In this document: positions 1 to 64,000 of the stretch, in pieces | How positions within the stretch are numbered: position 1 is the stretch's first letter | Layout of the letters: every line of letters begins with the position of its first letter | From: Sediminivirga luteola | Lineage (GTDB): Bacteria; Actinomycetota; Actinomycetes; Actinomycetales; Brevibacteriaceae | DNA length: 64,000 nt | NCBI RefSeq assembly: GCF_014639315.1 | Contig: NZ_BMFY01000015.1 | Location: 1 to 64,000, forward strand | Direction: 5' to 3' | Translations under genes and position numbers: made by a program | Notes under the pieces: model-generated | The model's database searches: none | Seen by the model: the letters and a program-made list of their open reading frames with translations, nothing else | Told to the model about the DNA's origin: nothing

Positions 1-38
1 CACTCTAGGGGGTGTGGGAGAGTAAGACGCTGCCGCAA
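1..38 (+). rRNA. rrf: 5S rRNA, 3' end only (partial)
   Basis: The first bases, including GTGTGGGAGAGTAAGACGC, match the 3' strand of actinobacterial 5S rRNA, which normally reads GGTGTGGGAGAGTAGGAC followed by a short stem-closing segment. The rest of the gene, and presumably the 16S and 23S genes, lies left of the window. An intrinsic terminator follows at once, as expected for the end of an rrn operon. The exact 3' end is uncertain by a few bases. Confidence 0.75.
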
Positions 39-46
39 TTCTTGTT

Positions 47-84
47 GGGGGGTCTGCCTGTGTGGGTGGGCCCCCCTTTTTTTT
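47..84 (+). terminator. Intrinsic terminator of the rRNA operon
   Basis: A 12-bp hairpin forms between 47-58 (GGGGGGTCTGCC) and 65-76 (GGTGGGCCCCCC) around a 6-nt loop. Nine pairs are Watson-Crick and three are G-T wobbles. The stem is followed directly by eight T residues (77-84). It lies just after the 5S end, so it should stop rRNA transcription. Confidence 0.85.
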
Positions 85-295
85 GGTTTGTGTGTGGGTG
101 TGTGGTGGGGGTTTCTGTCATTGGCCATCGTGGTGCTGGATGAGGGGGTAGGTCTGCCCCTTCGCCGCCTGCGACCTCGCGGGTGTTGTCCACAGCACGG
201 ATCAGCGGCAGCGGTAGTTCGCTATGATGGAGCCTCGTCCTGCCAGCCGACCGCGGCAGTGACAGCTTGAGAATCCAAACTTTATAGGGAGTGCC

Positions 296-1269
296 GTGAC
301 CGAGCCCGAATCCGACCGCCCGCGCGACCGCCGGGAGGACCGCGCCCCCGGAGCGCGTCGCCCGGGTGGCTCAGGCGGTTCTCCCGGACCGGTCGCGGTA
401 ACGCTGAGCAACGATACGGCCGTGATGCACCGCGTGACCGCGGCGACAGCTCGGCGCGCGGTGGTAACCGCCAAGCTCCGCGCGATCGCTGGGACGGCTC
501 AACCCCTGACTCTCGTGCAGGCAACCGGGATGAATCGCGCGACCGGAGGGATGGAGCACCGCGAGACCGCGGTGGCAGTTCTTCCCGCGGTCCCCGCGAC
601 AGCCAGGGCCGACCGCAGCGTCGCAACGATGGCAATTCCTGGCAAGGGAAGCCCGCAGGCAAGGCCTGGGACCGCGACGGCGATCGTCCGCAGCGTGGGA
701 ACAGGGAGAACACCGGCCGTACCGGTGCCGGCTACGATCGGCGCGACGGTTCGTCTCGTGGTATTCGAGACGGCTACTCCGGCTACGATCGTGACGACCG
801 CCGGGGCGATGGCCCCCGAGGCCGCTCGGATCGGGGAACCGGACAACAGCGTGAGTACCGCACCGGCGGGCCGGCCCGGGGGAGCGGCGGCGAAGCCGCG
901 CCCCGTAGGGGCGAAGACCGTCGCGAGACGCGGGGGCGCTGGGACAGCGGTACGGGACGTCGCGACGACCAGAACCGGCGCGGCGGTAGCGACAACAACG
1001 GCCGGCAGGAAGGGCGACAGCCCTCGTCTCGCGGCGACCAGCGTTTCCGGGAGTCCGGTCCGGCGCGCGGTGGACGCCCGGCGTCCCGCGGCGACCAGTC
1101 GTTCCGGGGATCCGGCCAGGCACCCGACGGACGCTCCGGCGCGAGCCGCGGTGATCGACGCCCCGGCCAGGACCGCAGGGACTCCAGCCGGCAGAGCGGG
1201 CAAAGGCCAGTCGGCGGCTCCGGCGCGCCGCGGACGCCTCAGCCTGGCCGGCGACGGTACGAGCCGCCG
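296..1269 (+). other. Low-complexity Arg/Gly/Asp-rich N-terminal coding region of the TPR-like gene, with an apparent frameshift
   Basis: A GTG at 296 with AGGGAG just upstream opens a frame whose first ~30 residues are Arg/Gly/Ser-rich (MTEPESDRPRDRREDR). Near 385-395 the plausible coding frame changes by -1. From about 391 to 1270 the frame that runs straight into the conserved downstream gene is rich in SRGDQ, RDRRD and RGG-like repeats. That frame is open from 271 to 2004 but has no ATG, GTG or TTG before 1270. One missing base near CCGGACCGGTCG (384-395) would join the two parts into one protein of about 570 residues. A -10-like TATGAT lies at 223-228. The alternatives are a sequencing indel, a genuine mutation with initiation at 1270, or programmed -1 frameshifting. 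Confidence 0.55.
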
Positions 1270-2004
1270 GTGCCGGAAGACATCACCGGACGCGAGCTCA
1301 GCGGCGCTGTGAAAGCGGAACTCAGGGCGCTGTCCAAGGACAATGCGGAGCACGTCTCGCGCCACCTGGCCGCCGCGGGCCTGTTCATGGAATCCGATCC
1401 GGAACTGGCATTCGCCCACGCGGAGACCGCGGTGCGCTCGGCCGGCCGGGTAGGGGCCGTCCGCGAGGCGCTTGGCCTGACCGCCTACGCCCTGGAGCGC
1501 TACGAACTGGCCGGACGCGAGCTGCGCACGCATCGGCGGATCACCGGCAGAGACGACCACCTTCCGGTGATCGCCGACTGCGAGCGGGGACGCGGCCGCC
1601 CGGAAAAGGCCCTCGAACTCTACGAGGAAAGCCGCGAACTCCAGCTCACCCCCGCAGTGCGCACCGAGCTGACGATCGTCGCCGCCGGCGCGCACATGGA
1701 CAGCGGCGACACCGCCTCCGCGCGGCGCCTGCTGGAGCGCGAGGATTTCCGTCAGCCCGCATCCCCGGCGCTCGTGCGGTTGCTCTCCGCCTACGCCGAC
1801 GTACTGGAGGCTGAGGGAGACCCGGACGCCGGACGCTGGGAGGAACTGGCCCGTCGCACCGCCGGCGCCATCGGTACGCAGTACGGAGACGACGTCGACC
1901 CCAATGAGGACATCGAGTTCCTCGAGGTCGAGGAAGAGCTCCAGGAGAACGCGGAGGACGACGACGAAGCGGCAGGCGAGGCGGGGAGCGGCGATGCTCG
2001 CTGA
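1270..2004 (+). CDS. TPR-like helical-repeat protein (Rv1691-type), conserved part
   Basis: This is the conserved C-terminal part of a hypothetical protein found upstream of the HAD-tlyA-nadK cluster in actinobacteria. GTG 1270 is the first start codon in this frame, but the frame is open far upstream and the true N-terminus is probably at 296 (see that entry). Residues ~15-200 are Ala/Leu/Arg-rich amphipathic helices of tetratricopeptide type (HAETAVRSAGRVGAVREALG, ALERYELAGRELRTHR). The last ~35 residues are highly acidic (EEELQENAEDDDEAAGE). The protein may act as a scaffold and, with its RGG-like extension, might bind RNA; that is inference. Its stop overlaps the next gene by 11 nt. Confidence 0.7.
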   Translation: MPEDITGRELSGAVKAELRALSKDNAEHVSRHLAAAGLFMESDPELAFAHAETAVRSAGRVGAVREALGLTAYALERYELAGRELRTHRRITGRDDHLPVIADCERGRGRPEKALELYEESRELQLTPAVRTELTIVAAGAHMDSGDTASARRLLEREDFRQPASPALVRLLSAYADVLEAEGDPDAGRWEELARRTAGAIGTQYGDDVDPNEDIEFLEVEEELQENAEDDDEAAGEAGSGDAR

Positions 2005-3181
2005 GCGGTACGACGCGCTGCTTTTCGACCTCGACGGCGTCGTGTACACCGGACCGGATCCGGTACCCGGTGCGGTGAAATCGATCACTGCGCTGCGGGA
2101 GCTGCGGCCGGTGCGGTACGTCACCAACAACGCCTCCCGCACACCGGAGCAGGTCAGCGATCAGATCTCCGCCCTCGGCGTCCCCTGCACCTCTGCCGAG
2201 GTGACGAGCTCCGCGCACGCCGTCGCCGAGCTGCTGCGTACCCGCTACCCGGCCGGCACCCCTGTCCTCACGGTCGGCGGCAAAGGACTGCTCACTGCCC
2301 TGCGCGAGCGGGAGCTCGAACCGGTCGGCACCCTTGACGAGGGCCCTGCGGCGGCGGTACAGGGCTTCGACCCGGAGGTGAGCTGGCGCCGCCTGGCCGA
2401 GCTCGCCGCCGCGGTCCACTCCGGGATCCCCTGGTACGCCTCGAACCTGGACCTGACCATCCCCACCGACCGCGGCATCATGCCGGGCAACGGCTCCCTC
2501 GCCGCCGCGGTCACCAACGCCACCGGCCGGCAGCCGGAGTCCGCGGGAAAGCCGGAGCCGGCGATCTTCCGCACCGCCCTCCAGGACACCGGCGGCAGCA
2601 CCGCACTCGTCATCGGAGACCGTCTCGACACGGACATCCTGGGCGGGAACCGCGCCGGAATGGACACCGCGCTCGTGCTCACCGGCGTGCACGGCCTGGC
2701 GGACGCGCTCTACGCGCCGGAGGCCCAGCGGCCCCGGTACATCCTGCGCTCGCTGCGGGATCTGCAGGAGGACCTGGACCAGCGCATCGACCAGGCGTAC
2801 GCCGGAATGACGGTCGCAGACGGCGCACTGCGGATGCAGGACGCGGCCTCCGGTGCCGGTGCCGGTGCCGACGCAGCTCCGGCACCCGGCGGAACCCCCG
2901 GGGCAGTGGTGCCGGGCCATGCCCGCGAGGTTACCGCCGCCGTGGGGAACTCGGCCGGGACCACCGGCCGCGCAGCCGTCGCCGGCAGTTCCTCCGGGAC
3001 GCTTGCCGGGAACGTCACCCCCGAGAGCGCCACCGGCGCTCCCGCCCTCGCGGACAGCCCCGGGCTCGCGGACCGTCCCGACGCCGCAGTCCTGACCGCC
3101 GCGCTGCGCCGGTGCTGGGAGGCACTGGACGCCGGTGTCGCGATCGACGAGAGCCCCCTGCCCGGGAGCTGGCCGCGATGA
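1994..3181 (+). CDS. HAD-superfamily hydrolase, NagD-like (subfamily IIA)
   Basis: A 395-residue predicted cytoplasmic phosphatase. HAD motif I is LFDLDGVVYTG at residues ~11-21, with the nucleophilic Asp and the acid/base Asp. Motif II is YVTNNAS, the Lys region is KPEPAIF, and motif IV is GDRLDTDILGGNRAG. The IIA cap domain lies between motifs II and III. ATG 1994 is chosen because the HAD motif begins ten residues later. After ~residue 265 comes an Ala/Gly/Pro-rich tail of over 100 residues, longer than usual for NagD proteins and rich in short repeats such as GAGAGA. The substrate is unknown. The gene overlaps its neighbours on both sides (ATGA with the next gene), indicating one operon. 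Confidence 0.85.
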   Translation: MLAERYDALLFDLDGVVYTGPDPVPGAVKSITALRELRPVRYVTNNASRTPEQVSDQISALGVPCTSAEVTSSAHAVAELLRTRYPAGTPVLTVGGKGLLTALRERELEPVGTLDEGPAAAVQGFDPEVSWRRLAELAAAVHSGIPWYASNLDLTIPTDRGIMPGNGSLAAAVTNATGRQPESAGKPEPAIFRTALQDTGGSTALVIGDRLDTDILGGNRAGMDTALVLTGVHGLADALYAPEAQRPRYILRSLRDLQEDLDQRIDQAYAGMTVADGALRMQDAASGAGAGADAAPAPGGTPGAVVPGHAREVTAAVGNSAGTTGRAAVAGSSSGTLAGNVTPESATGAPALADSPGLADRPDAAVLTAALRRCWEALDAGVAIDESPLPGSWPR

Positions 3182-3381
3182 GCACCTCAGCCCCGAAGCC
3201 CGGACCCCGGCCAGGCGCGGCGGATCTCGACGAGGAGGCCTACGCCGCCCGGATCGCGCAGCTGCGCGCGATCCTGGACGAAGGCGAAGCCGATCCGGAG
3301 GCACTGGCTGCCGCCGCGGAGCAGCTGGCCGCGCTGCTGAGCGGACTCGACGCCGAACTGGGGGAGCAACCGGGATCGTGA
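3178..3381 (+). CDS. Small conserved hypothetical protein (Rv1693-like)
   Basis: A 67-residue acidic, Ala/Leu/Glu-rich protein with no recognised domain. It lies between the HAD hydrolase and tlyA, where a small gene sits in many actinobacteria (Rv1693 position). ATG 3178 overlaps the HAD stop in an ATGA, and its own TGA overlaps the tlyA start, so all three should be translationally coupled. The central part (EEAYAARIAQLRAILDEG) is predicted helical and could form a short coiled coil. The function is unknown; position and coupling are the main support. Confidence 0.7.
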   Translation: MSTSAPKPGPRPGAADLDEEAYAARIAQLRAILDEGEADPEALAAAAEQLAALLSGLDAELGEQPGS

Positions 3382-4235
3382 TGCGTCTGGACCGTGCCCT
3401 CGTCGACCGCAGACTCGCGGAATCCCGGACACGCGCGGCCCGGCTCATCGCGGACGGCCAGGTCAAGGTGGACGGCGTCACCGTCACCAAGACCGCTCAT
3501 CCGGTCGGCACGGGCTCCCGCATCGAGCTCAGCGCCACCGACCGCTACGTCGCCCGCTCCGCCCACAAGCTCGCCGGCGCGCTACGGGATATGGGCCTGT
3601 TCTCGCGGATCGCCGGCCGTCGCTGCCTGGACGCCGGCGCCTCCACCGGAGGCTTCACCCAGGTGCTGCTGGAGCACGGCGCCGCCCGCGTCGAAGCCGT
3701 CGACGTCGGGCACGGCCAGCTCCACCCGCGCATCGCCGCCAGGCCCGAAGTGAGCAACCGCGAGGGCACCACCGTGCGCGGTCTCGCACCAGAAGACATC
3801 GGCGGCCCGGTCGACCTCACGGTCGCGGACCTGTCCTTCATCTCCCTGGAACTCGTGCTGCCCTCGCTGGCGGCCTGCACCCGGCCCGGCGGCTGGCTCC
3901 TGCTGATGGTCAAACCGCAGTTCGAACTCCAGCGCGCCGACCTCGACTCCCACGGCGTGGTGACCGACCCGGGCGCCCGTGCCCGCGCTCTCACCCGGGT
4001 GCTCCATGCCGCCGCCGGGAGCGGGCTCCAGGTCTCGGGCGCGGCGGCGTCGCGGCTGCCGGGACCGAGCGGGAACCTGGAGTACTTCCTGTTCTGTGAC
4101 AGAGTGGAGGAGGACCGGGACCCCGATCCCCGGGTACGGTCCTTCATCGGGCAGATCGCCGCCGGGCACGGCGCCCCCGCGGTGGTGGAACCCGTGCGGC
4201 CCGCGGCCGCACCGCGCAGTGAGGAGGGTACATGA
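3381..4235 (+). CDS. tlyA: TlyA, 16S/23S rRNA 2'-O-methyltransferase
   Basis: A 284-residue S-adenosylmethionine-dependent methyltransferase. In mycobacteria TlyA 2'-O-methylates C1409 of 16S and C1920 of 23S rRNA and conditions capreomycin sensitivity. An N-terminal S4 RNA-binding domain (RLDRALVDRRLAESRTRAAR, residues ~2-60) precedes an FtsJ/RrmJ fold. The SAM loop is DAGASTGGFTQVLLEHG and the catalytic region includes VADLSFISLELVLP and LLMVKPQFE. ATG 3381 is used; GTG 3378 directly before it is equally possible. The gene overlaps the small gene upstream and nadK downstream (ATGA at 4232). Confidence 0.93.
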   Translation: MRLDRALVDRRLAESRTRAARLIADGQVKVDGVTVTKTAHPVGTGSRIELSATDRYVARSAHKLAGALRDMGLFSRIAGRRCLDAGASTGGFTQVLLEHGAARVEAVDVGHGQLHPRIAARPEVSNREGTTVRGLAPEDIGGPVDLTVADLSFISLELVLPSLAACTRPGGWLLLMVKPQFELQRADLDSHGVVTDPGARARALTRVLHAAAGSGLQVSGAAASRLPGPSGNLEYFLFCDRVEEDRDPDPRVRSFIGQIAAGHGAPAVVEPVRPAAAPRSEEGT

Positions 4236-5158
4236 GCAGGCAGGTCATGGTCGTGCTGCACACCGGACGCGACGATGCCCTTGAGGCTGCGCTGTCGGTA
4301 TGCCGTGCCCTCGCCCAGGACGGCATCGTGCCCGTCCTGCTGGAGCCCGATGCCGCCCGGTTGCGCGCGCACGCCTCCACCCGGCCGCTGCCGCCGCTGC
4401 GGGTGGTCGCCGATGCCGAACTCGCGCAGGTGCGGGACGGCATCGAGATCGCCATCGTGCTCGGCGGCGACGGGACGATCCTGCGCTCCGCCGAACTGTT
4501 CTACGGCACCGGCGTGCCCATCCTCGGTGTCAACCTCGGTCACGTCGGCTTCCTGGCCGAAAGCGAACGCGAGGACCTGGACCTCGCGGTGCACCGCGTC
4601 GCCGACCGCGACTACGACGTCGAGGAGCGCATGGCCATCGAGGTCACCGCCCACGCCGACGGCGAGGAGATCGGCCGCACCTGGGCGCTCAACGAGGCCA
4701 CCGTGGAGAAGAGCGAGCGCGAGCGCATGATCGAGGTCGTGCTGGGCATCGACGACCGGCCGATCTCCGGCTTCGGCGGCGACGGCGTCATCCTGGCCAC
4801 GCCGACCGGTTCGACCGCCTACGCCTTCTCGGCCGGGGGGCCCGTCGTCTGGCCGGAAGTGGAGGCCCTGCTCGTGGTGCCGCTGAGCGCGCACGCGCTC
4901 TTCGCCAGGCCCCTCGTGGTCTCGCCCGACTCGGTGCTCACCGTGGACGTGATCCACGCGCCCTCCGGCACCGGCGGAGTGCTGTGGTGCGATGGCCGCC
5001 GCGCCTTCGAAGTTCCCATCGGCACCCGCATCACCGCTCGCCGCTCCGCCACCCCGGTGCGGCTGGCCAGGCTGGCCCGAGGTCCGTTCGCGGACCGTCT
5101 CGTCGCGAAGTTCAAGCTGCCCGTGGCCGGGTGGCGCAGTCAGGCGGAGCAGGCATGA
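4232..5158 (+). CDS. nadK: NAD kinase
   Basis: A 308-residue cytoplasmic enzyme that phosphorylates NAD with ATP or polyphosphate to give NADP. The family signatures are VLGGDGTILR (GGDGT at ~78-82), NLGHVGFLAE, the conserved NE of LNEATVEK, and TPTGSTAYAFSAGGP. The length is normal. It starts four bases before the tlyA stop and ends overlapping recN (ATGA), the conserved actinobacterial tlyA-nadK-recN order. Confidence 0.96.
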   Translation: MSRQVMVVLHTGRDDALEAALSVCRALAQDGIVPVLLEPDAARLRAHASTRPLPPLRVVADAELAQVRDGIEIAIVLGGDGTILRSAELFYGTGVPILGVNLGHVGFLAESEREDLDLAVHRVADRDYDVEERMAIEVTAHADGEEIGRTWALNEATVEKSERERMIEVVLGIDDRPISGFGGDGVILATPTGSTAYAFSAGGPVVWPEVEALLVVPLSAHALFARPLVVSPDSVLTVDVIHAPSGTGGVLWCDGRRAFEVPIGTRITARRSATPVRLARLARGPFADRLVAKFKLPVAGWRSQAEQA

Positions 5159-6873
5159 TCGAACGACTCAAGATCGACGACCTGGGCGTCATCTCCTCCG
5201 CGGAGGTGGAGTTCGGGCCCGGGCTGAGCGTCGTCACCGGAGAGACCGGCGCCGGCAAGACGATGGTGGTGACCGCGCTGGGCCTCCTGCTGGGGGCCCG
5301 GGCCGACTCCGGGCGGGTACGCGCCGGAGCCGACCGCGCCGTGGTGGAGGGGGACTTCGCACTCCCGGAGCCGCTGGCCGCAAGACTCGGGGACCGCGTC
5401 CGCGAAGCAGGCGGGGACCTCGACGGCGAGGTGCTGACCCTGGCGCGGATCCTCTCGGAGAAGGGCCGTTCCCGTGCCGTCGCCGGCGGCCGCACCGTGC
5501 CCAACGGCGTCCTGGGGGAACTCGGGGAGCACCTGGTCAGCGTGCACGGCCAGACGGAACAGCTGACGCTTCGCCAGCCGGCCGCCCAGCGGGCGCTGCT
5601 GGACCGCTTCGGCGGGCAGCCGCTGGCGCGGGCGCTGGACCGCTACCAGGATGCCTACGCCGCATGGAAGGACAGCGCCGCGACCCTCGCCGAGCTGACC
5701 GCCTCGGAATCGGAGCGCCACGAGCGCATCGCGCAGCTGCGCCGTGCGCTGGAGGAGATCGCGGAGGTGCGCCCGGAACCTGGTGAGGACGTCGCGCTGG
5801 CGAACCTCTCCCAGCGGCTCGGCGCGCACGAGGAACTCCGGCAGGCCGCCCAGCTGGCCCATGACGCGCTGGCCGGCGGCGATGCCGAAGAGACCCCGTG
5901 CGCCGTCGACCTGGTCGAGCAGGCCCGCCGTGCCGTCGACGCGGCTGCCTCTTCCGACAGCACCCTGACCGCGCATCAGGAGACGCTGGCGGACCTGTCC
6001 TACCGGCTCGCCGACGCCGCCCAGGAACTCTCCGGGTACCTCAGCGACCTCGGTGAGGCGGGCGAGGCCGATATCGAGCAGATCGAGGGCCGGCGCGCGC
6101 GGCTGGCATCCCTGCGGGTCTACGGAGAGACCGCCGATGAGGTGCTCGCCTATGAGGAGCGTGCCGCCGCGGAACTGCTGCGGTTGGAGAACGACGACGC
6201 TTCCCTGGAAGGCCTGGCCGCCCGCACCGAGGAACTCGCCGCCGCGCTCGCCGAGGCCGGCGCGGTGCTGCGCGCGGAGCGGGAACGCGCCGCCGCCGCC
6301 CTGGAAGAGGACGTCGCGGTGGAGCTGGCCGCCCTGGCAATGCCCGGCGCTCGCCTGTCGGTGCAGCTCGACGAGCCCGGCGAACCGGGACCGCACGGCA
6401 CCGAAGGCGTGCGCATCCGGCTGCAGCAGCACGCCGGCGCCCAGCCGCAGGACATCGCCAAGACCGCCTCCGGCGGCGAGCTGTCCCGCGTCATGCTCGC
6501 CCTCGAGGTCGTCATCGGCGAAGTGGACCCCGTCCCCACCTTCGTGTTCGACGAGGTCGACGCCGGTGTGGGGGGCCGCGCCGCGGTGGAGATCGGCCGC
6601 CGCCTGGCCCGGCTGGCCCGCCACTCCCAGGTACTCGTCGTCACGCATCTGCCTCAGGTCGCGGCCTGGGCGGACGCGCACATCAACGTGGTCAAAGCGA
6701 CAGGGGAGGAAACCGGCCACAACGCGCCGATCTCCGGGGTCGAACGCCTCGACGACGCCCAGCGCGCAGCCGAGCTGGCCCGGATGCTCGCCGGACAGGA
6801 CGAATCCGAGGTGGCCCTGGCACATGCTCGCGAGCTCATCGCCTCGGCCCGGGAGGAGATGTCGTCCTGGTGA
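5155..6873 (+). CDS. recN: DNA repair protein RecN
   Basis: A 572-residue SMC-like ATPase that acts at DNA double-strand breaks. The Walker A motif TGETGAGKT is at ~residues 28-36, after the typical N-terminus MIERLKIDDLGVI. The centre is a long Ala/Glu/Arg-rich coiled coil. The C-terminal half carries the ABC signature ASGGELSRVMLALE, Walker B (FVFDEVDAGVGG) and the switch His in VVTHLPQVA. ATG 5155 overlaps the nadK stop. A 23-nt gap separates it from steA. Confidence 0.95.
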   Translation: MIERLKIDDLGVISSAEVEFGPGLSVVTGETGAGKTMVVTALGLLLGARADSGRVRAGADRAVVEGDFALPEPLAARLGDRVREAGGDLDGEVLTLARILSEKGRSRAVAGGRTVPNGVLGELGEHLVSVHGQTEQLTLRQPAAQRALLDRFGGQPLARALDRYQDAYAAWKDSAATLAELTASESERHERIAQLRRALEEIAEVRPEPGEDVALANLSQRLGAHEELRQAAQLAHDALAGGDAEETPCAVDLVEQARRAVDAAASSDSTLTAHQETLADLSYRLADAAQELSGYLSDLGEAGEADIEQIEGRRARLASLRVYGETADEVLAYEERAAAELLRLENDDASLEGLAARTEELAAALAEAGAVLRAERERAAAALEEDVAVELAALAMPGARLSVQLDEPGEPGPHGTEGVRIRLQQHAGAQPQDIAKTASGGELSRVMLALEVVIGEVDPVPTFVFDEVDAGVGGRAAVEIGRRLARLARHSQVLVVTHLPQVAAWADAHINVVKATGEETGHNAPISGVERLDDAQRAAELARMLAGQDESEVALAHARELIASAREEMSSW

Positions 6874-6896
6874 AGGCCGTGCGAAGATAGGGCATT

Positions 6897-8153
6897 ATGA
6901 AGCTGCGCAAGGCCCGTAAACCGGGGGACAGGAACTCCGCGATCCCGGAGACCTCCGACTCCCTCGCCCGCCTGGACCGGCGCACGAAGGACCTCACCAA
7001 GCGGCTGCAGCCCGGCGAGATCGCCATCATCGACCACGAGGACATCGACCGCGTCTCCGCCGAGGCCCTCGTCGAGTGCCGGCCGGCGGCCGTCGTCAAC
7101 GCCGCCAAGTCCATCTCCGGCCGCTACCCGAACCTGGGCCCGGGGATCCTCCTGGACGGCGGCATCCCGCTGATCGACGATGCCGGGGGCCAGCTGTTCG
7201 AGCGGATCACCGAGGGCGACCGGATCCGCGTCGAAGGCGGCCGGGTGCTCCGCGGCGACGAGGAGATCGCCGCCGGGGTCCTGCAGACGAGGGAAAGCAT
7301 CGACGCCGATATGGCCACCGCCGAGGCCGGCATGGACGATGCTCTGGTCTCCTTCGTGGAGAACACCATCGAGTACGTCCGCAAGGACTCCGACCTCCTG
7401 CTGGGCAAGGTGGGCGTGCCGCACGTCCGCACGGACTTCACCGGGCGCCAGGCGCTCATCGTGGTGCGCGGCTACCACTACAAAGAGGACCTGGCGATGC
7501 TCCGGCCGTATATCCGCGAGTACCGGCCCATCCTGATCGGCGTGGACGGCGGGGCCGATGCGATCCTGGAGGCCGGCTACCAGCCCGACATGATCGTCGG
7601 CGATATGGACTCCGTCTCCGACACCGCCCTGACCTCCGGCGCCGAGCTCGTCGTGCACGCCTACCGCGACGGCCGCGCCCCCGGCGTCGAGCGCCTGCAC
7701 GATCTGGGGCTCGAATGCGTGCTCTTCCCGGCCTCAGGCACCAGCGAGGACATCGCGATGCTGCTCGCCGACGACAAGGGCGCCAGCCTGATCGTCGCGG
7801 TGGGCACCCACGACACCCTCATCGAGTTCCTCGACAAGGGCCGCAAGGGCATGGCGTCCACCTTCCTGACCCGGCTGCGCGTCGGCTCGAAGCTCGTGGA
7901 CGCCAAGGGCGTGTCCCGGCTCTACCGCCAGCGGATCTCCAGCCTTCAGCTGGCCCTGCTGGTGGTAGCCGGATTCGTCGCGCTCTCCGCGGCCGTCACC
8001 GCGACCCCCGGCGGGCAGACCCTGCTGGGCCTCATCGGCGCGAACTTCGACGGCTTCTTCCAATGGCTCCGCGGCCTGTTCGACTCGACCCCGCCGACCG
8101 CCGCGGACCTCGGCATCGTCTCCCCGCTACTGAAGGACTCCCTCACGCCGTGA
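6897..8153 (+). CDS. steA: SteA-like cell-separation protein (Rv1697 family)
   Basis: A 418-residue protein of the family described in Corynebacterium glutamicum as SteA, which works with SteB in daughter-cell separation by influencing peptidoglycan hydrolase activation. The family core includes GEIAIIDHEDIDRVSAEAL, NAAKSISGRYPNLGP, LIGVDGGADAILEAG and IVGDMDSVSD; the last resembles the thiamin-pyrophosphokinase-like fold. A hydrophobic segment near residues ~345-368 (LQLALLVVAGFVALSAAV) should anchor it in the membrane. It is followed with a 4-nt overlap by its partner steB. It has no obvious Shine-Dalgarno. Confidence 0.87.
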   Translation: MKLRKARKPGDRNSAIPETSDSLARLDRRTKDLTKRLQPGEIAIIDHEDIDRVSAEALVECRPAAVVNAAKSISGRYPNLGPGILLDGGIPLIDDAGGQLFERITEGDRIRVEGGRVLRGDEEIAAGVLQTRESIDADMATAEAGMDDALVSFVENTIEYVRKDSDLLLGKVGVPHVRTDFTGRQALIVVRGYHYKEDLAMLRPYIREYRPILIGVDGGADAILEAGYQPDMIVGDMDSVSDTALTSGAELVVHAYRDGRAPGVERLHDLGLECVLFPASGTSEDIAMLLADDKGASLIVAVGTHDTLIEFLDKGRKGMASTFLTRLRVGSKLVDAKGVSRLYRQRISSLQLALLVVAGFVALSAAVTATPGGQTLLGLIGANFDGFFQWLRGLFDSTPPTAADLGIVSPLLKDSLTP

Positions 8154-9199
8154 TCGACTTCCGTTACCACCTGGTCTCCCTCATCTCCGTGTTCCTGGCG
8201 CTGGCGATCGGGATCATCCTGGGCGCCGGCCCCTTAAGGGAACCCATCGGGGAGTCGCTGACTCAGCAGGTCGAGTCGCTGCGCGAGGACCGGGACCAGC
8301 TCCGCCAGCAGGCGCAGGCCGCCGAAGCGCTCAGCGAAGCCCAGGGCGCCTTCGTCGAGCAGAGCGCGCCCCGGCTGCTGCGCGACTCCCTGAACGATGT
8401 GCCCGTCGTAGTGATCGGTCTGCCCAGCGCCGATGACGAGGTGCTCGCCGGTCTTCAGACCCGGCTGGGCGAGGCCGGCGCCGGACCAGTCACCACCGTG
8501 ACGCTCGCCGAGGACTTCCTGGACGCCCAGGCGGACGACGCCCGCGCCGCGCTCGACGAGATCGACCCCGGTCTGCCACAGGACACCGCCGGCCTGCTGG
8601 AGGCACTCGCCCGCGGGGTCTCGCCGGCCGCGCAGAGCGGCTCCGGCAGCGACGGCGAGAACGCGGCAGAGGACGGCGACGGCGCGCCCGAATCCGGCGA
8701 GCCCGGTGCGCCGGAGGACTACCTGCAGGCGCTCGTCGACGCCGGGCTGATCGGGACCAGCGAGAACGCCGCACCCGACGCGCGGCTGGCCATCGTGGTC
8801 GGCCGGGACCACAGCGCGGTCCAGCCCGCGCCAGCGGAAGAGACGCAGACGGCCGGCCCCACAGAGGAGAGCGACCCCCTGCAGACCGTGGACAGCGGCG
8901 CGACCGAGGCGTTCACCGGTTTCGCCCACTCACTGGAGAACAGGATGGACGGCGTCGTCGTCGCCGGTGACGGGCTCTCCGCCACCGAGGGGCTGGTGGC
9001 CGCGCTGCGCGCCGAGGAACCGGCGCTGTCCACCGTTGACGGCATCGTCAGCCCCGCCGGCCAGGTCATCGCCGTGCTCGCCGGTGCCGAACAGCTCGAC
9101 GGAGGCCGCGGCGACTACGGCTTCACCGCCGATGAGCTCCTCCCGCCCGAGCCCCGCACCGCGGGCGGGAACGACCAGCAGGACGACCAGGAAGGCTGA
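8150..9199 (+). CDS. steB: SteB/MctB-like membrane protein (Rv1698 family)
   Basis: A 349-residue protein of the family annotated as copper transporter MctB in mycobacteria and as SteB, the SteA partner, in corynebacteria. An N-terminal membrane helix (LVSLISVFLALAIGIILGAG, residues ~7-27) precedes a coiled coil (ESLTQQVESLREDRDQLRQQ) and a large extracytoplasmic domain. That domain contains an acidic low-complexity stretch (residues ~160-190). The start is GTG 8150 in a GTGA overlap with steA, followed directly by the family N-terminus (V)IDFRYHLVSL. The copper role seems less certain here than the SteAB role, given the adjacency. Confidence 0.85.
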   Translation: MIDFRYHLVSLISVFLALAIGIILGAGPLREPIGESLTQQVESLREDRDQLRQQAQAAEALSEAQGAFVEQSAPRLLRDSLNDVPVVVIGLPSADDEVLAGLQTRLGEAGAGPVTTVTLAEDFLDAQADDARAALDEIDPGLPQDTAGLLEALARGVSPAAQSGSGSDGENAAEDGDGAPESGEPGAPEDYLQALVDAGLIGTSENAAPDARLAIVVGRDHSAVQPAPAEETQTAGPTEESDPLQTVDSGATEAFTGFAHSLENRMDGVVVAGDGLSATEGLVAALRAEEPALSTVDGIVSPAGQVIAVLAGAEQLDGGRGDYGFTADELLPPEPRTAGGNDQQDDQEG

Positions 9200-9201
9200 T
9201 C

Positions 9202-10044
9202 ATGCTCCGCTCCCTCGCCTCCATCGCCCTCGCGGCAGGTGCCGGATACGGCGTGGCGCGCACCGTCATGGTGCTGCGCGGCGCCCTGCCGGGAAGCGCC
9301 CGGCTCGAACGGCCCAACCACCGCGGTGACACCGTGACCCTCCTGGAGGGTCCCGCCTACGCCGCGGGTGCGCTGGCCGGGATTGCCGCCGGCACGGACG
9401 GCCGGGTGGCCGCGGCCGCCGCCACCGCCACGTCCTGCGCCGCGGTGCTCGGGGCGGTCGACGATCTGGCCGACCGCGGCGACTCCAAGGGCTTCCGCGG
9501 TCACCTGCGGGCCCTGTCCGAGGGCCGGGTGACCACGGGCCTGCTGAAGGTCGCCGGCATCGGCGCGGCCGGCCTGGGTGCCAGCGCCATCCTCCTGACC
9601 GGCGGCAGGCCTCCGGCGGCGCGCGCCTCCGGTGCGGTGGCCGGCGCGGCCGATGTGCTCGTCTCCGGTGCCCTGATCGCCGGCAGCGCGAACCTCGTGA
9701 ACCTGCTCGATCTGCGGCCCGGACGGGCGCTGAAGGCCGGCTACCTGGCGATCCTCGCCTCCGGCGGAGGGCTGCGGCCCGCGCCACTGGTGGCCGCGGC
9801 AGCCGGCGCCGGGGCCGCCGTCCTGCCCGACGACCTCGCCGGCCGGTCCATGCTGGGCGACTGCGGCGCCAATGCGCTCGGCGCGCTGCTGGGCGTGCAC
9901 GCCGTGCTGAGCCGCACACCGCGCAGCCGCGCCGTGCTCCTGGCGGGCATCGTCGCGGCGACCGCGGCCAGCGAGCGGATCAGCTTCACCCGCGTGATCG
10001 AATCCACTCCCGTCCTCCGCGAGCTCGACGCGCTCGGCCGGTGA
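9202..10044 (+). CDS. Divergent MraY/WecA-like polyprenyl-phosphate sugar-phosphate transferase family protein
   Basis: A 280-residue integral membrane protein, rich in Ala/Gly/Leu helices. It carries degenerate but ordered signatures of the MraY/WecA (GT4) superfamily: ERPNHRGDTVTLLEGPAYAAG (like the PxxGTPTMGG region), LGAVDDLAD with a following K (the Asp-Asp motif), NLVNLLDLRPG (like NAVNLTDGLDG), and MLGDCGANALGALLG (like the GDTGS motif). The superfamily transfers sugar-1-phosphate from a nucleotide sugar to a polyprenyl phosphate. Whether this member is active is unknown; at 280 residues it is shorter than MraY. It starts two bases after steB and overlaps murJ (GTGA at 10041). Confidence 0.65.
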   Translation: MLRSLASIALAAGAGYGVARTVMVLRGALPGSARLERPNHRGDTVTLLEGPAYAAGALAGIAAGTDGRVAAAAATATSCAAVLGAVDDLADRGDSKGFRGHLRALSEGRVTTGLLKVAGIGAAGLGASAILLTGGRPPAARASGAVAGAADVLVSGALIAGSANLVNLLDLRPGRALKAGYLAILASGGGLRPAPLVAAAAGAGAAVLPDDLAGRSMLGDCGANALGALLGVHAVLSRTPRSRAVLLAGIVAATAASERISFTRVIESTPVLRELDALGR

Positions 10045-11714
10045 ACGCCCCCGCGGGCATCGGCGCGGCCCGGCTGGCCCGGCTGCTCGCCTCCACCGCC
10101 CTCCTGGTCTCGGCCATCACCCTGGCCAGCCGGATCTTCGGCTTCGGGCGCTGGCTGGTGTTCTCCCCGGCGGTCGGCGCCGGCGGCGTGGGCACCGCCT
10201 ACCAGTCGGCGAATCAGCTGCCCAATGTCCTTTTCGAGGTGATCGCCGGCGGCGCGCTCAGCGGCGCCATAGTCCCGCTGCTCGCCGCGCCGCTGGCCGC
10301 CGCCGACCGCGCCACCGTCAGCCGGATCGCCTCGGCGCTGCTGACCTGGGCGCTCACCGTCACAGTGCCGCTGGCGCTGCTGGTGGCCGTGTTCCACCGG
10401 CCGCTGGCGGCCGTACTGCTGTCCACCTCCTCGGGAGCGCACGAGCCGGGCACCGTGGACCTGGCCGGGCGGCTGTTGCTGATGTTCGCCCCGCAACTGG
10501 TCTTCTACGCCCTGGGCGCCGTGCTGGTGGGGGTGCTGCAGGCGCACCGGAAGTTCCTGTGGCCGGCGTTCATGCCGCTGCTGTCCTCCGTCGTGGTGAT
10601 GGGCAGCTACATCGCCTTCGCCGCGACCAAGGACGGCATCGGCCCGCGTGAGGCCGGGCTCACCGCCGAGCTGTGGCTGGGCCTGGGCACCACCGCCGGG
10701 GTGCTGGCCCTCTCCGTGCCGCTGCTGCTGCCCACCCGGAACGCCGGGGTGCGGCTGCGCCTGAGCTGGCGGTTCCCGCCGGGCGTGGCCCGCCGGGCGT
10801 TCCGGCTCGCTACCGCCGGTATGACCGCGCTCCTGGCGCAGCAGGCCTCGGTCGTGACCATCATGCTACTGGCCAACCGCGTCGGCGGCACGGGCGCGTA
10901 TGTGGTGTTCACCTACGCCCAGGCGGTCTACCTGCTGCCCTATGCCGTGCTGGCGGTGCCGCTGGCGACGGTCGCGTTCCCGCGGCTGAGCGAACGGGCG
11001 CAGACCGGCAGCCGGGAGGAGTTCGCCGAGGCCGCCGCCAGGGGCCTGCGCACCATCCTGCTGGCCTCTGCCGCCGGCGTGGCGCTCCTGATCGCCGCGG
11101 CCGCACCGCTGCAGGAGTTCTTCCTGACCATCGACGCGGCGGGTGACCAGGACGGCGTCCCGCTGACGGGACTGGGCACCGCGGTGCTGCTGATGAGCCT
11201 GGGCCTGCCCGGGTGGGCGCTCGTGGCCTATGTCTCACGTGCCTGTTATGCGCAGGAGCGCTCGCGGTACGCCGCCGGCAGCACCGCGGCCGGCTGGGCC
11301 GCCGCCGTCGTGGCGTCCCTCGTGCTGGTCCCGGTGCTCATCCGCCTCTCACCGTCCTGGGGCACGGACGGACCCGCCACCACGGGGGAGGCGACGCTGT
11401 GGGCGCTGGCCCTGGGGAACTCCGCCGGCATGGTCGTCGCCGGTGTGCTGCTGCTGATCGCCCTGCGGCGGATCTCCGGAGCCGGGGCGCTGGCCGGAGT
11501 TCCCTCGACGCTCCTGGTCCTGGTGCCGGGCGCGGTGCTGGGCGCCTGGGCCGGCCGGACCGCGGGGGAGTGGCTGATGACGGTGCTGGAGTTCGGCCCG
11601 GCCGCCTCGGCGGTGCTGGCAGGCCTGGCCGCCGGCACGCTCGCCCTGGCCGTGGTCGGCGTGCTCGTGGCGGGGCTGCGACGCGGACTGGTGCACGATA
11701 TCCGCGCCCTGTGA
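10041..11714 (+). CDS. murJ: MurJ/MviN-type lipid II flippase
   Basis: A 557-residue polytopic membrane protein of the MOP exporter superfamily, with about 14 hydrophobic segments. Family features are ASRIFGFGRWLVFSPAVG near the N-terminus, NVLFEVIAGGALSGAIVPLL, and charged residues within helices. MurJ proteins flip lipid-linked peptidoglycan precursor. Many actinobacteria carry another MviN near the replication origin, so this copy may serve a different or additional lipid-linked substrate; that is inference. The start is GTG 10041, overlapping the MraY-like gene. A hairpin follows the stop. Confidence 0.88.
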   Translation: MNAPAGIGAARLARLLASTALLVSAITLASRIFGFGRWLVFSPAVGAGGVGTAYQSANQLPNVLFEVIAGGALSGAIVPLLAAPLAAADRATVSRIASALLTWALTVTVPLALLVAVFHRPLAAVLLSTSSGAHEPGTVDLAGRLLLMFAPQLVFYALGAVLVGVLQAHRKFLWPAFMPLLSSVVVMGSYIAFAATKDGIGPREAGLTAELWLGLGTTAGVLALSVPLLLPTRNAGVRLRLSWRFPPGVARRAFRLATAGMTALLAQQASVVTIMLLANRVGGTGAYVVFTYAQAVYLLPYAVLAVPLATVAFPRLSERAQTGSREEFAEAAARGLRTILLASAAGVALLIAAAAPLQEFFLTIDAAGDQDGVPLTGLGTAVLLMSLGLPGWALVAYVSRACYAQERSRYAAGSTAAGWAAAVVASLVLVPVLIRLSPSWGTDGPATTGEATLWALALGNSAGMVVAGVLLLIALRRISGAGALAGVPSTLLVLVPGAVLGAWAGRTAGEWLMTVLEFGPAASAVLAGLAAGTLALAVVGVLVAGLRRGLVHDIRAL

Positions 11715-11721
11715 CCTTTCG

Positions 11722-11742
11722 CTGTGCCCGGCGCGGGCACAG
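11722..11742 (+). terminator. Hairpin after murJ, possible factor-assisted terminator
   Basis: A perfect 9-bp stem, CTGTGCCCG (11722-11730) with CGGGCACAG (11734-11742), encloses a 3-nt loop eight bases after the murJ stop. There is no T-tract, so it would be a U-less actinobacterial terminator or an mRNA-stabilising hairpin. Confidence 0.5.
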
Positions 11743-11839
11743 ACGCGGCCGGGCACGCTGGGCGGGGCCCGAGCATCACGGGCAGGCAACGACTCTGCGA
11801 CGACCGGCCCTGGAGGCGCCGGAGGGTGCGGCGCACGGC

Positions 11840-11845
11840 TAGTAT
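11840..11845 (+). promoter_or_regulatory. Candidate -10 element ahead of the glycosyltransferase gene
   Basis: TAGTAT fits the actinobacterial TANNNT -10 consensus. It lies 33 nt before the GTG at 11879, leaving a short leader that contains a clear Shine-Dalgarno (GAGAGGAG, 11866-11873). No convincing -35 is visible. Confidence 0.4.
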
Positions 11846-11878
11846 GGCGGTAGAGGTTGTTCGCAGAGAGGAGTCCGG

Positions 11879-13051
11879 GTGTCCACCACGCGCATCGTCC
11901 TGGTGCTCGGTTCCTCCGCCGGGGGTGTGGGCGTGCACATCGCCGGGCTGGCCAGGGAATTCGCCGAGCGCGGACACCGCGTGGGCGTGATCGGCCCAGC
12001 CGAGACCGATGCCCTGTTCCGGTTCTCCTCAATCCCCGGTGTGAAGTTCGCCGCCGTGCCCATCCCCGCTCATCTGTCGCTCAAGGAGACCGCCGCCGTG
12101 AGCGCCGTGCGTGCCCTCGTCGCGGGATTCCACGCCGATGTCGTCCACGCCCACGGTTTCCGCGCCGGGCTGCTCAGCGCCCTGGCCATCCGCCGCATGC
12201 GGCGCTCGCGGCGGCCCCGGCTCGTCTCCACCTGGCACAACGCCATCCTGTCCACCGGGGCCCGGCGCCGGCTCGAACGCGGCGTGGCCCGGCTGATCGC
12301 GCGCAGCGCCGACGTCGTCCTGGGCGCCAGCACCGATCTGGTGGATCTGGCCCGCGAGCTGGGCGCCGAACATGCCGCTTTCGCTCCCGCCGCCGCGCCC
12401 ACGCCGACGTTCGGCGAGGACGTCAACTACTCCCTGGCGCGCCGCCGGCTGCTCTCCGAGCTGGGCCTCTCGCCGGACGCCATCCTGGTGCTCACCGTCG
12501 GCCGCGTCGCCCGGCAGAAGGACCTGGGCACCCTTCTGGACGCCGCCGCACTCTGGCGGCAGACGCATCCGCGGATCCACTCCATCGTCGCCGGCGGCGC
12601 CGACGCCAAGGTGCTCGAGCCGCTCGAGGCGCGGGTGCGCGCCGAGCGGCTACCCGTGCGATTCCTCGGCCAGCGGCAGGACGTCGCGGCGCTCAACATC
12701 GCCGCCGACATGGTCGTCCTGACCAGCACCTGGGAGGCCCGCGCCCTGGTGATCCAGGAGGCCATGCTCACCGGCAAAGCCGTCATCGCCACGGCGGTGG
12801 GCGGTCTTCCCGAGCTCATCGGCGATGCCGGCATCCTGGTGCCCGCCGGAGACGCCGAGGCCGTCGCCGACGCGGTCCGTGCCCTCGCGGACGATCCGGT
12901 GCGCCGCAGCGAGCTCGGCCGCCAGGCCGCCATCCGCGCCCTCGATTTCCCCGATGAGGCGCACGTCGCCGACGTCATCGAGGAGTTCTACGCCAGCCGC
13001 CCCGCGAGCCCTGGCAACCCCGGCAATCCGAAGGAGAGCACGACGCCATGA
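11879..13051 (+). CDS. GT-B glycosyltransferase, family 4 type
   Basis: A 390-residue glycosyltransferase. The N-terminus LVLGSSAGGVGVHIAGLARE has the glycine-rich donor/acceptor loop typical of GT4 enzymes, and a second Rossmann domain begins with LVLTVGRVARQKDLGTLLDA. The nucleotide-sugar binding segment is VVLTSTWEARALVIQEAMLTGKAVIATAVGG, with the E-x7-E pattern. Start GTG 11879 has a strong GAGAGGAG ribosome site. It lies directly downstream of the MraY-like and MurJ genes and overlaps a second GT-B-like gene (ATGA). The donor and acceptor are unknown. Confidence 0.88.
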   Translation: MSTTRIVLVLGSSAGGVGVHIAGLAREFAERGHRVGVIGPAETDALFRFSSIPGVKFAAVPIPAHLSLKETAAVSAVRALVAGFHADVVHAHGFRAGLLSALAIRRMRRSRRPRLVSTWHNAILSTGARRRLERGVARLIARSADVVLGASTDLVDLARELGAEHAAFAPAAAPTPTFGEDVNYSLARRRLLSELGLSPDAILVLTVGRVARQKDLGTLLDAAALWRQTHPRIHSIVAGGADAKVLEPLEARVRAERLPVRFLGQRQDVAALNIAADMVVLTSTWEARALVIQEAMLTGKAVIATAVGGLPELIGDAGILVPAGDAEAVADAVRALADDPVRRSELGRQAAIRALDFPDEAHVADVIEEFYASRPASPGNPGNPKESTTP

Positions 13052-14244
13052 CGCATCCCGGCCCGCAGACCGCCCAGCTGGACGCGCCGCCCGCGGGGGC
13101 CCGCATCCTGCACGTGGTACAGGACACCGGGGATGCTCAAGGCTCCCTGAGCCCCGTCGCCGAGCTGGCCGGGATCGCGATCGGCGCCCAGCGCGAGGCG
13201 CGCCTGGCCGCCGGCGTCGCGGGCACCAGCCGCATCGTGGAAGCCGTACTCGCGCAGGCCGGCACCCCCGAGGAGGAGGTGCTCCGCCTGGAGGCGCCCA
13301 TCGGCGGCCAGCCCTCCCCGGCCGATCCCCGTAGCGCCTTCACCCTGCACCGCGCCTACCCCTTCACGGACATCGTCCATGCCCACGGCCTGGGCGCCGG
13401 CGTGATCGCCGCCCTGGGCATGACGGGGCTGCCCAGGCGGCTCCGCCCGGCGCTGGTCGTCACCCTGGGCCGGGACTCCGGTGAGAGCGGCAGCTCCGTG
13501 CTGGACCGCTCCGGGCAGGCGCTGATCGCCAAGCACGCCGATGTGCTGCTTGGCTCCACCGCCGGGATCACCGAGGCTTTCGCGGACCAGGTGCCGATCA
13601 CCCGCCGGGCGCCGCTGCTGCGGCCGGAGGACCCGCCGGCCCCGCTGGTACCCCGCAAGGACCGGTCCACCGTCCGGCGGGAACTCGGGCTGGGCGAGGA
13701 CACCTGGCTGATCGCCGCGCCGATCGCGCTGCAGGACTCCACCGCGCTGACCACGATCGTCGACGCCAGCCGCCTGGTGGGCAAGGGGCGCGTGGGGCGC
13801 AGCGCCGTGCTCGCCCTGACGGGCACCGGATCCGAGCGCAGCACGATCGCCCGGGAGTTCGCCACCCGCCGCGACTTCTCCCTGGTGCTGCCCGAGCCAG
13901 CGGACCAGCCCAGCGTGCTGGCCGCCGCGGACGTGGTCATCGCCTCCGAGCGGATGTCCGGCGTGGATGGGGACGCGCTGCTCCAGCTCGGCCGCCCCGC
14001 CATCGGGATCGGCACCCGCAAGCTCGGCGCGCTGCTGGGCGACGAACTCGTCCTGGTCCCGGAGGACGACACCGATGCGCTCGTCAAGGCGGTCCACCTG
14101 CTGCTGGACGACCCCATCGCCCGCGGCCGCATGGGGCACGCGGCGAAACGCCGCGTCAGCGCCTCGAACCCCGCCGAAACCGCTGCCACGGAGCTGCTGG
14201 ACGCCTATGCGGCGGCCCTGAGGAACCGCCGCGCCGGCCGCTGA
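13048..14244 (+). CDS. Second GT-B-like protein, probably a divergent glycosyltransferase
   Basis: A 398-residue protein with the same layout as its upstream neighbour: an N-terminal sensor-like segment ILHVVQDTGDAQGSLSPVAE, VHAHGLGAGVIAALGM (compare VHAHGFRAGLLSALAI in the neighbour), and a C-terminal Rossmann half with VLAAADVVIASERMSGVDGDALLQLGRP. The second conserved Glu of the GT4 donor site is not clearly present, so it could be inactive or a partner subunit. It starts in an ATGA overlap with the upstream glycosyltransferase, so the two should be made together. Confidence 0.7.
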   Translation: MTHPGPQTAQLDAPPAGARILHVVQDTGDAQGSLSPVAELAGIAIGAQREARLAAGVAGTSRIVEAVLAQAGTPEEEVLRLEAPIGGQPSPADPRSAFTLHRAYPFTDIVHAHGLGAGVIAALGMTGLPRRLRPALVVTLGRDSGESGSSVLDRSGQALIAKHADVLLGSTAGITEAFADQVPITRRAPLLRPEDPPAPLVPRKDRSTVRRELGLGEDTWLIAAPIALQDSTALTTIVDASRLVGKGRVGRSAVLALTGTGSERSTIAREFATRRDFSLVLPEPADQPSVLAAADVVIASERMSGVDGDALLQLGRPAIGIGTRKLGALLGDELVLVPEDDTDALVKAVHLLLDDPIARGRMGHAAKRRVSASNPAETAATELLDAYAAALRNRRAGR

Positions 14245-14274
14245 GGACGCCGGTTCCGGACTGGTCCGCGATGG

Positions 14275-14280
14275 TATAGT
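14275..14280 (+). promoter_or_regulatory. -10 element of a probable leaderless pyrG promoter
   Basis: TATAGT, a strong -10 hexamer, ends 8 nt before the GTG of pyrG, so transcription would begin at or very near the start codon. GAAGG at 14281-14285 could also act as a ribosome site for readthrough transcripts from upstream. No clear -35 is seen. Confidence 0.5.
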
Positions 14281-14282
14281 GA

Positions 14283-16757
<2,475 letters not shown>

Positions 16758-16761
<4 letters not shown>

Positions 16762-17849
16762 CCGGCCCGACGCCCTCCGCTGGCTCCGCAGACGCCGCGA
16801 CGGGCACTGCCCGGGACCTCGCCGTGCGCAGCCGGGACGAGGCCGCCGCAGACGGCACCGGCGAGGCCCGGGCGGGGAGCTCCGGCGGGAGCCGCGCCGG
16901 AACTCCCGGTCAGCAGGACCTGCCGGCGTCCATGGCGGAGCAGCTGCAAGGGTACCTGCAGCATCTGCGATTCGAACGGGGCCTCTCCGTCAACACCCTG
17001 AGCGCCTACCGCGCCGATCTGCGCCGCTACGGTGCCTGGCTGCATGCCCGCGGGGTGGACGATCTGGCCGAGGTGCACCCCAGCGACGTGGCCGCCTACG
17101 CTGCCGCGCTGGCACAGGGGCACGACGGCCTGCCGCGGCTGGCGACCCGATCGGTGAGCCGCAGCGTGACCTCCGTGCGGCGGCTGCACCGCTTCCTCGC
17201 CGAGGAAGGAATCACCGCCCAGGACCCCGCCGCCGACACCGCCCCGCCGCGTGAGGGCCTGCGCCTGCCGAAGGCGCTCGGCATCGACGAGACGATCCGG
17301 CTGGTGGAGGCCATCGGCGGTGAGGAACCCGCTCGGTTGCGGGGGCGAGCCCTGCTGGAGCTGCTCTATGCCTCCGGCGCGCGCATCTCCGAGGCGGTGG
17401 GCGCCGACGTCGATGATCTCGACCTGACCGAGGGCCTGGTGCGGCTTTACGGCAAGGGCGGCAAGGAACGGCTCGTGCCGGTCGGCGGGCAGGCGGTGGC
17501 GGCGCTCGACGCCTGGCTGGTCCGGGGAAGGCCGGCCTTCGCGGCCCGGCAGCGCGGAACCCAGCGCGCCGGGGCGCTGTTCCTCAACGCCCGCGGGGGG
17601 CGGCTGAGCCGGCAGAGCGCCTGGAAGCTGATCAAGGAGGCCGCCGGGCTGGCCGGCATCACCGCCGAGGTCTCCCCGCACACGTTGCGGCACTCCTTCG
17701 CCACGCATCTGCTCCAGGGCGGTGCGGACGTCCGCGTCGTGCAGGAACTCCTGGGCCACGCCTCGGTGACGACGACGCAGATCTACACCAAGGTCAGTCA
17801 GGATGCCTTGCTGGAGGTCTACGCCACGGCTCACCCGCGGGCGCGCTGA
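16758..17849 (+). CDS. xerD: Tyrosine recombinase XerD
   Basis: A 363-residue site-specific recombinase that with XerC resolves chromosome dimers at dif. A SAM-like N-terminal domain ([20 protein letters not shown]) precedes the catalytic domain, which shows the conserved Arg in [10 protein letters not shown], Lys in [10 protein letters not shown], HxxR in [15 protein letters not shown], His in [10 protein letters not shown], and the nucleophile Tyr in QIYT. The first ~55 residues (Ala/Gly/Thr-rich) are extra compared with usual XerD (~300 residues), so an internal start such as Met at ~59 is possible. It overlaps the NUDIX gene in a GTGA. Confidence 0.93.
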
Positions 17850-18050
17850 CCGGCCACCACTCGCTGTCCAGACGCCCTCTCCGCTGAGCGGACCCGGGGG
17901 CGCGCACAGGCTTCCGCCGCCTCTGCCACTGCCGAAAGCCCGCGCACGGCGTACCCGCGCGGGCGGAGGCCTCGACTTCTCCGGTGGTGGGGTGCGTCAG
18001 CCGGGCGCGGTGTAGGAGGGGCGTGCGTCAACCGGGCGTGGTGCCGGAGA

Positions 18051-18144
18051 GTCACGTGACAGGACCACATCGTAGTGACGGGACACCACCGTCTACGGTG
18101 TCGTTTTGTCACTAGCGTGTGGTTCTGTCACTTGGGTGTGGTTT
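18051..18144. promoter_or_regulatory. Cluster of direct and inverted repeats upstream of parA
   Basis: This lies in the ~390-nt gap between xerD and parA. Two tandem 19-bp units start at 18107 and 18126 (TGTCACTNGNGTGTGGTTN, 16 of 19 positions identical). An inverted copy of the unit lies at 18062-18080 (14 of 19). The outer arms GTGACAGGACCACA (18056-18069) and TGTGGTTCTGTCAC (18118-18131) are inverted repeats with one mismatch. A GTCACGTGAC palindrome lies at 18051-18060, and GACACC...GGTGTC sits near the centre. The sites are ~100-180 nt upstream of parA and look like operators or a protein-assembly site. The remaining part of the gap (17850-18050, 18145-18239) shows only a possible -10 TACGCT at 18201. 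Confidence 0.6.
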
Positions 18145-18239
18145 CGTCGCGCGCCGGCGTAGCCAGTGTTTCCCGGCCGCCTCCGGTGCCTTCGCCGGTA
18201 TACGCTAGAGCGTGGAACGTCTACTGTGAGGAACGATCA

Positions 18240-19136
18240 TTGACTCAGGAAGTGCGCCAGGGAAAGCAGGAGGAACTGGGTCTCGGTGAGGTCGAGCGCA
18301 CCGGTCCCACCGGGCGCCCGCTGCGGGACTTCCCGGAGCCGCCGCCCCTCGACGGGCACGGCCCGGCGCGCATCATCGCGATGGTCAATCAGAAGGGCGG
18401 GGTCGGCAAGACCACCTCCACCATCAACCTGGGCGCCGCGCTGGCCGGGTACGGCCGCCGCGTCCTGCTGGTCGATTTCGACCCCCAGGGCGCACTCTCC
18501 GTGGGCCTGGGCATCAACCCGCATGAGATCGAGCTGAGCGTGTACAACGTGCTCATGAGCTCCCGCGTGGCCGCCAGCGACGTGATCGTGCCCAGCGGCA
18601 TCGAGGACATCGACATCCTCCCGGCGAACATCGACCTCTCCGCGGCGGAGGTGCAGCTGGTCGGCGAGGTGGCCCGCGAGCAGGTGCTGCTGCGGGCGCT
18701 GCAGCCGGTCAGCGACGACTACGACGTGATCCTGATCGACTGCCAGCCCTCACTGGGACTGCTCACCGTGAACGCCCTGACCGCCGCCCACGGCGTGATC
18801 ATCCCCCTGGAGACCGAGTTCTTCGCGCTGCGCGGCGTGGCGCTGCTGGTGGAGACCATCGAGAAGGTCCAGGACCGGCTCAACCCGGCCCTGGAGATCG
18901 ACGGCATCCTGGCCACCATGTTCGACTCCCGCACGCTGCATTCCCGCGAGGTCATCGACCGGGTGATCGAAGCCTTCGGCGAACGTGTCTTCGACACGGT
19001 CATCTCCCGCACCGTCAAGTTCCCGGACGCCTCCGTCGCCGCCGAGCCGATCACCTCCTTCGCCCCGCGGCACGCCGGTGCCGAGGCCTATCGCCAGCTG
19101 GCGCGCGAGCTCATCGCGCGCGGCGGGGCGCCCTGA
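18240..19136 (+). CDS. ParA/Soj-family ATPase of the scpAB operon
   Basis: A 298-residue P-loop ATPase. The deviant Walker A motif is NQKGGVGKTTSTINLGAALA; further motifs are VDFDPQGALS and ILIDCQPSLGLLTVNAL. It corresponds to the ParA-like gene that precedes scpA and scpB in actinobacteria (Rv1708 position), distinct from the chromosomal parAB pair near the origin; no parB follows. TTG 18240 is chosen because GAGGAA lies 7 nt upstream and the protein then begins MTQEVRQGK. The open frame extends further up, through the repeat cluster, with no good ribosome site. Confidence 0.88.
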   Translation: MTQEVRQGKQEELGLGEVERTGPTGRPLRDFPEPPPLDGHGPARIIAMVNQKGGVGKTTSTINLGAALAGYGRRVLLVDFDPQGALSVGLGINPHEIELSVYNVLMSSRVAASDVIVPSGIEDIDILPANIDLSAAEVQLVGEVAREQVLLRALQPVSDDYDVILIDCQPSLGLLTVNALTAAHGVIIPLETEFFALRGVALLVETIEKVQDRLNPALEIDGILATMFDSRTLHSREVIDRVIEAFGERVFDTVISRTVKFPDASVAAEPITSFAPRHAGAEAYRQLARELIARGGAP

Positions 19137-19150
19137 GCCCGGAGACCTCT

Positions 19151-20137
19151 GTGGCCGCCATGGAGTCAGGCACTCCCGCGCCCGCATCGGCGCCTGCTCC
19201 TGTGCCCGAGCCGGGCGCCACGGTACCCGAGCGCGGGAACACCGGCGTGGGGAGCGGGCAGGCGGCGCCGGATGGGACGGCGGACACCCCGGAGGGCAAG
19301 ACAGACACCCCGGAGGAGAGCGGCTTCCACGTCGCCCTGGAGAACTTCAACGGCCCGTTCGACCTGCTGCTCACCCTGATCGGCCGGCGGAAGCTCGACA
19401 TCACCGAGGTGGCGCTGGCCGAGGTCACCGACGAGTTCATCGGCTATGTGCGGTGGCTGCACGAACGGTACGGCGAGGATCCCAAGGCGGGCGTGCGCGC
19501 CCTCGACGAGATCAGTGAATTCCTGCTGGTCGCCGCCACGTTGCTGGACCTGAAGGCGGCCCGGCTGCTGCCCTCCGGGGAGGTCGAGGACGAGGAGGAC
19601 ATCGCGCTGCTGGAGGCGCGGGACCTGCTCTTCGCCCGGCTGCTGCAGTACCGCGCCTACAAGAGCGTCTCGGCGGTGCTGTTCGAACGCTGGGAGCAGG
19701 CGCAGCTGGCAGTGCCGCGGCGTGTACCGCCGGATCCGGCGGTGGCACGCGCGCTGCCGGAACTGGTATTCACCGCGACCCCGGCCCTGCTCGCCGCCCT
19801 GGCCGCGGGACTGTTCTCCCGCCCTCCGGCGCCGGAGCCGGAGGTGGGGGTGAGCCATCTGCACGGCTCGCCGGTCTCGGTGCGGGAGGAGTCCCTGGAG
19901 ATCTCGCGCCGGCTGGCCTTCGCCCCCTCCGAGGGACTGGACTTCCGCGAGCTGATCGCCGATGCGGGTGATCGCCTGACGGTGGTGGTGAGGTTCCTGG
20001 CGCTGCTGGAGCTGTACCGTGCCTCGGTGATCGCCTTCGAGCAGGACTCGCCGCTGGGCTCGCTGCGGGTGCGGCGCGTGGGCGAGCTGACGCAGGAGCA
20101 GGCGGACCGGATGGAGGAGTTCGAGGCCGATGAGTGA
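19151..20137 (+). CDS. scpA: Segregation and condensation protein A (ScpA)
   Basis: A 328-residue kleisin subunit that joins Smc and ScpB in the bacterial condensin. After an Ala/Pro/Thr-rich N-terminus of ~55 residues, the kleisin domain begins FHVALENFNGPFDLLLTLIG and continues with RKLDITEVALAEVTDEFI and ISEFLLVAATLLDLKAARLL. The C-terminal winged helix ends in LLELYRASVIAFEQDSPLG. The start is uncertain: GTG 19151 gives the full frame, and an ATG four codons in is possible. It overlaps scpB by 8 nt. Confidence 0.92.
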   Translation: MAAMESGTPAPASAPAPVPEPGATVPERGNTGVGSGQAAPDGTADTPEGKTDTPEESGFHVALENFNGPFDLLLTLIGRRKLDITEVALAEVTDEFIGYVRWLHERYGEDPKAGVRALDEISEFLLVAATLLDLKAARLLPSGEVEDEEDIALLEARDLLFARLLQYRAYKSVSAVLFERWEQAQLAVPRRVPPDPAVARALPELVFTATPALLAALAAGLFSRPPAPEPEVGVSHLHGSPVSVREESLEISRRLAFAPSEGLDFRELIADAGDRLTVVVRFLALLELYRASVIAFEQDSPLGSLRVRRVGELTQEQADRMEEFEADE

Positions 20138-20696
20138 GCAGGCGCTGGAGAATCCCCGTGCCGCGCTCGAGGCGATCCTGATGATCGCCGAGGAGCCAGT
20201 GCAGATGGAGCAGCTGGAACTGGCTCTCGTCCAGCCGCGCGAGCGCCTGGAGCAGTTGCTGCAGGAACTGGCGGAGGACTACGACGGCACGGCGCCGGGC
20301 GCCCGCCGGCGCGGATTCATGCTGCAGCGCGCCGCCGGGGGCTGGCGGATCGCCGCCCGGCCGGAACACCACGAGCTGCTGGGCCGCTTCCTCAACGCCG
20401 GGCAGACCTCCACCCTGTCCCAGGCAGCGATGGAAACCCTCGCGATCGTCGCCTACCGGCAGCCGGTCTCCCGTGCGCGGATCGCCGCCGTACGCGGGGT
20501 GAGCGTCGACGCGGTGGTCCGTACGCTGCTGCTGCGCGGGCTCATCGCCGAGGTCGACACCGACCCCGCGACCGGCGCGCGGCTGCTGGGCACCACCCGG
20601 CTGTTCCTGGAACAGCTCGGCCTGGAGAGCATCGACGAGCTGCCTGACCTGGCGCCGTTCCTGCCCGATGACGAGGACCAGCCCGAAGGCCTGTAG
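20130..20696 (+). CDS. scpB: Segregation and condensation protein B (ScpB)
   Basis: A 188-residue dimeric winged-helix protein that binds ScpA in the Smc complex. The opening ALEAILMIAEEPVQMEQLEL and SQAAMETLAIVAYRQPVSRARIAAVRGV are typical ScpB signatures. ATG 20130 lies inside the end of scpA, so the two are translationally coupled. The C-terminal ~20 residues are acidic. Confidence 0.95.
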   Translation: MSEQALENPRAALEAILMIAEEPVQMEQLELALVQPRERLEQLLQELAEDYDGTAPGARRRGFMLQRAAGGWRIAARPEHHELLGRFLNAGQTSTLSQAAMETLAIVAYRQPVSRARIAAVRGVSVDAVVRTLLLRGLIAEVDTDPATGARLLGTTRLFLEQLGLESIDELPDLAPFLPDDEDQPEGL

Positions 20697-20717
20697 GTAC
20701 CGGCGGCGTTCATGGGC

Positions 20718-20723
20718 GATAAT
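20718..20723 (+). promoter_or_regulatory. -10 element of a probable leaderless rluB promoter
   Basis: GATAAT ends exactly 7 nt before the ATG at 20731, the spacing seen at several other genes in this window. It favours 20731 over the in-frame ATG at 20722, which overlaps the hexamer. GGAGG (20724-20728) is too close to 20731 to be a normal Shine-Dalgarno. Confidence 0.45.
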
Positions 20724-20730
20724 GGAGGCC

Positions 20731-21564
20731 ATGCCCCGAAGCCAGCCCTCCCGCCAGAACCGCACGCCCGACGCGCCGCGGCCCAGCCGCCGCGATCGCG
20801 CCCGCAAGACCCCTCCGCCGCCGGCGGACCTGCACAAGCCCGAAGGGGTCCGGCTGCAGAAGGTGCTCGCCGGTGCCGGGTTCGGATCCCGGCGCTCCTG
20901 TGAGCAGCTGATCCTCGACGGCCGGGTCGCGGTGGACGGCCACACGGTACGCGAACTCGGGATCCGCATCGACCCGGCCCGCCAGACCGTCCACGTCGAC
21001 GGGCTGCGCGCGACGCTGGACGAGGCGCTCGTGTACCTCGCTTTCAACAAGCCGGCCGGCGTCGTGACGGCTCTGGAGGACCCGGATGGCCGTCCCACGC
21101 TCGCGGAGTACCTCACCGACCGCGACGAGCGGCTGTTCCACGTCGGCCGCCTGGACATCGAGACCGAGGGACTGCTGCTGGTCACCAACGACGGCGATCT
21201 GACCCATCGCCTCACCCATCCCTCGTGGGAGGTGCCCAAGGTCTACCTGGCGGAGGTCCGCGGCCCCGTGCCCCGGGACGTGGGCCGGCGCCTGAAAGAC
21301 GGCATCGAGCTGGACGACGGCCTTGCGCGGGTGGACGATTTCAAGCTGGTCGATTCCACGCCCGGCTACGCGCTCGTGCAGATCACCCTGCACTCGGGGC
21401 GCAACCGGATCGTCCGCCGCCTGATGGAGGCGGTCGGGCACCCGGTGCTGCGCCTGGTGCGCACGGAGTTCGGGCCGATCCGGCTGGGCGAGCAGCGGCA
21501 GGGCACGCTCCGCACCCTCGGGCAGACCGAGGTGGGTGCGCTGATGAAAGCCGTGGGCCTGTAG
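20731..21564 (+). CDS. rluB: 23S rRNA pseudouridine synthase, RluB type
   Basis: A 277-residue RsuA/RluB-family enzyme that isomerises uridine in rRNA. A basic Arg/Pro-rich tail of ~35 residues precedes an S4 domain (RLQKVLAGAGFGSRRSCEQL) and the catalytic domain with LAFNKPAGVVTA and the catalytic Asp in VGRLDIETEGLLLVTNDG. The ending motif GRNRIVRRLMEAVGHPVLRL is typical. The start at 20731 is set by the -10 spacing. TAG overlaps the tyrA GTG. Confidence 0.92.
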   Translation: MPRSQPSRQNRTPDAPRPSRRDRARKTPPPPADLHKPEGVRLQKVLAGAGFGSRRSCEQLILDGRVAVDGHTVRELGIRIDPARQTVHVDGLRATLDEALVYLAFNKPAGVVTALEDPDGRPTLAEYLTDRDERLFHVGRLDIETEGLLLVTNDGDLTHRLTHPSWEVPKVYLAEVRGPVPRDVGRRLKDGIELDDGLARVDDFKLVDSTPGYALVQITLHSGRNRIVRRLMEAVGHPVLRLVRTEFGPIRLGEQRQGTLRTLGQTEVGALMKAVGL

Positions 21565-22784
21565 TGGGCTCTCTGCCGAACGCCGGAGCGAGCAGGGGAG
21601 AGAACACCGGAGAGGTCGCGGCGGCGAGTCCGGTGAACACCGTCAAGATTGTCGGCACCGGCCTGCTGGGCACCTCGATCGGGCTGCGGCTGCGCACCCG
21701 CGGTGTGCGGGTCCTGCTGGCCGATGCCTCACCCACGATGGCCGCCCTGGCGCGGGACATGGGCGCCGGGGAACCCGATGACGGCAGCGCCTGCGACCTC
21801 ATCGTCGTCGCGGTGCCGCCCGATGTGGCCGGTCAGGTGATCGCTGCCGAGCTGCGCCGCGACCCGGGCGCCACAGTCACTGACGTCGCCAGCATCAAAG
21901 GCCTGCTCCTTCAGCAGGTGCGCGGCCTCGCCACCAAAGCCGAGCTGGACCGCTATATCGGTTCGCATCCCATGGCCGGCCGGGAGAAGTCCGGGGCCGT
22001 GGCCGCGCGGCACGACCTGTTCATCGGCCGCCCCTGGGTGGTGTGCTCCGATGAGGACACCCCGCCGGGGCGTCTGCGGCAGGTGCTGGCGCTCATCGAG
22101 ACGATGGGGGCCACTCCGGTCCACCTGGAGCCGGACTTCCACGATGCCGCCGTCGCCCGGGTCTCCCACGCCCCGCAGGTGATCGCCTCGCTGATGGCCG
22201 CCCAGCTCGTGGACGCGCCGCCGGAGGGCGTGGGCCTGGCCGGGCAGGGGCTGCGCGACGTCACCCGCATCGCCGCCTCCGAGCCCGGTCTGTGGGCCAG
22301 GATCCTCAGCGGGAACGCGGCTGAGGTGCGACGCGTGCTGCTGGGCGTCCGGGACGGGCTGGACCGGGTCATCGACGCCCTCGACACTGGCGAGGGTGCT
22401 GGTGCTGACGCCGGTGCTGGTGTTGACGCTGGTGCCGGCAGCCGGACGCTCAAACCGGGCGCGGTCGCGGAACTGGCCGGCGTCATCGCCGCCGGCAACG
22501 AGGGCTACGACCGGATTCCCGGCAAGCACGGGCAGGCGCAGCGGCGCTTCGAGCCGGTCACCGTGCTGGTGGACGACTCGCCGGGCAGCCTGGGGCGCCT
22601 GTTCGCGGCCATCGGCGAGATCGGCGTCAACATCGAGGACGTACGGATCGAGCACGCCGCCGGGCAGCCGCTCGGCATCGTAGAGGTGTTCGTGGAGCCG
22701 CGGGTGGCACACGAGCTTGCGGAAGCGCTCCGCCGGCGCGGCTGGCGGGTGCCCGTGGAACGACTGACGGAGGAGAACACATGA
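21564..22784 (+). CDS. tyrA: Prephenate dehydrogenase with C-terminal ACT domain
   Basis: A 406-residue enzyme of tyrosine biosynthesis that oxidatively decarboxylates prephenate to 4-hydroxyphenylpyruvate. The Rossmann motif is VKIVGTGLLGTSIGLRL. Catalytic-domain signatures include SHPMAGREKSGAVAA and VSHAPQVIASLMA. A C-terminal ACT domain (TVLVDDSPGSLGRLFAAIGE) suggests allosteric control by an amino acid. The two domains are joined by a repetitive GAGADAGAGVDAGAG linker coded by GGTGCTGGTGCTGACGCC-like repeats. GTG 21564 overlaps the rluB stop; a second GTG at 21633 is also plausible. Confidence 0.92.
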   Translation: MGSLPNAGASRGENTGEVAAASPVNTVKIVGTGLLGTSIGLRLRTRGVRVLLADASPTMAALARDMGAGEPDDGSACDLIVVAVPPDVAGQVIAAELRRDPGATVTDVASIKGLLLQQVRGLATKAELDRYIGSHPMAGREKSGAVAARHDLFIGRPWVVCSDEDTPPGRLRQVLALIETMGATPVHLEPDFHDAAVARVSHAPQVIASLMAAQLVDAPPEGVGLAGQGLRDVTRIAASEPGLWARILSGNAAEVRRVLLGVRDGLDRVIDALDTGEGAGADAGAGVDAGAGSRTLKPGAVAELAGVIAAGNEGYDRIPGKHGQAQRRFEPVTVLVDDSPGSLGRLFAAIGEIGVNIEDVRIEHAAGQPLGIVEVFVEPRVAHELAEALRRRGWRVPVERLTEENT

Positions 22785-23461
22785 CGATCATCGCCATCGA
22801 CGGCCCCTCGGGCGTCGGCAAGTCCAGCGTCTCGCGTGAGGTGGCGCGCCGGCTGGGCTACGCCTACCTGGACACGGGCGCGATGTACCGGGCGATGGCA
22901 TGGCTGGCGCTGGAACGCGGCGTGAGCGATCCGCACGATGTGGTCGAGCTGGTCCGCGGGGCGTACCTGGAGATCAGCACGGATCCGGACGTCAGCAGCG
23001 TGGAGATCGATGGGCACGACGTCACCGAGGCGATCCGCGAGGAGCGGGTCAGCACCTCCGTCGTCCTGGTCTCCGGCAATCAGGAGGCCCGGGCCGAGCT
23101 GATCGAACAGCAGCAGGACCTGATCGGCGCGTACGCCGAGCCGGGCATCGTGGCAGAGGGCCGGGACATCACGACGGTGGTCGCCCCGCAGGCCGAGGTC
23201 AGGGTCCTGATGACCGCCCGCGAGGAGGTGCGTCTGGCCCGCCGCGCCAAGGAACTGCACGGCGAGGCGGACGAGGCGGCGCTCGCGGCCACGCGCGCTC
23301 AGGTGATCGACCGGGACAAGCGCGACTCCGAGACGACGAGCTTCCTCACCGCCGCGGACGGCGTCCACACGCTGGACACGAGCGACATCGACTTCGCCAC
23401 GGCGGTCGCCGCCGTGCTGGAGCTGGCCGAACGGGCCGGGGGAACGAGCGCGGCCGAGTGA
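22781..23461 (+). CDS. cmk: Cytidylate kinase
   Basis: A 226-residue nucleoside monophosphate kinase that converts (d)CMP to (d)CDP. The P-loop is IAIDGPSGVGKSSVSREVAR, followed by YLDTGAMYRAMAW, IVAEGRDITTVVAPQAEV and the lid region RRAKELHGEADEAA. The length is normal. It begins in an ATGA overlap with tyrA and ends in a GTGA overlap with a small open frame. Confidence 0.96.
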   Translation: MTIIAIDGPSGVGKSSVSREVARRLGYAYLDTGAMYRAMAWLALERGVSDPHDVVELVRGAYLEISTDPDVSSVEIDGHDVTEAIREERVSTSVVLVSGNQEARAELIEQQQDLIGAYAEPGIVAEGRDITTVVAPQAEVRVLMTAREEVRLARRAKELHGEADEAALAATRAQVIDRDKRDSETTSFLTAADGVHTLDTSDIDFATAVAAVLELAERAGGTSAAE

Positions 23462-23652
23462 ACGTGATCGCCGGTTCGAGCGGTACGCCCGTGATGGCCG
23501 GTACGGGGAACGGGTCTCGGACGCGTGCCTGCGCGCCGGAGCCGGCTGGCGCGTACGGCGTGCCCGGTACCCGGTTGCGCGCGCATCGTGGACCGCGCGT
23601 GCGGGCCAGAGGGCGTGAGCAGCGGCCTGTGCGGCACGAGGAGCAGATGTGA
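23458..23652 (+). CDS. Small open frame bridging cmk and the acyltransferase (64 aa, uncertain)
   Basis: A 64-codon frame starts at GTG 23458 inside the cmk stop (GTGA) and ends with TGA overlapping the GTG of the next gene (GTGA at 23649). The peptide is Arg/Gly-rich and resembles nothing recognisable. Its main interest is the perfect 4-nt overlap at both ends, which would carry ribosomes from cmk to the acyltransferase. It could be a coupling relay rather than a functional protein, or chance. The acyltransferase has its own GAGGAG ribosome site. Confidence 0.35.
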   Translation: MNVIAGSSGTPVMAGTGNGSRTRACAPEPAGAYGVPGTRLRAHRGPRVRARGREQRPVRHEEQM

Positions 23653-24299
23653 ACGCCGTCGCGCGCCCCGGCACCCCCGCCGCCCGGCGATGGATGGGCA
23701 CCGTGTTCTCCAGTCCGTGGCGAGTCCGGGCGCACGGGCTGGAGCGCCTTCCCGCCGAGGGCGGGGCGCTGCTGGTGGCCAACCACATGACGCTGGTGGA
23801 CGGTCCGCTGGTGTACACGGTGGTCCGCCGCGGTCTGCACATGCTGGTCAAGAAAGAGATGTTCAGCGGCGTGGTGGGTCGTCTGCTGCTGGACGCCGGT
23901 CAGATCCCGATCGACCGCACCGGCAACGACCGTACCGCCTTGAGCACCGCGACCGAGGTGCTGCGCCGCGGTGACCTGGTGGGAATGTTCCCGGAGGGGA
24001 CCCGAGGGGGAGGGATGCCGGCTGCAGTACGCGGCGGTGCGGCCTTCCTGGCGGTGGGCGCCGACGTTCCCGTGGTGCCGGTGGCGGTCCTGGGCACGAG
24101 GCGCCCGGGTGACCGTTCGCGCTTCGCCCCGCCTCCGGGCCGTAGAATCGATGTGGTCTTCGGCGCGCCCGTGCGCCTGGCCGATCAGGAGGGGCTCAGC
24201 GGACGCGAGCGCAGGCAGTTGGCCAGCGATGAGCTTCAAGCACTTCTGGCCGGGCACATCGAGGCCGCCTGCCGGCTCACCGGCCAGCGGCTGCCGTGA
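23649..24299 (+). CDS. 1-acyl-glycerol-3-phosphate acyltransferase family protein (PlsC-like)
   Basis: A 216-residue membrane-associated acyltransferase of phospholipid synthesis. The HX4D catalytic motif is NHMTLVDGP and the glycerol-phosphate binding motif is FPEGTRGGG; IPIDRTG is a third family block. It lies between cmk and der, where many actinobacteria carry a PlsC-like gene. GTG 23649 is supported by GAGGAG at 23638-23643. The exact substrate is not predictable. Confidence 0.88.
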   Translation: MNAVARPGTPAARRWMGTVFSSPWRVRAHGLERLPAEGGALLVANHMTLVDGPLVYTVVRRGLHMLVKKEMFSGVVGRLLLDAGQIPIDRTGNDRTALSTATEVLRRGDLVGMFPEGTRGGGMPAAVRGGAAFLAVGADVPVVPVAVLGTRRPGDRSRFAPPPGRRIDVVFGAPVRLADQEGLSGRERRQLASDELQALLAGHIEAACRLTGQRLP

Positions 24300-24320
24300 C
24301 CTGAAGAACCGACGAGGAGC

Positions 24321-25835
24321 ATGATGACCGAGCAGGGCGAGGAATACCAGCCGGATCCGGAGTTCGCCGCGCGCGTGGCCGGGATCGACGAGGCCGAGGC
24401 CGAACAGCGGGCCCAGTCCCTGCGTGCAGGGCTGGAGAGCTACGAGCTCGACGCGGAGGACCTCGCGCTGCTGGACGGCGGGGAGAGCGCCGGGGACACG
24501 GACGAGGTCAAAGGACCCGCGCCGGTGCTGGCGATCGTCGGCCGGCCGAACGTGGGCAAGTCCACGATGGTCAACCGCATCCTGGGCCGCCGGGAGGCGG
24601 TCGTGGAGGACACGCCCGGCGTGACGCGCGACCGGGTCAGCTACCGGGCTGAATGGAACGGCCGGCCGTTCACGCTGGTGGACACCGGCGGCTGGGACAG
24701 CCAGCTCAAGGGCATGGGCAACCGGATCACGGAGCAGGCGGAGATCGCCGTGGAGCTGGCCGATGCGGTGGTCTTCGTGGTGGACGCCACCACCGGCCCG
24801 ACCGCCACCGACGAGGGCATGGTGGCGATGCTCAGGAAGACGAGGAAGCCCGTCCTGCTGGCCGCCAACAAGGTGGATGACGAGCGCGGTGAGCTGCAGG
24901 CAGCGGAGCTGTGGTCCTTGGGTCTTGGGGAGCCGTACCCGGTGTCAGCCATGCACGGCCGGGGAATCGCCGATCTGCTGGATCTGGTGATGGAGAAGCT
25001 GCCGGAGGTCTCCGGCGTTCCTGGTGAGGTCGAGACCGGCGGGCCCCGGCGGGTGGCCCTCGTCGGCCGCCCGAATGTGGGCAAGTCCAGCCTGCTCAAC
25101 AAGCTGCACGGTTCCGAGCGCGTGATCGTGGACAATGTGGCGGGCACGACGCGGGACCCGGTGGACGAGCTGATCGAACTGGGCGGCAAGCAGTGGCGCT
25201 TCGTCGACACCGCCGGTATCCGCCGCCGGGCGCATCAGGCCTCGGGCGCAGACTTCTACGCGGCGCTGCGCACCCAGACGGCCTTGGAGAAGGCTGAGGT
25301 CGCGATCGTCCTGATGGAGGCCAACGAGCCGCTGAGCGAGCAGGACATCCGGATCGTCAAGAACGTCCTGGACACGGGGAAAGCGCTCGTGCTGGCCTTC
25401 AACAAGTGGGACATGCTGGACGAGGAGCGCCGGTACTACCTGGAACGGGAGATCGAACTCGATTTGGCGCATGTGAGCTGGGCGCCGAGGGTGAACATCT
25501 CCGCGCGTACCGGACGTCATGCGGAGAAACTGGTCCCGGCGATGGAGACCGCGCTGGAGTCCTGGGAGACGCGCATCCCGACCGGCCGGCTGAACGCCTT
25601 CCTGGGCGAGCTGGTGGCGGCCCACCCGCATCCGGTGCGCGGCGGGAAGCAGCCGAGGATCCTCTTCGGCACGCAGGCCTCCACCCGGCCGCCGAAGTTC
25701 GTGCTGTTCACCACCGGGTTCCTGGATCCGGGCTACCGCCGGTTCATCCAGCGGCGCCTGAGGGAGACGTTCGGTTTCGAGGGGACCCCGATCGAGATCG
25801 CCATGCGGATCCGGGAGAAGCGCAAGAAGCGCTGA
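24321..25835 (+). CDS. der: Ribosome biogenesis GTPase Der (EngA)
   Basis: A 504-residue double GTPase needed for 50S ribosome assembly. G1 motifs occur twice: [16 protein letters not shown] and [16 protein letters not shown], with [14 protein letters not shown] and [16 protein letters not shown] switch regions and NKVD/NKWD G4 motifs. The C-terminal KH-like domain ends with basic residues (IREKRKKR). An acidic N-terminal extension of ~70 residues is typical for actinobacteria. ATG 24321 (or 24324) follows GAGGAG. Confidence 0.96.
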
Positions 25836-26022
25836 GGCGCTGGTCCGCCGGGCTGGCGAGGCGCTGTTCCGCCCGGCTCAGCCGTGCAAGCGCTGTCCCT
25901 CACGCCTGGCTCAGCCTATCGCCGGGTTCCACCGCGCAAGCGCTGGACGTCATGCCGGCCTTAGCCTCACCCTGGGCTGCGCCGCGCAGGCCCACCCGCG
26001 CAAGCGCCGGACTGGTGTCGTG
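25836..26022. repeat. Degenerate ~50-bp tandem repeat between der and recQ
   Basis: The gap between the convergent der and recQ genes holds diverged copies of a ~50-bp unit. Its most constant part, CCGYGCAAGCGCTG, occurs at 25882 and 25932, and shortened forms (CCGCGCAGG, CCGCGCAAGCGCCGG) at 25982 and 25996. The two best copies are about 70% identical. The end of der (GCAAGAAGCGCTGAGGCGCTG) resembles the same core. No clear T-tract terminator is present. Confidence 0.5.
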
Positions 26023-28578
26023 TTAGCCGCGCAGGCCCAGCGCGAACGGAAGTATCAGCTCGGCTCCGGCACGGCGCAGCTCCCGCGCGATTACCGTCAG
26101 GGTCCAGCGGGAGACGATCTCGTCGTCCACCAGGAGCACCGCGCCGCCCAGCAGATGGGCCGCCATCTCCTGCGGCACGGCGAAACGGTCCAGGAGGCCC
26201 GCCAGCCGGAATGCGCTGTTCGACTCCGGAGAGCTGCGAGGGCCTCCGTTCGCCCAGGCCAGCTCTCCGCCGTAGGGCAGCCGCCCGGCTTCGGCGAGAC
26301 CGCGGGCCAGGCTGCGCACGAGTTCCGGGTGCCGCCGCGAGGGCACTGACACGATCACATCGGGGCGGCGCGGCCAGGGCCACTCGGCCAGTACCCTGAC
26401 GGCGGCGCGCACCAGGTGCTCGGGCACGGGGCCGTCCGGCCCATGGAGAGCCTCCCGTACCGGTGCGCCCCAGCCCAGGTCGCTCAGTCGTGCCAGCGCG
26501 CGTCCCTCTGCGGCCAGTTCTGCCGAGGCGATCTTGCCCTTCAGCTCGATGCCCAGGGCGGGAAGCCCGGTAGGCCATTGCCGGCGGGCAGGGATCTCCA
26601 CGCCGACCCGGTCCAGGCTCGCCCTCGCCTCGTCGAGCGCGGTGTCGTCGATGCGCGTCGGATACCAGGGCCCGGCGCAGGTGTCGCAGCGACCGCACGG
26701 ACGGGCGCCGGCATCGTCGAGGGCCGAGGCGAGGAACGCCATACGGCACTGCCCCTGCCCGAGCCGTTCATAATCCAGCATCGCCTGCTGTTCCTCGCGG
26801 CGTAACCGGAGAATGTGCTCATAGCGGTCCGCGTCGTAGTGCCACGGCTGCCCGGTCCCGCGCCAGCCGCCGCGCACGCGCTCGACCGCGCCGTCCACTT
26901 CCAGGACCTTCAGGAGGAGTTCCAGCGGGCCGCGGCGGACTTCGACGAGCGCTTCGAGGCGTGCCACGGACAGGGGTTCCTCTGCGGCTGCAAGGGCGGT
27001 CAGCACCGCATCGGCGCGTTCCTGCGTCGGCATGGAGGCCTGCGCGAAGTACTCCCAGATCCGGACGTCCTCGGGCCCTGGCAGCAGAAGGACATCGGCG
27101 TGCTCGACCGCGCGTCCGGCACGGCCGATCTGCTGGTAGTACGACACCGGCGAGGACGGCGCCCCCAGATGCACCACAAACCCCAGATCCGGCTTGTCGA
27201 AGCCCATGCCCAGGGCGCTCGTGGCGATGAGCGCCTTCACCTCGTTGTCCTTGAGCTCCTGTTCCAGCCGCTCGCGGTCATCGGCGTCCGTGCGGCCCGT
27301 GTACGCCGCGACCCGGTACCCCCGGCCGGCCAGATGATGCGCCAGATCCTCCGCCTGGGAGATGGTCAGCGCATAGACGATGCCGCTCCCGGGGAGATCG
27401 GCTAGGTGCTCGGCCAGCCACGCCATTCTCTGCTGCGGCTCTTCCAGCATGAGCACTCCGAGGCGGAGCGAGTCCCGGCTGAGCGAGCCCCGCAACACGA
27501 GAACTTCCTGTGCCGCAGAACGCTGCGCGCCGGCAGCGTCCGCGGTGCCGGTGACTGCCGCATGCTGCGCGCCGGCAGCGTGGTCGGACTCGGCGGGTTC
27601 CGCATCGCGCTCTGCCGCGGCCCCGGCAGCAGGGCGGAACGGATCCGGGGCCGTTGTGTCCGAATCCGGGTTTGCCCCGTTGGGTGTGCCCCTTGTCCTG
27701 GTCGAAGTCGGCGTTGCGCTGCCCAGATCCGGTCTTGTCGTTCCCGGTGTTGTCCCGCCGGGGTTGCGGGTCGTGCTGTCCCAGTCCGGCGCTGCGCCAT
27801 CCGGACGCGGGGTGGCGCGGTCGGGATATGGGGTTGCCCTGGCCCGATCCGGGGGTGTCCTGCCTGAATCCGATGTTGCGCTGTGCTGGTCGCTGCGCGG
27901 AGCCTCCCGTGCACCTCGTCCCGCCTGGATCGCGGAAAAGCCGCCGCCCGGGACCAGCTGGGCGGCGACGTCATCGACGACGCGGGAGTTTGCGGTGGCC
28001 GTCGTCGCCAGCACGGGCACTTCTGCCGGCAATCCCGCCACGATCTCGCCGATGCGCCGGTAATCGGGACGGAAATCATGCCCCCAGTCGGAGATGCAGT
28101 GCGCTTCATCCACGACCAGCATGCCGAGCCGTGCGAGCACGCCGGGCAGAACTTCGTCCCGGAACCGCGGGTTGGCCAGCCGCTCGGGGGAGACGAGGAG
28201 CACATCGAGTTCATCGGCGGCCAGCAGGCGCAGTACCTCGTCCCATTCATGTGCGTTCGCGGAGTTGAGGGCTTGCGCCCGTACGCCCGCCCGTGAGGCC
28301 GCAGCGATCTGGTCCCGCATGAGTGCCAGCAGCGGAGAGACGATCAGGCTGACGCCGCGCCCGCGCCGGCGGAGCAGATGAGCCGCCAGGAAGTACACGG
28401 CGGACTTTCCCCAGCCGGTCTTCTGCACCACGAGGACGCGTCTCCGGTCTTCCACGAGCGCCGAGATCGCCTCGAACTGGCCCGGGCGGAACTCCGCCCG
28501 GCCGCCAGTCAGCGCAGCGAGGCGCTCGGACGCCTCAGCGTGGAAGGAGGAGTCTCGCGGGGGAGCTGTGGTGGTCAT
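26023..28578 (-). CDS. RecQ-family DNA helicase with low-complexity insertion and C-terminal phosphoribosyltransferase-like domain
   Basis: An 851-residue superfamily 2 helicase. Walker A is KTGWGKSA (~54-61), motif II DEAHCISDW (~157-165), motif III TATA. The second RecA domain has TALG-type motifs (IATSALGMGFDKPD, QQIGRAGRA). The RecQ zinc-binding region includes QCR...CGRCDTC. Residues ~211-356 are a Thr/Pro/Asp/Arg-rich low-complexity insertion between the two RecA domains. The C-terminal ~150 residues end in VLLVDDEIVSRWTLTVIARE, a PRPP-loop-like motif of phosphoribosyltransferases; this extension is seen in actinobacterial RecQ-like proteins. It is probably leaderless, with TAGGGT 6 nt upstream. 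Confidence 0.88.
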   Translation of the reverse strand: MTTTAPPRDSSFHAEASERLAALTGGRAEFRPGQFEAISALVEDRRRVLVVQKTGWGKSAVYFLAAHLLRRRGRGVSLIVSPLLALMRDQIAAASRAGVRAQALNSANAHEWDEVLRLLAADELDVLLVSPERLANPRFRDEVLPGVLARLGMLVVDEAHCISDWGHDFRPDYRRIGEIVAGLPAEVPVLATTATANSRVVDDVAAQLVPGGGFSAIQAGRGAREAPRSDQHSATSDSGRTPPDRARATPYPDRATPRPDGAAPDWDSTTRNPGGTTPGTTRPDLGSATPTSTRTRGTPNGANPDSDTTAPDPFRPAAGAAAERDAEPAESDHAAGAQHAAVTGTADAAGAQRSAAQEVLVLRGSLSRDSLRLGVLMLEEPQQRMAWLAEHLADLPGSGIVYALTISQAEDLAHHLAGRGYRVAAYTGRTDADDRERLEQELKDNEVKALIATSALGMGFDKPDLGFVVHLGAPSSPVSYYQQIGRAGRAVEHADVLLLPGPEDVRIWEYFAQASMPTQERADAVLTALAAAEEPLSVARLEALVEVRRGPLELLLKVLEVDGAVERVRGGWRGTGQPWHYDADRYEHILRLRREEQQAMLDYERLGQGQCRMAFLASALDDAGARPCGRCDTCAGPWYPTRIDDTALDEARASLDRVGVEIPARRQWPTGLPALGIELKGKIASAELAAEGRALARLSDLGWGAPVREALHGPDGPVPEHLVRAAVRVLAEWPWPRRPDVIVSVPSRRHPELVRSLARGLAEAGRLPYGGELAWANGGPRSSPESNSAFRLAGLLDRFAVPQEMAAHLLGGAVLLVDDEIVSRWTLTVIARELRRAGAELILPFALGLRG

Positions 28579-28584
28579 GGTGCC

Positions 28585-28590
28585 ACCCTA
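28585..28590 (-). promoter_or_regulatory. -10 element of a probable leaderless recQ promoter
   Basis: On the minus strand TAGGGT ends 6 nt before the ATG whose first base is at 28578. There is no Shine-Dalgarno in the six bases between. Confidence 0.5.
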
Positions 28591-28635
28591 GCGGCGGCCA
28601 CGGACAGCACCGCCGGGCCGCGAGCCCCGTCGCCC

Positions 28636-28890
28636 GGTCTTGGTAGGCGTCGAGCGGCCCCATTCCGCATCGAACCCGAGACTGGCCAGGTCGCCCGGTC
28701 CCGGTACGCGTTGACCGGCCAGGGGCAGCGCTGCCGGGTCGTGGGACCGCCGCGGGGTCTCCTCCGGTATGCGTGGGCGGCCATGTCGTCCGGGGCGAAC
28801 AGGGATACCCTCCCACGGGGACTCCTGTACGCGCCGGCCGACCGCGGCTTTGCAGGCGATGCCGGCCCGTGGAAGCGGCCCGGAATCCAC
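28636..28890. repeat. Degenerate ~61-bp repeats in the recQ-HNH intergenic region
   Basis: The ~370-nt gap between divergent recQ and the HNH gene contains four related blocks of the form GGTANGCGTNGNNCGGCC, at about 28641, 28702, 28764 and 28824, spaced 60-63 bp. The first three are clear and the fourth is diverged. No open frame here looks coding. The AT-richer end (28911-28949) holds a -10-like TATGAT at 28930-28935 for the HNH gene. Confidence 0.5.
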
Positions 28891-28949
28891 TTCTTCCTCA
28901 GGGGTCTTCCATTCCGGATTAATAGAACATATGATCGATTACATGACGG

Positions 28950-30974
28950 ATGGCCGAGTTGTTGAGCAGGTGGGGGGGCAGCAGCGTGGTGCTGCCGTCC
29001 GTCGCGCGCGCCGCGGATGCTCTTCGCTTGGACCAGGAGCGCGTGTTCGGCGCCGGCGCGATGGAGGGGCTCGCCGACGAGGAACTGCTGACGCTCGTGT
29101 CATCCGTGGCTGAACTCGGCCGCCGGATCGACGCCATGCTCATCGCCGCTGCGGATCAGGTGGACATGCGGACCCGGATGCGTCCGGGCGGTGAGACGAT
29201 CACCGCGCGCACGGGCACACGCAGCGCACACGAGCTTCTCCGCCGGGTGACGCGGCTTTCCGGCGCTACCGTGGGCCGGCTGCTGAAGGCAGCTCGCATG
29301 GTCCGGCGTTCGCCATCCAGCACGGGACTGGAACCCGCTCGCTATCCCGCGGTGCGCGAGGCGCTCGCGGACGGCGCCATCGGCGTGGACGGCGTTCTGG
29401 CCGTCGCGGGTCCCCTGGAAGCCGCTCGGGTGAGAGCGAATCCGGAGGCCGTCCGTCACGCGGAGGCGGCCATCGCGGAGACGGCACGCGGGACGGGTGC
29501 GGGAGCAGAACCGCCAGCAGGAGCGGATGCCTTGCGTACCATGGCGGACACCTGGGCGGAGTTCCTCGATCCCGATGGTGCGGAGCCCAGCGAGGAGGTC
29601 GCCATGCGTGGCCGCGGCCTGACGCTGGGGAAGCTGCGGCACGGGCTCGTCCCCGTCCAGGGGCGCATCCTGCCGGAAGTCGCCAGCGGTCTGAGCCGGA
29701 TGATGGACTCGATCCTCAATCCCCGGCTGCAAGCGGCTGCAGAACGTTCACAGACAGACGCGATAGGAGCGGCGGCTTCCGCCACCGCTCGTCCGGGTGG
29801 AGCTGCTGCATGTCATCTGGGCGAGGACGCGGCTCCGGAACCGGGAGCGCCTGCCGCCAGCGGGCGGCAGGCCGCTGACGACGGCTGGGACACGCCGGTC
29901 TCGGACGATTTCCGTTCGCAGGAACAGCGTCTCCATGATGCCTTCGCCACCATCGTCAAAGCGGCCGCCGGCTCCGGCGCGCTGCCGCTGCTCGGCGGTG
30001 CGCCGCCCACACTGGTGGTGACCGTGCGCGAGGAGGACCTGCGGGCCCGGCGAGGCTGGGCGCACACTGGTGATGCGGAGTCCGGACGCATAAGCGTACG
30101 GGCAGCCGAGCACACCGCCTGCGACGGGGCGGTAGAGCGCGTGATCCACGATGACGCTGGGCGGGTGGTGTCGGTCGAGACGATGGGCCGTGTGTTCACG
30201 GCCGTGCAGCGCCGGGCGATCGCTGCCCGGGATGGCGGCTGCGTGATTCCTGGCTGCGGTGTCAGGCCCGAATGGTGCGAGGTGCACCATGTGCGCGCCT
30301 GGGCCGATGGCGGCCAGACCCACACAGACAATGGTGTGCTGCTGTGCTGGCGGCATCACAGGACTCTGGGAACCAGCGGCTGGGAGATCAGGATGCGCGG
30401 GGGAGTGCCGCACGTGCGTGCTCCCGGCTGGTGGGACAGGGAACGTCGATGGCGCCCGGTCACCTCCTCGCCTGTGCGGCTGATCAACCGACTGGAAGGG
30501 AAGATCGCGGCGCGGTCTGGGCCTGATCCCGCGAAGGCGGGCGTCGACGCGGCCAATGGGAAGGCCGGGACATGGTCTGATCCCGCTGCGGTGAGCGCAG
30601 ACGGAGCCGGCGAAAGGACCGGGGCGCGGTCCGGTCCTGTTACGGCGAGTGCCGGTGGAACCAAGGCGGGGGCGGTGGCATGGTCTCATGCCGCGATAGC
30701 GACCGCCGGAGGAAGCGGGACGATGACCCGCCCGCCCTCTGATCCCGCAACGATGAGCGCCGTTGGAACCATGGTGGGAGCCAGAAAGCGGTCCGGCCCT
30801 GCAAAGGTGAATGCTGGAGGATCCGCGAAAGCCCGGGCGGGGTCCGCTCCAGAACCAGGGGGTTGCGCGGCGGCGCCGACGAACGTCAGAGCGCGTGAGT
30901 GCCCCGGTGCCGGCGCTGATCGTTCACGGGTGGTGAGTTCGCGCTCCGGTCCGATCAGCGCGGAAGGGCCGTGA
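28950..30974 (+). CDS. DUF222 / 13E12-type HNH endonuclease domain protein
   Basis: A 674-residue protein of the DUF222 (13E12 repeat) family, which is often multicopy in actinobacteria. The N-terminal helical DUF222 part spans ~40-400, interrupted near 275-320 by a Gly/Ala-rich segment. The HNH domain is CVIPGC followed by WCEVHHVRAWADGGQTHTDN and LLCWRHH, containing the Cys pair and catalytic His residues. After residue ~515 the tail is a quasi-repeat (SDPA-[AT]-[VM]-SA-x-G). The biological role of the family is unclear; nuclease activity is inferred from the HNH motif. ATG 28950 lies 14 nt after TATGAT, so the leader would be very short. Confidence 0.83.
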   Translation: MAELLSRWGGSSVVLPSVARAADALRLDQERVFGAGAMEGLADEELLTLVSSVAELGRRIDAMLIAAADQVDMRTRMRPGGETITARTGTRSAHELLRRVTRLSGATVGRLLKAARMVRRSPSSTGLEPARYPAVREALADGAIGVDGVLAVAGPLEAARVRANPEAVRHAEAAIAETARGTGAGAEPPAGADALRTMADTWAEFLDPDGAEPSEEVAMRGRGLTLGKLRHGLVPVQGRILPEVASGLSRMMDSILNPRLQAAAERSQTDAIGAAASATARPGGAAACHLGEDAAPEPGAPAASGRQAADDGWDTPVSDDFRSQEQRLHDAFATIVKAAAGSGALPLLGGAPPTLVVTVREEDLRARRGWAHTGDAESGRISVRAAEHTACDGAVERVIHDDAGRVVSVETMGRVFTAVQRRAIAARDGGCVIPGCGVRPEWCEVHHVRAWADGGQTHTDNGVLLCWRHHRTLGTSGWEIRMRGGVPHVRAPGWWDRERRWRPVTSSPVRLINRLEGKIAARSGPDPAKAGVDAANGKAGTWSDPAAVSADGAGERTGARSGPVTASAGGTKAGAVAWSHAAIATAGGSGTMTRPPSDPATMSAVGTMVGARKRSGPAKVNAGGSAKARAGSAPEPGGCAAAPTNVRARECPGAGADRSRVVSSRSGPISAEGP

Positions 30975-31031
30975 GCGTCCGCCCCCGTAAGGCTGCGTGC
31001 CGGCGCCGATGGCCCCGTCCGGGGACACGCG

Positions 31032-31037
31032 TAGCAT
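31032..31037 (+). promoter_or_regulatory. -10 element of a probable leaderless yciO promoter
   Basis: TAGCAT ends 6 nt before the ATG at 31044 and no ribosome site fits between, so the mRNA should begin at or next to the start codon. A clear -35 is not visible. Confidence 0.5.
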
Positions 31038-31043
31038 GGGCGC

Positions 31044-31667
31044 ATGGCCACGTACCTCGAGATCCATCCCGAGAACCCGCAAGTCAGGCTGCTCCGACGG
31101 GCCGCCGGCATCCTTCGCGAGGGCGGCCTGATCGCCTATCCCACGGATTCCTGCCATGCCATCGGATGCTCTCTGGACAACAAGGAGGGCATTGAGCGGA
31201 TCATCCGGCTCAGGCAGCTGGACTCCAAACACCACTTCACCCTCATGTGCCGTGACTTCGCGCAGCTCGGTCAGTTCGTCGAAGTCGACAACGCCGCGTT
31301 CCGCACCATCAAATCCCTCACCCCCGGCCCGTACACATTCATCCTGCGGGCCACCAAAGAGGTGCCGCGGCGCATGATGCACCCGAAGAAGCTCTCCGTC
31401 GGCGCGCGCATCCCCGACCACCGGGTCGCGCAAGGCCTCGTGGAGGAGATGGGCGAGCCGATCCTCTCCTCCACCCTGCTGCTCCCCGGCGAGGAGGAGC
31501 CGCTCACGGAGGGCTGGCGGATCCAGGAGGAAATCGGCTCGCAGCTGGACGGGATCATCGACGCCGATGTCCCCGGCACTGAGCCGACCACCGTCATCGA
31601 CTACCTGGACGGGCGCGCCCCCGTGGTCGTCCGCCGAGGAGCAGGAGACACCAGCAGATTTGAGTAG
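31044..31667 (+). CDS. yciO: YciO-type Sua5/YrdC-fold protein
   Basis: A 207-residue protein of the YrdC/Sua5 superfamily. Blocks match the YciO branch rather than TsaC: LEIHPENPQVRLLRRAA, GGLIAYPTDSCHAIGC, HHFTLMCRDFAQL, TPGPYTFILRATKEVPRR, PTTVIDYLDGRAPVVVRRG. Sua5/TsaC proteins make threonylcarbamoyl-adenylate for the t6A tRNA modification; the role of YciO is less settled and may be related. The stop overlaps the putative TTG start of the MATE gene. Confidence 0.87.
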   Translation: MATYLEIHPENPQVRLLRRAAGILREGGLIAYPTDSCHAIGCSLDNKEGIERIIRLRQLDSKHHFTLMCRDFAQLGQFVEVDNAAFRTIKSLTPGPYTFILRATKEVPRRMMHPKKLSVGARIPDHRVAQGLVEEMGEPILSSTLLLPGEEEPLTEGWRIQEEIGSQLDGIIDADVPGTEPTTVIDYLDGRAPVVVRRGAGDTSRFE

Positions 31668-32988
31668 ACGTTCCCTCGACCGGGACATCGCCAGGCTCGC
31701 GATCCCGGCGCTCGGCGCGCTCGTCGCCGAACCCATCTTCCTCCTGACCGACACCGCCATGGTCGGGCACCTGGGAGCCGAACCCCAAGCCGGGCTCGCC
31801 ATCGCCTCCACCGTGCTGCAGACGGTCCTGGGTCTCATGATCTTCCTCGCCTACGCCACCACGCCGCGCGTAGCGCGCATGATGGGCTCGGGCGATATGC
31901 GAGGCGCCGTGTCCGCCGGAATCGACGGACTCTGGCTGGCCGCCCTGACGGGAGTCGTCCTGGCCGGAGCCGGCGTGCTCGCCGCCGCGCCCGTGGTGGC
32001 CGCGTTCGGGCCGCCCACCGACGGCGTCGCCGAGGCAGGCACCACTTACCTATTGATCTCCCTCGCGGGGCTGCCGGCGATGCTGATGGTCATCGCCGGC
32101 ACCGGCCTTTTGCGCGGCCTGCAGGACACCAAGACGCCCCTGTGGGTGGCCAGCGCCGGGTGCCTCGTCAACGTCGGCCTGAACGCGGTGCTCATCTACG
32201 GCGCGGGACTGGGCATCGCCGGTTCGGCTCTGGGCACGGTGCTCACGCAGTGGGCGATGCTGGCCGTGTACCTGATCATCGCTGCCCGGGCCGCCGCCCG
32301 GTACGGTTCCCCGCTGCGGCCGGACTTCAGAGGCGTCGGCAGGGCCGCCGCCACGAGTGGATGGCTGCTGGTCCGCAATGCCGCACTGCGTGTGGCGATG
32401 CTGGCCACCGTGGCCGCCGGCACGGCCATGGGGGTCGCCGAACTGGCTGCGCTGCAGATCACTCTCACGATCTTCGCGACGATCGCGCTGGCCCTGGACT
32501 CGCTGGCCATCGCGGGGCAGGCACTCATCGGCCACGGGCTGGGCGCCGGGAACCGGGCTCAGGTCCACGCTGTGACCAGGCGGTTGCTGGCGTGGGGACT
32601 GTGGTGCGGCGTCGGTGCGGGAATCCTGCTGGCGGCATTGGCGCCGTTCCTCGGCCCCGTATTCTCCCCGGACGCCGGAGTGCGGGAAATCCTTCCCGCC
32701 GCATTGTGGGCGATGGCCATCGGGCTGCCGGTCGCCGGGTACGTCTTCGTGCTGGACGGGGTCCTGCTGGGCGCCGGCGACGCCCGGTTCCTCGCGTTCG
32801 CGGGACTGGGCAGCACCGCCGCATATCTGCCGATGCTCTGGGCTGCCACCCTCCTGGAGGCATCCCCCGCGTGGAGCATGGCCGCGCTCTGGGTGGCCTT
32901 CGGCGTCGGGTACATGGTGGCCAGGGCCTTGCCGCTGGGGTTGCGTGCCCGTGGCGAGCGCTGGATGATCACCGGCGCCACCAGGTGA
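31660..32988 (+). CDS. MATE-family efflux transporter
   Basis: A ~442-residue membrane protein with about 12 hydrophobic helices, of the DinF-like branch of the MATE family. Conserved blocks are LAIPALGALVAEPIFLLTDTAMVGHLG near the N-terminus and IAGQALIGHGLGAGNRAQ in the second half. MATE proteins export cationic drugs or metabolites using Na+ or H+ gradients. TTG 31660 gives the family-length protein (LSRRSLDRDIARLA) and overlaps the yciO stop; the start codon is uncertain because the nearest purine-rich site (GCAGGAGA) is 12 nt upstream. Confidence 0.85.
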   Translation: MSRRSLDRDIARLAIPALGALVAEPIFLLTDTAMVGHLGAEPQAGLAIASTVLQTVLGLMIFLAYATTPRVARMMGSGDMRGAVSAGIDGLWLAALTGVVLAGAGVLAAAPVVAAFGPPTDGVAEAGTTYLLISLAGLPAMLMVIAGTGLLRGLQDTKTPLWVASAGCLVNVGLNAVLIYGAGLGIAGSALGTVLTQWAMLAVYLIIAARAAARYGSPLRPDFRGVGRAAATSGWLLVRNAALRVAMLATVAAGTAMGVAELAALQITLTIFATIALALDSLAIAGQALIGHGLGAGNRAQVHAVTRRLLAWGLWCGVGAGILLAALAPFLGPVFSPDAGVREILPAALWAMAIGLPVAGYVFVLDGVLLGAGDARFLAFAGLGSTAAYLPMLWAATLLEASPAWSMAALWVAFGVGYMVARALPLGLRARGERWMITGATR

Positions 32989-33033
32989 GTCTCGCCGGTG
33001 CCTGCGGGATGGAGCTGACCGATGCGCCGTGTC

Positions 33034-33113
33034 GCCGGTGAACTGGGCTCGCCCGGAGCCCTCACGGAACCGGTGAGATCGGGCGGGGCTGGTGTGCCGG
33101 GAAGTTCACCGGC
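33034..33113. repeat. Perfect 10-bp inverted repeat with ~60-nt loop in the MATE-GNAT gap
   Basis: GCCGGTGAAC (33034-33043) and GTTCACCGGC (33104-33113) are exact reverse complements. The segment between has a further CCGGTGA. It could be a weak terminator for the MATE transcript or a relic of tandem repeats. The rest of the ~250-nt gap holds nothing recognisable until the promoter at 33205. Confidence 0.35.
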
Positions 33114-33204
33114 GGGCCCGCCGGAATCCCAGCAGCCCGTCCGGCCGGGCCGTGCTGGCTGCGCCAGCGGGCGGCCTGAGCCCGAAGCCAGTCCGCCCCG
33201 CGGA

Positions 33205-33233
33205 TTAAACCGCATCGGCGGGAGAATTAGGAT
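33205..33233 (+). promoter_or_regulatory. Promoter of the GNAT gene, probably leaderless
   Basis: A -35-like TTAAAC (33205-33210) is separated by 17 nt from the -10-like TAGGAT (33228-33233), which ends 7 nt before the GTG at 33241. Confidence 0.6.
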
Positions 33234-33240
33234 GTTACGC

Positions 33241-33753
33241 GTGATGGACGATTTCGCTCCCGTGACCCTGCGTCCCCTTCCCGCGGACACCGGAACCGAG
33301 GCGTTCCTGCGCCCCTTCCTCGGCCTCGTGGTCAACTGGCTCGACCTCCGGCCGGCCCTCAGCGAAGAGGCCATCGCCACCGACGACATCCTGAACGGCT
33401 ATGTCGCCGGATGGGGGCGCGAGGGCGATCTGGCGCTCGGTGCCTGGGCTGCGGGCGACGAGGAGCTCATCGGCGCGGCCTGGCTCAGGCTGCCCACCGA
33501 AGACTGGCACGGTCACGGCTACGTGGCCAGGGACATCCCGGAACTGGCGATGGCGGTCATGCCCGAATACCGGGGCGGGGGGACCGGGCGCCGCCTTCTC
33601 ACCGCGCTCATCTCGATGGCCCGCATGGCCGGGCACCCCAGCCTCAGTGTCTCGGTCGAGGACGGCAACGACGCCGCCACCCTCTACGCCTCGCTCGGGT
33701 TCACCGTGGTCGGCCGTTCCGGTACGGCGGACACGCTGCTGCTGAGCCTGTAG
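33241..33753 (+). CDS. GNAT-family N-acetyltransferase
   Basis: A 170-residue acetyltransferase. The acetyl-CoA binding motif A is LAMAVMPEYRGGGTGRRLL, followed by the B-motif region VSVEDGNDAATLYASLGFTVVG. The acceptor substrate cannot be predicted. GTG 33241 is chosen from the promoter spacing (leaderless); an ATG directly after it is the alternative. The open frame extends further upstream but that part looks non-coding. Confidence 0.85.
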   Translation: MMDDFAPVTLRPLPADTGTEAFLRPFLGLVVNWLDLRPALSEEAIATDDILNGYVAGWGREGDLALGAWAAGDEELIGAAWLRLPTEDWHGHGYVARDIPELAMAVMPEYRGGGTGRRLLTALISMARMAGHPSLSVSVEDGNDAATLYASLGFTVVGRSGTADTLLLSL

Positions 33754-33853
33754 CCCCCGGCGACGCGGCAGGCGCCCCGCAGCATGTCCCCGCCGGGCTG
33801 CCGTGTCGGATTCCCGCCAGACAATCGCCGTCTGCGGTGCCAGACTGGAACGC

Positions 33854-35599
33854 ATGAACTTCGACGAGTGCTACGCAGTGATCGCCGCACGCGATCCGCG
33901 CTTCGACGGGCGCTTCGTCACGGCCGTGCGCACCACCGGGATCTACTGCCGTCCCAGCTGCCCGGCCCGGACACCGCGCCGGGAGAACGTCGAGTTCTAC
34001 CCCGTCGCCGCTGCCGCGCACCAGGCCGGCTACCGCGCCTGCCGCCGATGCCTGCCCGAGGCCGTTCCCGGTTCCAGCGAATGGAACACCCGGGAAGACA
34101 CCGCGGCCCGCGCGATGCGGATGATCGCCGACGGCGCAGTCGACCGCATCGGCGTCGCCGGTCTCGCGGCCGCACTCGGATACTCGTCCCGGCAGCTCGA
34201 ACGCGTCATGCGGGCCGAGCTCGGCGCGGGACCGCTCGCGCTCGCCCGCGCGCACCGGGCACAGTGCGCTCGCCAGCTGCTGGTCGGCACCGGCCTGTCG
34301 ATGCCCGATGTCGCGCATGCCGCGGGGTTCGGGAGCCTCAGGCAGTTCAATGACACCATCCGGGACGTCTTCGGTCTCACCCCGAAGCAGATACGCGCCC
34401 GCGCCCGCACCGCCGAACGTGGTGCGCGCTGCCACGACGCATCGGCCGATGACGACCAGGCCCGTGACCATCAGATCGCGGCGACCATCGACGTGGCACT
34501 GAGCCATCGGGCGCCGGCCGACCACGCCGGCACCTTCCGCTGGCTGGCCGAACGCGCCCTCGACGGGATGGAGGACGCCGGCCCGGCGCATTACGGGCGA
34601 ACCCTGCGTGCCCCCGGCGGACCGGCGGCGCTGCGGGTGGAACTCCAGCCGGACGGCACCCTGCGGGCACGCGTCACCGTCCGCCGGATCGCCGATCTGG
34701 GCTATGTCCTGGCCCGGGCCCGCCGGCTGTTCGACCTCGACGCCGATCCGCAGGGAATCGACGCGGCATTGCGCCGCGAGCCGCGCCTTACGGCTCTGGT
34801 CGATTCGGTTCCGGGCATCCGCCTCCCCGGTGCCGTCGACGGTGCCGAGATGCTGGTCCGCGCCATCGTGGGACAGCAGATCTCCGTCGCCGCCATGCGC
34901 ACCACCCTCAGCAGACTCACCGAGCGGGCTGGGAGCGCAACCGGGCTGGGCCACGGTCCCGCTCTGCTCTTCCCGGAGCCGGAAGCCATCATCGACGCCG
35001 GCGGCGTGCCGGGGCCGGAAAGCAAGCGCCGCACGCTGCTGCGTGCCTGCCAGGCACTGCTGAGCGGTGACATCGCCATTCACCCCGGCGTGTCCCGCGA
35101 GGAACTGACCACGCAGCTGACGGCGCTCAAGGGCATCGGGCCGTGGACCGCGGACTACGTGTGCCTGCGCGCTCTGGGCAGCAGCGATGTCCTCGTCCGC
35201 GGAGACCTGGTCCTGCGCTCGGCCGCGGCGGCAGCTGGTTTCCCCGCCGATGAACGGGAGCTGGATCGTCAGACCGCGGCCCTGGCGCCGTGGCGCAGTT
35301 ACGCGAGCATCCACCTGTGGCGGAGCGCGGCTGCCGCGGGAACACGTCCCCGGGCGGACAGCGAAGTCGGTAGGGCAGGTACGACACAGGGACGCCGCGC
35401 TGCCGGGACGCCAAGTGCGGCAGGCATCGCCGTCGCGGGGAGACCAGATAGCGCCGCCGTTGACAGACCCAGCGCACCGAGGCGACGCACTGCGGGGACA
35501 CGCAGCGCATCGCGCAGTGGCACCGCGGGGACGTCTGCCGCAGCGGAGCGGCCCGACGCCTCATACATCGACACGGACGAGAGAAGGACTGCCAGATGA
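33854..35599 (+). CDS. Ada-type regulator fused to AlkA-type 3-methyladenine DNA glycosylase
   Basis: A 581-residue bifunctional alkylation-response protein. The N-terminal Ada metal-binding domain has Cys32, Cys36, Cys63 and Cys66 (GIYCRPSCPAR, CRRCLP); in E. coli Ada the equivalent first Cys accepts methyl groups from phosphotriesters. An AraC-type helix-turn-helix follows (ALGYSSRQLERVMRAELG, MPDVAHAAGFGSLRQFNDT). The AlkA domain includes AIVGQQISVAAMRTTLSRL and the helix-hairpin-helix ALKGIGPWTADYVCLRALG with its catalytic Asp nearby. The last ~85 residues are a repeat-like Ala/Gly/Arg/Ser tail. ATG 33854 has CAGACT 7 nt upstream, probably leaderless. It overlaps ogt (ATGA). Confidence 0.9.
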   Translation: MNFDECYAVIAARDPRFDGRFVTAVRTTGIYCRPSCPARTPRRENVEFYPVAAAAHQAGYRACRRCLPEAVPGSSEWNTREDTAARAMRMIADGAVDRIGVAGLAAALGYSSRQLERVMRAELGAGPLALARAHRAQCARQLLVGTGLSMPDVAHAAGFGSLRQFNDTIRDVFGLTPKQIRARARTAERGARCHDASADDDQARDHQIAATIDVALSHRAPADHAGTFRWLAERALDGMEDAGPAHYGRTLRAPGGPAALRVELQPDGTLRARVTVRRIADLGYVLARARRLFDLDADPQGIDAALRREPRLTALVDSVPGIRLPGAVDGAEMLVRAIVGQQISVAAMRTTLSRLTERAGSATGLGHGPALLFPEPEAIIDAGGVPGPESKRRTLLRACQALLSGDIAIHPGVSREELTTQLTALKGIGPWTADYVCLRALGSSDVLVRGDLVLRSAAAAAGFPADERELDRQTAALAPWRSYASIHLWRSAAAAGTRPRADSEVGRAGTTQGRRAAGTPSAAGIAVAGRPDSAAVDRPSAPRRRTAGTRSASRSGTAGTSAAAERPDASYIDTDERRTAR

Positions 35600-36171
35600 A
35601 CCGCTACCCTTACGCGACCGTCGAAACCCCCGACGGCCCGTTCACCGTGATCGCCGACGCCGACGGCGCCGTGCTGGGTTCCGGCTGGAGTGCCGACGCG
35701 GTTCTGCTCGGCGCCCGCGCCAAGCTCGGCGCGGGCCAGCTCGCCGAACACCCCGAACCCGGCGTCGAAGAACTGCGCGCGGCCCTTCACGCGGTTGAGC
35801 GCTATTACGCCGGCGAGGTGCAGTCCGTCGTGACGGTGCCACGGGCAGCCAGCGTCGGCACGGCGTTCCAGCAGCAGGTCTGGAACGCCCTGACCGTTAT
35901 CCCGCCCGGCGCGCCGCTCAGCTACGGCGTACTGGCCCAGACCCTGGGAGCCCCGCGCGCCGTCCGCGCCGTGGCGGCGGCGTGCGGGCGCAATCCCGCC
36001 GCGCTGTTCGCGCCGTGCCACCGCGTCGTCGGCAAGGACGGCAGCCTCACCGGCTTCGCCTTCGGCATCGACATCAAGCGCAGCCTCCTGCGCCGCGAGT
36101 CCGAGGCGGCGTTGCACCCCTCCGGGCAGCGCGTGGCAGGCGTGTTGAACTCGTCACACGGCACCCCGTAG
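35596..36171 (+). CDS. ogt: Methylated-DNA-protein cysteine methyltransferase
   Basis: A 191-residue suicide repair protein that removes alkyl groups from O6-alkylguanine. The active-site motif PCHRVVGKDGSLTGFAFG has the acceptor Cys141, and the DNA-binding part has YGVLAQTLGAPRAVRAVAAA. ATG 35596 overlaps the stop of the Ada-AlkA gene, with AGAAGGA upstream, so the two alkylation-repair proteins are coexpressed. Confidence 0.93.
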   Translation: MNRYPYATVETPDGPFTVIADADGAVLGSGWSADAVLLGARAKLGAGQLAEHPEPGVEELRAALHAVERYYAGEVQSVVTVPRAASVGTAFQQQVWNALTVIPPGAPLSYGVLAQTLGAPRAVRAVAAACGRNPAALFAPCHRVVGKDGSLTGFAFGIDIKRSLLRRESEAALHPSGQRVAGVLNSSHGTP

Positions 36172-36174
36172 GGT
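36145..36174 (+). promoter_or_regulatory. Promoter of the thioesterase gene, probably leaderless
   Basis: TTGAAC (36145-36150), an 18-nt spacer, and TAGGGT (36169-36174), which ends 7 nt before the ATG at 36182. It overlaps the 3' end of ogt. This is one of the best-formed promoters in the window. Confidence 0.65.
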
Positions 36175-36181
36175 CGGCGGC

Positions 36182-36847
36182 ATGAACCTCTACCTGCGGA
36201 TGCTCCTGCTCATGCTGCGTGCCCGCCGGGCGCCGGAACTGGGCCTCTGGGACACCGCCATGACACCGTTCCGGGTAGTGCCGAGCGACCTCGACCCGCT
36301 GCTGCACATGAACAACGGCAAGTATCTGTCGCTGATGGACCTGGGCCGGCTGGATCTCATGCTGCGCTCCGGTTTCTGGGACAAGCTCACAGCCCGCGGC
36401 TGGTATCCGGTGGTGGCCGCCCAGACCATCACCTACAAGCGGTCGCTCGGCCCGGGCCGGAGGTTCGTGCTCTGGACCCGCATCCTCGGGATCGACGAGC
36501 GCTCCGTCTACCTGGAGCAGACCTTCCGCATCGGCGACACGGTGTATGCCTCCGCGGTGGTGCGCGCCCGACTGCTCAAACGGTCCGGCGGCGCGGTCTC
36601 CTACGCGGAGCTCGAGGAACTCTCCGGCGGATTCCCCGATCACCTGGAGGTCCCCGCCTGGGTGCGGCGCTGGGCCGAGGACACCCGGATCTCCGGCAGC
36701 GGCTTCGTCGGTTCGCCCAGCGACTCGGGCAGCAGCGATTCGGACGGCGACCCATCACCTGTGACACATGCCGTGAATCCGGACAGCAGTGACCCAGGCA
36801 GCAGCGCCCCGGACGGCAGTGACTCACCAGCGGCGCATCACGTGTGA
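36182..36847 (+). CDS. Acyl-CoA thioesterase-like (hot-dog fold) protein
   Basis: A 221-residue protein. Residues ~25-150 are a hot-dog fold of 4HBT/THEM6 type with FRVVPSDLDPLLHMNNGKYL, the segment that carries the HxNN motif, and VYLEQTFRIGDTVYASAVVR. The role is probably hydrolysis of an acyl-CoA thioester or a related function; the substrate is unknown. An N-terminal hydrophobic segment (LYLRMLLLMLRA) may bind membrane. The C-terminal ~45 residues are a Ser/Asp/Pro-rich tail (SDSGSSDSDGDPS), part of which is coded by a repeated sequence that ends at the stop codon. Confidence 0.8.
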   Translation: MNLYLRMLLLMLRARRAPELGLWDTAMTPFRVVPSDLDPLLHMNNGKYLSLMDLGRLDLMLRSGFWDKLTARGWYPVVAAQTITYKRSLGPGRRFVLWTRILGIDERSVYLEQTFRIGDTVYASAVVRARLLKRSGGAVSYAELEELSGGFPDHLEVPAWVRRWAEDTRISGSGFVGSPSDSGSSDSDGDPSPVTHAVNPDSSDPGSSAPDGSDSPAAHHV

Positions 36848-36870
36848 CACATGCCCTGAAACCTGACAGC
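36753..36870 (+). repeat. Pair of 35-bp direct repeats at the end of the thioesterase gene
   Basis: Copies at 36753-36787 and 36836-36870 share 31 of 35 positions and contain TGTGACACATGCC. The first lies in the coding tail and the second spans the stop codon (36845-36847). The rest of the gap to the convergent PAP2 gene (36871-36969) contains only a weak hairpin, ATTCGC with GCGAAT. Confidence 0.6.
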
Positions 36871-36969
36871 CGCGCGTCAGGTACCTCGGTGAATTCGCTG
36901 CATCGGCGAATCTGCGTAGCCCGTTCAGGTCCTCCCGGATGAGGGTCCCGCCGCTCAGGGCACTGTTCC

Positions 36970-37926
36970 TCAGGACCCTGGTGATGAGTACCCCATCGTC
37001 GGCCGGGCGGGGGCGGACCGGCTGCCGCTCCCGCGGCCAGGCGCTCTGCCGCCCAGGGGGCGCTCGACCTTCTCTGAACGCTGGTTGTTCTCGTCCGGCG
37101 ACCGGCTGTCCCCGGCCGGGGGAGTCCCCGTCGCCAGCACCCACAGCAGGCCGCCGATGATCGCCAGCGCCGGTGCTGCCACCAGGATGTGATTGAGCGC
37201 CTCCGCCGTGCGTACGGGTGCGCCGTCGACGATCCGCAGAACCGCCACCACGCAGGCGCTGGCGGCCAGCGCAAGGGCGCCCAGCGCGAACAGCGCCAGG
37301 CCAAGACCGGAGAGCGTCCTGCGCAGCGCTCCCTCGGCCGCGAGCCCGGCGACCCGGGGTACCGCGCAGACCAGCGCGGCCACGGCGCCGACCAGCAGGA
37401 TGCCGCCGACCACGTCACTGGGACGGTGCCAGCCATTGGCGACGATCAGTGCCCCCGCGTAGGAAAGCACGCCGGTCATCGGCAGCGCGGTGACCAGCCT
37501 GGCCCACGGCGGCAGTACGATCAGCAGCGCCACGAACGTCGAGGCGAAGGCGATGGTGTGCCCGCTGGGGAAGGTGTTAGGCCCCTCGGCGATGAGCGCC
37601 GGCCGCTCCAGCAGCTGATACTTCAGCACCTGCCCGAGGGCGTTGCTGAGCGCCATCACCGTCAGCGCACCCAGCCCCGCCATCCACTGCCGCCGCAACG
37701 CCGCGATGAGCGCCATCACGGCGCAGGCGACGACGAGATTCGGCACCGACACCAGATGCAGCAACGGCTCGCTCGTGTCATAGCCCGCCACGGCGTTCAT
37801 GTACCGGGTCTCCCACCGCTGCCCGCGCGCGGTGAGGGTGCTCGCCGCGTAGACGCCGATGAATCCGGCCGCGCCGAGCAGCCCCGTCCACAGGGCACGC
37901 CACTGCAGAGTCGTCATTCTCATCAC
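36970..37926 (-). CDS. PAP2-family membrane phosphatase
   Basis: A 318-residue integral membrane protein with the three acid-phosphatase motifs KYQLLERP, PSGHTIAFAS and GWHRPSDVVGG. PAP2 enzymes dephosphorylate lipid phosphates such as phosphatidic acid or undecaprenyl pyrophosphate; the substrate here is not certain. Several hydrophobic helices and a polar, disordered C-terminal tail (~45 residues) are seen. GTG 37926 lies 8 nt after TAGAGT, so it is probably leaderless; ATG 37923 is the alternative start. Confidence 0.87.
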   Translation of the reverse strand: MMRMTTLQWRALWTGLLGAAGFIGVYAASTLTARGQRWETRYMNAVAGYDTSEPLLHLVSVPNLVVACAVMALIAALRRQWMAGLGALTVMALSNALGQVLKYQLLERPALIAEGPNTFPSGHTIAFASTFVALLIVLPPWARLVTALPMTGVLSYAGALIVANGWHRPSDVVGGILLVGAVAALVCAVPRVAGLAAEGALRRTLSGLGLALFALGALALAASACVVAVLRIVDGAPVRTAEALNHILVAAPALAIIGGLLWVLATGTPPAGDSRSPDENNQRSEKVERPLGGRAPGRGSGSRSAPARPTMGYSSPGS

Positions 37927-37934
37927 GGCGCCTC

Positions 37935-37940
37935 ACTCTA
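37935..37940 (-). promoter_or_regulatory. -10 element of a probable leaderless PAP2 promoter
   Basis: On the minus strand TAGAGT ends 8 nt before the GTG at 37926. The gap to mgtE (37927-38038) shows nothing else distinct. Confidence 0.45.
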
Positions 37941-38038
37941 CAAAGCGGGCCTCGGCGGACGCTGGACCCACGCCGCATCCTCCCTCAACCGCGCCGCATG
38001 ACGGCTGCGCGGTAGAGCGCTGGTGACACGGCACGCGG

Positions 38039-39382
38039 TCACAGGCCCAGGACCAGGATAGCGACGGAGAAGTACACCAGCAGGCCGCTGGCGTCGCAGA
38101 ACGTGGCGATGAACGGCGTCGAGAAGACCGCCGGGTCCACCTTGCAGGCCCGGGCCACGAGCGGGACCACGCCGCCGACGGTCGCGGCGATGGGACAGTT
38201 GAAGATGAGCGTCAGGGCGATCACCGCGCCGATGTCGGTGCCGTAGAAGAGCGAGGCGATCAGGAACGCCAGGCACGCCAGCAGCCCGCCGAGCAGCAGC
38301 CCGGTCCGGATCTCCTTGAACGCCACCTTCCAGCCGTCCCTGATCTCGATCTCCCCGAGTGCCAGGGCGCGGGTGACGGTCGTCGCCGCCTGGGATCCCG
38401 TGTTCCCGCCGATGCCGATCAGCAGGGGGATGAACAGCGCCAGCGCCACCTGCTGCGCCAGGGTCGCCTCGAACAGATCCAGCACCTGCACCGTGAGCAC
38501 CGCCGAGATCGCCAGCACCAGCAGCCAGACGATCCGCGCCCGGGCCACCTGGCGGATCGGGGTGAGCAGGTACGAGCGCCGCAGCGGCTCGGTGCCGCCG
38601 GCGCGAGCCTGGTCCTCGGCGACGGCGTCGCGGTCGATGCGTGCGGCATCGGCGATCGGCAGGATCCCCACCAGCCTGTCCTCGCGATCCACCACCGGCA
38701 GCAGCAGGATGCCCTCGTCCAGCGCGTGCCGGGCCACCTGCTCCCCGTCGTCGTCCGTGCGGGCGAACTCCGGCTCGGAGACCATGACGGTCCCGACCTC
38801 GGTGTCATCGGAGTGGCGCATCAGTTCCAGCAGGTCGACCTGGCCGACGAGGGTGCGGTCGCGTTCCAGCACCGGGATGGTGCACAGCATGTCCATGCCG
38901 TCCTCATGGCCCCTGACCCGCGCCAGCAGCTCGCCGACGGTCTCCGCGGGCGAGGTGTGGATCACCTCCGGGGACATCCGCCGGCCCGCCGAGCCCGGCG
39001 CATAGCCGAGCAGGTTCATCGCCGCTTCGATCTCCGCCCGGTCGAGGGAGGAGACGAGCCGCCGGGCGACCGCGGCGGGCACCTCGTCGAGCAGCCACGC
39101 CTGCTCCTCGGGGTCCAGCGCGGCGAAGACATCGGCGATCTCACTGTGGCCCAGCTCGGAGATGAGGTCCGCCTGCGTCCCGGAGTCGAGGTCGTCGAAC
39201 ACCTCCACCGACTGGTCCTTCCCGAGCATCCGGAACACGACCGCGGCGTCGTCGATGGTCAGGGAATCCAGGACGGCGACGACGGCCGGGACCGGCAGGG
39301 AGCGGACCTTGGCCGCGAGCGGGGCCAGATCGCGGGACTGGATCAGCTCACGGATCTTCTCGACATCCAGGGCAGCGTGCAT
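38039..39382 (-). CDS. mgtE: Magnesium transporter MgtE
   Basis: A 447-residue Mg2+ channel/transporter. The cytoplasmic N domain of helical MgtE repeats (~1-130) includes ADVFAALDPEEQAWLLDEVP. A tandem CBS region (~140-260; TIPVLERDRTLVGQVDLLEL, LLPVVDREDRLVGILPIADA) senses Mg2+. Five membrane helices follow, with the pore signature PLLIGIGGNTGSQAATTVTRALALGE and a second block NCPIAATVGGVVPL. The N-terminus MHAALDVEKIRELI is usual. GAGGAAGG lies 9 nt before the ATG. Confidence 0.95.
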   Translation of the reverse strand: MHAALDVEKIRELIQSRDLAPLAAKVRSLPVPAVVAVLDSLTIDDAAVVFRMLGKDQSVEVFDDLDSGTQADLISELGHSEIADVFAALDPEEQAWLLDEVPAAVARRLVSSLDRAEIEAAMNLLGYAPGSAGRRMSPEVIHTSPAETVGELLARVRGHEDGMDMLCTIPVLERDRTLVGQVDLLELMRHSDDTEVGTVMVSEPEFARTDDDGEQVARHALDEGILLLPVVDREDRLVGILPIADAARIDRDAVAEDQARAGGTEPLRRSYLLTPIRQVARARIVWLLVLAISAVLTVQVLDLFEATLAQQVALALFIPLLIGIGGNTGSQAATTVTRALALGEIEIRDGWKVAFKEIRTGLLLGGLLACLAFLIASLFYGTDIGAVIALTLIFNCPIAATVGGVVPLVARACKVDPAVFSTPFIATFCDASGLLVYFSVAILVLGL

Positions 39383-39888
39383 GGCAGAGACCTTCCTCGG
39401 CGCTGGGAACAGGCGCGCATGTGACTACGGGAACGGGGCTGCGCATGTCCCAGGGTCACGGGCGCGCGACCGGGTCCTGGGGGCGCTGGCAAGATCGACT
39501 GCATGGGTCTGCCATCATGCTCACCCCTTCCAGGTCCGCGCTGAGTCTCCGCTGGAGAAAGGCCTGTGGTGTGCGCGGCTGCCTCGTCCCTCGGACAGGA
39601 CGTGCCGCGTCAACCGGCCGTTCCAAGGATAGACGAGATTTGGTCCGGTGGTGTCACCGGGGTGGCGGCATACAGAGAACGACGCCGTTGCGGTGCAGCT
39701 CAGGAGTGTGCCGCCGCAGTACGTCTCCTGCCCCGACAGCGCCACGCCCCGACCGTGCCTCACCTCGACCGGTGCCTCGCCCCGGCAGCGTCCCAACTCG
39801 CCCGGGACCCCGGCCGTGCCGTCAGCCTCACGGCGCGCGCGGTGATCGCCACCGCGGAAGCGCGGCGCGATCCCGGCACCAGCGCCGG
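39383..39888. other. Long divergent intergenic region between mgtE and the nuclease gene
   Basis: About 500 nt without a supported gene. On the minus strand a -10-like TATCCT occurs near 39625, which would give mgtE a leader of roughly 240 nt. No M-box riboswitch signature could be recognised in it by eye. Toward the nuclease only the -10 at 39889 is clear. Confidence 0.4.
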
Positions 39889-39894
39889 TACCAT
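39889..39894 (+). promoter_or_regulatory. -10 element of a probable leaderless nuclease promoter
   Basis: TACCAT ends 6 nt before the GTG at 39901, which favours that GTG over starts further upstream in the same open frame. Confidence 0.5.
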
Positions 39895-39900
39895 GAGCCG

Positions 39901-40404
39901 GTGACCGTCCGGAGAACCCAAGCCCTGCCCGCGCCCGCCGTCACGTGTCTCGCGGTGATCCTCGGCGTGCTGTTGGGCGGATGCCAGGTGCCTGGCGGGG
40001 CCGGGGAGCGTCCCTCCGCCGTGCCCGTGGTGGCCATCGTCGACGGCGATACCATCCGGGTGGACCTCGGCGGGGAGACCGAACGGGTCCGGCTCCTGGG
40101 AATCGACACACCCGAACTCGGCAGAGGCGGAACCGCTGACGAGCCCTGCGCCGTGGAGGCGCGCGAACGCCTCGCCGAGCTGATCGGCGACCAGATCGTC
40201 CTGGTCCCCGACCCCGCCCAGGGCGACCGGGATCGCTACGGGCGCCTGCTCCGCTATGCCGACACGCCCGAGGGCGTCGATGCCGGCCTGGTCCTGGTCG
40301 CCGAAGGCCTCGCCGATCTGTACTGGGCGGCCGACGACATCACGCGCTGGGACGACTACCTCCGCGCCTATGACGAGGCCCCGGCACCGGCCTGCGCCGG
40401 ATGA
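39901..40404 (+). CDS. Thermonuclease-family (SNase-like) lipoprotein
   Basis: A 167-residue predicted secreted lipoprotein. The signal peptide ends in a lipobox, GVLLGGC, with the lipidated Cys at ~residue 31. The staphylococcal-nuclease-like domain has VDGDTIRVDL, RVRLLGIDTPELG, and GDRDRYGRLLRYA, which contain the Asp, Arg and Glu catalytic positions of this family. It probably degrades extracellular nucleic acid at the cell surface. GTG 39901 is set by the -10 spacing and the position of the signal peptide. The last codons lie in a tandem repeat that continues past the stop. Confidence 0.88.
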   Translation: MTVRRTQALPAPAVTCLAVILGVLLGGCQVPGGAGERPSAVPVVAIVDGDTIRVDLGGETERVRLLGIDTPELGRGGTADEPCAVEARERLAELIGDQIVLVPDPAQGDRDRYGRLLRYADTPEGVDAGLVLVAEGLADLYWAADDITRWDDYLRAYDEAPAPACAG

Positions 40405-40475
40405 CGAGGCCCCGGTCTGCGCCGGATGAGGAGGCCCCGACCTGCGCCGGATGACGAGGCCCCGGTCTGCGCCGG
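40370..40475 (+). repeat. 25-bp tandem repeats spanning the nuclease stop codon
   Basis: Copies at 40401-40425, 40426-40450 and 40451-40475 are 25 bp each; the first and third are identical. A longer diverged copy of 31 bp (40370-40400) forms the coding end of the nuclease. A fifth copy begins at 40476 and breaks off. Each unit starts ATGASGAGGCCCCG. The array lies between the convergent nuclease and SorC genes. Confidence 0.85.
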
Positions 40476-40562
40476 ATGAGGAACGTCCCGTAAGTCGCTG
40501 AGGCGGGGGCGTCCGGGAAGTCACGCCGGAGCGAACGCAGCGCCCGCCGTCGCGGTCCGCTA

Positions 40563-41573
40563 TCAGCGGCGAGCGCGGTCCCGGTCCGAGGGAACGAGCC
40601 TCCGGGCCGTCGTCGCGTCGATGATCAGATCGGTGATCAACCCGGCCTGAAGCGCCCCCTCAAGAGCGGCGAGCTTCGCTTCCCCCGCCAGCACGCAGAT
40701 GCGGCGCGGCGCCCGCCGCAGCGTCTCCAGGTCCGGGCCGGAAGAACGCTGATTGAGCGCGATGCCATCGTCGGTCCCATCGGCGCGGAAGAAGACAGTC
40801 GCCACATCGCCCACCACCCCGGCCTCGGCCAGCGCCCGGAAATCCTCCTCGTCCAGGTATCCGCCGCTGTACACGTGACTGGGCACCCCGGAGAACGGCG
40901 AACCCAGCCCGAACAGGGCCACATCGAGCGCCTGCTGCATCTCCAGGACCCGCCGGATGCTGCGCTCGCGCCACAGCGCCTCCTTCGTGGCCGGATCGTC
41001 GAAGATGGCCGGGACCGGGAACTGCTGCACCGACATCCCGAACGCCCGCCCGAAGCGATCCAGGATCTCCGAGGCGTACAGCAGGCCGGTCGTGTGGGGG
41101 TTCGCCGCGCCGTTGAGCTGGACGATCTTGGAGTTGTGGGTCGGATGCGAGCGCAGATGCCGGCTGATGGCCGTCATCGTCGACCCCCAGGCGATGCCGA
41201 TGTTCATATTCGAGTCGAAGAAGCTGCCGAGAATCCGTGCAGCGGTCAGCGCCACCCGTTCCAGCCGGTCGCTTTCGTTCATCCGGTCCGGCGTGGGGAC
41301 GACGTGGGCCGTCACCCCGAAGCGCCGCCGCACCTCCGATTCGATCCGGCGCGGCTCCTCCAGCGGGGAATGCACCGTGATCTCCACCAGGCCGGTGTCC
41401 CTGGCATGGCTGAGAAGCCGGGAGACGGTGGAGCGCGAGGTCCCCAGCTCCCGGGCAATGGTGTCCATGGTCAGATCCTGCAAGTAGTACATCTGCGCGG
41501 CGAGCAACGCGTCCCGGGTGCGGCGGGGCAGGGAGCTCGCCGAGTTCGTAGCGGCCATTGCACATCCGTTCAT
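40563..41573 (-). CDS. SorC-family (sugar-binding) transcriptional regulator of the glycerol genes
   Basis: A 336-residue regulator. The N-terminal helix-turn-helix is LTMDTIARELGTSRSTVSRL (~residues 28-50). The C-terminal SorC sugar-phosphate-binding domain has GIAWGSTMTAISRHL and VALFGLGSPFSG blocks. It is divergent from glpD, so control of glpDFK, perhaps with glycerol-3-phosphate as effector, is a reasonable inference. ATG 41573 has AGAGAG upstream; ATG 41558 is possible. A -10-like TAGATT (minus strand, 41593-41598) fits a short leader. Confidence 0.83.
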   Translation of the reverse strand: MNGCAMAATNSASSLPRRTRDALLAAQMYYLQDLTMDTIARELGTSRSTVSRLLSHARDTGLVEITVHSPLEEPRRIESEVRRRFGVTAHVVPTPDRMNESDRLERVALTAARILGSFFDSNMNIGIAWGSTMTAISRHLRSHPTHNSKIVQLNGAANPHTTGLLYASEILDRFGRAFGMSVQQFPVPAIFDDPATKEALWRERSIRRVLEMQQALDVALFGLGSPFSGVPSHVYSGGYLDEEDFRALAEAGVVGDVATVFFRADGTDDGIALNQRSSGPDLETLRRAPRRICVLAGEAKLAALEGALQAGLITDLIIDATTARRLVPSDRDRARR

Positions 41574-41590
41574 TTGTCTTGCTCTCTTCG

Positions 41591-41620
41591 TGAATCTAGC
41601 TGAATGATCGATCACACGAC
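41591..41620. promoter_or_regulatory. Possible operator between the SorC regulator and glpD
   Basis: The 106-nt divergent region holds the palindrome TGATCGATCA (41605-41614) and two TGAAT repeats at 41591 and 41601, the first overlapping the regulator's likely -10. SorC proteins usually bind such AT-richer dyads in divergent promoters. This is suggestive only. Confidence 0.4.
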
Positions 41621-41679
41621 ACCGGACCGTAAGCGGATCCGGCTCATGTCGGCGGGTACACAGATAAAGGAGTCTCCAC

Positions 41680-43488
41680 GTGACCAGCTCAGGGCACCCC
41701 GGCGATGCCACCGTCCCAGCGCTGACCGGACAGTCGATTGCGCGCCTGACCGAACGTCCGAACGCCGAGGTCCTCATCATCGGCGGCGGCATCAACGGAA
41801 TCTCCACCTTCCGCGACCTGGCGTTGCAGGGCGTCGATGTCGCCCTCGTCGAACGGGCCGATTTCTGCTCCGGCGCCTCGGCCGCCTCCAGCCACATGAT
41901 CCACGGCGGGATCCGGTACCTGGAGAACGGCGAGTTCCGGCTGGTGCGGGAATCGGTCATGGAGCGCAACGCCCTCATCTCGCTGGCGCCGCACTACGTC
42001 AAGCCACTGCGCACCACGGTGCCGATCTTCACCACGTTCTCCGGGCTGCTCAACGCCCCCATGCGGTTCCTGACGCACCGCCAGGGCAAGCCCAGCGAGC
42101 GCGGCGCCGTGCTGATCAAGGCCGGCCTCGTGCTGTACGACTTCTTCTCCCGCGGCGGCCGCGCCGTACCCCGGCACCGGTTCCAGGGCCGGAAGGCCTC
42201 GCTGGCCGAACTACCCCGGCTCAACCCCTCGATCAAGTACACCGCCACCTACTACGACGCCTCCATGCACGACCCCGAGCGGCTCGCCCTCGACGTGCTG
42301 CGCGACGGGCTGGAAGCCGGCGGGGACCGCGCCCGCGCGGTGAACTACGTGGAGGCGGTCGGCGCCGAGGACGGTGGCGTGCTGCTGCGGGACCACCGCA
42401 CCGGCGAGGAGTTCGCCTTCGACGCCGATCTGGTGGTCAACGCCTCCGGGCCGTGGACCGATCTGACCAACCGCGCCCTCGGTGAGGACACCTCCTATAT
42501 GGGCGGCACCAAGGGCTCGCACATCGTCCTGGACAACCCCGAGCTGCTGGAGGCCACCGACGGCCGGGAACTCTTCTTCGAGCACTCAGACGGCCGCATC
42601 GTACTGATCTACCCGCTCAAGGGCCGCGTGATGGTGGGCACCACCGACATCGACGCCGACCCGGCCGAACCGGCGCTGTGCACCGAGGAGGAGGTCGACT
42701 ACTTCTTCGACCTGATCGCGCACGTCTTCCCGGACATCCCCGTGGACCGCTCCCAGATCGTCTACCGGTTCTCCGGGATCCGGCCGCTGCCCGGCCACGG
42801 CGACACCCAGCCCGGCTTCGTATCCCGCGACTACCGGATCGTCCCCTCGGCCGTCGACGGCGTGAAGACCCTGTCCCTGGTGGGCGGCAAGTGGACGACG
42901 TTCCGCGCCCTCGGCGAGCAGCTGTCCGATGAGGTCCTGGCCCGGTTGCGCCGGCCCAGGCGGCAGCGCACCGCCGAGCGGCCCATCGGCGGCGGCGACG
43001 GTTACCCGCGCAGCGAGCGCGAGCGGGAGAACTGGCTTGCCGAGCATCCCGGTGTGGAGCGCGCGCGGGCGCTCACGCTGCTGGAGCGCTACGGCACCTA
43101 CGCCGCCCGGCTGATCGAGGCGATCGCCCGCGAGGGGGAGAAGCCGCTGACCTCGGCGCCGGACTACACCGACACCGAGCTGCGCTATCTGGCCCGGCAC
43201 GAGTCCGTCGTGCAGCTGGCCGATCTGGTGCAGCGGCGCACCTCCCTGGCCTTCACCGGCCGGGCGGACGCGGCCGTCCTCGCTGAGGTCGCCGACGTCG
43301 TCGCGCCGGTCCTCGGCTGGGACGCCGAGCGCCGCGACGAGGAGGTCCACCGGCTGGCGGTACTGCTCGCGCAGCGGCACGGCGTGGCCTCGGCGCTCGG
43401 CTCCGGGACCGCGGCGGACCCGGCCCACGGCACCGGGGAGGCCCAGCTCCAGGAAAACCAGGAAGACCGGGCACACCGGGTGTCCTGA
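41680..43488 (+). CDS. glpD: Aerobic glycerol-3-phosphate dehydrogenase (FAD)
   Basis: A 602-residue membrane-associated flavoenzyme that oxidises glycerol-3-phosphate to dihydroxyacetone phosphate and feeds electrons to quinone. The FAD Rossmann motif is VLIIGGGINGISTFRDLALQ, and family blocks include SSHMIHGGIRYLENGEFRLV, GTKGSHIVLDN and LPGHGDTQPGFVSRDYRI. The C-terminal DAO_C domain is present, and the length is usual apart from a ~30-residue polar tail. GTG 41680 has AAAGGAG seven bases upstream. Confidence 0.94.
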   Translation: MTSSGHPGDATVPALTGQSIARLTERPNAEVLIIGGGINGISTFRDLALQGVDVALVERADFCSGASAASSHMIHGGIRYLENGEFRLVRESVMERNALISLAPHYVKPLRTTVPIFTTFSGLLNAPMRFLTHRQGKPSERGAVLIKAGLVLYDFFSRGGRAVPRHRFQGRKASLAELPRLNPSIKYTATYYDASMHDPERLALDVLRDGLEAGGDRARAVNYVEAVGAEDGGVLLRDHRTGEEFAFDADLVVNASGPWTDLTNRALGEDTSYMGGTKGSHIVLDNPELLEATDGRELFFEHSDGRIVLIYPLKGRVMVGTTDIDADPAEPALCTEEEVDYFFDLIAHVFPDIPVDRSQIVYRFSGIRPLPGHGDTQPGFVSRDYRIVPSAVDGVKTLSLVGGKWTTFRALGEQLSDEVLARLRRPRRQRTAERPIGGGDGYPRSERERENWLAEHPGVERARALTLLERYGTYAARLIEAIAREGEKPLTSAPDYTDTELRYLARHESVVQLADLVQRRTSLAFTGRADAAVLAEVADVVAPVLGWDAERRDEEVHRLAVLLAQRHGVASALGSGTAADPAHGTGEAQLQENQEDRAHRVS

Positions 43489-43600
43489 GACGACGGCCGC
43501 CCGCGCCTACCCGCGGGCACGGGCGGCCGGCACTGCCGGGAGGCAGCGCGCCCGCGACGGCACAGAGCGGTGCCGTCGGAGAAGAGGAAAGAAGGTCAAC

Positions 43601-44374
43601 GTGGACATCACCGTAGGAACAGTGTTCCTCTCCGAGGTCGTGGGCACGGCGATGCTGCTCCTGCTCGGCGGAGGCGTCGTCGCCAATGTGGTCCTCGCCA
43701 AGAACAAGGGCGAAGGCGGCGGCTGGCTGCTGATCAACTTCGGCTGGGGCCTGGCTGTCTTCGCCGGCGTCACGGTCGCCTACGCCTCCGGCGCCCACCT
43801 CAACCCGGCCGTCACCTTGGGCATCGTCACCAGCGGCGCCACCGAATTCGCCCCCGGCGTGCCGGTCGACGCCTTCTCCATCCTGGCCTACATCGGCGCG
43901 CAGATGATCGGCGCGATCCTCGGCGCCGGCCTGGTCTACCTGGCCTACAAGAAGCATTTCGACGCGACCGCCGATCCCGCGCTCAAGCTCGCGGTCTTCT
44001 CCACCGGCCCGGAGATCCGCAGTTACGGCTGGAACCTCGTCACCGAGATCATCGGCACCTTCGTCCTCGTCTTCGTGGTCCTCGGCTTCGGCCGCGCCGG
44101 CGACGGAGAGCTGGAGTCCCCGGCCGGGCTCGCCGCGCTGGGCGCCCTGCCGGTGGCCTTGCTCGTCGTGGCGATCGGTGCCTCCCTCGGCGGCCCCACC
44201 GGCTACGCCATCAACCCGGCACGCGATCTGGGCCCGCGCATCGCCCACGCTCTGCTGCCCATCCGCGGCAAGGGCAGCAGCGACTGGTCCTATTCCTGGG
44301 TTCCCGTCGCCGGACCGCTGATCGGAGGCGGCCTCGCCGGGCTGGCCTCCACGGCGCTGCTGCCGATCGTCTGA
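43601..44374 (+). CDS. glpF: Aquaglyceroporin / glycerol uptake facilitator
   Basis: A 257-residue MIP-family channel with six membrane helices and two NPA boxes, GAHLNPAVTLG and AINPARDLGPR. The Asp after the second NPA is the hallmark of glycerol-conducting members. The start is GTG 43601 with AGAAGG upstream. It lies between glpD and glpK in one apparent operon. The stop codon overlaps a 30-bp tandem duplication. Confidence 0.93.
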   Translation: MDITVGTVFLSEVVGTAMLLLLGGGVVANVVLAKNKGEGGGWLLINFGWGLAVFAGVTVAYASGAHLNPAVTLGIVTSGATEFAPGVPVDAFSILAYIGAQMIGAILGAGLVYLAYKKHFDATADPALKLAVFSTGPEIRSYGWNLVTEIIGTFVLVFVVLGFGRAGDGELESPAGLAALGALPVALLVVAIGASLGGPTGYAINPARDLGPRIAHALLPIRGKGSSDWSYSWVPVAGPLIGGGLAGLASTALLPIV

Positions 44375-44432
44375 ACCAGCGACACCCGCACCGTCTACGA
44401 CAGAACCAGCGACACCCGCACCGTCTACGACA
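44373..44432 (+). repeat. Exact 30-bp tandem duplication between glpF and glpK
   Basis: Positions 44373-44402 and 44403-44432 are identical 30-bp units beginning GAACCAGCGACACC. The first overlaps the glpF stop codon, and the second runs into the AAAGGAG ribosome site of glpK. The whole glpF-glpK gap is essentially this repeat. Confidence 0.9.
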
Positions 44433-44446
44433 AAGGAGTGAGACAC

Positions 44447-45958
<1,512 letters not shown>

Positions 45959-45994
45959 GCACCAGGACGCGACCCGGCGTCGATGAGACACGAC

Positions 45995-46044
45995 GGCGGC
46001 TGCGGCACCCCTCCTCGGAAGGGGACCGCAGCCGCCTGTCGTTT
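45995..46044. terminator. Large bidirectional hairpin terminator after glpK
   Basis: An 11-bp perfect stem GGCGGCTGCGG (45995-46005) with CCGCAGCCGCC (46026-46036) encloses a second stem, CCCCT with AGGGG (46008-46024). It is followed by TGTCGTTT. It stands between the convergent glpK and DUF6480 genes and can serve both. Confidence 0.8.
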
Positions 46045-46394
46045 CAGCCCCAGAGGCCGATGATGTACGCGATGAAGACCAGCAGGGCGATCGCGACCAC
46101 CACCGAGATGAGGATCACCGGGATCCGCGAGCTGGGCGGCCCCTCGGCGGTCGGATGCGGTGAGGACGCCGTGGCCGAGTTGGACTCCGGCGGGGTCTCG
46201 CCGGGCGGTACGCCGCCCCCGCTTTCCAGTCCCGTCGTGCCGGCGGGCGAAGGGTCGATGTTCGGATTGCGCCCCTGGCTCTGCTCCGGTGCGGAGTCGT
46301 CGTCGCCGGGCCCGACGTTCCCGGCGTGGCCGGCATTCGTCGGGTGCGTGGGGTCGTTGAACGCGTTCGGTCCTGAGTTCTTGTCCTGAGCCAT
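46044..46394 (-). CDS. DUF6480-family small membrane protein
   Basis: A 116-residue protein. The central GLESGGGVPPGETPPESNSA block is the hallmark of DUF6480 proteins. The N-terminal half is polar, Gly/Asn/Asp-rich and probably disordered; the last ~25 residues form one membrane helix (IPVILISVVVAIALLVFIAY). The function is unknown. It lies just downstream of a zinc alcohol dehydrogenase on the same strand with a 7-nt gap, so the two are likely cotranscribed. Confidence 0.82.
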   Translation of the reverse strand: MAQDKNSGPNAFNDPTHPTNAGHAGNVGPGDDDSAPEQSQGRNPNIDPSPAGTTGLESGGGVPPGETPPESNSATASSPHPTAEGPPSSRIPVILISVVVAIALLVFIAYIIGLWG

Positions 46395-46401
46395 TGCGGC
46401 A

Positions 46402-47580
46402 TCATCCTTTCGGGTCGAGGACCACTTTGATGCAGCCGTCGGTCTTCTTCTGGAACATCTCGTAGGCGTCCGGTCCCTGCGTCAGCGGGAGCCGGTGCGT
46501 GACGAAGTCGTCCACCCCGAGAGGATCCGCCGGATCCTCCACCAGTGGCAGCAGCTCGTCCACCCACCGGCGGACGTTCGCCTGGCCCATCCGCAGCTCG
46601 ATCTGCTTGTCGAACAGCGTCAGCATCGGCAGCGGGCTGGCCTGACCGCCGTAAACGCCGGAAAGCGAGATCGTGCCGCCGCGGCGCACCAGCTCGATCG
46701 CGGTCTGCAATGCGGCGAGCCGGTCCACCCCGGCGGTCTCCATGGCCTTCTGCGCCACCGCGTCGGGAAGCAGACCCGTGGCCAGCTGGGTGGCTTTCGC
46801 CACCGGCGATCCGTGCGCCTCCATCCCGACGGCGTCGATGACGGCGTCGGGACCGCGGCCCCCGGTGGCCTCGCGGATGGTGCCGATGGCCTCCTCGCCC
46901 ATGTCATGCACGGTCACGCCGTGCCGGGCGGCCATCTGGCGCCGCTCGGGTACCGGGTCGATGGCGTGTACACGCATCCCCAGGTGGACGCCGATGCGGG
47001 CGCAGAACTGGCCGATGGGCCCCAGTCCGAGGACGGCGAGGTCGGCATCGCCGGACAGCCCGGTGTAGGCCACCGCCTGCCACGCCGTCGGCAGCACATC
47101 GGAGAGGAACAGGTAGCGGTGGTCCGGGAGCTCGGCACCCACCTTGACGGGCCCGTAGCCGGCGTGCGGAACCCGCAGGAACTCCGCCTGACCGCCCGGG
47201 ACGGAGCCGTAGAGCTCCGAGTAGCCGAACAGCGCCGCGCCCATGCCCTGCGCCCGCACCTGGGTGGTCTCGCACTGGGTCTGCAATCCCCGGCGGCACA
47301 TGTAGCAGTCGCCGCAGGCGATCTGGAAGGGGACGACCACGCGGTCGCCGGGGGAGAGGCCTGATTCGGGACCGGCATCGACGACGACGCCCATCGGCTC
47401 GTGGCCGATCACGTCGCCCTTGTTCATGAACGGTCCCAGCACCTCGTAGAGATGGAGATCGGAGCCGCAGATCGCGGTGGAGGTGACCTCGATGATCGCG
47501 TCATCGGGCTGCTGGAGGATCGGATCGGGCACGGTGTCCACGGTGACGGAGCGGATTCCCTGCCAGGTGAGTGCCTTCAT
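46402..47580 (-). CDS. Zinc-dependent alcohol/formaldehyde-dehydrogenase-like oxidoreductase
   Basis: A 392-residue medium-chain dehydrogenase. Catalytic zinc ligands are in ICGSDLHLYE and GHEPMG, and the structural zinc Cys cluster is CGDCYMCRRGLQTQC. The Rossmann motif is LGLGPIGQFCARIGVHLG. The long insert and overall length resemble glutathione-independent formaldehyde dehydrogenase-like enzymes, but the substrate cannot be assigned. GAGGAG lies ahead of ATG 47580. It is followed by the DUF6480 gene. Confidence 0.87.
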   Translation of the reverse strand: MKALTWQGIRSVTVDTVPDPILQQPDDAIIEVTSTAICGSDLHLYEVLGPFMNKGDVIGHEPMGVVVDAGPESGLSPGDRVVVPFQIACGDCYMCRRGLQTQCETTQVRAQGMGAALFGYSELYGSVPGGQAEFLRVPHAGYGPVKVGAELPDHRYLFLSDVLPTAWQAVAYTGLSGDADLAVLGLGPIGQFCARIGVHLGMRVHAIDPVPERRQMAARHGVTVHDMGEEAIGTIREATGGRGPDAVIDAVGMEAHGSPVAKATQLATGLLPDAVAQKAMETAGVDRLAALQTAIELVRRGGTISLSGVYGGQASPLPMLTLFDKQIELRMGQANVRRWVDELLPLVEDPADPLGVDDFVTHRLPLTQGPDAYEMFQKKTDGCIKVVLDPKG

Positions 47581-47679
47581 GCTGGTGCTCCTCTCTATTC
47601 GTGCTGTGCCTGCGACGTTACGTGGGTACGGCCTGTCGTGTCGATGGCCGTCCGCCCACTATGCGCGAATGCTCATGCA

Positions 47680-48243
47680 TCACCCCGTGCGCCGGTCGTC
47701 CTCCCCGGTCACGCGCGCGATCCGGCTTTCGAGTTCCGAGACCGCGCGGCGCAGGTCGATCTCAGGACTGATCACGTGCACCGCGATGCGGTTCCCCTCC
47801 AGCTGCGCCGAGAGGGTGCCTGGCATGAGATTGAGGACGAAAGCGAGGGCCACCCGTCCGCCCGTGGTGCCCAGCCGGGTGGTGTGGCTGGTCCAGTACG
47901 GGTCGATGTCCGCGGCTGGTAAGGCCAGGGCGCGCCGTGCGACGTCGAGCCCGCCGGCGATGGAGCGCCACAGCACCCATCCGGATAGTCCGGCCACCGC
48001 GCCGGCCGACCGGAGGGCGCGGGCGCCGAGGCTGCGCCGGGCCGCGCTGCCAGCGCCATCCCTCCTGCCGGGAGCACCTGTGATGGCGTAGCTGGCCGCC
48101 GCGCAGAGCGGCACCGCGACGGCGCCGTAGCCGAATGCGGACGGACTGCCCTCAGTGATGGCCAGCCAGAGCACCGCGCCGGCGAGCAGCCGTGCCAGCA
48201 GGGACGCCGCCCATCGTGCCGGGCGCGCAGACGTGCCGGCCAT
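47680..48243 (-). CDS. mrpE: Mrp-type antiporter subunit E (MnhE/MrpE)
   Basis: A 187-residue membrane protein and the last gene of the antiporter operon. N-terminal hydrophobic helices are followed by a small cytoplasmic domain. The family blocks VALAFVLNLMPGTLSAQLEG and IAVHVISPEIDLRRAVSELE are typical MnhE. It begins one base after the stop of the third NuoL/N-like gene. Confidence 0.88.
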   Translation of the reverse strand: MAGTSARPARWAASLLARLLAGAVLWLAITEGSPSAFGYGAVAVPLCAAASYAITGAPGRRDGAGSAARRSLGARALRSAGAVAGLSGWVLWRSIAGGLDVARRALALPAADIDPYWTSHTTRLGTTGGRVALAFVLNLMPGTLSAQLEGNRIAVHVISPEIDLRRAVSELESRIARVTGEDDRRTG

Positions 48244-48244
48244 A

Positions 48245-50125
48245 TCAGCCGCCCCCTCTCGTCGTCGTCCACCAGGCGGCCGCCGCCAGCACCAGCAGCA
48301 GGAGCACGCCCGAACCGGTCCAGGCGCCCAGCCGCTCCTGCACCCTGCCGATCCCGGCCAGCGGCGACGGCGCCGCGGCCACCCGCTCCCTGACGTCGCC
48401 GGCGACGCCTCGCGCCGCAGTCATGCCACGGCGCAGCAGACGCAGCAGCGCGGCCGCGGCGCGTTCCTCCACGGCGATCAGGTCTCCCGGCGGCACGGTG
48501 TCCCCGCGTGGATGCGCCAATCGGTTGTCCTCCAGTTCACGGCGGCGCGCGAGGGCGGCGGCCGCCACGGCGAGGAGGGCGCCCAGCAGCAGCGGCCAGC
48601 TCTGCCCCCACAGCGCGGCCGGGTCGGTCCAGCCGGGCATGGTGAACGCCGGCCGGGCAGCGGCCACCAAGGCCACTGGGACCGCCGTGAACAGCGCCAG
48701 GCACGCCCAGGCGGCCCCGCGCAGTGCCGGCGCGGGCTCCCGCCGCCGGTCGCGCCGCCAGAGCACCACCGCGAAACGGGCGAGCAGAAGAGTCGATCCC
48801 AGCCCGACCCACGGCAGCACCTCGGTGAGCTCGAGGCCACCGGCGGCGGGGACGGTCGCGTCGCCCACGGCCTCCTTGGCCCCGTACTTCGCCACGTAAC
48901 CGCCGGTCAGCGGCGCGCCGATCACGGACAGGCCCGCCATGACGAGGCCCAGGACGACCACGGCCCGCGGCAGACGCTCCCGGTCCCAGGCCTGGACACC
49001 CAGGAACAGGGCACCTTTGGCGAGGCCGTGGTGGACCGCGTACACGGTCGCGGCGACGATGCACGCGCCGGCCAGCTCCGGTACCGCCAGGGCGGCCCCG
49101 ACCAGGGCGGCGAGGAATCCCATCTGGCTGATGCTGCTATAGGCCAGGATCACTTTCGGATTGTCCTGCAGGAGGCCGACCGGCACCGCCAGGAACCCGC
49201 CGGCCAGGGCCAGCACCATGAACGCGGTGCCCCACCCCGTCAGCGGCTCGGATTCGCCGAGCGGGAGGAACCGCAGCCAGCCAGCCAGGCCCGCCTTGAC
49301 CATCGCGCCGGAGAGCACGGCGCTCGCGGGCGTCGGCGCGGCCGGGTGGGCCAGCGGAAGCCAGACGTGCAGCGGTACCGTGCCGGCCTTCACGCCGAAG
49401 CCGATCAGCAGCAGGGCGATGATGGCGTCCCGGTGCGGTGAGTCCGCGACCGCCGCCGGGGCCTCGGCCAGCACGGTGATGCCGGTGCGGGCCACCAGGA
49501 GCAGGCCGGCGAGCACGGCGCACTCGCCCAGCACCGTCATCACCAGGTAGATGCGGCCCGCTCTGCGTGACTCACGGGATCTGCTGTGCACGACGAGCAG
49601 ATAGCCGGTGAAGCTCATCACCGTGAAGGACAGATAGAAGGTCACGATGTCCGCGGCCAGGAACACCCCGGCGTTGCCGGCGAAGCAGAGCAGGAGGAAC
49701 GCCGTCAGAGCGGGCCCGCGATCCACCCCGGAACGCGGGATGAAGGCCAGCGCCAGACCGTACAGCACTGCCGTCATCCCGAGCAGCGGCCGGGCCAGGG
49801 CGTCCATCTGCACCGAGGTGCCCAGCACCATCCAGTCCACCCGGGACAGCTCTGCCGGCCCGGCCAGCGCCGCCACGCCCGCCGGGACCGTCGCCAGCCA
49901 GCCGAACCGGCACAGCAGGCGGCTGAGCAGCTCGGGCAGCGGTTCGGCGCCGTCGTCGCGCGGGCGGCTCTCGGCCGGACCGCCGTCCGGGGCCGGACCG
50001 CCCGGCGCCGGCGTGAGGCGGGCCGCACGTCCGGCCGCGGCGAGTGACTCCATCCGGAGCAGGGCGCAGGCGCCGATCACCGCGGCCACCGTCAGCGGCA
50101 GGCCGAAGACGAGGATCCAGATCAT
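48245..50125 (-). CDS. Proton-conducting membrane transporter, third MrpD/NuoL-like subunit
   Basis: A 626-residue polytopic protein with the proton-antiporter core: VTFYLSFTVMSFTGYLLVVH, GFGVKAGTVPLHVWLPLAHP (the Lys/His channel segment), VLSGAMVKAGLAGWLRFLPL and VHHGLAKGALFLGVQAWD. It resembles HyfB/NuoL-like MrpA/D proteins. A soluble loop (residues ~35-65) and a hydrophilic C-terminal segment before a final helix are additions. Overlaps of four bases with the preceding gene show operon coupling. Confidence 0.85.
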   Translation of the reverse strand: MIWILVFGLPLTVAAVIGACALLRMESLAAAGRAARLTPAPGGPAPDGGPAESRPRDDGAEPLPELLSRLLCRFGWLATVPAGVAALAGPAELSRVDWMVLGTSVQMDALARPLLGMTAVLYGLALAFIPRSGVDRGPALTAFLLLCFAGNAGVFLAADIVTFYLSFTVMSFTGYLLVVHSRSRESRRAGRIYLVMTVLGECAVLAGLLLVARTGITVLAEAPAAVADSPHRDAIIALLLIGFGVKAGTVPLHVWLPLAHPAAPTPASAVLSGAMVKAGLAGWLRFLPLGESEPLTGWGTAFMVLALAGGFLAVPVGLLQDNPKVILAYSSISQMGFLAALVGAALAVPELAGACIVAATVYAVHHGLAKGALFLGVQAWDRERLPRAVVVLGLVMAGLSVIGAPLTGGYVAKYGAKEAVGDATVPAAGGLELTEVLPWVGLGSTLLLARFAVVLWRRDRRREPAPALRGAAWACLALFTAVPVALVAAARPAFTMPGWTDPAALWGQSWPLLLGALLAVAAAALARRRELEDNRLAHPRGDTVPPGDLIAVEERAAAALLRLLRRGMTAARGVAGDVRERVAAAPSPLAGIGRVQERLGAWTGSGVLLLLVLAAAAWWTTTRGGG

Positions 50126-51816
50126 CCGCCCTCACCTCCGTAGCCGGTCTCGGCGATCATCCGCGCCAAGGTCCAGGGGGAGTAGTCCCACCCCGCCGCG
50201 ATGCCGAGCAGGAGCACGAGCGCGCCGGTGACGAGCGCCGGCAGCAGCAGGGCGGCGGGCGCTTCCAGCCGGCGTGCCGGTGTCCTCCCGTGCGGGGCGG
50301 CCGGCGCGCCGGCTGCCGCGGAGCCCTCCGCCGAGGTCCCAGCGTCAGGCGCGCCCGCGGTGTGACCGGTCGCCTCTTCAGCACCGTCGGCCGTCGCTCC
50401 TGCGCCGCCGTCACCGATCGCCTCTCCCGGATCATCGGCCGCTGCATCTCCCGTGTCTCCGGCGTGGTCCCTCTCCGGCAGCCAGATCCGGTAGATCACG
50501 GGCAGGAAGTAGGCGGCATTGAGCGCCGTGCTCATCAGCAGCACGCCGAGCACCCAGGGCTGGCCGGCGTCGAGCGCCCCCGCGCCGAGCGCCCACTTGG
50601 AGAGGAAGCCGGCCGTCGGAGGCAGGCCGATCATGCCCAGGGCGGCGATCGTGAACACCAGAGCGGTCAGGGGCATCCGCCGGGCGGCCCCGTCCAGCTC
50701 ACTGATCCGATGCCGCCCCAGGACCTCCGCGAAGAGGCCGGCGCAGAAGAACAGGGTGATCTTCATGATGCCCTGATGGACGATGTGCACGAGCGCCCCG
50801 GTGGTGGCCATGGGCGCCACGAGTGCCGCCCCCAGCGCCACATAGGACAGCTGCGAGACGGTGGAGAACGCCAGCCGCTTCTTCAGGTCGTCCTGCGTGA
50901 GCGCCCGCACCGAGCCGTAGACGATCGTGAATCCCGCCACGCCGGCCAGTGCCGGCAGCAGACCCAGGGAGGCGCTGAGCTCGGGCCCGTAGGTGTCGTG
51001 CACCACCCGCACGATGCCGAAGGCGCCCGCCTTGACCACGGCCACCGCGTGCAGCAGCGCGCTCACCGGGGCCGGGGCCACCATCGCGATGGGCAGCCAG
51101 CCGTGCAGCGGGAAGAGCGCCGCCTTGACTCCCATGCCGGCCAGCAGCAGGGCGCCGATGGCGGTGGCGGTCCCCGGCCTTTCGGCGGCCAGCTCCGCGA
51201 CCGCGTCCACGCCGCCGGCCGTGAACTCCACCGGCCCGACCAGGAGGGTCAGCCACACCACGCCCAGCAGCAGTATCACGCCGCCACTGAGGGTGTAGGC
51301 CAGATAGGTCCGGGCGCCGCGCAGCGCCTTCGTGGTGCCGCGGTGGGCCACCAGCGGATACGTCGCCAGCGTGAGGAGCTCGTAGAAGATCAGGAAGGTC
51401 AGGAGATTGCCCGCCAGCGCGATGCCGACGGTGGCGGTGACGCACAGGCTGAAGAAGCCGAAGAACCGGCTCCGGTTGGGCGAGTCCTCCAGATAGCCGA
51501 TGGCGTAGATCGTGGTCAGCAGCCACAGACCGGAGGACAGCGCCACGAAGAACAGCGAGAACGGGTCGGTGGTGAACACGATGTCCAGTCCCGGCGCCCA
51601 GGAGAAGGAGGCGCGCAGGGTGGAGCCGGCCACGACCGGCGGGATGAGCAGCACGACGAGCACGATCTTCGCCAGCGCCCCGGCCAGGTTGAGGCCGATC
51701 CGGAGCCGGTGCTGCTCCTCCCGGAGGGTGAAGATCAGCAGGCCGGGGAGCAGGGACGTCAGCAGCATGACGTAGGGGATGACGCTGTACTCCACCGAGG
51801 ATCCGGTTCCGGTCAT
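50122..51816 (-). CDS. Proton-conducting membrane transporter, second MrpD/NuoM-like subunit
   Basis: A 564-residue subunit of the NuoL/M/N family. The key channel segments are FLIFYELLTLATYPLVAHRG, GMGVKAALFPLHGWLPIAMV, SALLHAVAVVKAGAFGIVRV and HIVHQGIMKITLFFCAGLFA. A polar Ala/Gly/Asp-rich loop of ~60 residues lies before the final helices. It starts four bases inside the preceding subunit (TCAT overlap on the plus strand). Confidence 0.87.
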   Translation of the reverse strand: MTGTGSSVEYSVIPYVMLLTSLLPGLLIFTLREEQHRLRIGLNLAGALAKIVLVVLLIPPVVAGSTLRASFSWAPGLDIVFTTDPFSLFFVALSSGLWLLTTIYAIGYLEDSPNRSRFFGFFSLCVTATVGIALAGNLLTFLIFYELLTLATYPLVAHRGTTKALRGARTYLAYTLSGGVILLLGVVWLTLLVGPVEFTAGGVDAVAELAAERPGTATAIGALLLAGMGVKAALFPLHGWLPIAMVAPAPVSALLHAVAVVKAGAFGIVRVVHDTYGPELSASLGLLPALAGVAGFTIVYGSVRALTQDDLKKRLAFSTVSQLSYVALGAALVAPMATTGALVHIVHQGIMKITLFFCAGLFAEVLGRHRISELDGAARRMPLTALVFTIAALGMIGLPPTAGFLSKWALGAGALDAGQPWVLGVLLMSTALNAAYFLPVIYRIWLPERDHAGDTGDAAADDPGEAIGDGGAGATADGAEEATGHTAGAPDAGTSAEGSAAAGAPAAPHGRTPARRLEAPAALLLPALVTGALVLLLGIAAGWDYSPWTLARMIAETGYGGEGG

Positions 51817-53450
51817 GAGCCGTCACCTCCCGCGGCACCGCTCGGCGGCACGTCACCGGCGGCGCCCGGCGCGTCCCCGGCGCCGGCCGTCACATCCCCG
51901 GTGCCGGAACCGAGGAACTCCAGGAGGCCGGCCGGGGCGACGCCCAGCAGAACCGAGCCGGCGGCCAGCACGAACGGGCCGAGGACGAGGGTACGCGGCA
52001 GCCGCCGGGCCGGCGGCTCCGCATCGGGCCCGCCCGGCTGGTTGAAGGTGGCCCGCACCATCAGCGCCGTATAGGCCACCGTGAGCAGACCGCCCAGGAG
52101 CAGCACCGGCACCCACCACCACTGCCCGCCGGCGAGGGCGGACGTCAGGAGCTGCCACTTGGCCGCGAAACCGAGCGAGGGCGGCAGCCCCGCCAGGCTG
52201 ACCCCGGCCAGCCCGATGGTGGCCACGGTCAGCGGCATATGGGTCACGGCGCCGCCCAGGCCCCTCAGCCGGTCACCGCGATAGGCGAGCGCGAGGTTCC
52301 CGGCGGCGAGGAACATGCCGGCCTTGGCCAGGCCGTGCGCGAGCACGAGCACCACCCCGCCGGTCCAGCCCGGCCCGCTGCCCTCACCGGCACCGAACGC
52401 ATCGGCGCCGACCGGCCCGGCGGTCAGCGGCAGCAGCAGTACCAGGTAGCCGACCTGCGCGACCGTGGAATACGCGATGATCGGCTTGAGCCGTCGTCGC
52501 CGCAGCGCCATGAACGAGCCCCAGAGCACGGCGATCGAACCGGCTGCGCCGGCCGCCAGGCCCAGTCCCTGCAGGACCACGGGTTCGGCGACGGGACCGA
52601 GGATGCCCCACAGCCGCCACAGCAGGAACAGCGCCGCCTTGATGACCAGACCGGAGAGCAGTGCGCTGACCGCGGCGGGGGCCGCGGGGTGGGCCACCGG
52701 GAGCCAGGAGTGCAGCGGGAAGAGCGCGAACTTGGCTGCCAGGCCGACGAGGGCCAGCGCGAGCGCGACGTGGAGCAGCGGGCCGGGGCCGATGCGCTCG
52801 GCAGCCAGCGGCAGATCGAGTGTGCCCGCCTCGGCGTAGACCAGGGCGACCGCCATCAGGAACAGCAGCGAACCCACCACCGCGACGAAGAGGTAGCGCA
52901 ACGCCGCCGCCGCGGCACCGTTGCCAGCACGGCCGCCGAGGGCCACCAGCGAGACCGCCGCCAGGGTCAGCAGCTCCAGCATCACATAGGCGTTGAACAG
53001 GTCGCCGGTCACGTAGACGCCGTTCAGGGCGGCGAACAGCGCCAGCCACAGCGGCCAGAACGCCGGACCGCCGTACAGGGAGGACATCGACGGGAGCGCA
53101 TCGGCGTCCCGGCCGGCCGCGAGGGCGTGCACGGACACCACCAGTCCCACCACGGAGGTGAGGAGGAGCAGCACGGCGCTGAGCGCATCGGCCCGCAGCA
53201 CGATGCCCACCGGGGCCTCCCATCCGGCCAGCGCCAGGGAGAGGGCATCCTCGCCGGACCCTCTGCCGGGCAGCCCCGCGACGCCGGCGGTGATCGCCGT
53301 GACGACGACGGCGGTGCAGGCGACCGTGGCCAGGCCGAGCCAGGCCCGGGCTCTGGCCGGCAGCAGGGCGGCGAGGGCCGCGGCGATCAGCGGCAGGAAG
53401 ACCGGCACGGGAAGCAGCCCGGGAAGCAGCCCTGGAACCAGCCCGCTCAT
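51813..53450 (-). CDS. mrpD: Proton-conducting membrane transporter, MrpD-like subunit
   Basis: A 545-residue polytopic protein following mrpC, the usual mrpD position. Channel motifs are NAYVMLELLTLAAVSLVALG, GLAAKFALFPLHSWLPVAHP, SALLSGLVIKAALFLLWRL and LAHGLAKAGMFLAAGNLAL. The C-terminus is an Ala/Gly/Asp-rich tail. ATG 53450 overlaps the mrpC stop. Confidence 0.88.
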   Translation of the reverse strand: MSGLVPGLLPGLLPVPVFLPLIAAALAALLPARARAWLGLATVACTAVVVTAITAGVAGLPGRGSGEDALSLALAGWEAPVGIVLRADALSAVLLLLTSVVGLVVSVHALAAGRDADALPSMSSLYGGPAFWPLWLALFAALNGVYVTGDLFNAYVMLELLTLAAVSLVALGGRAGNGAAAAALRYLFVAVVGSLLFLMAVALVYAEAGTLDLPLAAERIGPGPLLHVALALALVGLAAKFALFPLHSWLPVAHPAAPAAVSALLSGLVIKAALFLLWRLWGILGPVAEPVVLQGLGLAAGAAGSIAVLWGSFMALRRRRLKPIIAYSTVAQVGYLVLLLPLTAGPVGADAFGAGEGSGPGWTGGVVLVLAHGLAKAGMFLAAGNLALAYRGDRLRGLGGAVTHMPLTVATIGLAGVSLAGLPPSLGFAAKWQLLTSALAGGQWWWVPVLLLGGLLTVAYTALMVRATFNQPGGPDAEPPARRLPRTLVLGPFVLAAGSVLLGVAPAGLLEFLGSGTGDVTAGAGDAPGAAGDVPPSGAAGGDGS

Positions 53451-53764
53451 GGGGTCTCCTCGTCCCGGTCGTCCTCGTCCGCGGGGTCCTCCACGCGCCG
53501 GGCCAGAGCCAGGGCCAGGCCGGTCACCGCGGCCATGATGACGATGCCGGTCAGGACGAGGGCCTGCGGCACCGGGTCGGGGTCCTGATCGCCGGGACCG
53601 CGGACGGCCAGGACCAGCAGCAGCATCATCACGCCGCCGGAGGCGACGTTGAGCGAGATGATGCGGCGGAAGAGGTCTGCGACGAGCAGATGCGCGCTCA
53701 GCCCAATGACCAGGACGGCGCAGGCCAGCACGGTCATCAGCTCGGGCAGCCCGGACACGGTCAT
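53447..53764 (-). CDS. mrpC: Mrp-type antiporter subunit C (NuoK-like)
   Basis: A 105-residue protein of three membrane helices, homologous to NuoK. RRIISLNVASGGVMMLLLVL and PVPQALVLTGIVIMAAVTGL carry the family pattern, including the QALVLTAIVI-like block. The C-terminus is acidic. It overlaps mrpB upstream and mrpD downstream by four bases each. Confidence 0.9.
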   Translation of the reverse strand: MTVSGLPELMTVLACAVLVIGLSAHLLVADLFRRIISLNVASGGVMMLLLVLAVRGPGDQDPDPVPQALVLTGIVIMAAVTGLALALARRVEDPADEDDRDEETP

Positions 53765-54726
53765 GACGGCGCTCCCGCAGGCGGCTCCGCCTCGGCGGCA
53801 CGTCCGGGTTCCCCGGCCGGACCGTTCTGCTGCAGCGAAGCGCTGTTGCTGAGGAAGATCAGCGCCAGTCCGGCGCCGATGCTGACCGCGAGGATCGCCT
53901 CGATGGCCAGGATCGCCCCGGGCGCCCAGGCGGGATCCAGGACCAGCCAGCCGGCGCCGAACACGGCGGTGCCGGCAGCCAGGGCCAGGAAGGACAGCAG
54001 CCCCGCCAGGGTCCAGGCCAGTCCCGCGAGGCCCTGCGGCCGGGCGAGGCCGATGCCCGCGAGATGCGCGATGACGAGCGCGGCCCCCAGCAGGGCGCCG
54101 GCCTGGAACGCGCCGCCGGGCTGGCTCGTCCCGGCCACCAGCAGCCAGGCGGCCAGCAGCAGGAGCACCGGCAGCAGCACGAGCGCCAGTCCCCGCACCG
54201 CCGGCCGGGACCGGACGACCGGCCGGTGTCCCTGGGCCAGCGCGGCCGCGCCGAGGGCGGCGACGGCGAGGACCGCGATCTCCAGCAGGGTGTCATAGCT
54301 GCGGTAGTTGAGCAGGACCGCGGTCACGGGGTGCTCCACGCCGGAGACCGGGATGCGGGCGTAGGCCTCCTCCGCCAGGGGCGCACGCGCCTGCGGGACC
54401 GCCCGGACGCCGATCAGCAGGGCTGCCAGCAAGGCCGCCCCGGCGGCCGCTCCGGTGATCCGCGCAGCCCACGATGAGGCGGCCTGTGGCTGCGGGGGAC
54501 GGCGTGAGTGCAGCGCGTCGACCAGCAGTGCTCCGGCCACGCCTCCGCCGAGGGCCGCCTCGGCCAGCGCGATATCGGGCGCTTCCAGCCGGGCCCACAG
54601 CAGCGCCAGCAGCACCCCGAAGATCAGGAACGCGGAAGCCGCGGCGTCCCGCCTGGGCGCGAGCACCGCCAGCACGGCGGTGACCAGCACGGTGCCGGCG
54701 AGGATGAGGTCGAGGAGGGGCATCAT
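53761..54726 (-). CDS. mrpB: Fused MbhD-like (DUF4040) and MnhB-domain antiporter subunit
   Basis: A 321-residue membrane protein that combines two modules. Residues ~1-75 resemble the DUF4040/MbhD module (LIFGVLLALLWARLEAPDIALAEA), which in group 1 Mrp systems is the C-terminal part of MrpA. Residues ~130-300 are the MnhB domain (VTAVLLNYRSYDTLLEIAVL, GTSQPGGAFQAGALLGAALV). The start is the first ATG of ATGATG at 54726, overlapping mrpG. Confidence 0.87.
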   Translation of the reverse strand: MMPLLDLILAGTVLVTAVLAVLAPRRDAAASAFLIFGVLLALLWARLEAPDIALAEAALGGGVAGALLVDALHSRRPPQPQAASSWAARITGAAAGAALLAALLIGVRAVPQARAPLAEEAYARIPVSGVEHPVTAVLLNYRSYDTLLEIAVLAVAALGAAALAQGHRPVVRSRPAVRGLALVLLPVLLLLAAWLLVAGTSQPGGAFQAGALLGAALVIAHLAGIGLARPQGLAGLAWTLAGLLSFLALAAGTAVFGAGWLVLDPAWAPGAILAIEAILAVSIGAGLALIFLSNSASLQQNGPAGEPGRAAEAEPPAGAPS

Positions 54727-55085
54727 CGGCGGCCGCCCTCTCCGCGCTCTTTCCCCTTCCCGTCCGTCTTGCCCGGTGGAGGCACCGCGAGGAGGTGGCT
54801 GTTGGCGGCGGTGCCGAGCAGCGCCAGCAGCCAGATCAGCAGCAGCTTCAGCGCGACGCCCCAGCCGGCGGGATCGTCCGGGGCGGAGGCTTCGCGCAGG
54901 ACATGGACGACGAGGGCGGCGACGATCAGCCCGAGACCGAGGTTGTCGGCCTTGGCGACGGCGTGCAGCCGGGTGGCGAGGTCGGGGAAGCGCAGCAGCC
55001 CGACGGTCCCGACGGCGACGAATGCGGTGCCGGCCGCCAGCAGGGCGATGATGACGATGTCCAGGGCGATGTCCAGCGCGATCAC
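54723..55085 (-). CDS. mrpG: Mrp-type antiporter subunit G
   Basis: A 120-residue membrane protein with three helices. TVGLLRFPDLATRLHAVAKA followed by DNLGLGLIVAALVV is the MnhG signature. The cytoplasmic C-terminus is basic. The GTG start overlaps the mrpF stop. Confidence 0.91.
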   Translation of the reverse strand: MIALDIALDIVIIALLAAGTAFVAVGTVGLLRFPDLATRLHAVAKADNLGLGLIVAALVVHVLREASAPDDPAGWGVALKLLLIWLLALLGTAANSHLLAVPPPGKTDGKGKERGEGGRR

Positions 55086-55351
55086 CGCCCGGCTCCGCTG
55101 CGCAGGACCAGGGTGACGACGGTGGCCAGGGCCACGACGGTGATGGCTGCGTCCCGCAGAGCCGGCGCGCCGGTGGCGGCGGCGAGGACCACGAGGAGCG
55201 CCGCGCCGGTGGTGCCCAGGAGGACGAACGCGGTGATGCGATCACCCGTCCCCGGTCCCGCGGCGGCGCGCCACAGACCCGCCACCACGCACAGCAGGAG
55301 GACGGCGGCGGCTGCGACGAGCGCGATATCGACCGGGCTGATGGCGGACAC
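55082..55351 (-). CDS. mrpF: Mrp-type antiporter subunit F
   Basis: An 89-residue protein of three membrane helices and the first gene of the antiporter operon. RAAAGPGTGDRITAFVLLGT matches the GPTxxDR block of MnhF/MrpF. The start is GTG 55351, with the purine-rich AAGGGAG directly before it. A -10-like TACGAT (minus strand, 55367-55372) lies 15 nt upstream, so the leader would be very short. The upstream DUF5129 gene ends 61 bp away. Confidence 0.88.
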   Translation of the reverse strand: MSAISPVDIALVAAAAVLLLCVVAGLWRAAAGPGTGDRITAFVLLGTTGAALLVVLAAATGAPALRDAAITVVALATVVTLVLRSGAGR

Positions 55352-55412
55352 CTCCCTTACAAGACCATCGTATGGAAGACGTTCTCCCAGATGACGGCCG
55401 GGGGTGCGGCTT

Positions 55413-56852
55413 TCAGAACCGGGAGGAACTGCCTGAGCCGCGGAATCCGCCGCCGGAGGATCCGAAGCCCCGGGTCACCGATCCGCCCGAGGACGAGGAA
55501 CGCTGCTGCGACTGACGGTACTGACGCATGCCCAGCCGGTGCCCGGCGATCAGGGCGGCGGGCATCATCGGCGAGCGGCCGTAGTAGCCGGTGATGGTGG
55601 CCGGCCGGTGGCTGCGCAGCTGTTTCGCGGTCGCCTTCTCCACGTACCGGCCCTGGGTGCCTTCGAACAGCCGGGACTCGTCCAGGAACGCCTGGGTGCG
55701 CGCCCCGAGGTCCCCCTGCAGCGCTTCCAGTTGCGCCAAGGCGATATCGGTCGTCTCCGCGGTGCGGTCGCCGGCGGCGCCGCGCACCTCGGAGTCGAGC
55801 CGGTCGAGCTCGCGCTCGGCCTCGTCCGCGTACGCCACTAGCGCGTCCCGGGCGGCGCCGCGCTGATTCGTGAACAGAGGAGCGGAACGCACCTGGCGCA
55901 GCTCCTCCCGGATGCCCTGGAGCTGCGCGCCCCACACCTGTTCCCAGCCGGGGGCGTGCTCGTACAGGGTGAGGGAGTCCCGCACCACCTTCAGGTCGGC
56001 GGTGAAGTCGTCCACCCGCCGGGAGAACCGGCCGGCTGCGGCGACGGTGCCGGGGAGGGCTAGACGGAACCAGGAGAGGGACCGGAGCCGGTCGCGTTCG
56101 GCGAGCAGATCCGTGTACTCCCGCAGCGAGGAGTGCGCGGTGCCGCGGATCTTCTGTGCGTATTCGCCGATGATGATGTGCTCCACGCGGTCCATCAGAT
56201 CGTCGATGCCCGTCGTGGCCTCGCCCAGGCGACCGGCGGCGGCGTCGATGCGGCCGCGGGTCCAGCCGATGGTGATCCCGGCGGCCAGCAGCAGGACGAC
56301 GATGATCCCGGGCGCCACCATGGTCACGGCGGGGGAGGCGTACCAGGGCCGGTCCATCAGCCGTGCCGCGGCACCGGCGACCTGGACGATGCCATCGTTC
56401 CAGTTGTTGCTCTGGAAGGCGTCCCGGCCAGCCTGCTGGATGCGGGTCTCGGCACTCTCACCGGGGGCCAGGTCCTCGCCGAAGTAAGTGCCGATCTGAC
56501 CCTGTCCGCGGGCCGCGTCCTCCACTGAGAGCGTGATCAGCAGCAGCCCGTCGCGCCAGTAGGGATGATCGATCAGCTCGGGGTGCTGCTCGCGGGCGAA
56601 CGTGAGCGTTTCCTCGTTGACATTGTCCGCGTACTGTCCTTCGCGGACGTAGACGACGACATCGACGTCGGTGTGGAAGCGCTGTGCCGCGAGGTCTTCC
56701 TCAAGGAGGACGGGATCGACGAGGCCCGCCGTGTCCTCGACGAGGACGTCCCCGGGCGGCGCGGAGGGGCGCGTGAGGGTGTGCAGGACCGCGGCCGCGG
56801 CGATCACCAGCACAGCCAGGAGTGACAGGACCAGGACTTCGGGCTTCTTCAC
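55413..56852 (-). CDS. DUF5129 / TPM-like membrane protein
   Basis: A 479-residue protein of a family common in actinobacteria (DUF5129). An N-terminal signal anchor (VLVLSLLAVLVIAAAAVLHT) is followed by a TPM-like extracytoplasmic domain (DTAGLVDPVLLEEDLAAQRF, WRDGLLLITLSVED), a second helix (~173-195) and a long charged, helical cytoplasmic part. The C-terminus is Ser/Gly-rich (SSGGGFRGSGSSSRF), as in TPM proteins. The function is unknown. The GTG start has GAGGAGG and a -10-like TAGGAT (56871-56876) upstream. Confidence 0.82.
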   Translation of the reverse strand: MKKPEVLVLSLLAVLVIAAAAVLHTLTRPSAPPGDVLVEDTAGLVDPVLLEEDLAAQRFHTDVDVVVYVREGQYADNVNEETLTFAREQHPELIDHPYWRDGLLLITLSVEDAARGQGQIGTYFGEDLAPGESAETRIQQAGRDAFQSNNWNDGIVQVAGAAARLMDRPWYASPAVTMVAPGIIVVLLLAAGITIGWTRGRIDAAAGRLGEATTGIDDLMDRVEHIIIGEYAQKIRGTAHSSLREYTDLLAERDRLRSLSWFRLALPGTVAAAGRFSRRVDDFTADLKVVRDSLTLYEHAPGWEQVWGAQLQGIREELRQVRSAPLFTNQRGAARDALVAYADEAERELDRLDSEVRGAAGDRTAETTDIALAQLEALQGDLGARTQAFLDESRLFEGTQGRYVEKATAKQLRSHRPATITGYYGRSPMMPAALIAGHRLGMRQYRQSQQRSSSSGGSVTRGFGSSGGGFRGSGSSSRF

Positions 56853-56918
56853 GGTGCCTCCTCGTCCCTCATCCTATGCGGCGCCCCGGCCGGGGGGTGA
56901 AGCTTGTGCCAGCGCGGG

Positions 56919-57167
56919 TCAAGGCGAGACCGCGGCGACCCCCGGCAGGTCACCGAACCGTGCGGTGGGATCCCGGCTGAGTACGGTCCGGCCGGTCTGC
57001 GCGGCGTGCGCGGCGATGATCAGATCGTGTGCCCCGCGCTGTCTGCCTGAGCAGCGGGCGTGCGCGATCATGCGTGCGTGATGCGTGATGCGTGATGCGT
57101 GATGCGTGATGCGTGATGCGTGATGCGTGGCGGTGGCTGTGGTGTACTCCAGGACCTCGACCGCGTC
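56919..57167 (-). pseudogene. C-terminal fragment of a PIN-domain (VapC-type) toxin, disrupted by a heptanucleotide repeat
   Basis: Read on the minus strand, DAVEVLEYTTATATHH is followed by repeat-coded HASRITH units, then RMIAHARCSGRQRGAHDLII and AAHAAQTGRTVLSRD up to FGDLPGVAAV. The GAHDLIIAA and TVLSRD-x-FGDLPGV blocks are the C-terminal half of VapC-family PIN domains, including the late acidic residues. The N-terminal half with the first Asp is missing: homology starts right at the stop codon of the LmeA-like gene. No antitoxin is seen. The fragment is therefore probably a relic; the repeats split it. Confidence 0.6.
57070..57129. repeat. Heptanucleotide repeat ATGCGTG, seven tandem copies plus one separated
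   Basis: 57081-57129 is seven perfect copies of ATGCGTG. Another copy at 57070-57076 is separated from the array by CGTG. It lies within the PIN-domain remnant. Seven is not a multiple of three, so each copy gained or lost changes the reading frame. Confidence 0.95.
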
Positions 57168-57906
57168 ACACCTGTGGCACCGGCACGTCCTGGCCGGCGA
57201 CAGCGATGCGCACGGCGTCGTCCTCGACGGTGACATCGGTGAGCTGTACACCTTCGGGCAGGGCCTCCATGCCGATCCGCAGATCCTGCACGAGGTCGCC
57301 CAGGAATCCCGGCAGCGAATCCACCTGCACCGTCACGCCGCCCATCCGCACGGCGAGCACATCGACGGCGATCTCCCGTCCCTGCGCCCGCGGCACCATA
57401 TCGGCTTCCAGAGCGAAACCGAGGTACCGCGCGGTCACGACGAGCTGGCCGTCCTGCGCCGCGACCTCGACGTTCTCCGGGATGGCGGGGTCCTCCTGGG
57501 CGGCACGGGTGAGCGTCTCGCCCGGAATCAGGGCGCTCATCCGGGCCTCGTCGATGGTGCCCTCGCCGCTGGCGGGCACTCCTCGTGCGGTGACATCGAC
57601 ATCGGTGTAGTCCAGCCCCGCATAGGCGACCGAGTCGGCCTGCAGGCGCACCTCCCGCAGGGACCCGGTGGCGTACTGCAGCAGGAAAGGGAAGCCGGCG
57701 ACGTCGACGCTCAGGCCGGAGACATCGTCGGCCGCGTCGATCAGGGCGCCGCCGATCCGGCGCTCGGCTTCCGCGTGCGCCCAGCGATCCGCCGCCAGCG
57801 CGGCACCCAGGAGAACGGCGACGACGAGCACCGCCGAGAGCGCCAGGCCGATGCGCCGGGCGGGGGAGCGGTAGGGAGCGTCGAGGCGGCGAGTGGGGGC
57901 GCTCAT
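57166..57906 (-). CDS. LmeA-like phospholipid-binding protein (DUF2993)
   Basis: A 246-residue exported or membrane-anchored protein. One N-terminal helix (RIGLALSAVLVVAVLLGAAL) is followed by the DUF2993 domain: DVSGLSVDVAGFPFLLQYAT, GSLREVRLQADSVAYAGLDY, VDVTARGVP. In mycobacteria LmeA binds phospholipid and supports lipoglycan mannan elongation. ATG 57906 is selected over GTG 57915 because TAGAGT ends 7 nt before it. Confidence 0.83.
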   Translation of the reverse strand: MSAPTRRLDAPYRSPARRIGLALSAVLVVAVLLGAALAADRWAHAEAERRIGGALIDAADDVSGLSVDVAGFPFLLQYATGSLREVRLQADSVAYAGLDYTDVDVTARGVPASGEGTIDEARMSALIPGETLTRAAQEDPAIPENVEVAAQDGQLVVTARYLGFALEADMVPRAQGREIAVDVLAVRMGGVTVQVDSLPGFLGDLVQDLRIGMEALPEGVQLTDVTVEDDAVRIAVAGQDVPVPQV

Positions 57907-57913
57907 CACCCTC

Positions 57914-57919
57914 ACTCTA
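57914..57919 (-). promoter_or_regulatory. -10 element of a probable leaderless LmeA promoter
   Basis: On the minus strand TAGAGT ends 7 nt before the ATG at 57906. The hexamer overlaps the alternative GTG start at 57915, which makes that start unlikely. Confidence 0.5.
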
Positions 57920-58014
57920 TCGACTCCCGGCCCAGGGCGGGACGGCGCGGTTCCCGCTGAAGGCGACCCGATTGCTCCAGTGGTCGCGGGGCGTGCGCAG
58001 AACTTCGCGGCGCC

Positions 58015-58068
58015 CTGTCTCAGGTGCGCCCTGTCAGGTGCGCCCTGTCAGGGGCGCGCTGTCAGGCC
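58015..58068. repeat. 14-bp tandem repeats at the end of the MarR-GNAT gene
   Basis: Units CTGTCAGGTGCGCC (58031-58044), CTGTCAGGGGCGCG (58045-58058) and a partial CTGTCAGGCC (58059-58068), preceded by a variant with two extra bases at 58015-58030. The last unit contains the stop codon of the minus-strand MarR-GNAT gene, so the array has grown from the gene end outward. Confidence 0.8.
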
Positions 58069-58988
58069 AGGGGCTTCTCGTAGAAGTGAGTGGCGTGAGG
58101 GTTGTCGTTGTAGCGCTCGATCCTCCGGTAGCCGGCCCGCTCGTACAGGGCGATGGCCTCGGTGAGCGCGGCGTTCGTATCGAGCCGGGCGAGCCGGTAT
58201 CCCTGTGCGCGGGCGAGTCCCTCCAGGTGCTCCAGGAGCCTGCGGCCCATGCCTGCGCCGCGCCAGCCGGCGTCCACCCACATGCGCTTGATCTCTGCGG
58301 CCCCGTCGTGGTCCCGCCATCCTCCGCCGGCGACGGCGCTGCCGTCGCTGATCGCGAGGACGAAAGCCCCGGCTGGCGGGCGGAAGGCGTTCTCGTCCTG
58401 GGGCGTCGGCATCGGGGGAGCGTCGTGCTCGGGGAAGCGCGCATCGAGTTCGTCGAGGTACGTCCGCACCGCCGCTCGGGCCGCCGGTGAGGCCGGATCG
58501 ACGGTCTCCAGGCGTACCGTGGCGGCGCGGATCAACAGCTCGGCAGTGTCCAGGGCCTCTGCCAGCCTGGTGCGCTGACGGCCGGTCAGGGGCTCCAGGA
58601 GAACGCCGGCGCGCTCTTCGGAGCGGTTCTCCAGATCCTGCCAGGCGCGACGGCCGGCCGCGGTCAGGCGGATGCGTCGCCGTCGCCGGTCCTCAGAATC
58701 CGGTGCGAGGTCCAGCAGCCCGTCGGCCGTGAGCGCGCGGAGCAGCCGGCTCAGATACCCGGAGTCCAGGCCGAGGCGCTCACGGAGGTCCTGGGCCAGG
58801 ACCCCGTCTACGCCCGCCTCATCCTGTGCGGCTCCCTTCCCGCCCCGCTCCCGGCTGCCGATCTCGTGCAGGAGCCGGGCCTGCCCCAGCGGGCGGCCCG
58901 TCCCCAGGAAGGACTCGTCCAGGGCGCCGATGCGCTGGGTGTAGCTGAGATTGAACCGCCGCACGGCCGCGACGTGGGTATCTGTCAT
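58062..58988 (-). CDS. MarR-type regulator fused to a GNAT acetyltransferase
   Basis: A 308-residue two-domain protein. Residues ~1-150 are a MarR winged helix (LAQDLRERLGLDSGYLSRLL, DRRRRRIRLTAAGRRAWQ). Residues ~160-308 are a GNAT domain with the acetyl-CoA loop RGAGMGRRLLEHLEGLARAQ and ALYERAGYRRIERYNDNPHA. Such fusions are known, but their ligands and substrates are mostly unknown. A palindrome covers the start codon and -10, so it should repress itself. ATG 58988 is fixed by TAAAGT 7 nt upstream (leaderless). Confidence 0.88.
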   Translation of the reverse strand: MTDTHVAAVRRFNLSYTQRIGALDESFLGTGRPLGQARLLHEIGSRERGGKGAAQDEAGVDGVLAQDLRERLGLDSGYLSRLLRALTADGLLDLAPDSEDRRRRRIRLTAAGRRAWQDLENRSEERAGVLLEPLTGRQRTRLAEALDTAELLIRAATVRLETVDPASPAARAAVRTYLDELDARFPEHDAPPMPTPQDENAFRPPAGAFVLAISDGSAVAGGGWRDHDGAAEIKRMWVDAGWRGAGMGRRLLEHLEGLARAQGYRLARLDTNAALTEAIALYERAGYRRIERYNDNPHATHFYEKPLA

Positions 58989-59013
58989 ATATCTGACTTT
59001 AGTCAGGTATATG
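58986..59013. promoter_or_regulatory. Palindromic operator over the start and -10 of the MarR-GNAT gene
   Basis: CATATATCTGACT (58986-58998) and AGTCAGGTATATG (59001-59013) are inverted repeats with one mismatch around a 2-nt centre. It contains the minus-strand -10 TAAAGT (58996-59001) and the gene's start codon (58986-58988). The size and AT-rich nature fit a MarR dimer site. Confidence 0.72.
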
Positions 59014-59152
59014 GGTTTCGGCAATGCCTGGGCCTGCTGGGACCGCTGCGGCCGGAGTCCATGTTCTCCCTCGCGCGCCCGGGCCTGAACTGAACGTCCG
59101 CTGCCCGCCAGCTCCGGCGCCCATCCGCCGCCGGGCCCGGGCGACGGATGTA

Positions 59153-59158
59153 TACGAT
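59153..59158 (+). promoter_or_regulatory. Candidate -10 element for the aldo/keto reductase gene
   Basis: TACGAT lies about 110 nt before the GTG at 59267, giving a leader of ~100 nt that ends in a good GAAGGAG ribosome site. No clear -35 is seen. The region 59014-59150 holds nothing else recognisable. Confidence 0.35.
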
Positions 59159-59266
59159 TGCAGTGTCACGCGACCGTGAGGAATAACCCGGCGCGGTCCC
59201 GAGTTGGGGGACGGATGCCGGGGCATCTCCGCCTACGGCGCTACACCCTGAACGAAGGAGTCCTAC

Positions 59267-60106
59267 GTGACTGCAGTTCCCAGCATCACCCTCAACAACG
59301 GTGTGACCATCCCCCAGCTCGGCTTCGGCGTCTACCAGGTGCCGCCCGAGCAGACCAAGGACGCCGTGCTCACCGCCTTCGAGGTCGGCTACCGCCACAT
59401 CGACACCGCCGAGATGTACCGCAACGAGGCTGGCGTCGGCGAGGCCCTCAAGGAATCCGGGCTCTCGCGTGAGGACGTGTTCATCACCAGCAAGCTCAAC
59501 AACGGCTATCACCGTCGTGACGACGCGCTTCGCGCCGCCGACGAGAGCCTGGCCGCGCTGGGCGTCGAGCAGATGGACCTGTTCCTGATCCACTGGCCGC
59601 TGCCGACCATCGACGTGGACTACGTCGAGACCTGGAAGGCCATGATCGAGATCCATCGTGCCGGCAAGGCGCGCGCCATCGGCGTCTCCAACTTCCAGGT
59701 GCCGCATCTGCGGCGGCTGCTGGACGAGACCGAGGTGGTGCCGGCGGTGAACCAGATCGAGGTGCATCCCTACCTGACCAACGAGCAGGTCCGCGCCTTC
59801 GGCGCCGAGCACGGCATCGCCACCGAGGCGTGGTCTCCCATCGCCCAGGGCGCCGTCCTCGGCGATCCCGTCCTGCAGCGAATCGCCGAGCGTCTTGGCC
59901 GCACCACCGCCCAGGTGACCCTGCGCTGGCACATCCAGCGCGGCGACATCGTGTTCCCGAAGTCCGTCACCCGCTCGCGCGTGGAGGAGAACTTCGCGCT
60001 GTTCGACTTCGAGCTCAGCGATGAGGACATGGACGCCATTACCGGGCTCAACCGCGATCAGCGCACCGGCCCGGACCCGGACGTGTTCGACTACATCCCG
60101 TCCTGA
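59267..60106 (+). CDS. Aldo/keto reductase (2,5-diketo-D-gluconate reductase-like)
   Basis: A 279-residue NADPH-dependent oxidoreductase. The signatures are GYRHIDTAEMYRNEAGVGEA (catalytic Asp and Tyr), FITSKLNNGYHR (Lys), LFLIHWPLP (His), IGVSNFQVPHLRRLL and IVFPKSVTRSRVEENFALF (the NADPH-binding end). It belongs to the AKR5-type enzymes that reduce diketogluconate, methylglyoxal and similar carbonyls. The start is GTG 59267 after GAAGGAGTCCTAC. It is monocistronic and followed by a hairpin. Confidence 0.9.
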   Translation: MTAVPSITLNNGVTIPQLGFGVYQVPPEQTKDAVLTAFEVGYRHIDTAEMYRNEAGVGEALKESGLSREDVFITSKLNNGYHRRDDALRAADESLAALGVEQMDLFLIHWPLPTIDVDYVETWKAMIEIHRAGKARAIGVSNFQVPHLRRLLDETEVVPAVNQIEVHPYLTNEQVRAFGAEHGIATEAWSPIAQGAVLGDPVLQRIAERLGRTTAQVTLRWHIQRGDIVFPKSVTRSRVEENFALFDFELSDEDMDAITGLNRDQRTGPDPDVFDYIPS

Positions 60107-60115
60107 GCGAACCTG

Positions 60116-60137
60116 CGCCCGCGCGCTGACGCGGGCG
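60116..60137 (+). terminator. Hairpin after the aldo/keto reductase gene
   Basis: A perfect 8-bp stem CGCCCGCG (60116-60123) with CGCGGGCG (60130-60137) around a 6-nt loop, starting 9 bases after the stop. No T-tract follows, so it is a U-less terminator candidate. Confidence 0.5.
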
Positions 60138-60186
60138 TGCCCCGCGAGGCCCCGGCAGGCCCACCTGAGTCGGTGATTCCCGGCCC

Positions 60187-60226
60187 GTGCACTAATTCCG
60201 CGTGAGCTCACCGGGAAATAGTGCAC
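60187..60226. promoter_or_regulatory. 40-bp imperfect palindrome upstream of the sugar-acid operon
   Basis: Seventeen of twenty positions pair across the centre. The outer arms are GTGCACTAATTCC (60187-60199) and GGAAATAGTGCAC (60214-60226), and the core is the perfect palindrome GTGAGCTCAC (60202-60211). It lies ~160 nt before the permease gene and may be the operator of the GntR regulator encoded at the end of the window, or an RNA cruciform. A possible -10 TACCAT is at 60337. The rest of the 60107-60384 gap holds the hairpin at 60116 and nothing else clear. Confidence 0.6.
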
Positions 60227-60384
60227 CACCCCGGACGCAAGACTCATGCCCTGCCGGGGCCTCGTTGTGCCCGGCTTGGTGTCCGGCTGGCTTGCGCCGG
60301 GGCGGACGCTCTGCAAAAGTACTGCCATGTTGTCCGTACCATTACGGGCGCGCTGATCCGGCTTCAACGAAGAAGGGCACCACC

Positions 60385-61425
60385 ATGGCCACCGACGTCC
60401 ACGGCACATCCCGCCGTTTCCAAGTCCCGCTGTTCGACGGCATGAATCGCATTCCCGGCGGGCTCATGCTCATCCCCCTGATCCTCGGCTCCATCGTCGG
60501 GACGTTCTTCGGTCCCGCCCTCGAGGTCGGCAGCTTCACCACCGCGCTGTTCAAGGACAGCGCCATGCCCCTCATCGCGCTCCTGATCTTCGCCACCGGC
60601 ACCCAGGTCAGCGCCAAGGCCACCGGCCCGGTCCTGGCGCACGCCGGCACCGTGCTGCTCACCAAGTCCCTCATCCCGGCCAGCCTGGTGATCCTGCTGG
60701 GCCTGTGGGTCGGCCTCGACGGCATCCTCGGCGTCTCCATCCTGGCGCTGCTGGTGATCGTGGACAACAGCAACGGCGGTCTGTGGCTGGCCTTCACCGG
60801 CAAGTACGGCGACTACCGCGACCGCGGCGCCTATATGGCCTCCGCCGTCAACGACGGTCCCTTCCTGAGCATGCTCTTCCTGGGCGTCTCCGGGCTGGCC
60901 GAGATTCCCGTGCTCGCCCTCGTCGGCGCCATCATCCCCTTCCTGCTCGGCATGCTCGTGGGCAATCTGGACGAGAAGTGGAAGAACATCCTCATCCCGG
61001 TGCCCAATATCGTCATCCCGTTCTTCGCCTTCGCCCTGGGCACCGGCATCGACCTCGGCGCCGTCGTCTCCGGCGGCGCGCAGGGTCTCGTGGTCGGTCT
61101 CATCGCGGCACCGGTGACCGGTTTCCTGGTCTACCTCGGCTACCGCTTCATGCTGCGCCGCGGGAAGAAGAGCGGCATCGGCTTCGCGGCCGGCACCACC
61201 GCCGGCAATGCCATCGCGACTCCGGCCATCATCGGCGGCATCGATCCCGCCTTCGAGCCGTATGTCGAAGCCGCCACGGCACAGGTCGCAGCGTCAGCGC
61301 TCATCACCGCGATCCTCGCGCCGCTCATCGCCTCGCTCGTCCTCAAGCGTGCCGGGGCGCTGGATTCGCCCGATGACCAGGTGCTCCACGAAGCCGCGAC
61401 CGCCCACGAGGGGCCGCGGCTATGA
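60385..61425 (+). CDS. 2-keto-3-deoxygluconate permease-family transporter
   Basis: A 346-residue membrane transporter of the KdgT family. Blocks include RIPGGLMLIPLILGSIVGTF, NSNGGLWLAFTGKYGD, SAVNDGPFLSMLFLG and FAAGTTAGNAIATPAIIGG, the usual KdgT pattern. KdgT imports sugar acids with H+. Here the neighbours suggest a four-carbon acid such as D-threonate or a related tetronate. ATG 60385 has AGAAGGG 8-9 nt upstream; it overlaps the kinase gene by four bases. Confidence 0.88.
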   Translation: MATDVHGTSRRFQVPLFDGMNRIPGGLMLIPLILGSIVGTFFGPALEVGSFTTALFKDSAMPLIALLIFATGTQVSAKATGPVLAHAGTVLLTKSLIPASLVILLGLWVGLDGILGVSILALLVIVDNSNGGLWLAFTGKYGDYRDRGAYMASAVNDGPFLSMLFLGVSGLAEIPVLALVGAIIPFLLGMLVGNLDEKWKNILIPVPNIVIPFFAFALGTGIDLGAVVSGGAQGLVVGLIAAPVTGFLVYLGYRFMLRRGKKSGIGFAAGTTAGNAIATPAIIGGIDPAFEPYVEAATAQVAASALITAILAPLIASLVLKRAGALDSPDDQVLHEAATAHEGPRL

Positions 61426-62831
61426 GCCAGCCCGCGAGCCCCGGCGGCGCAGGACCCTCCGGGCAGCCGGTCGCCCCCGTCGTCGCCCTGGTCGCCGATG
61501 ACCTCACCGGCTCCACCGACACAGCAGTCCAGTTCGCCGCTGCCGGCTGGGACGCGCGGCTGCTGCTGGACCCCGCCGCCAGCTCAGATGCCGGACCCGG
61601 CGTGCGCACGCAGAGCTCCGGCGTGCTGTTCGCGGCCACCACGGACGCCCGCGCGCTCGGGCACGATGAGGCCCGGCTGGCGACCGGCCAGATGGTGCAG
61701 CGCCTGAACGCCCTCGGCGCCGACCGTCTCTATCTGAAGATCGACTCCACCGTCCGTGGCAGCGTCGCCGGTCAGATCGACGGCGCCCTCGAAGCACTGG
61801 GCTCGGGACACCTGGCACTGCTGTGCCCGGCCTATCCGCTGATGGGACGCACGGTCGACGGCGCCGCCCTCCTGGTGGACGGGGTACCGGTGGCCGAGAC
61901 CGGGCTGCGCGACGATCCAGCGACCCCCGTCACGCAGAGCGACCTCCGCGCGCTCGTCCCCGGCTCGGTGCCGCTCGATGCGGTTCCCGGCGACATGGCC
62001 GCGCTCACCGCGGCGCTGGAGCGAGCGCTCCAGGCCGCCCGGTCCGGCGGCCCGAGAGTCGTGATCGCCGATGCCACCGCTGAACATGACCTGGACGATC
62101 TCGCCCGCGCGGTGGCGCACCTCGGTCGGACCGCACCCGCCGGCACCGGGATCGTCCCGGTCGGCTCCGCCGGGCTGGCCGCCGCGCTCGCCCGCGCCTG
62201 GGCTGCGGGGGACCATGGCGGGGGAGAGCCAGACGCGAGGGCGGATGGCACGGTCATGGGAAGCACCGTCCCGGCCGGCCCGGATAGGCTCCTCGTCCAG
62301 GTCAGCTCTCTCAACGCCGTCTCACGCCGGCAGCTCGCCGTGCTGCAGGACGCCTGGTCCGGCCGGGCGCTGGTCCTGACGCCCGAGGCGGAAACCCTGA
62401 TCCGCGGAGAGGCGGAGGCCGCCGCCTGGCTGGAGGACCAGCTGAGCCGGTGGACCCGGGACGGCGACGGCTGGCACACTCTGCCCGAGCTCGTGCTGCT
62501 CAGCGCCCCGGAAGAGCGGGCCGCCACCGCCGATGCCGCCCGCACCGTCGCCGCAGGCTTGGGCGGCCTTACCGCCCGGCTGCTGAGTTCCGGCGTATTC
62601 GGGGGCGCGGGCCTCGTCGGCGGGGACGGGGCACGGGCCGCTCTGGCCGCGCTGGGCACCAGCACCGTCCGCGTGCTCGACCAGCTGGAGGAGGGCACGC
62701 CGCTGAGCGTGACCCTGGACGGGAAAGCCCGCCACCTGCCGCTCTTCACGAAGGCCGGCGGCTTCGGGAAGCCCGAATCGCTCACGACCACCGTCGCGCG
62801 GATGCGCGCGCTGTTGCAGGAGGATGCATGA
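61422..62831 (+). CDS. dtnK: Four-carbon acid sugar kinase (DUF1537, DtnK/OtnK-like)
   Basis: A 469-residue kinase. The N-terminal sugar-binding domain begins VALVADDLTGSTDTAVQFA, with LYLKIDSTVRGSVAGQIDGA next. The C-terminal nucleotide-binding domain includes LLSSGVFGGAGLVGGDGARA, where the usual GGDTA is GGDGA. In characterised pathways DtnK phosphorylates D-threonate to the 4-phosphate, then a PdxA2 dehydrogenase acts, exactly the gene that follows. The substrate is inferred from the PdxA2 pairing; D-erythronate or L-threonate kinases are alternatives. Confidence 0.85.
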   Translation: MSQPASPGGAGPSGQPVAPVVALVADDLTGSTDTAVQFAAAGWDARLLLDPAASSDAGPGVRTQSSGVLFAATTDARALGHDEARLATGQMVQRLNALGADRLYLKIDSTVRGSVAGQIDGALEALGSGHLALLCPAYPLMGRTVDGAALLVDGVPVAETGLRDDPATPVTQSDLRALVPGSVPLDAVPGDMAALTAALERALQAARSGGPRVVIADATAEHDLDDLARAVAHLGRTAPAGTGIVPVGSAGLAAALARAWAAGDHGGGEPDARADGTVMGSTVPAGPDRLLVQVSSLNAVSRRQLAVLQDAWSGRALVLTPEAETLIRGEAEAAAWLEDQLSRWTRDGDGWHTLPELVLLSAPEERAATADAARTVAAGLGGLTARLLSSGVFGGAGLVGGDGARAALAALGTSTVRVLDQLEEGTPLSVTLDGKARHLPLFTKAGGFGKPESLTTTVARMRALLQEDA

Positions 62832-63868
62832 CCAAGCCGACACTCGCCGTGACCCTCGGCGACGCCGCCGGGATCGGACCGGAGATCGCCGCGAAGACCC
62901 TGCTGCGCCACCCTGGCCTCCGGGAACGAGCCGTGCCCGTCGTCATCGGCGACGCCGATGCGATGCGCCGCGGCGCCCGGTTCGCCGGCCTGGACCCGGA
63001 GGCGGTGCGGGTGATCGAATCCCCGCGGCAGGCCAGCAACGACCCGGAACTGATCGAACTCGTCCAGACCGGCCCCTCCCTGGGCGACGTCCCGGTCGGG
63101 GAACTCTCCGCCGCCGCCGGCGACGGCGCCTACCGGTTCGTGGTCGAGTCCTGCCGCCTGGCCCGGGAAGGCGAGGTGGACGGCATCGTCACACCGCCGC
63201 TGAACAAGGCTGCCATGCATGCCGGCGGCCACAAGTTCCCCGGTCACACCGAGCTGCTGGCCCACGAGTTCGGCGTGCGCAACTACTCGCTGGTGCTCTC
63301 TGCCGGTGAGCTGTACGTCTTCCACCTCACCACGCACGTCTCCCTGCAGCAGGCCATCGAGGGCGTCACCGCCGAACGCGCCGACGCCGTCCTGCGGCTG
63401 GTGGGCGCCTTCGCCCGCTCCGCCGGGAAGCCCGAGGCCGCCATCGGTCTGTGCGGCCTGAACCCGCACGCCGGGGAGAACGGCCTGTTCGGGCACCAGG
63501 ACGCGCAGATCCTCGCTCCGGCCGTGGAACGCGCACGGAAGGCCGGGATCAACGCGCACGGCCCAATCGCCGCCGATGCGCTCATCCCGCAGGCGGTCAA
63601 GGGCAGATGGGACTTCGTGATCGCCTGCTACCACGATCAGGGCCACGCCCCGTTCAAGGCGGTCTACGGCGACGACGGCGTGAACATCACCGTCGGGCTG
63701 CCCGTGGTGCGGGTCTCGGTGGACCACGGCACCGCCTTCGACATCGCCGGCAAGGGGATTGCCCGGGAGGCCAGCCTGGTGCTGGCCGTCGAGCGGGCCG
63801 CGGAACTTGCCCCGGACTGGAACCTGGTCTGGCAGGCGGCGCAGGAGAGCGAGCAGATGCTCGGCTGA
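62828..63868 (+). CDS. pdxA2: PdxA2-type 4-phospho-D-threonate dehydrogenase
   Basis: A 346-residue NAD-dependent decarboxylating dehydrogenase of the PdxA family. The blocks LAVTLGDAAGIGPEIAAKTL, GIVTPPLNKAAMHAGGHKFP, GHTELLAHEFG and ACYHDQGHAPFKAVYGDDG carry the metal-binding His and Asp residues. In the PdxA2 branch the enzyme oxidises 4-phospho-D-threonate, giving dihydroxyacetone phosphate and CO2, rather than acting in vitamin B6 synthesis. The operon context (sugar-acid permease and DUF1537 kinase) supports PdxA2. It overlaps the kinase by four bases. Confidence 0.87.
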   Translation: MTKPTLAVTLGDAAGIGPEIAAKTLLRHPGLRERAVPVVIGDADAMRRGARFAGLDPEAVRVIESPRQASNDPELIELVQTGPSLGDVPVGELSAAAGDGAYRFVVESCRLAREGEVDGIVTPPLNKAAMHAGGHKFPGHTELLAHEFGVRNYSLVLSAGELYVFHLTTHVSLQQAIEGVTAERADAVLRLVGAFARSAGKPEAAIGLCGLNPHAGENGLFGHQDAQILAPAVERARKAGINAHGPIAADALIPQAVKGRWDFVIACYHDQGHAPFKAVYGDDGVNITVGLPVVRVSVDHGTAFDIAGKGIAREASLVLAVERAAELAPDWNLVWQAAQESEQMLG

Positions 63869-63876
63869 GGGCCCTC

Positions 63877-63882
63877 TAGAAT
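63877..63882 (+). promoter_or_regulatory. -10 element of a probable leaderless gntR promoter
   Basis: TAGAAT ends 7 nt before the ATG at 63890, giving the GntR gene its own promoter just after the pdxA2 stop. Confidence 0.55.
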
Positions 63883-63889
63883 GCCCAGC

Positions 63890-64000
63890 ATGACCGACCC
63901 GGAGATGAGCGGCACCGTCCTGGACCCCGCCGCGAAGACGCCGCTGCACGCCCAGCTGGCCGGTCTGCTGCGCGAGCGGATCAGCGACGGGCGCCTGCAG
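63890..64000 (+). CDS. GntR-family transcriptional regulator, N-terminal part (truncated by the window end)
   Basis: The first 37 residues are seen. KTPLHAQLAGLLRERISDGR is the opening of a GntR winged helix of the HutC type (LYxQxxxxLRxxIxxGxLxPG). It follows the sugar-acid operon by 21 nt on the same strand and has its own leaderless promoter, so it is the likely regulator of that operon and a candidate to bind the palindrome at 60187-60226. The effector-binding domain lies beyond the window. Confidence 0.8.
   Translation, partial: MTDPEMSGTVLDPAAKTPLHAQLAGLLRERISDGRLQ

Follow-up and report, generated by a model that had tools for sequence, protein, structure and literature searches.

The pyrophosphokinase-type site of SteA is retained together with a divergent MraY-like membrane protein in Actinomycetota and Clostridia

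SteA is a known regulator and, with SteB, makes up the SteAB cell-separation complex of Corynebacterium and Mycobacterium (PMC6705760, PMC12977500). The C. glutamicum protein is stabilised by UDP and GDP (PMC12977500). SteA/TapA is predicted to be essential in M. tuberculosis, and a SteAB paper of 2026 describes SteAB loci that follow spo0A in Clostridia; searching its text gave no hit for glycosyltransferase, MurJ or lipid II. Text searches of the open-access literature, the coverage of which is incomplete, returned no earlier report of a gene like the mraYL described here beside steAB or spo0A.

The window, a 64,000-nucleotide stretch of Sediminivirga luteola DNA, encodes the same SteA and SteB families in a chromosomal block that likewise ends in pyrG (Table 1). 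It differs from the Mycobacteriales SteAB loci, in which mraYL is missing and the SteA site is degenerate, with 4-5 of 16 residues, whereas all 16 MraYL-associated site residues are intact in the window's SteA. Here mraYL is the third gene of the steAB operon. ORF calls and profile matches bore out the gene positions that a first-pass annotation had claimed between steB and pyrG, and since the other mraYL-bearing loci retrieved from this taxonomic order show the arrangement steA-steB-mraYL-murJL as well, it is not due to chance.

Table 1. Genes and motifs of the steAB-pyrG region, in positions of the window.
Feature	Position	Strand	Remarks
steA	6897-8153	+	NF040608, 517.9 bits, E 1e-155; above cut-off
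SteA D217-G218-G219	7545-7553	+	pyrophosphokinase-type signature, first half
SteA G235-D236-M-D238-S239 (GDxDS)	7599-7613	+	pyrophosphokinase-type signature, second half
steB	8150-9199	+	MctB family, PF11382, E 6e-66
mraYL	9202-10044	+	280 aa; divergent membrane protein assigned to the PNPT superfamily
MraYL D87-D88	9460-9465	+	DD motif of MraY/WecA; invariant 161/161
MraYL N164-LVN167-LLD170-LRPGR175	9691-9726	+	family signature
MraYL G219-D220	9856-9861	+	GD motif of MraY/WecA; invariant 161/161
murJL	10041-11714	+	MurJ/MOP-type flippase; PF03023; GTG start; 4-nt overlap with mraYL
GT-B glycosyltransferase	11879-13051	+	E-x7-E present; 164-nt gap upstream
Second, degenerate GT-B-like protein	13048-14244	+	no E-x7-E; 4-nt overlap with first glycosyltransferase
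pyrG	14289-15980		

The 9202 product, MraYL (MraY-like), had been described as a divergent MraY/WecA-like protein, and structure prediction supports this identity. Its AF2 model (pLDDT 94.3) matched the polyprenyl-phosphate N-acetylhexosamine-1-phosphate transferase (PNPT) superfamily only, with Z scores of 18.6-22.9 to MraY and DPAGT1 structures (best MraY match 22.9 over 249 residues, DPAGT1 about 20) and 6.1 for the next match; MraYL is thus predicted to have the MraY/WecA/DPAGT1 fold. In a within-genome comparison confined to the WecA-like protein, HHalign gave E 2e-8 and paired the DD, NxxNxxD and GD motifs that MraYL has in common with MraY, WecA/TagO and DPAGT1. The protein scored 15.3 bits against PF00953 (cut-off 27) and is therefore missed by standard annotation; it also lies below the NCBIfam cut-offs. 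The DD, NLxNLLDLRPG and GDCG blocks noted earlier are present at residues 87-88, 164-174 (NLVNLLDLRPG) and 219-222. The catalytic residues presumably correspond to D117, D118, D193, D196 and D265 of A. aeolicus MraY. The four catalytic Asp of MraYL (D87, D88, D170 and D220) and K116 do not vary in any of the 161 homologues, which span two phyla; the catalytic Asp are thus not lost from all orthologues, the outcome that the first-pass annotation had set against its own reading.

MraYL differs from the PNPT superfamily in forming a family of its own, in which LRPGRxxK replaces DGxDG and an invariant H101 follows the DD motif. The second Asp of NxxNxxDGxDG is replaced by Pro (Pro173 in the pairing with WecA; P in 160/161 homologues), and no obvious counterpart of the MraY HHH motif was seen in the unaligned MraYL sequences. 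Neither of these two MraY features (the second Asp of NLTDGLDG and HHH) was therefore found, and the family signature (RPGR, GH and a C-terminal E/D) is unlike that of MraY. As a result, catalysis could be lost or changed, and MraYL might be a pseudo-enzyme with a binding or regulatory function. In that case it would keep hold of polyprenyl phosphate or of some lipid-linked precursor and join SteA in signalling the supply of lipid carrier to the cell-separation apparatus, and no additional glycan would be synthesised. SteA's known role as a regulator would fit, but the invariance of the four Asp and K116 in two phyla is unusual for a pseudo-enzyme and the partners are glycosyltransferases and a flippase; we regard this explanation as unlikely. 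MraYL probably takes sugar-1-phosphate from a nucleotide-sugar and places it on polyprenyl phosphate, but its role would not be that of the normal lipid I enzyme.

The murJL product matches the MurJ/MOP flippase family (153.9 bits against PF03023, cut-off 27.4) and keeps several MurJ-conserved residues, for example Arg 33 and Arg/Lys 39. Unlike MurJ, it falls below the NCBIfam MurJ equivalog cut-off (166 bits against 235.6), is the second of two PF03023 proteins in the genome and travels with mraYL, the two genes being retained or lost together in the window's order. The idea that it is the only MurJ and simply essential for peptidoglycan was rejected on the basis of the two copies. As read from the sequence, the 13048 product has lost the catalytic E-x7-E motif that the first glycosyltransferase keeps; its Pfam match is weak and it was seen in the window's family only. 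The partner glycosyltransferase itself varies, being GT-B in the window and GT2 in Clostridia and deep Actinomycetota, and the MurJ-like gene is a lineage-specific part of the module. Of the four-gene cassette proposed earlier, the adjacency of the genes and the co-retention of mraYL and murJL in the order therefore stood, but not the notion of a fixed unit. We conclude that the core module is SteA, MraYL and some glycosyltransferase.

A MurJ-like neighbour beside a protein of MraY-like fold could also signify a duplicate lipid I/lipid II supply, with a second MraY and a second MurJ, for septal peptidoglycan. This is very improbable, as MraYL is highly divergent, with neither DGLDG nor an obvious HHH, and the Clostridia module has no MurJ-like gene, just a GT2 whose relatives are enzymes of AglJ/GpgS type.

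A gene-neighbourhood survey, which the first-pass annotation had proposed, showed that MraYL co-occurs with SteA across Actinomycetota: it was found in 131/154 genomes of the phylum with SteA and 7/242 without, and within the window's order in 59/76 and 0/23, respectively. In Actinomycetota SteA usually has MraYL as its companion; Mycobacteriales, the lineage where SteA is studied, have no MraYL. Some Streptomyces-like genomes have MraYL and a glycosyltransferase but no SteA, and their MraYL differs at N164 and K178. Among 148 sampled Clostridia genomes, 30 had SteA, and MraYL was present in 29 of these against 0/118 of the rest. The arrangement that recurs in Clostridia is steA-(steB)-GT2-mraYL, after spo0A. 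The claimed association with steAB is real and extends far beyond the window. Given this wide link, the fold, the invariant Asp residues, the second MurJ-like copy and the co-retention of mraYL and murJL, nothing that had been named in advance as counting against the original reading was found.

It could be argued that the genes of the old, syntenic block nadK-recN-steA-steB-...-pyrG-nudix-xerD share an inherited neighbourhood, hitch-hiking with no common function. However, the pairing holds in a different context in Clostridia and survives non-adjacency in two genomes that carry mraYL elsewhere (G462 and G330), and six joint losses agree with residue-level decay of SteA, so that mere hitch-hiking is hardly credible.

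SteA consists of an N-terminal swivelling-domain fold, a C-terminal TPK/HPPK-like domain and a TM helix. The structures closest to the C-domain are HPPK (Z 13.8) and TPK (Z 9-11), and it has both the fold and the DGG...GDxDS signature. These are common to TPK, archaeal HPPK (MptE) and SteA where mraYL is present, whereas the swivelling N-domain and membrane anchor distinguish SteA from TPK/HPPK (MptE).

It can be seen that the state of this site follows MraYL. All 16 site residues were present in 150/158 MraYL loci and 2-6 of the 16 in all 19 loci rated MraYL-negative with a diverged SteA, one of which stops at a contig edge and two of which come from one genome; the list had been drawn up with knowledge of the negative loci, a selection bias that was rechecked with Clostridia-side positions. 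In this bias-free test, 51 positions chosen from Clostridia-side loci alone were 97% retained (minimum 88%) in actinobacterial loci with MraYL and 57% retained (maximum 69%) in those without. Likewise, among actinobacterial loci the full DGG and GDxDS signature was present in 77/79 that have MraYL versus 0/17 that do not, and the scores of recN and pyrG were not lowered in the same comparison. On a RecN tree, MraYL and the SteA site show six changes each and all independent pairs are concordant, with the site decayed at each of about six MraYL losses. Of eleven apparently MraYL-negative loci with an intact site, most are explained by cut contigs (L037, L052, L090, L215, L216, L221, L225 and L226); G462 and G330 are the genomes with mraYL elsewhere, and the sole unexplained case is a Clostridia draft genome (G622, L230) in which MraYL was not detectable. 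Six clostridial-type loci without SteB have lost the SteA TM helix too, and keep the SteA site and MraYL. We conclude that the SteA active-site state tracks MraYL presence and that SteAB is more than a mere neighbour of the cassette; because MraYL predicts an intact site, SteA's job is probably connected with a pathway for lipid-linked sugars.

An ordinary surface polymer of teichoic-acid or exopolysaccharide type, sharing the operon with steAB for timing alone, would also combine a PNPT, a glycosyltransferase and a flippase, the typical composition of such clusters, and could accommodate the differing partner glycosyltransferase. It leaves unexplained why the SteA site decays at each mraYL loss while recN and pyrG are unaffected, and why soluble SteA stays with GT2-mraYL once SteB has gone, and is rather improbable.

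The analysis establishes the order of the genes, their co-occurrence, the fold, the conservation of catalytic residues and the loss of mraYL jointly with the SteA site. From these we favour, with a little more confidence than doubt, an ancient module for a lipid-linked sugar, centred on SteA. MraYL would load sugar-1-phosphate from a nucleotide-sugar onto polyprenyl phosphate, the neighbouring GT2 or GT-B glycosyltransferase would extend it and the product would be flipped, in Actinomycetales and certain other actinobacteria, by a dedicated MurJ-like protein. The first-pass annotation had suggested a septal glycan or a regulator of peptidoglycan flux, and the module may serve either purpose. 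The pyrophosphokinase-like site of SteA may bind, sense or act on a nucleotide, nucleotide-sugar, sugar or pyrophosphate of the route, and the membrane helix may relay the state of the site to SteB, which would position wall hydrolases at the septum. In Mycobacteriales and five other lineages, which lost the route, SteA would retain its structural and regulatory role while its site decayed. The stabilisation of C. glutamicum SteA by UDP/GDP speaks for this explanation, but that this SteA binds UDP/GDP in a lineage lacking MraYL counts against it, as do the MraYL motifs not found, the Streptomyces-like genomes without SteA, the G622 case and the variation of the partner glycosyltransferase and flippase between lineages. 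More tentatively, at slightly under even chances, ancestral SteA may have been an enzyme of an undescribed MraYL lipid-linked glycan pathway, its active site being of pyrophosphokinase or nucleotide-sugar type, and mycobacterial SteA/TapA a derived pseudo-enzyme keeping the regulatory half only. The two parts of SteA would then evolve separately, the nucleotide site in step with MraYL and the membrane helix in step with SteB.

The ligand of SteA/TapA and any enzyme activity are questions posed in papers of 2025 and 2026. The comparison presented here names a pathway from the presence of which an intact SteA site can be predicted and supplies SteA residues to mutate, and it indicates that the SteA lineage in use for study is one with a decayed site. 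It also brings to light a widely conserved membrane enzyme, as we read it, that is missed by Pfam and NCBIfam in Actinomycetota and Clostridia, including C. difficile.

The genes that the first-pass annotation had described between steB and pyrG were all found where it had placed them (see table), in the operon order nadK-recN-steA-steB-mraYL-murJL-GT-GT'-pyrG-nudix-xerD-parA-scpA. MraYL scores only 15.3 bits against PF00953 and its C. difficile counterpart matched no Pfam or NCBIfam family, which may be why it has been overlooked so far. An AlphaFold model built from 71 homologues (pLDDT 94.3) was compared with the PDB, where MraY, DPAGT1 and one more PNPT protein stood out (Z 18.6-22.9 over ~250 residues), the first non-PNPT entry following at Z 6.1. 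Residues D87, D88, H101, K116, N167, D170, G219 and D220 were invariant among 161 homologues; they take in the superfamily motifs DD, NxxNxxD and GD, which HHalign also paired with those of the genome's own WecA-like protein (E 2e-8). However, MraYL has Pro for the second Asp of the DGxDG motif, and the HHH motif of MraY is not apparent. We conclude that MraYL is a separate family within the PNPT superfamily; the proposed MraY/WecA-like nature of this protein therefore holds for fold and Asp motifs, but by motif it is not MraY. The genome encodes two further PF00953 proteins, taken to be the WecA-like protein and MraY. It also has a second PF03023 protein, so that MurJL is not the sole MurJ-like copy; had it been, this would have counted against the original proposal.

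Coordinates of the features discussed
Feature	Coordinates	Observation
mraYL	9202-10044	divergent PNPT-superfamily protein
murJL	10041-11714	second MurJ-like gene
GT	11879-13051	GT-B glycosyltransferase
GT'	13048-14244	degenerate GT-B-like, found only in the window's family
~770-aa protein	L057:7650-9953	with relatives in several actinobacterial lineages, between GT and mraYL; no Pfam or NCBIfam family matched
DUF3866 protein (C. difficile)	L163:10614-11690	PF12982, E 1e-138; overlaps the mraYL end by a few bases

The distribution of mraYL follows that of SteA. Among 99 genomes of the order (G035, with a weak match, was left out of the count), mraYL was present in 59 of the 76 with SteA and in 0 of the 23 without; in a phylum sample of 396 genomes the figures were 131/154 and 7/242. 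A scan of named genomes found mraYL in Clostridia as well, and in a sample of 148 of these SteA occurred in 30 and MraYL in 29, all within those 30. These counts describe sampled genomes, many of them drafts. Fifteen of the 23 SteA-only genomes of the phylum sample belong to two mraYL-less families, f22 (which, from its genes, looks like Mycobacteriales) and f24; the remaining eight probably lack it because their contigs are cut close to steA, as judged from three fetched loci (L221, L225 and L226) and otherwise from match positions. A clostridial draft, G622, and Streptomyces-like genomes (we infer this label, as we do Mycobacteriales) with a changed MraYL and no SteA do not fit simply with the pairing. 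The G622 locus (L230) has an intact SteA site and, after GT2, other open frames at the expected place of mraYL; recognised by eye, these resemble a minimal nucleotidyltransferase/HEPN pair. In the Streptomyces-like loci (L095-L098; G223, G423, G457 and G202) mraYL and GT come straight after recN, without steA or steB, and MraYL keeps its four Asp; His replaces N164 and Ala or Gly replaces K178, and in three of the four loci the C-terminus is cut.

Within SteA, it is the HPPK/TPK-type site that goes with MraYL. An initial set of 97 SteA sequences had MraYL-linked invariant residues that included the DGG...GDxDS signature and T30, K31 and H47 of the N-domain, and these vary where MraYL is absent. 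Over all loci a 16-residue score reached 16 in 150 of 158 with MraYL, the others scoring 13-15 through partial sequences or changes (K314R, G338), and was 2-6 in 19 loci rated MraYL-negative, with diverged SteA; since L217 runs into a contig end and L083 and L227 come from a single genome, 17 were used in tests. Because the 16 residues had been picked knowing the negatives, a further test used 51 positions picked solely on 78 Clostridia-side loci, among them a few deep actinobacterial ones. Their retention was 97% (minimum 88%) in actinobacterial loci with MraYL vs 57% (maximum 69%) in those without, and the complete signature was found in 77/79 vs 0/17. SteA scores dropped from 598 to 420 without MraYL, whereas those of RecN and PyrG were not lowered (medians 673 vs 656 and 966 vs 966) and those of NadK and SteB fell slightly. 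On a quick RecN tree mraYL and the SteA site each changed six times and all independent pairs agreed, six over all branches and four over well-supported ones, although four pairs alone cannot reach significance in a sign test.

The membrane helix of SteA behaves differently from the site. Six clostridial-type loci lack steB (L202, L204, L207 and L222-L224; L204 and L224 appear to be one genome), and here the C-terminal helix is lost (hydropathy maximum ≤1.26 vs ≥2.2 elsewhere) but SteA keeps its DGG/GDxDS site and GT2-mraYL still lies alongside. We conclude that the helix is tied to SteB and the site to MraYL, a natural separation of function.

The architecture is one of a constant core with variable surroundings. 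Clostridia have steA-steB-GT2-mraYL, in C. difficile preceded by spoIVB-spo0A and followed by DUF3866-nudix-spoIIM-xerD; a mraYL-nudix gap of similar size to the DUF3866 gene is common in Clostridia. The GT2-mraYL arrangement extends to deep Actinomycetota, Actinomycetales have mraYL-murJL-(GT-B), and other lineages murJL-GT-(770-aa protein)-mraYL. Of the four-gene cassette suggested initially, mraYL and murJL were always both there or both gone in the fetched loci of the order, but GT varied (kept at L102 and L106, missing at e.g. L111 and L119) and GT', which may act with the first GT or regulate it, has the narrow range given in the table. At two loci of the window's family, L099 and L100, SteA has no N-terminal domain, neither mraYL nor murJL is left, and GT is kept beside steB.

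A 2026 SteAB paper locates SteAB after Spo0A in Clostridia and leaves the ligand open; a search of its text showed that it names neither a glycosyltransferase nor MurJ nor lipid II. According to the TapA preprint, which leaves enzyme activity open, MctB/SteB is not required by TapA. Our literature search found no paper naming MraYL as a SteAB partner, which, as coverage was incomplete, is weak evidence. The tie to septal separation comes from the literature and concerns SteAB only. Archaeal HPPK (Z 13.8; sequence E 1.6e-7) and TPK (Z 9-11) are the closest matches to the SteA C-domain, followed by Maf and CstII glycosyltransferases. UDP and GDP stabilise C. glutamicum SteA, and carbohydrate binding is predicted for its pocket (PMC12977500). 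Combined with the PNPT fold of the partner, these findings favour binding or processing, at the SteA site, of a nucleotide or nucleotide-sugar that belongs to a lipid-linked glycan pathway, of which SteA would be either an enzyme or the sensor.

Follow-up and report, generated by a model that had tools for sequence, protein, structure and literature searches.

The published regulator AcuR represses its own leaderless gene from an operator that lies over the promoter. Its mRNA begins at the AUG, an inverted-repeat operator overlaps the promoter, repression is relieved by the co-inducer acrylate, and the same arrangement occurs upstream of similar genes in other bacteria. Self-repression, an mRNA starting at the start codon and an operator overlapping the promoter are also what we predict for the MarR–GNAT fusion gene described here, but AcuR belongs to the TetR family, and the enzymes of its operon are proteins distinct from the regulator. 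Similarly, NreA of Mesorhizobium (PMC12724321) belongs to a leaderless, self-controlled operon, nreAXY, with a dyad operator near the start codon, but NreA is a CsoR/RcnR-family protein that responds to nickel, has its operator in the -35/-10 spacer and controls efflux genes. Within the MarR family itself, CrtR of Corynebacterium glutamicum represses its own gene, possibly from one site in the genome, and its own transcript is reported to be leaderless, but this protein (PMC5401885) is without an enzyme domain, controls a neighbouring biosynthetic operon and has isoprenoid pyrophosphates as ligands. Thus leaderless self-repressors are already known, as are, by NCBI annotation only, HTH/GNAT fusions with the same domain order as the protein studied here; the literature searched, which leaves out most subscription papers, yielded no study of what a MarR–GNAT fusion does. 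An enzyme and a DNA-binding repressor also share one chain in BirA, which differs in controlling a separate biosynthetic operon and in sensing a reaction intermediate as co-repressor.

The fusion gene lies in a 64,000-nucleotide stretch of Sediminivirga luteola contig NZ_BMFY01000015.1, referred to below as the window. It occupies positions 58062–58988 on the minus strand, begins with ATG at 58988–58986 and encodes 308 amino acids, as supported by Pfam, by its relatives and by AlphaFold. A longer open reading frame starts with TTG at 59024, and ATG 58988 is the better start because the longer frame would begin in the -35 element. A preliminary description of this DNA had called the product a MarR–GNAT fusion, and both domains are indeed found above their Pfam gathering scores (MarR_2, 32.2 against 27; Acetyltransf_1, 60.9 against 20.7), with MarR models matching residues 1 to about 150 and GNAT models residues 155 or so to 308. 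AlphaFold folds the whole protein confidently into two domains (mean pLDDT 92.1, pTM 0.85), and no solved chain spanning both is present among the structural and profile matches listed. The 14-bp tandem repeat at window positions 58010–58066 (3.9 copies) extends into the last codons and the stop of the gene, and a perfect tandem array of the 7-mer TGCGTGA (7.9 copies) is located at 57075–57129.

Pfam score, profile and structure match all place the N-terminal part in the MarR family of winged-helix proteins. Its profile finds MarR chains (best E 1.3e-9), and a model of residues 1–156 alone (pLDDT 88) matches MepR (4ld5_A; Z 13.5, rmsd 4.5, 124 aligned) and E. coli MarR (3voe_A; Z 13.2, rmsd 2.9, 118 aligned). 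The two Z values do not separate these matches and come close to the range in which helical folds call for caution, but sequence profiles agree on MarR. In both models the recognition helix comprises residues 76–88 (58725–58763, minus strand) and begins at S76 of DSGYLSRLLR. The remaining part, residues 155 or so to 308 (58065–58526, minus strand), has the fold and the acetyl-CoA loop of the GNAT superfamily by Pfam, structure match and residues, and its best GNAT chain is 3lod (Z 20.5, rmsd 1.9, 141 aligned). E232, R243, T271, A278, Y282 and G286, which we take to be catalytic-type residues with the role that they have in GNATs, are invariant in 68 of 68 homologues, and G244 and G246 are each kept in 65 of the 68. 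The closest GNAT structures are of unknown or varied function, so no substrate can be named. Redox sensing through cysteine as in OhrR was considered and rejected: the window protein is without any cysteine, and the commonest cysteine column among the 68 homologues, residue 221, is in the GNAT domain.

Upstream of the coding sequence, the minus strand carries a -35-like TTGCCG (59024–59019; four of six consensus matches), 17 nucleotides, the -10 hexamer TAAAGT (59001–58996) and, after a further 7 nucleotides, the ATG, which is also the predicted leaderless transcription start. A consensus promoter scan missed this promoter because it demands 9 of 12 matches and the -35 supplies four of six. 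As had been proposed, a 13-bp inverted repeat with one mismatch overlaps both the TAAAGT and the ATG. The full repeat is 28 bp long (58986–59013), with arms that are 92% complementary and a spacer of 2 nucleotides. Repeats of comparable quality (13-nucleotide arms, at most one mismatch, spacer 0–4) occur at two places in the window, and dinucleotide shuffling of the intergenic stretch produces one in 7 of 2000 trials, so that the repeat is moderately unusual alone. The proposed operator length of 28 bp stood less well than the repeat itself: conservation across 44 homologues spans about 20 bp, and palindromic conservation is lacking in the outermost 4 bp of either side. The predicted operator is therefore better given as the 20-bp pseudo-palindrome T-N-Y-CTGAC-TANR-GTCAG-R-N-A at 58990–59009 on the minus strand, with the -10 hexamer inside it.

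These 44 sites come from a scan of genome contigs that gave 80 loci, of which 43 full-length relatives (L032–L074) were kept beside the window; L003 was dropped because it duplicates the genomic position of L036. In 41 of the 44 homologues, an exact copy of the 14-bp core CTGACTA-N2-GTCAG stands just 5′ of the start codon. One of the others has one mismatch (L074) and two have two mismatches (L038 and L067), the site of L067 being degenerate. Column information is concentrated in about 20 bp, and the outer bases of the window's 28-bp repeat are not shared. The arms also covary 8.5 bp from the centre, where 33 of 44 sites are complementary versus 17.0 in shuffles, a control that does not remove relatedness. 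The TA and the final T of the -10 are invariant in 44 of 44 sites, and the gap from the -10 to the start is 6–8 nucleotides in 42 of them, the exceptions being L066 (9 nucleotides) and L073 (3 nucleotides, with a second in-frame ATG at 6). By comparison, TANNNT stands at leaderless spacing before 95 of 4358 background ATGs. Hexamers resembling a -35 (at least four of six matches) are present in 17 of the 44 homologues versus 530 of 8800 background positions. This conservation shows the inverted-repeat core to be what we consider a real operator, and the 6–8-nucleotide spacing predicts, from geometry, that the MarR–GNAT mRNA is leaderless.

Homologues that had played no part in finding the operator were taken from profile searches of 299 genomes from the phylum to which the Candidimonas relative belongs and 396 from that of the window, which gave 24 further full-length class-I relatives; one of the two locus lists comprised 30 of 58 matches, and operators were examined in its 18 full-length class-I members besides the window. 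Eighteen of the 24 have exact CTGAC-N4-GTCAG arms, two (L184 and L192) have one mismatch and two more (L193 and L194) have the symmetric form TTGAC..GTCAA; standard arms were not found in the last two (L153 and L154). In mononucleotide shuffles, about 0.6% of regions reach at most one mismatch by chance. Strict TANNNT 6–8 nucleotides 5′ of an in-frame start is present in 18 of the 24, 17 of these with an operator, and the strict leaderless arrangement was not found in 7 of the 24. Among the 17 with both, 11 share the window's arrangement, with the -10 within the operator. Three of these relatives (L178, L179 and L188) have the -10 downstream of the operator, where the central TA is gone from its usual place and the arms are kept, and three (L185, L189 and L190) have it in the left flank, with the start codon within the operator centre. 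Since the arms are kept while the -10 slides, the protein appears to require CTGAC-N4-GTCAG, and the central TA would serve RNA polymerase.

Several other forms of the site were seen among these loci. In L153, the -10-like TAAGGT precedes the ATG without a standard operator, two direct copies of TTGAC-N4-GTAAA are located 5′ of the ATG, and residue 76 is Lys. L193 and L194, which share the genus code g29, have symmetric TTGACTAAAGTCAA operators and Ala at residue 76, and in L193 the operator is at more than the usual distance from the aligned start. The proteobacterial loci L155–L175 form a sister clade of MarR–GNAT fusions on one side of a branch with support 100. Many of its members carry TTGACT-N-AGTCAA, in which the half-sites are one base closer; this site is roughly 40–90 nucleotides 5′ of the aligned start, so that there appears to be a leader, and in one subgroup repeats resembling GTCAAATA..TATTTGAC come after TTGCCAAAGTCAA.

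We also asked where else in the genomes the operator occurs. In the window's own genome, the exact core has one place among the matches listed, the MarR–GNAT gene itself. For the homologues, the search took in 32 loci, short of the full 43, and 31 genomes, that of L035 being left out. The exact core was found in 29 of the 31 genomes, 26 of them with one strand-match and one (G080) with one palindromic site, and it is absent from two, both of which have a deviating own site. The remaining two genomes have multiple matches: G086 has two, the extra one at C4:17028, and G083 has three, the two extra sites being in a low-complexity repetitive coding stretch. The 20-bp pattern with at most one mismatch recovers the site at the own gene in 35 of 35 genomes, G081 with its degenerate own site being left out, and yields a single other copy in all, in G199 (C121:2971). 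With at most two mismatches, the limit beyond which more divergent targets would escape this search, there are 26 non-self strand-matches in the 35 genomes versus 38 for a reversed control, which gives no sign of additional targets beyond the control level. These results suggest that the operator is essentially unique to its own gene, and that the only detectable target of the regulator may be itself.

The preliminary description had also proposed looking for the operator before the aldo/keto reductase gene. A link to that gene found no backing: contig C15 is fully covered by the first 100 of 119 strand-matches, and no core within two mismatches is present at the promoter of that gene, nor was such a gene detected by tblastn in the 43 homologous loci. 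The suggestion of self-repression through the palindrome is strongly supported as a prediction by the conservation of the site and by its position over or beside the -10 and the start. It is further backed by the co-change of the site with the recognition helix, described below, and by relatives of the GNAT part. At 37 loci the match is confined to the GNAT part or extends little beyond it; these loci lack the exact core and show two sites with two mismatches (-709 and +15), and no MarR gene of the MarR–GNAT kind was found in their fetched flanks. The operator thus seems to go with the MarR part.

The recognition helix opens with residue 76. Of 68 class-I rows, 60 have Ser there, all of them with C:G at the outer arm position. 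Among the 15 rows with Ala or Pro at this residue (classes I and II together), 13 have T:A, L192 is mixed, and L054 (Ala with C:G) is the counter-example. Residue and base thus agree in 73 of 75 rows. This comparison includes 10 of the 21 class-II relatives, all with TTGACT-N-AGTCAA, rows with other sites being left out. Also left out were L165, with Pro at residue 76 and its single mismatch falling on the outer base under comparison, L067, in which the operator is degenerate and DREYLRR replaces DSGYLSR, and L153 and L154, both with Lys at residue 76 and no site to enter. On a quick tree, which carries a long-branch warning, residue 76 changed three times independently and the operator followed in 2.5 of 3 on average. 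Three independent changes are too few for significance, and we regard the relation as an apparent co-change of the recognition-helix residue with the outer operator base that stays below significance.

Among 58 genomes related to that of the window, 36 of them from the same family, a full-length relative is present in one, from another family of the order (G043). Thirteen plasmid matches cover 97–100% of the query at 38–50% identity, and 11 of them are annotated by NCBI as HTH/GNAT fusions. According to a codon-based gene call, the neighbours vary, and the downstream gene is convergent in 29 of the 44 loci. A conserved partner gene was sought and set aside, the clusters of open reading frames within ±3 kb being mostly confined to a genus and confused by overlapping frames. 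A defence system was likewise discarded, PADLOC having returned two weak HTH matches only. That the MarR–GNAT gene moves alone is a fair reading of its surroundings.

We consider it probable, at roughly 0.6, that the gene is a one-gene, self-controlled enzyme cassette, in which MarR-type self-repression would be relieved by a small molecule, most likely a substrate of the GNAT domain, and reset by feedback. The operator dedicated to this regulator includes the -10 and adjoins or overlaps the start codon of the gene, which is predicted to be leaderless. A MarR-type dimer would bind there and, to judge from the geometry, would sterically block RNA polymerase. A small molecule, by argument most likely an amine that the fused GNAT domain acetylates, would weaken DNA binding; the repressor-enzyme would then accumulate and acetylate the inducer, which by the same argument would restore repression. 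If the regulator acts on nothing but its own gene, regulation would serve to set the level of the conserved enzyme that it carries, and the likeliest inducer would therefore be the substrate of that enzyme, which the enzyme removes. By sequence comparison, the operator, its position, its near-uniqueness and the conserved enzyme residues support such a cassette, and a self-only repressor on an intact enzyme fits the earlier idea of one protein as both sensor and enzyme.

Many MarR proteins repress themselves without an enzyme, so the fusion need not mean that substrate and inducer are the same. In an ordinary self-repressor of this family, the inducer would bind in the MarR pocket, the GNAT domain would act on something unrelated, and self-repression would keep the level low. 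One account of MarR regulators (PMC5401885) describes palindromes of typically 16–20 bp that often overlap promoter elements, but this reading alone leaves unexplained both the lack of any other target in the 35 genomes and the conservation of the enzyme residues in 68 of 68 homologues, and we hold it to be rather unlikely. A sensor of acetyl-CoA or of self-acetylation, whose GNAT domain would either modify a lysine in the MarR part by acetylation or bind acetyl-CoA, and in this way tune DNA binding to metabolism, is improbable. Protein acetyltransferases do occur among the structural neighbours, namely HP0935 (8iyo_A; Z 17.9, 2.5 Å, 144 aligned) and RimI (2cnm_A; Z 16.6, 2.6 Å, 139 aligned), but the GNAT fold is common to enzymes of many functions, and if metabolism were being sensed one would expect other genes to be under control as well, of which none was found in the same 35 genomes.

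GNAT toxin systems, of which PacTA is one, typically include a DNA-binding partner that represses its own expression, and the single fused gene studied here could in principle be a toxin–antitoxin whose GNAT toxin is silenced by its own DNA-binding part. Against this stand the PADLOC result and the GNAT relatives whose fetched flanks are without a MarR gene of the MarR–GNAT kind, which are common here and would be unusual for a toxin; we give this reading very little credence. The poorest account of the data is that the repeat is a chance palindrome or an RNA hairpin, which deserves hardly any weight. The shuffles do produce comparable repeats, but conservation and covariation in 44 plus 22 homologues contradict it, CTGAC-N4-GTCAG stays while its position slides relative to the -10, and only the edge of the palindrome would be within a leaderless mRNA.

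The self-controlled cassette can also be read more widely, as a portable, single-gene, substrate-inducible enzyme with sensor, repressor and detoxifying acetyltransferase on one chain. Its one-site regulon would be its own -10 and start region, its inducer would be destroyed and the switch thereby reset, and it would be carried in unrelated neighbourhoods across actinobacteria, proteobacteria and one metagenome-assembled genome labelled Spirochaeta. We advance this wider reading tentatively, at slightly less than even odds. If true, a widely annotated family would amount to a self-contained module for inducible resistance or detoxification, and a single reporter together with a single protein would suffice to screen for inducer and substrate. 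Repressor specificity would gain a clean model in the near-unique operator and in the relation of residue 76 to the outer base. The MarR–GNAT family would also be a natural experiment, in which the operator shifts relative to the -10 and the start while repression is presumably kept.
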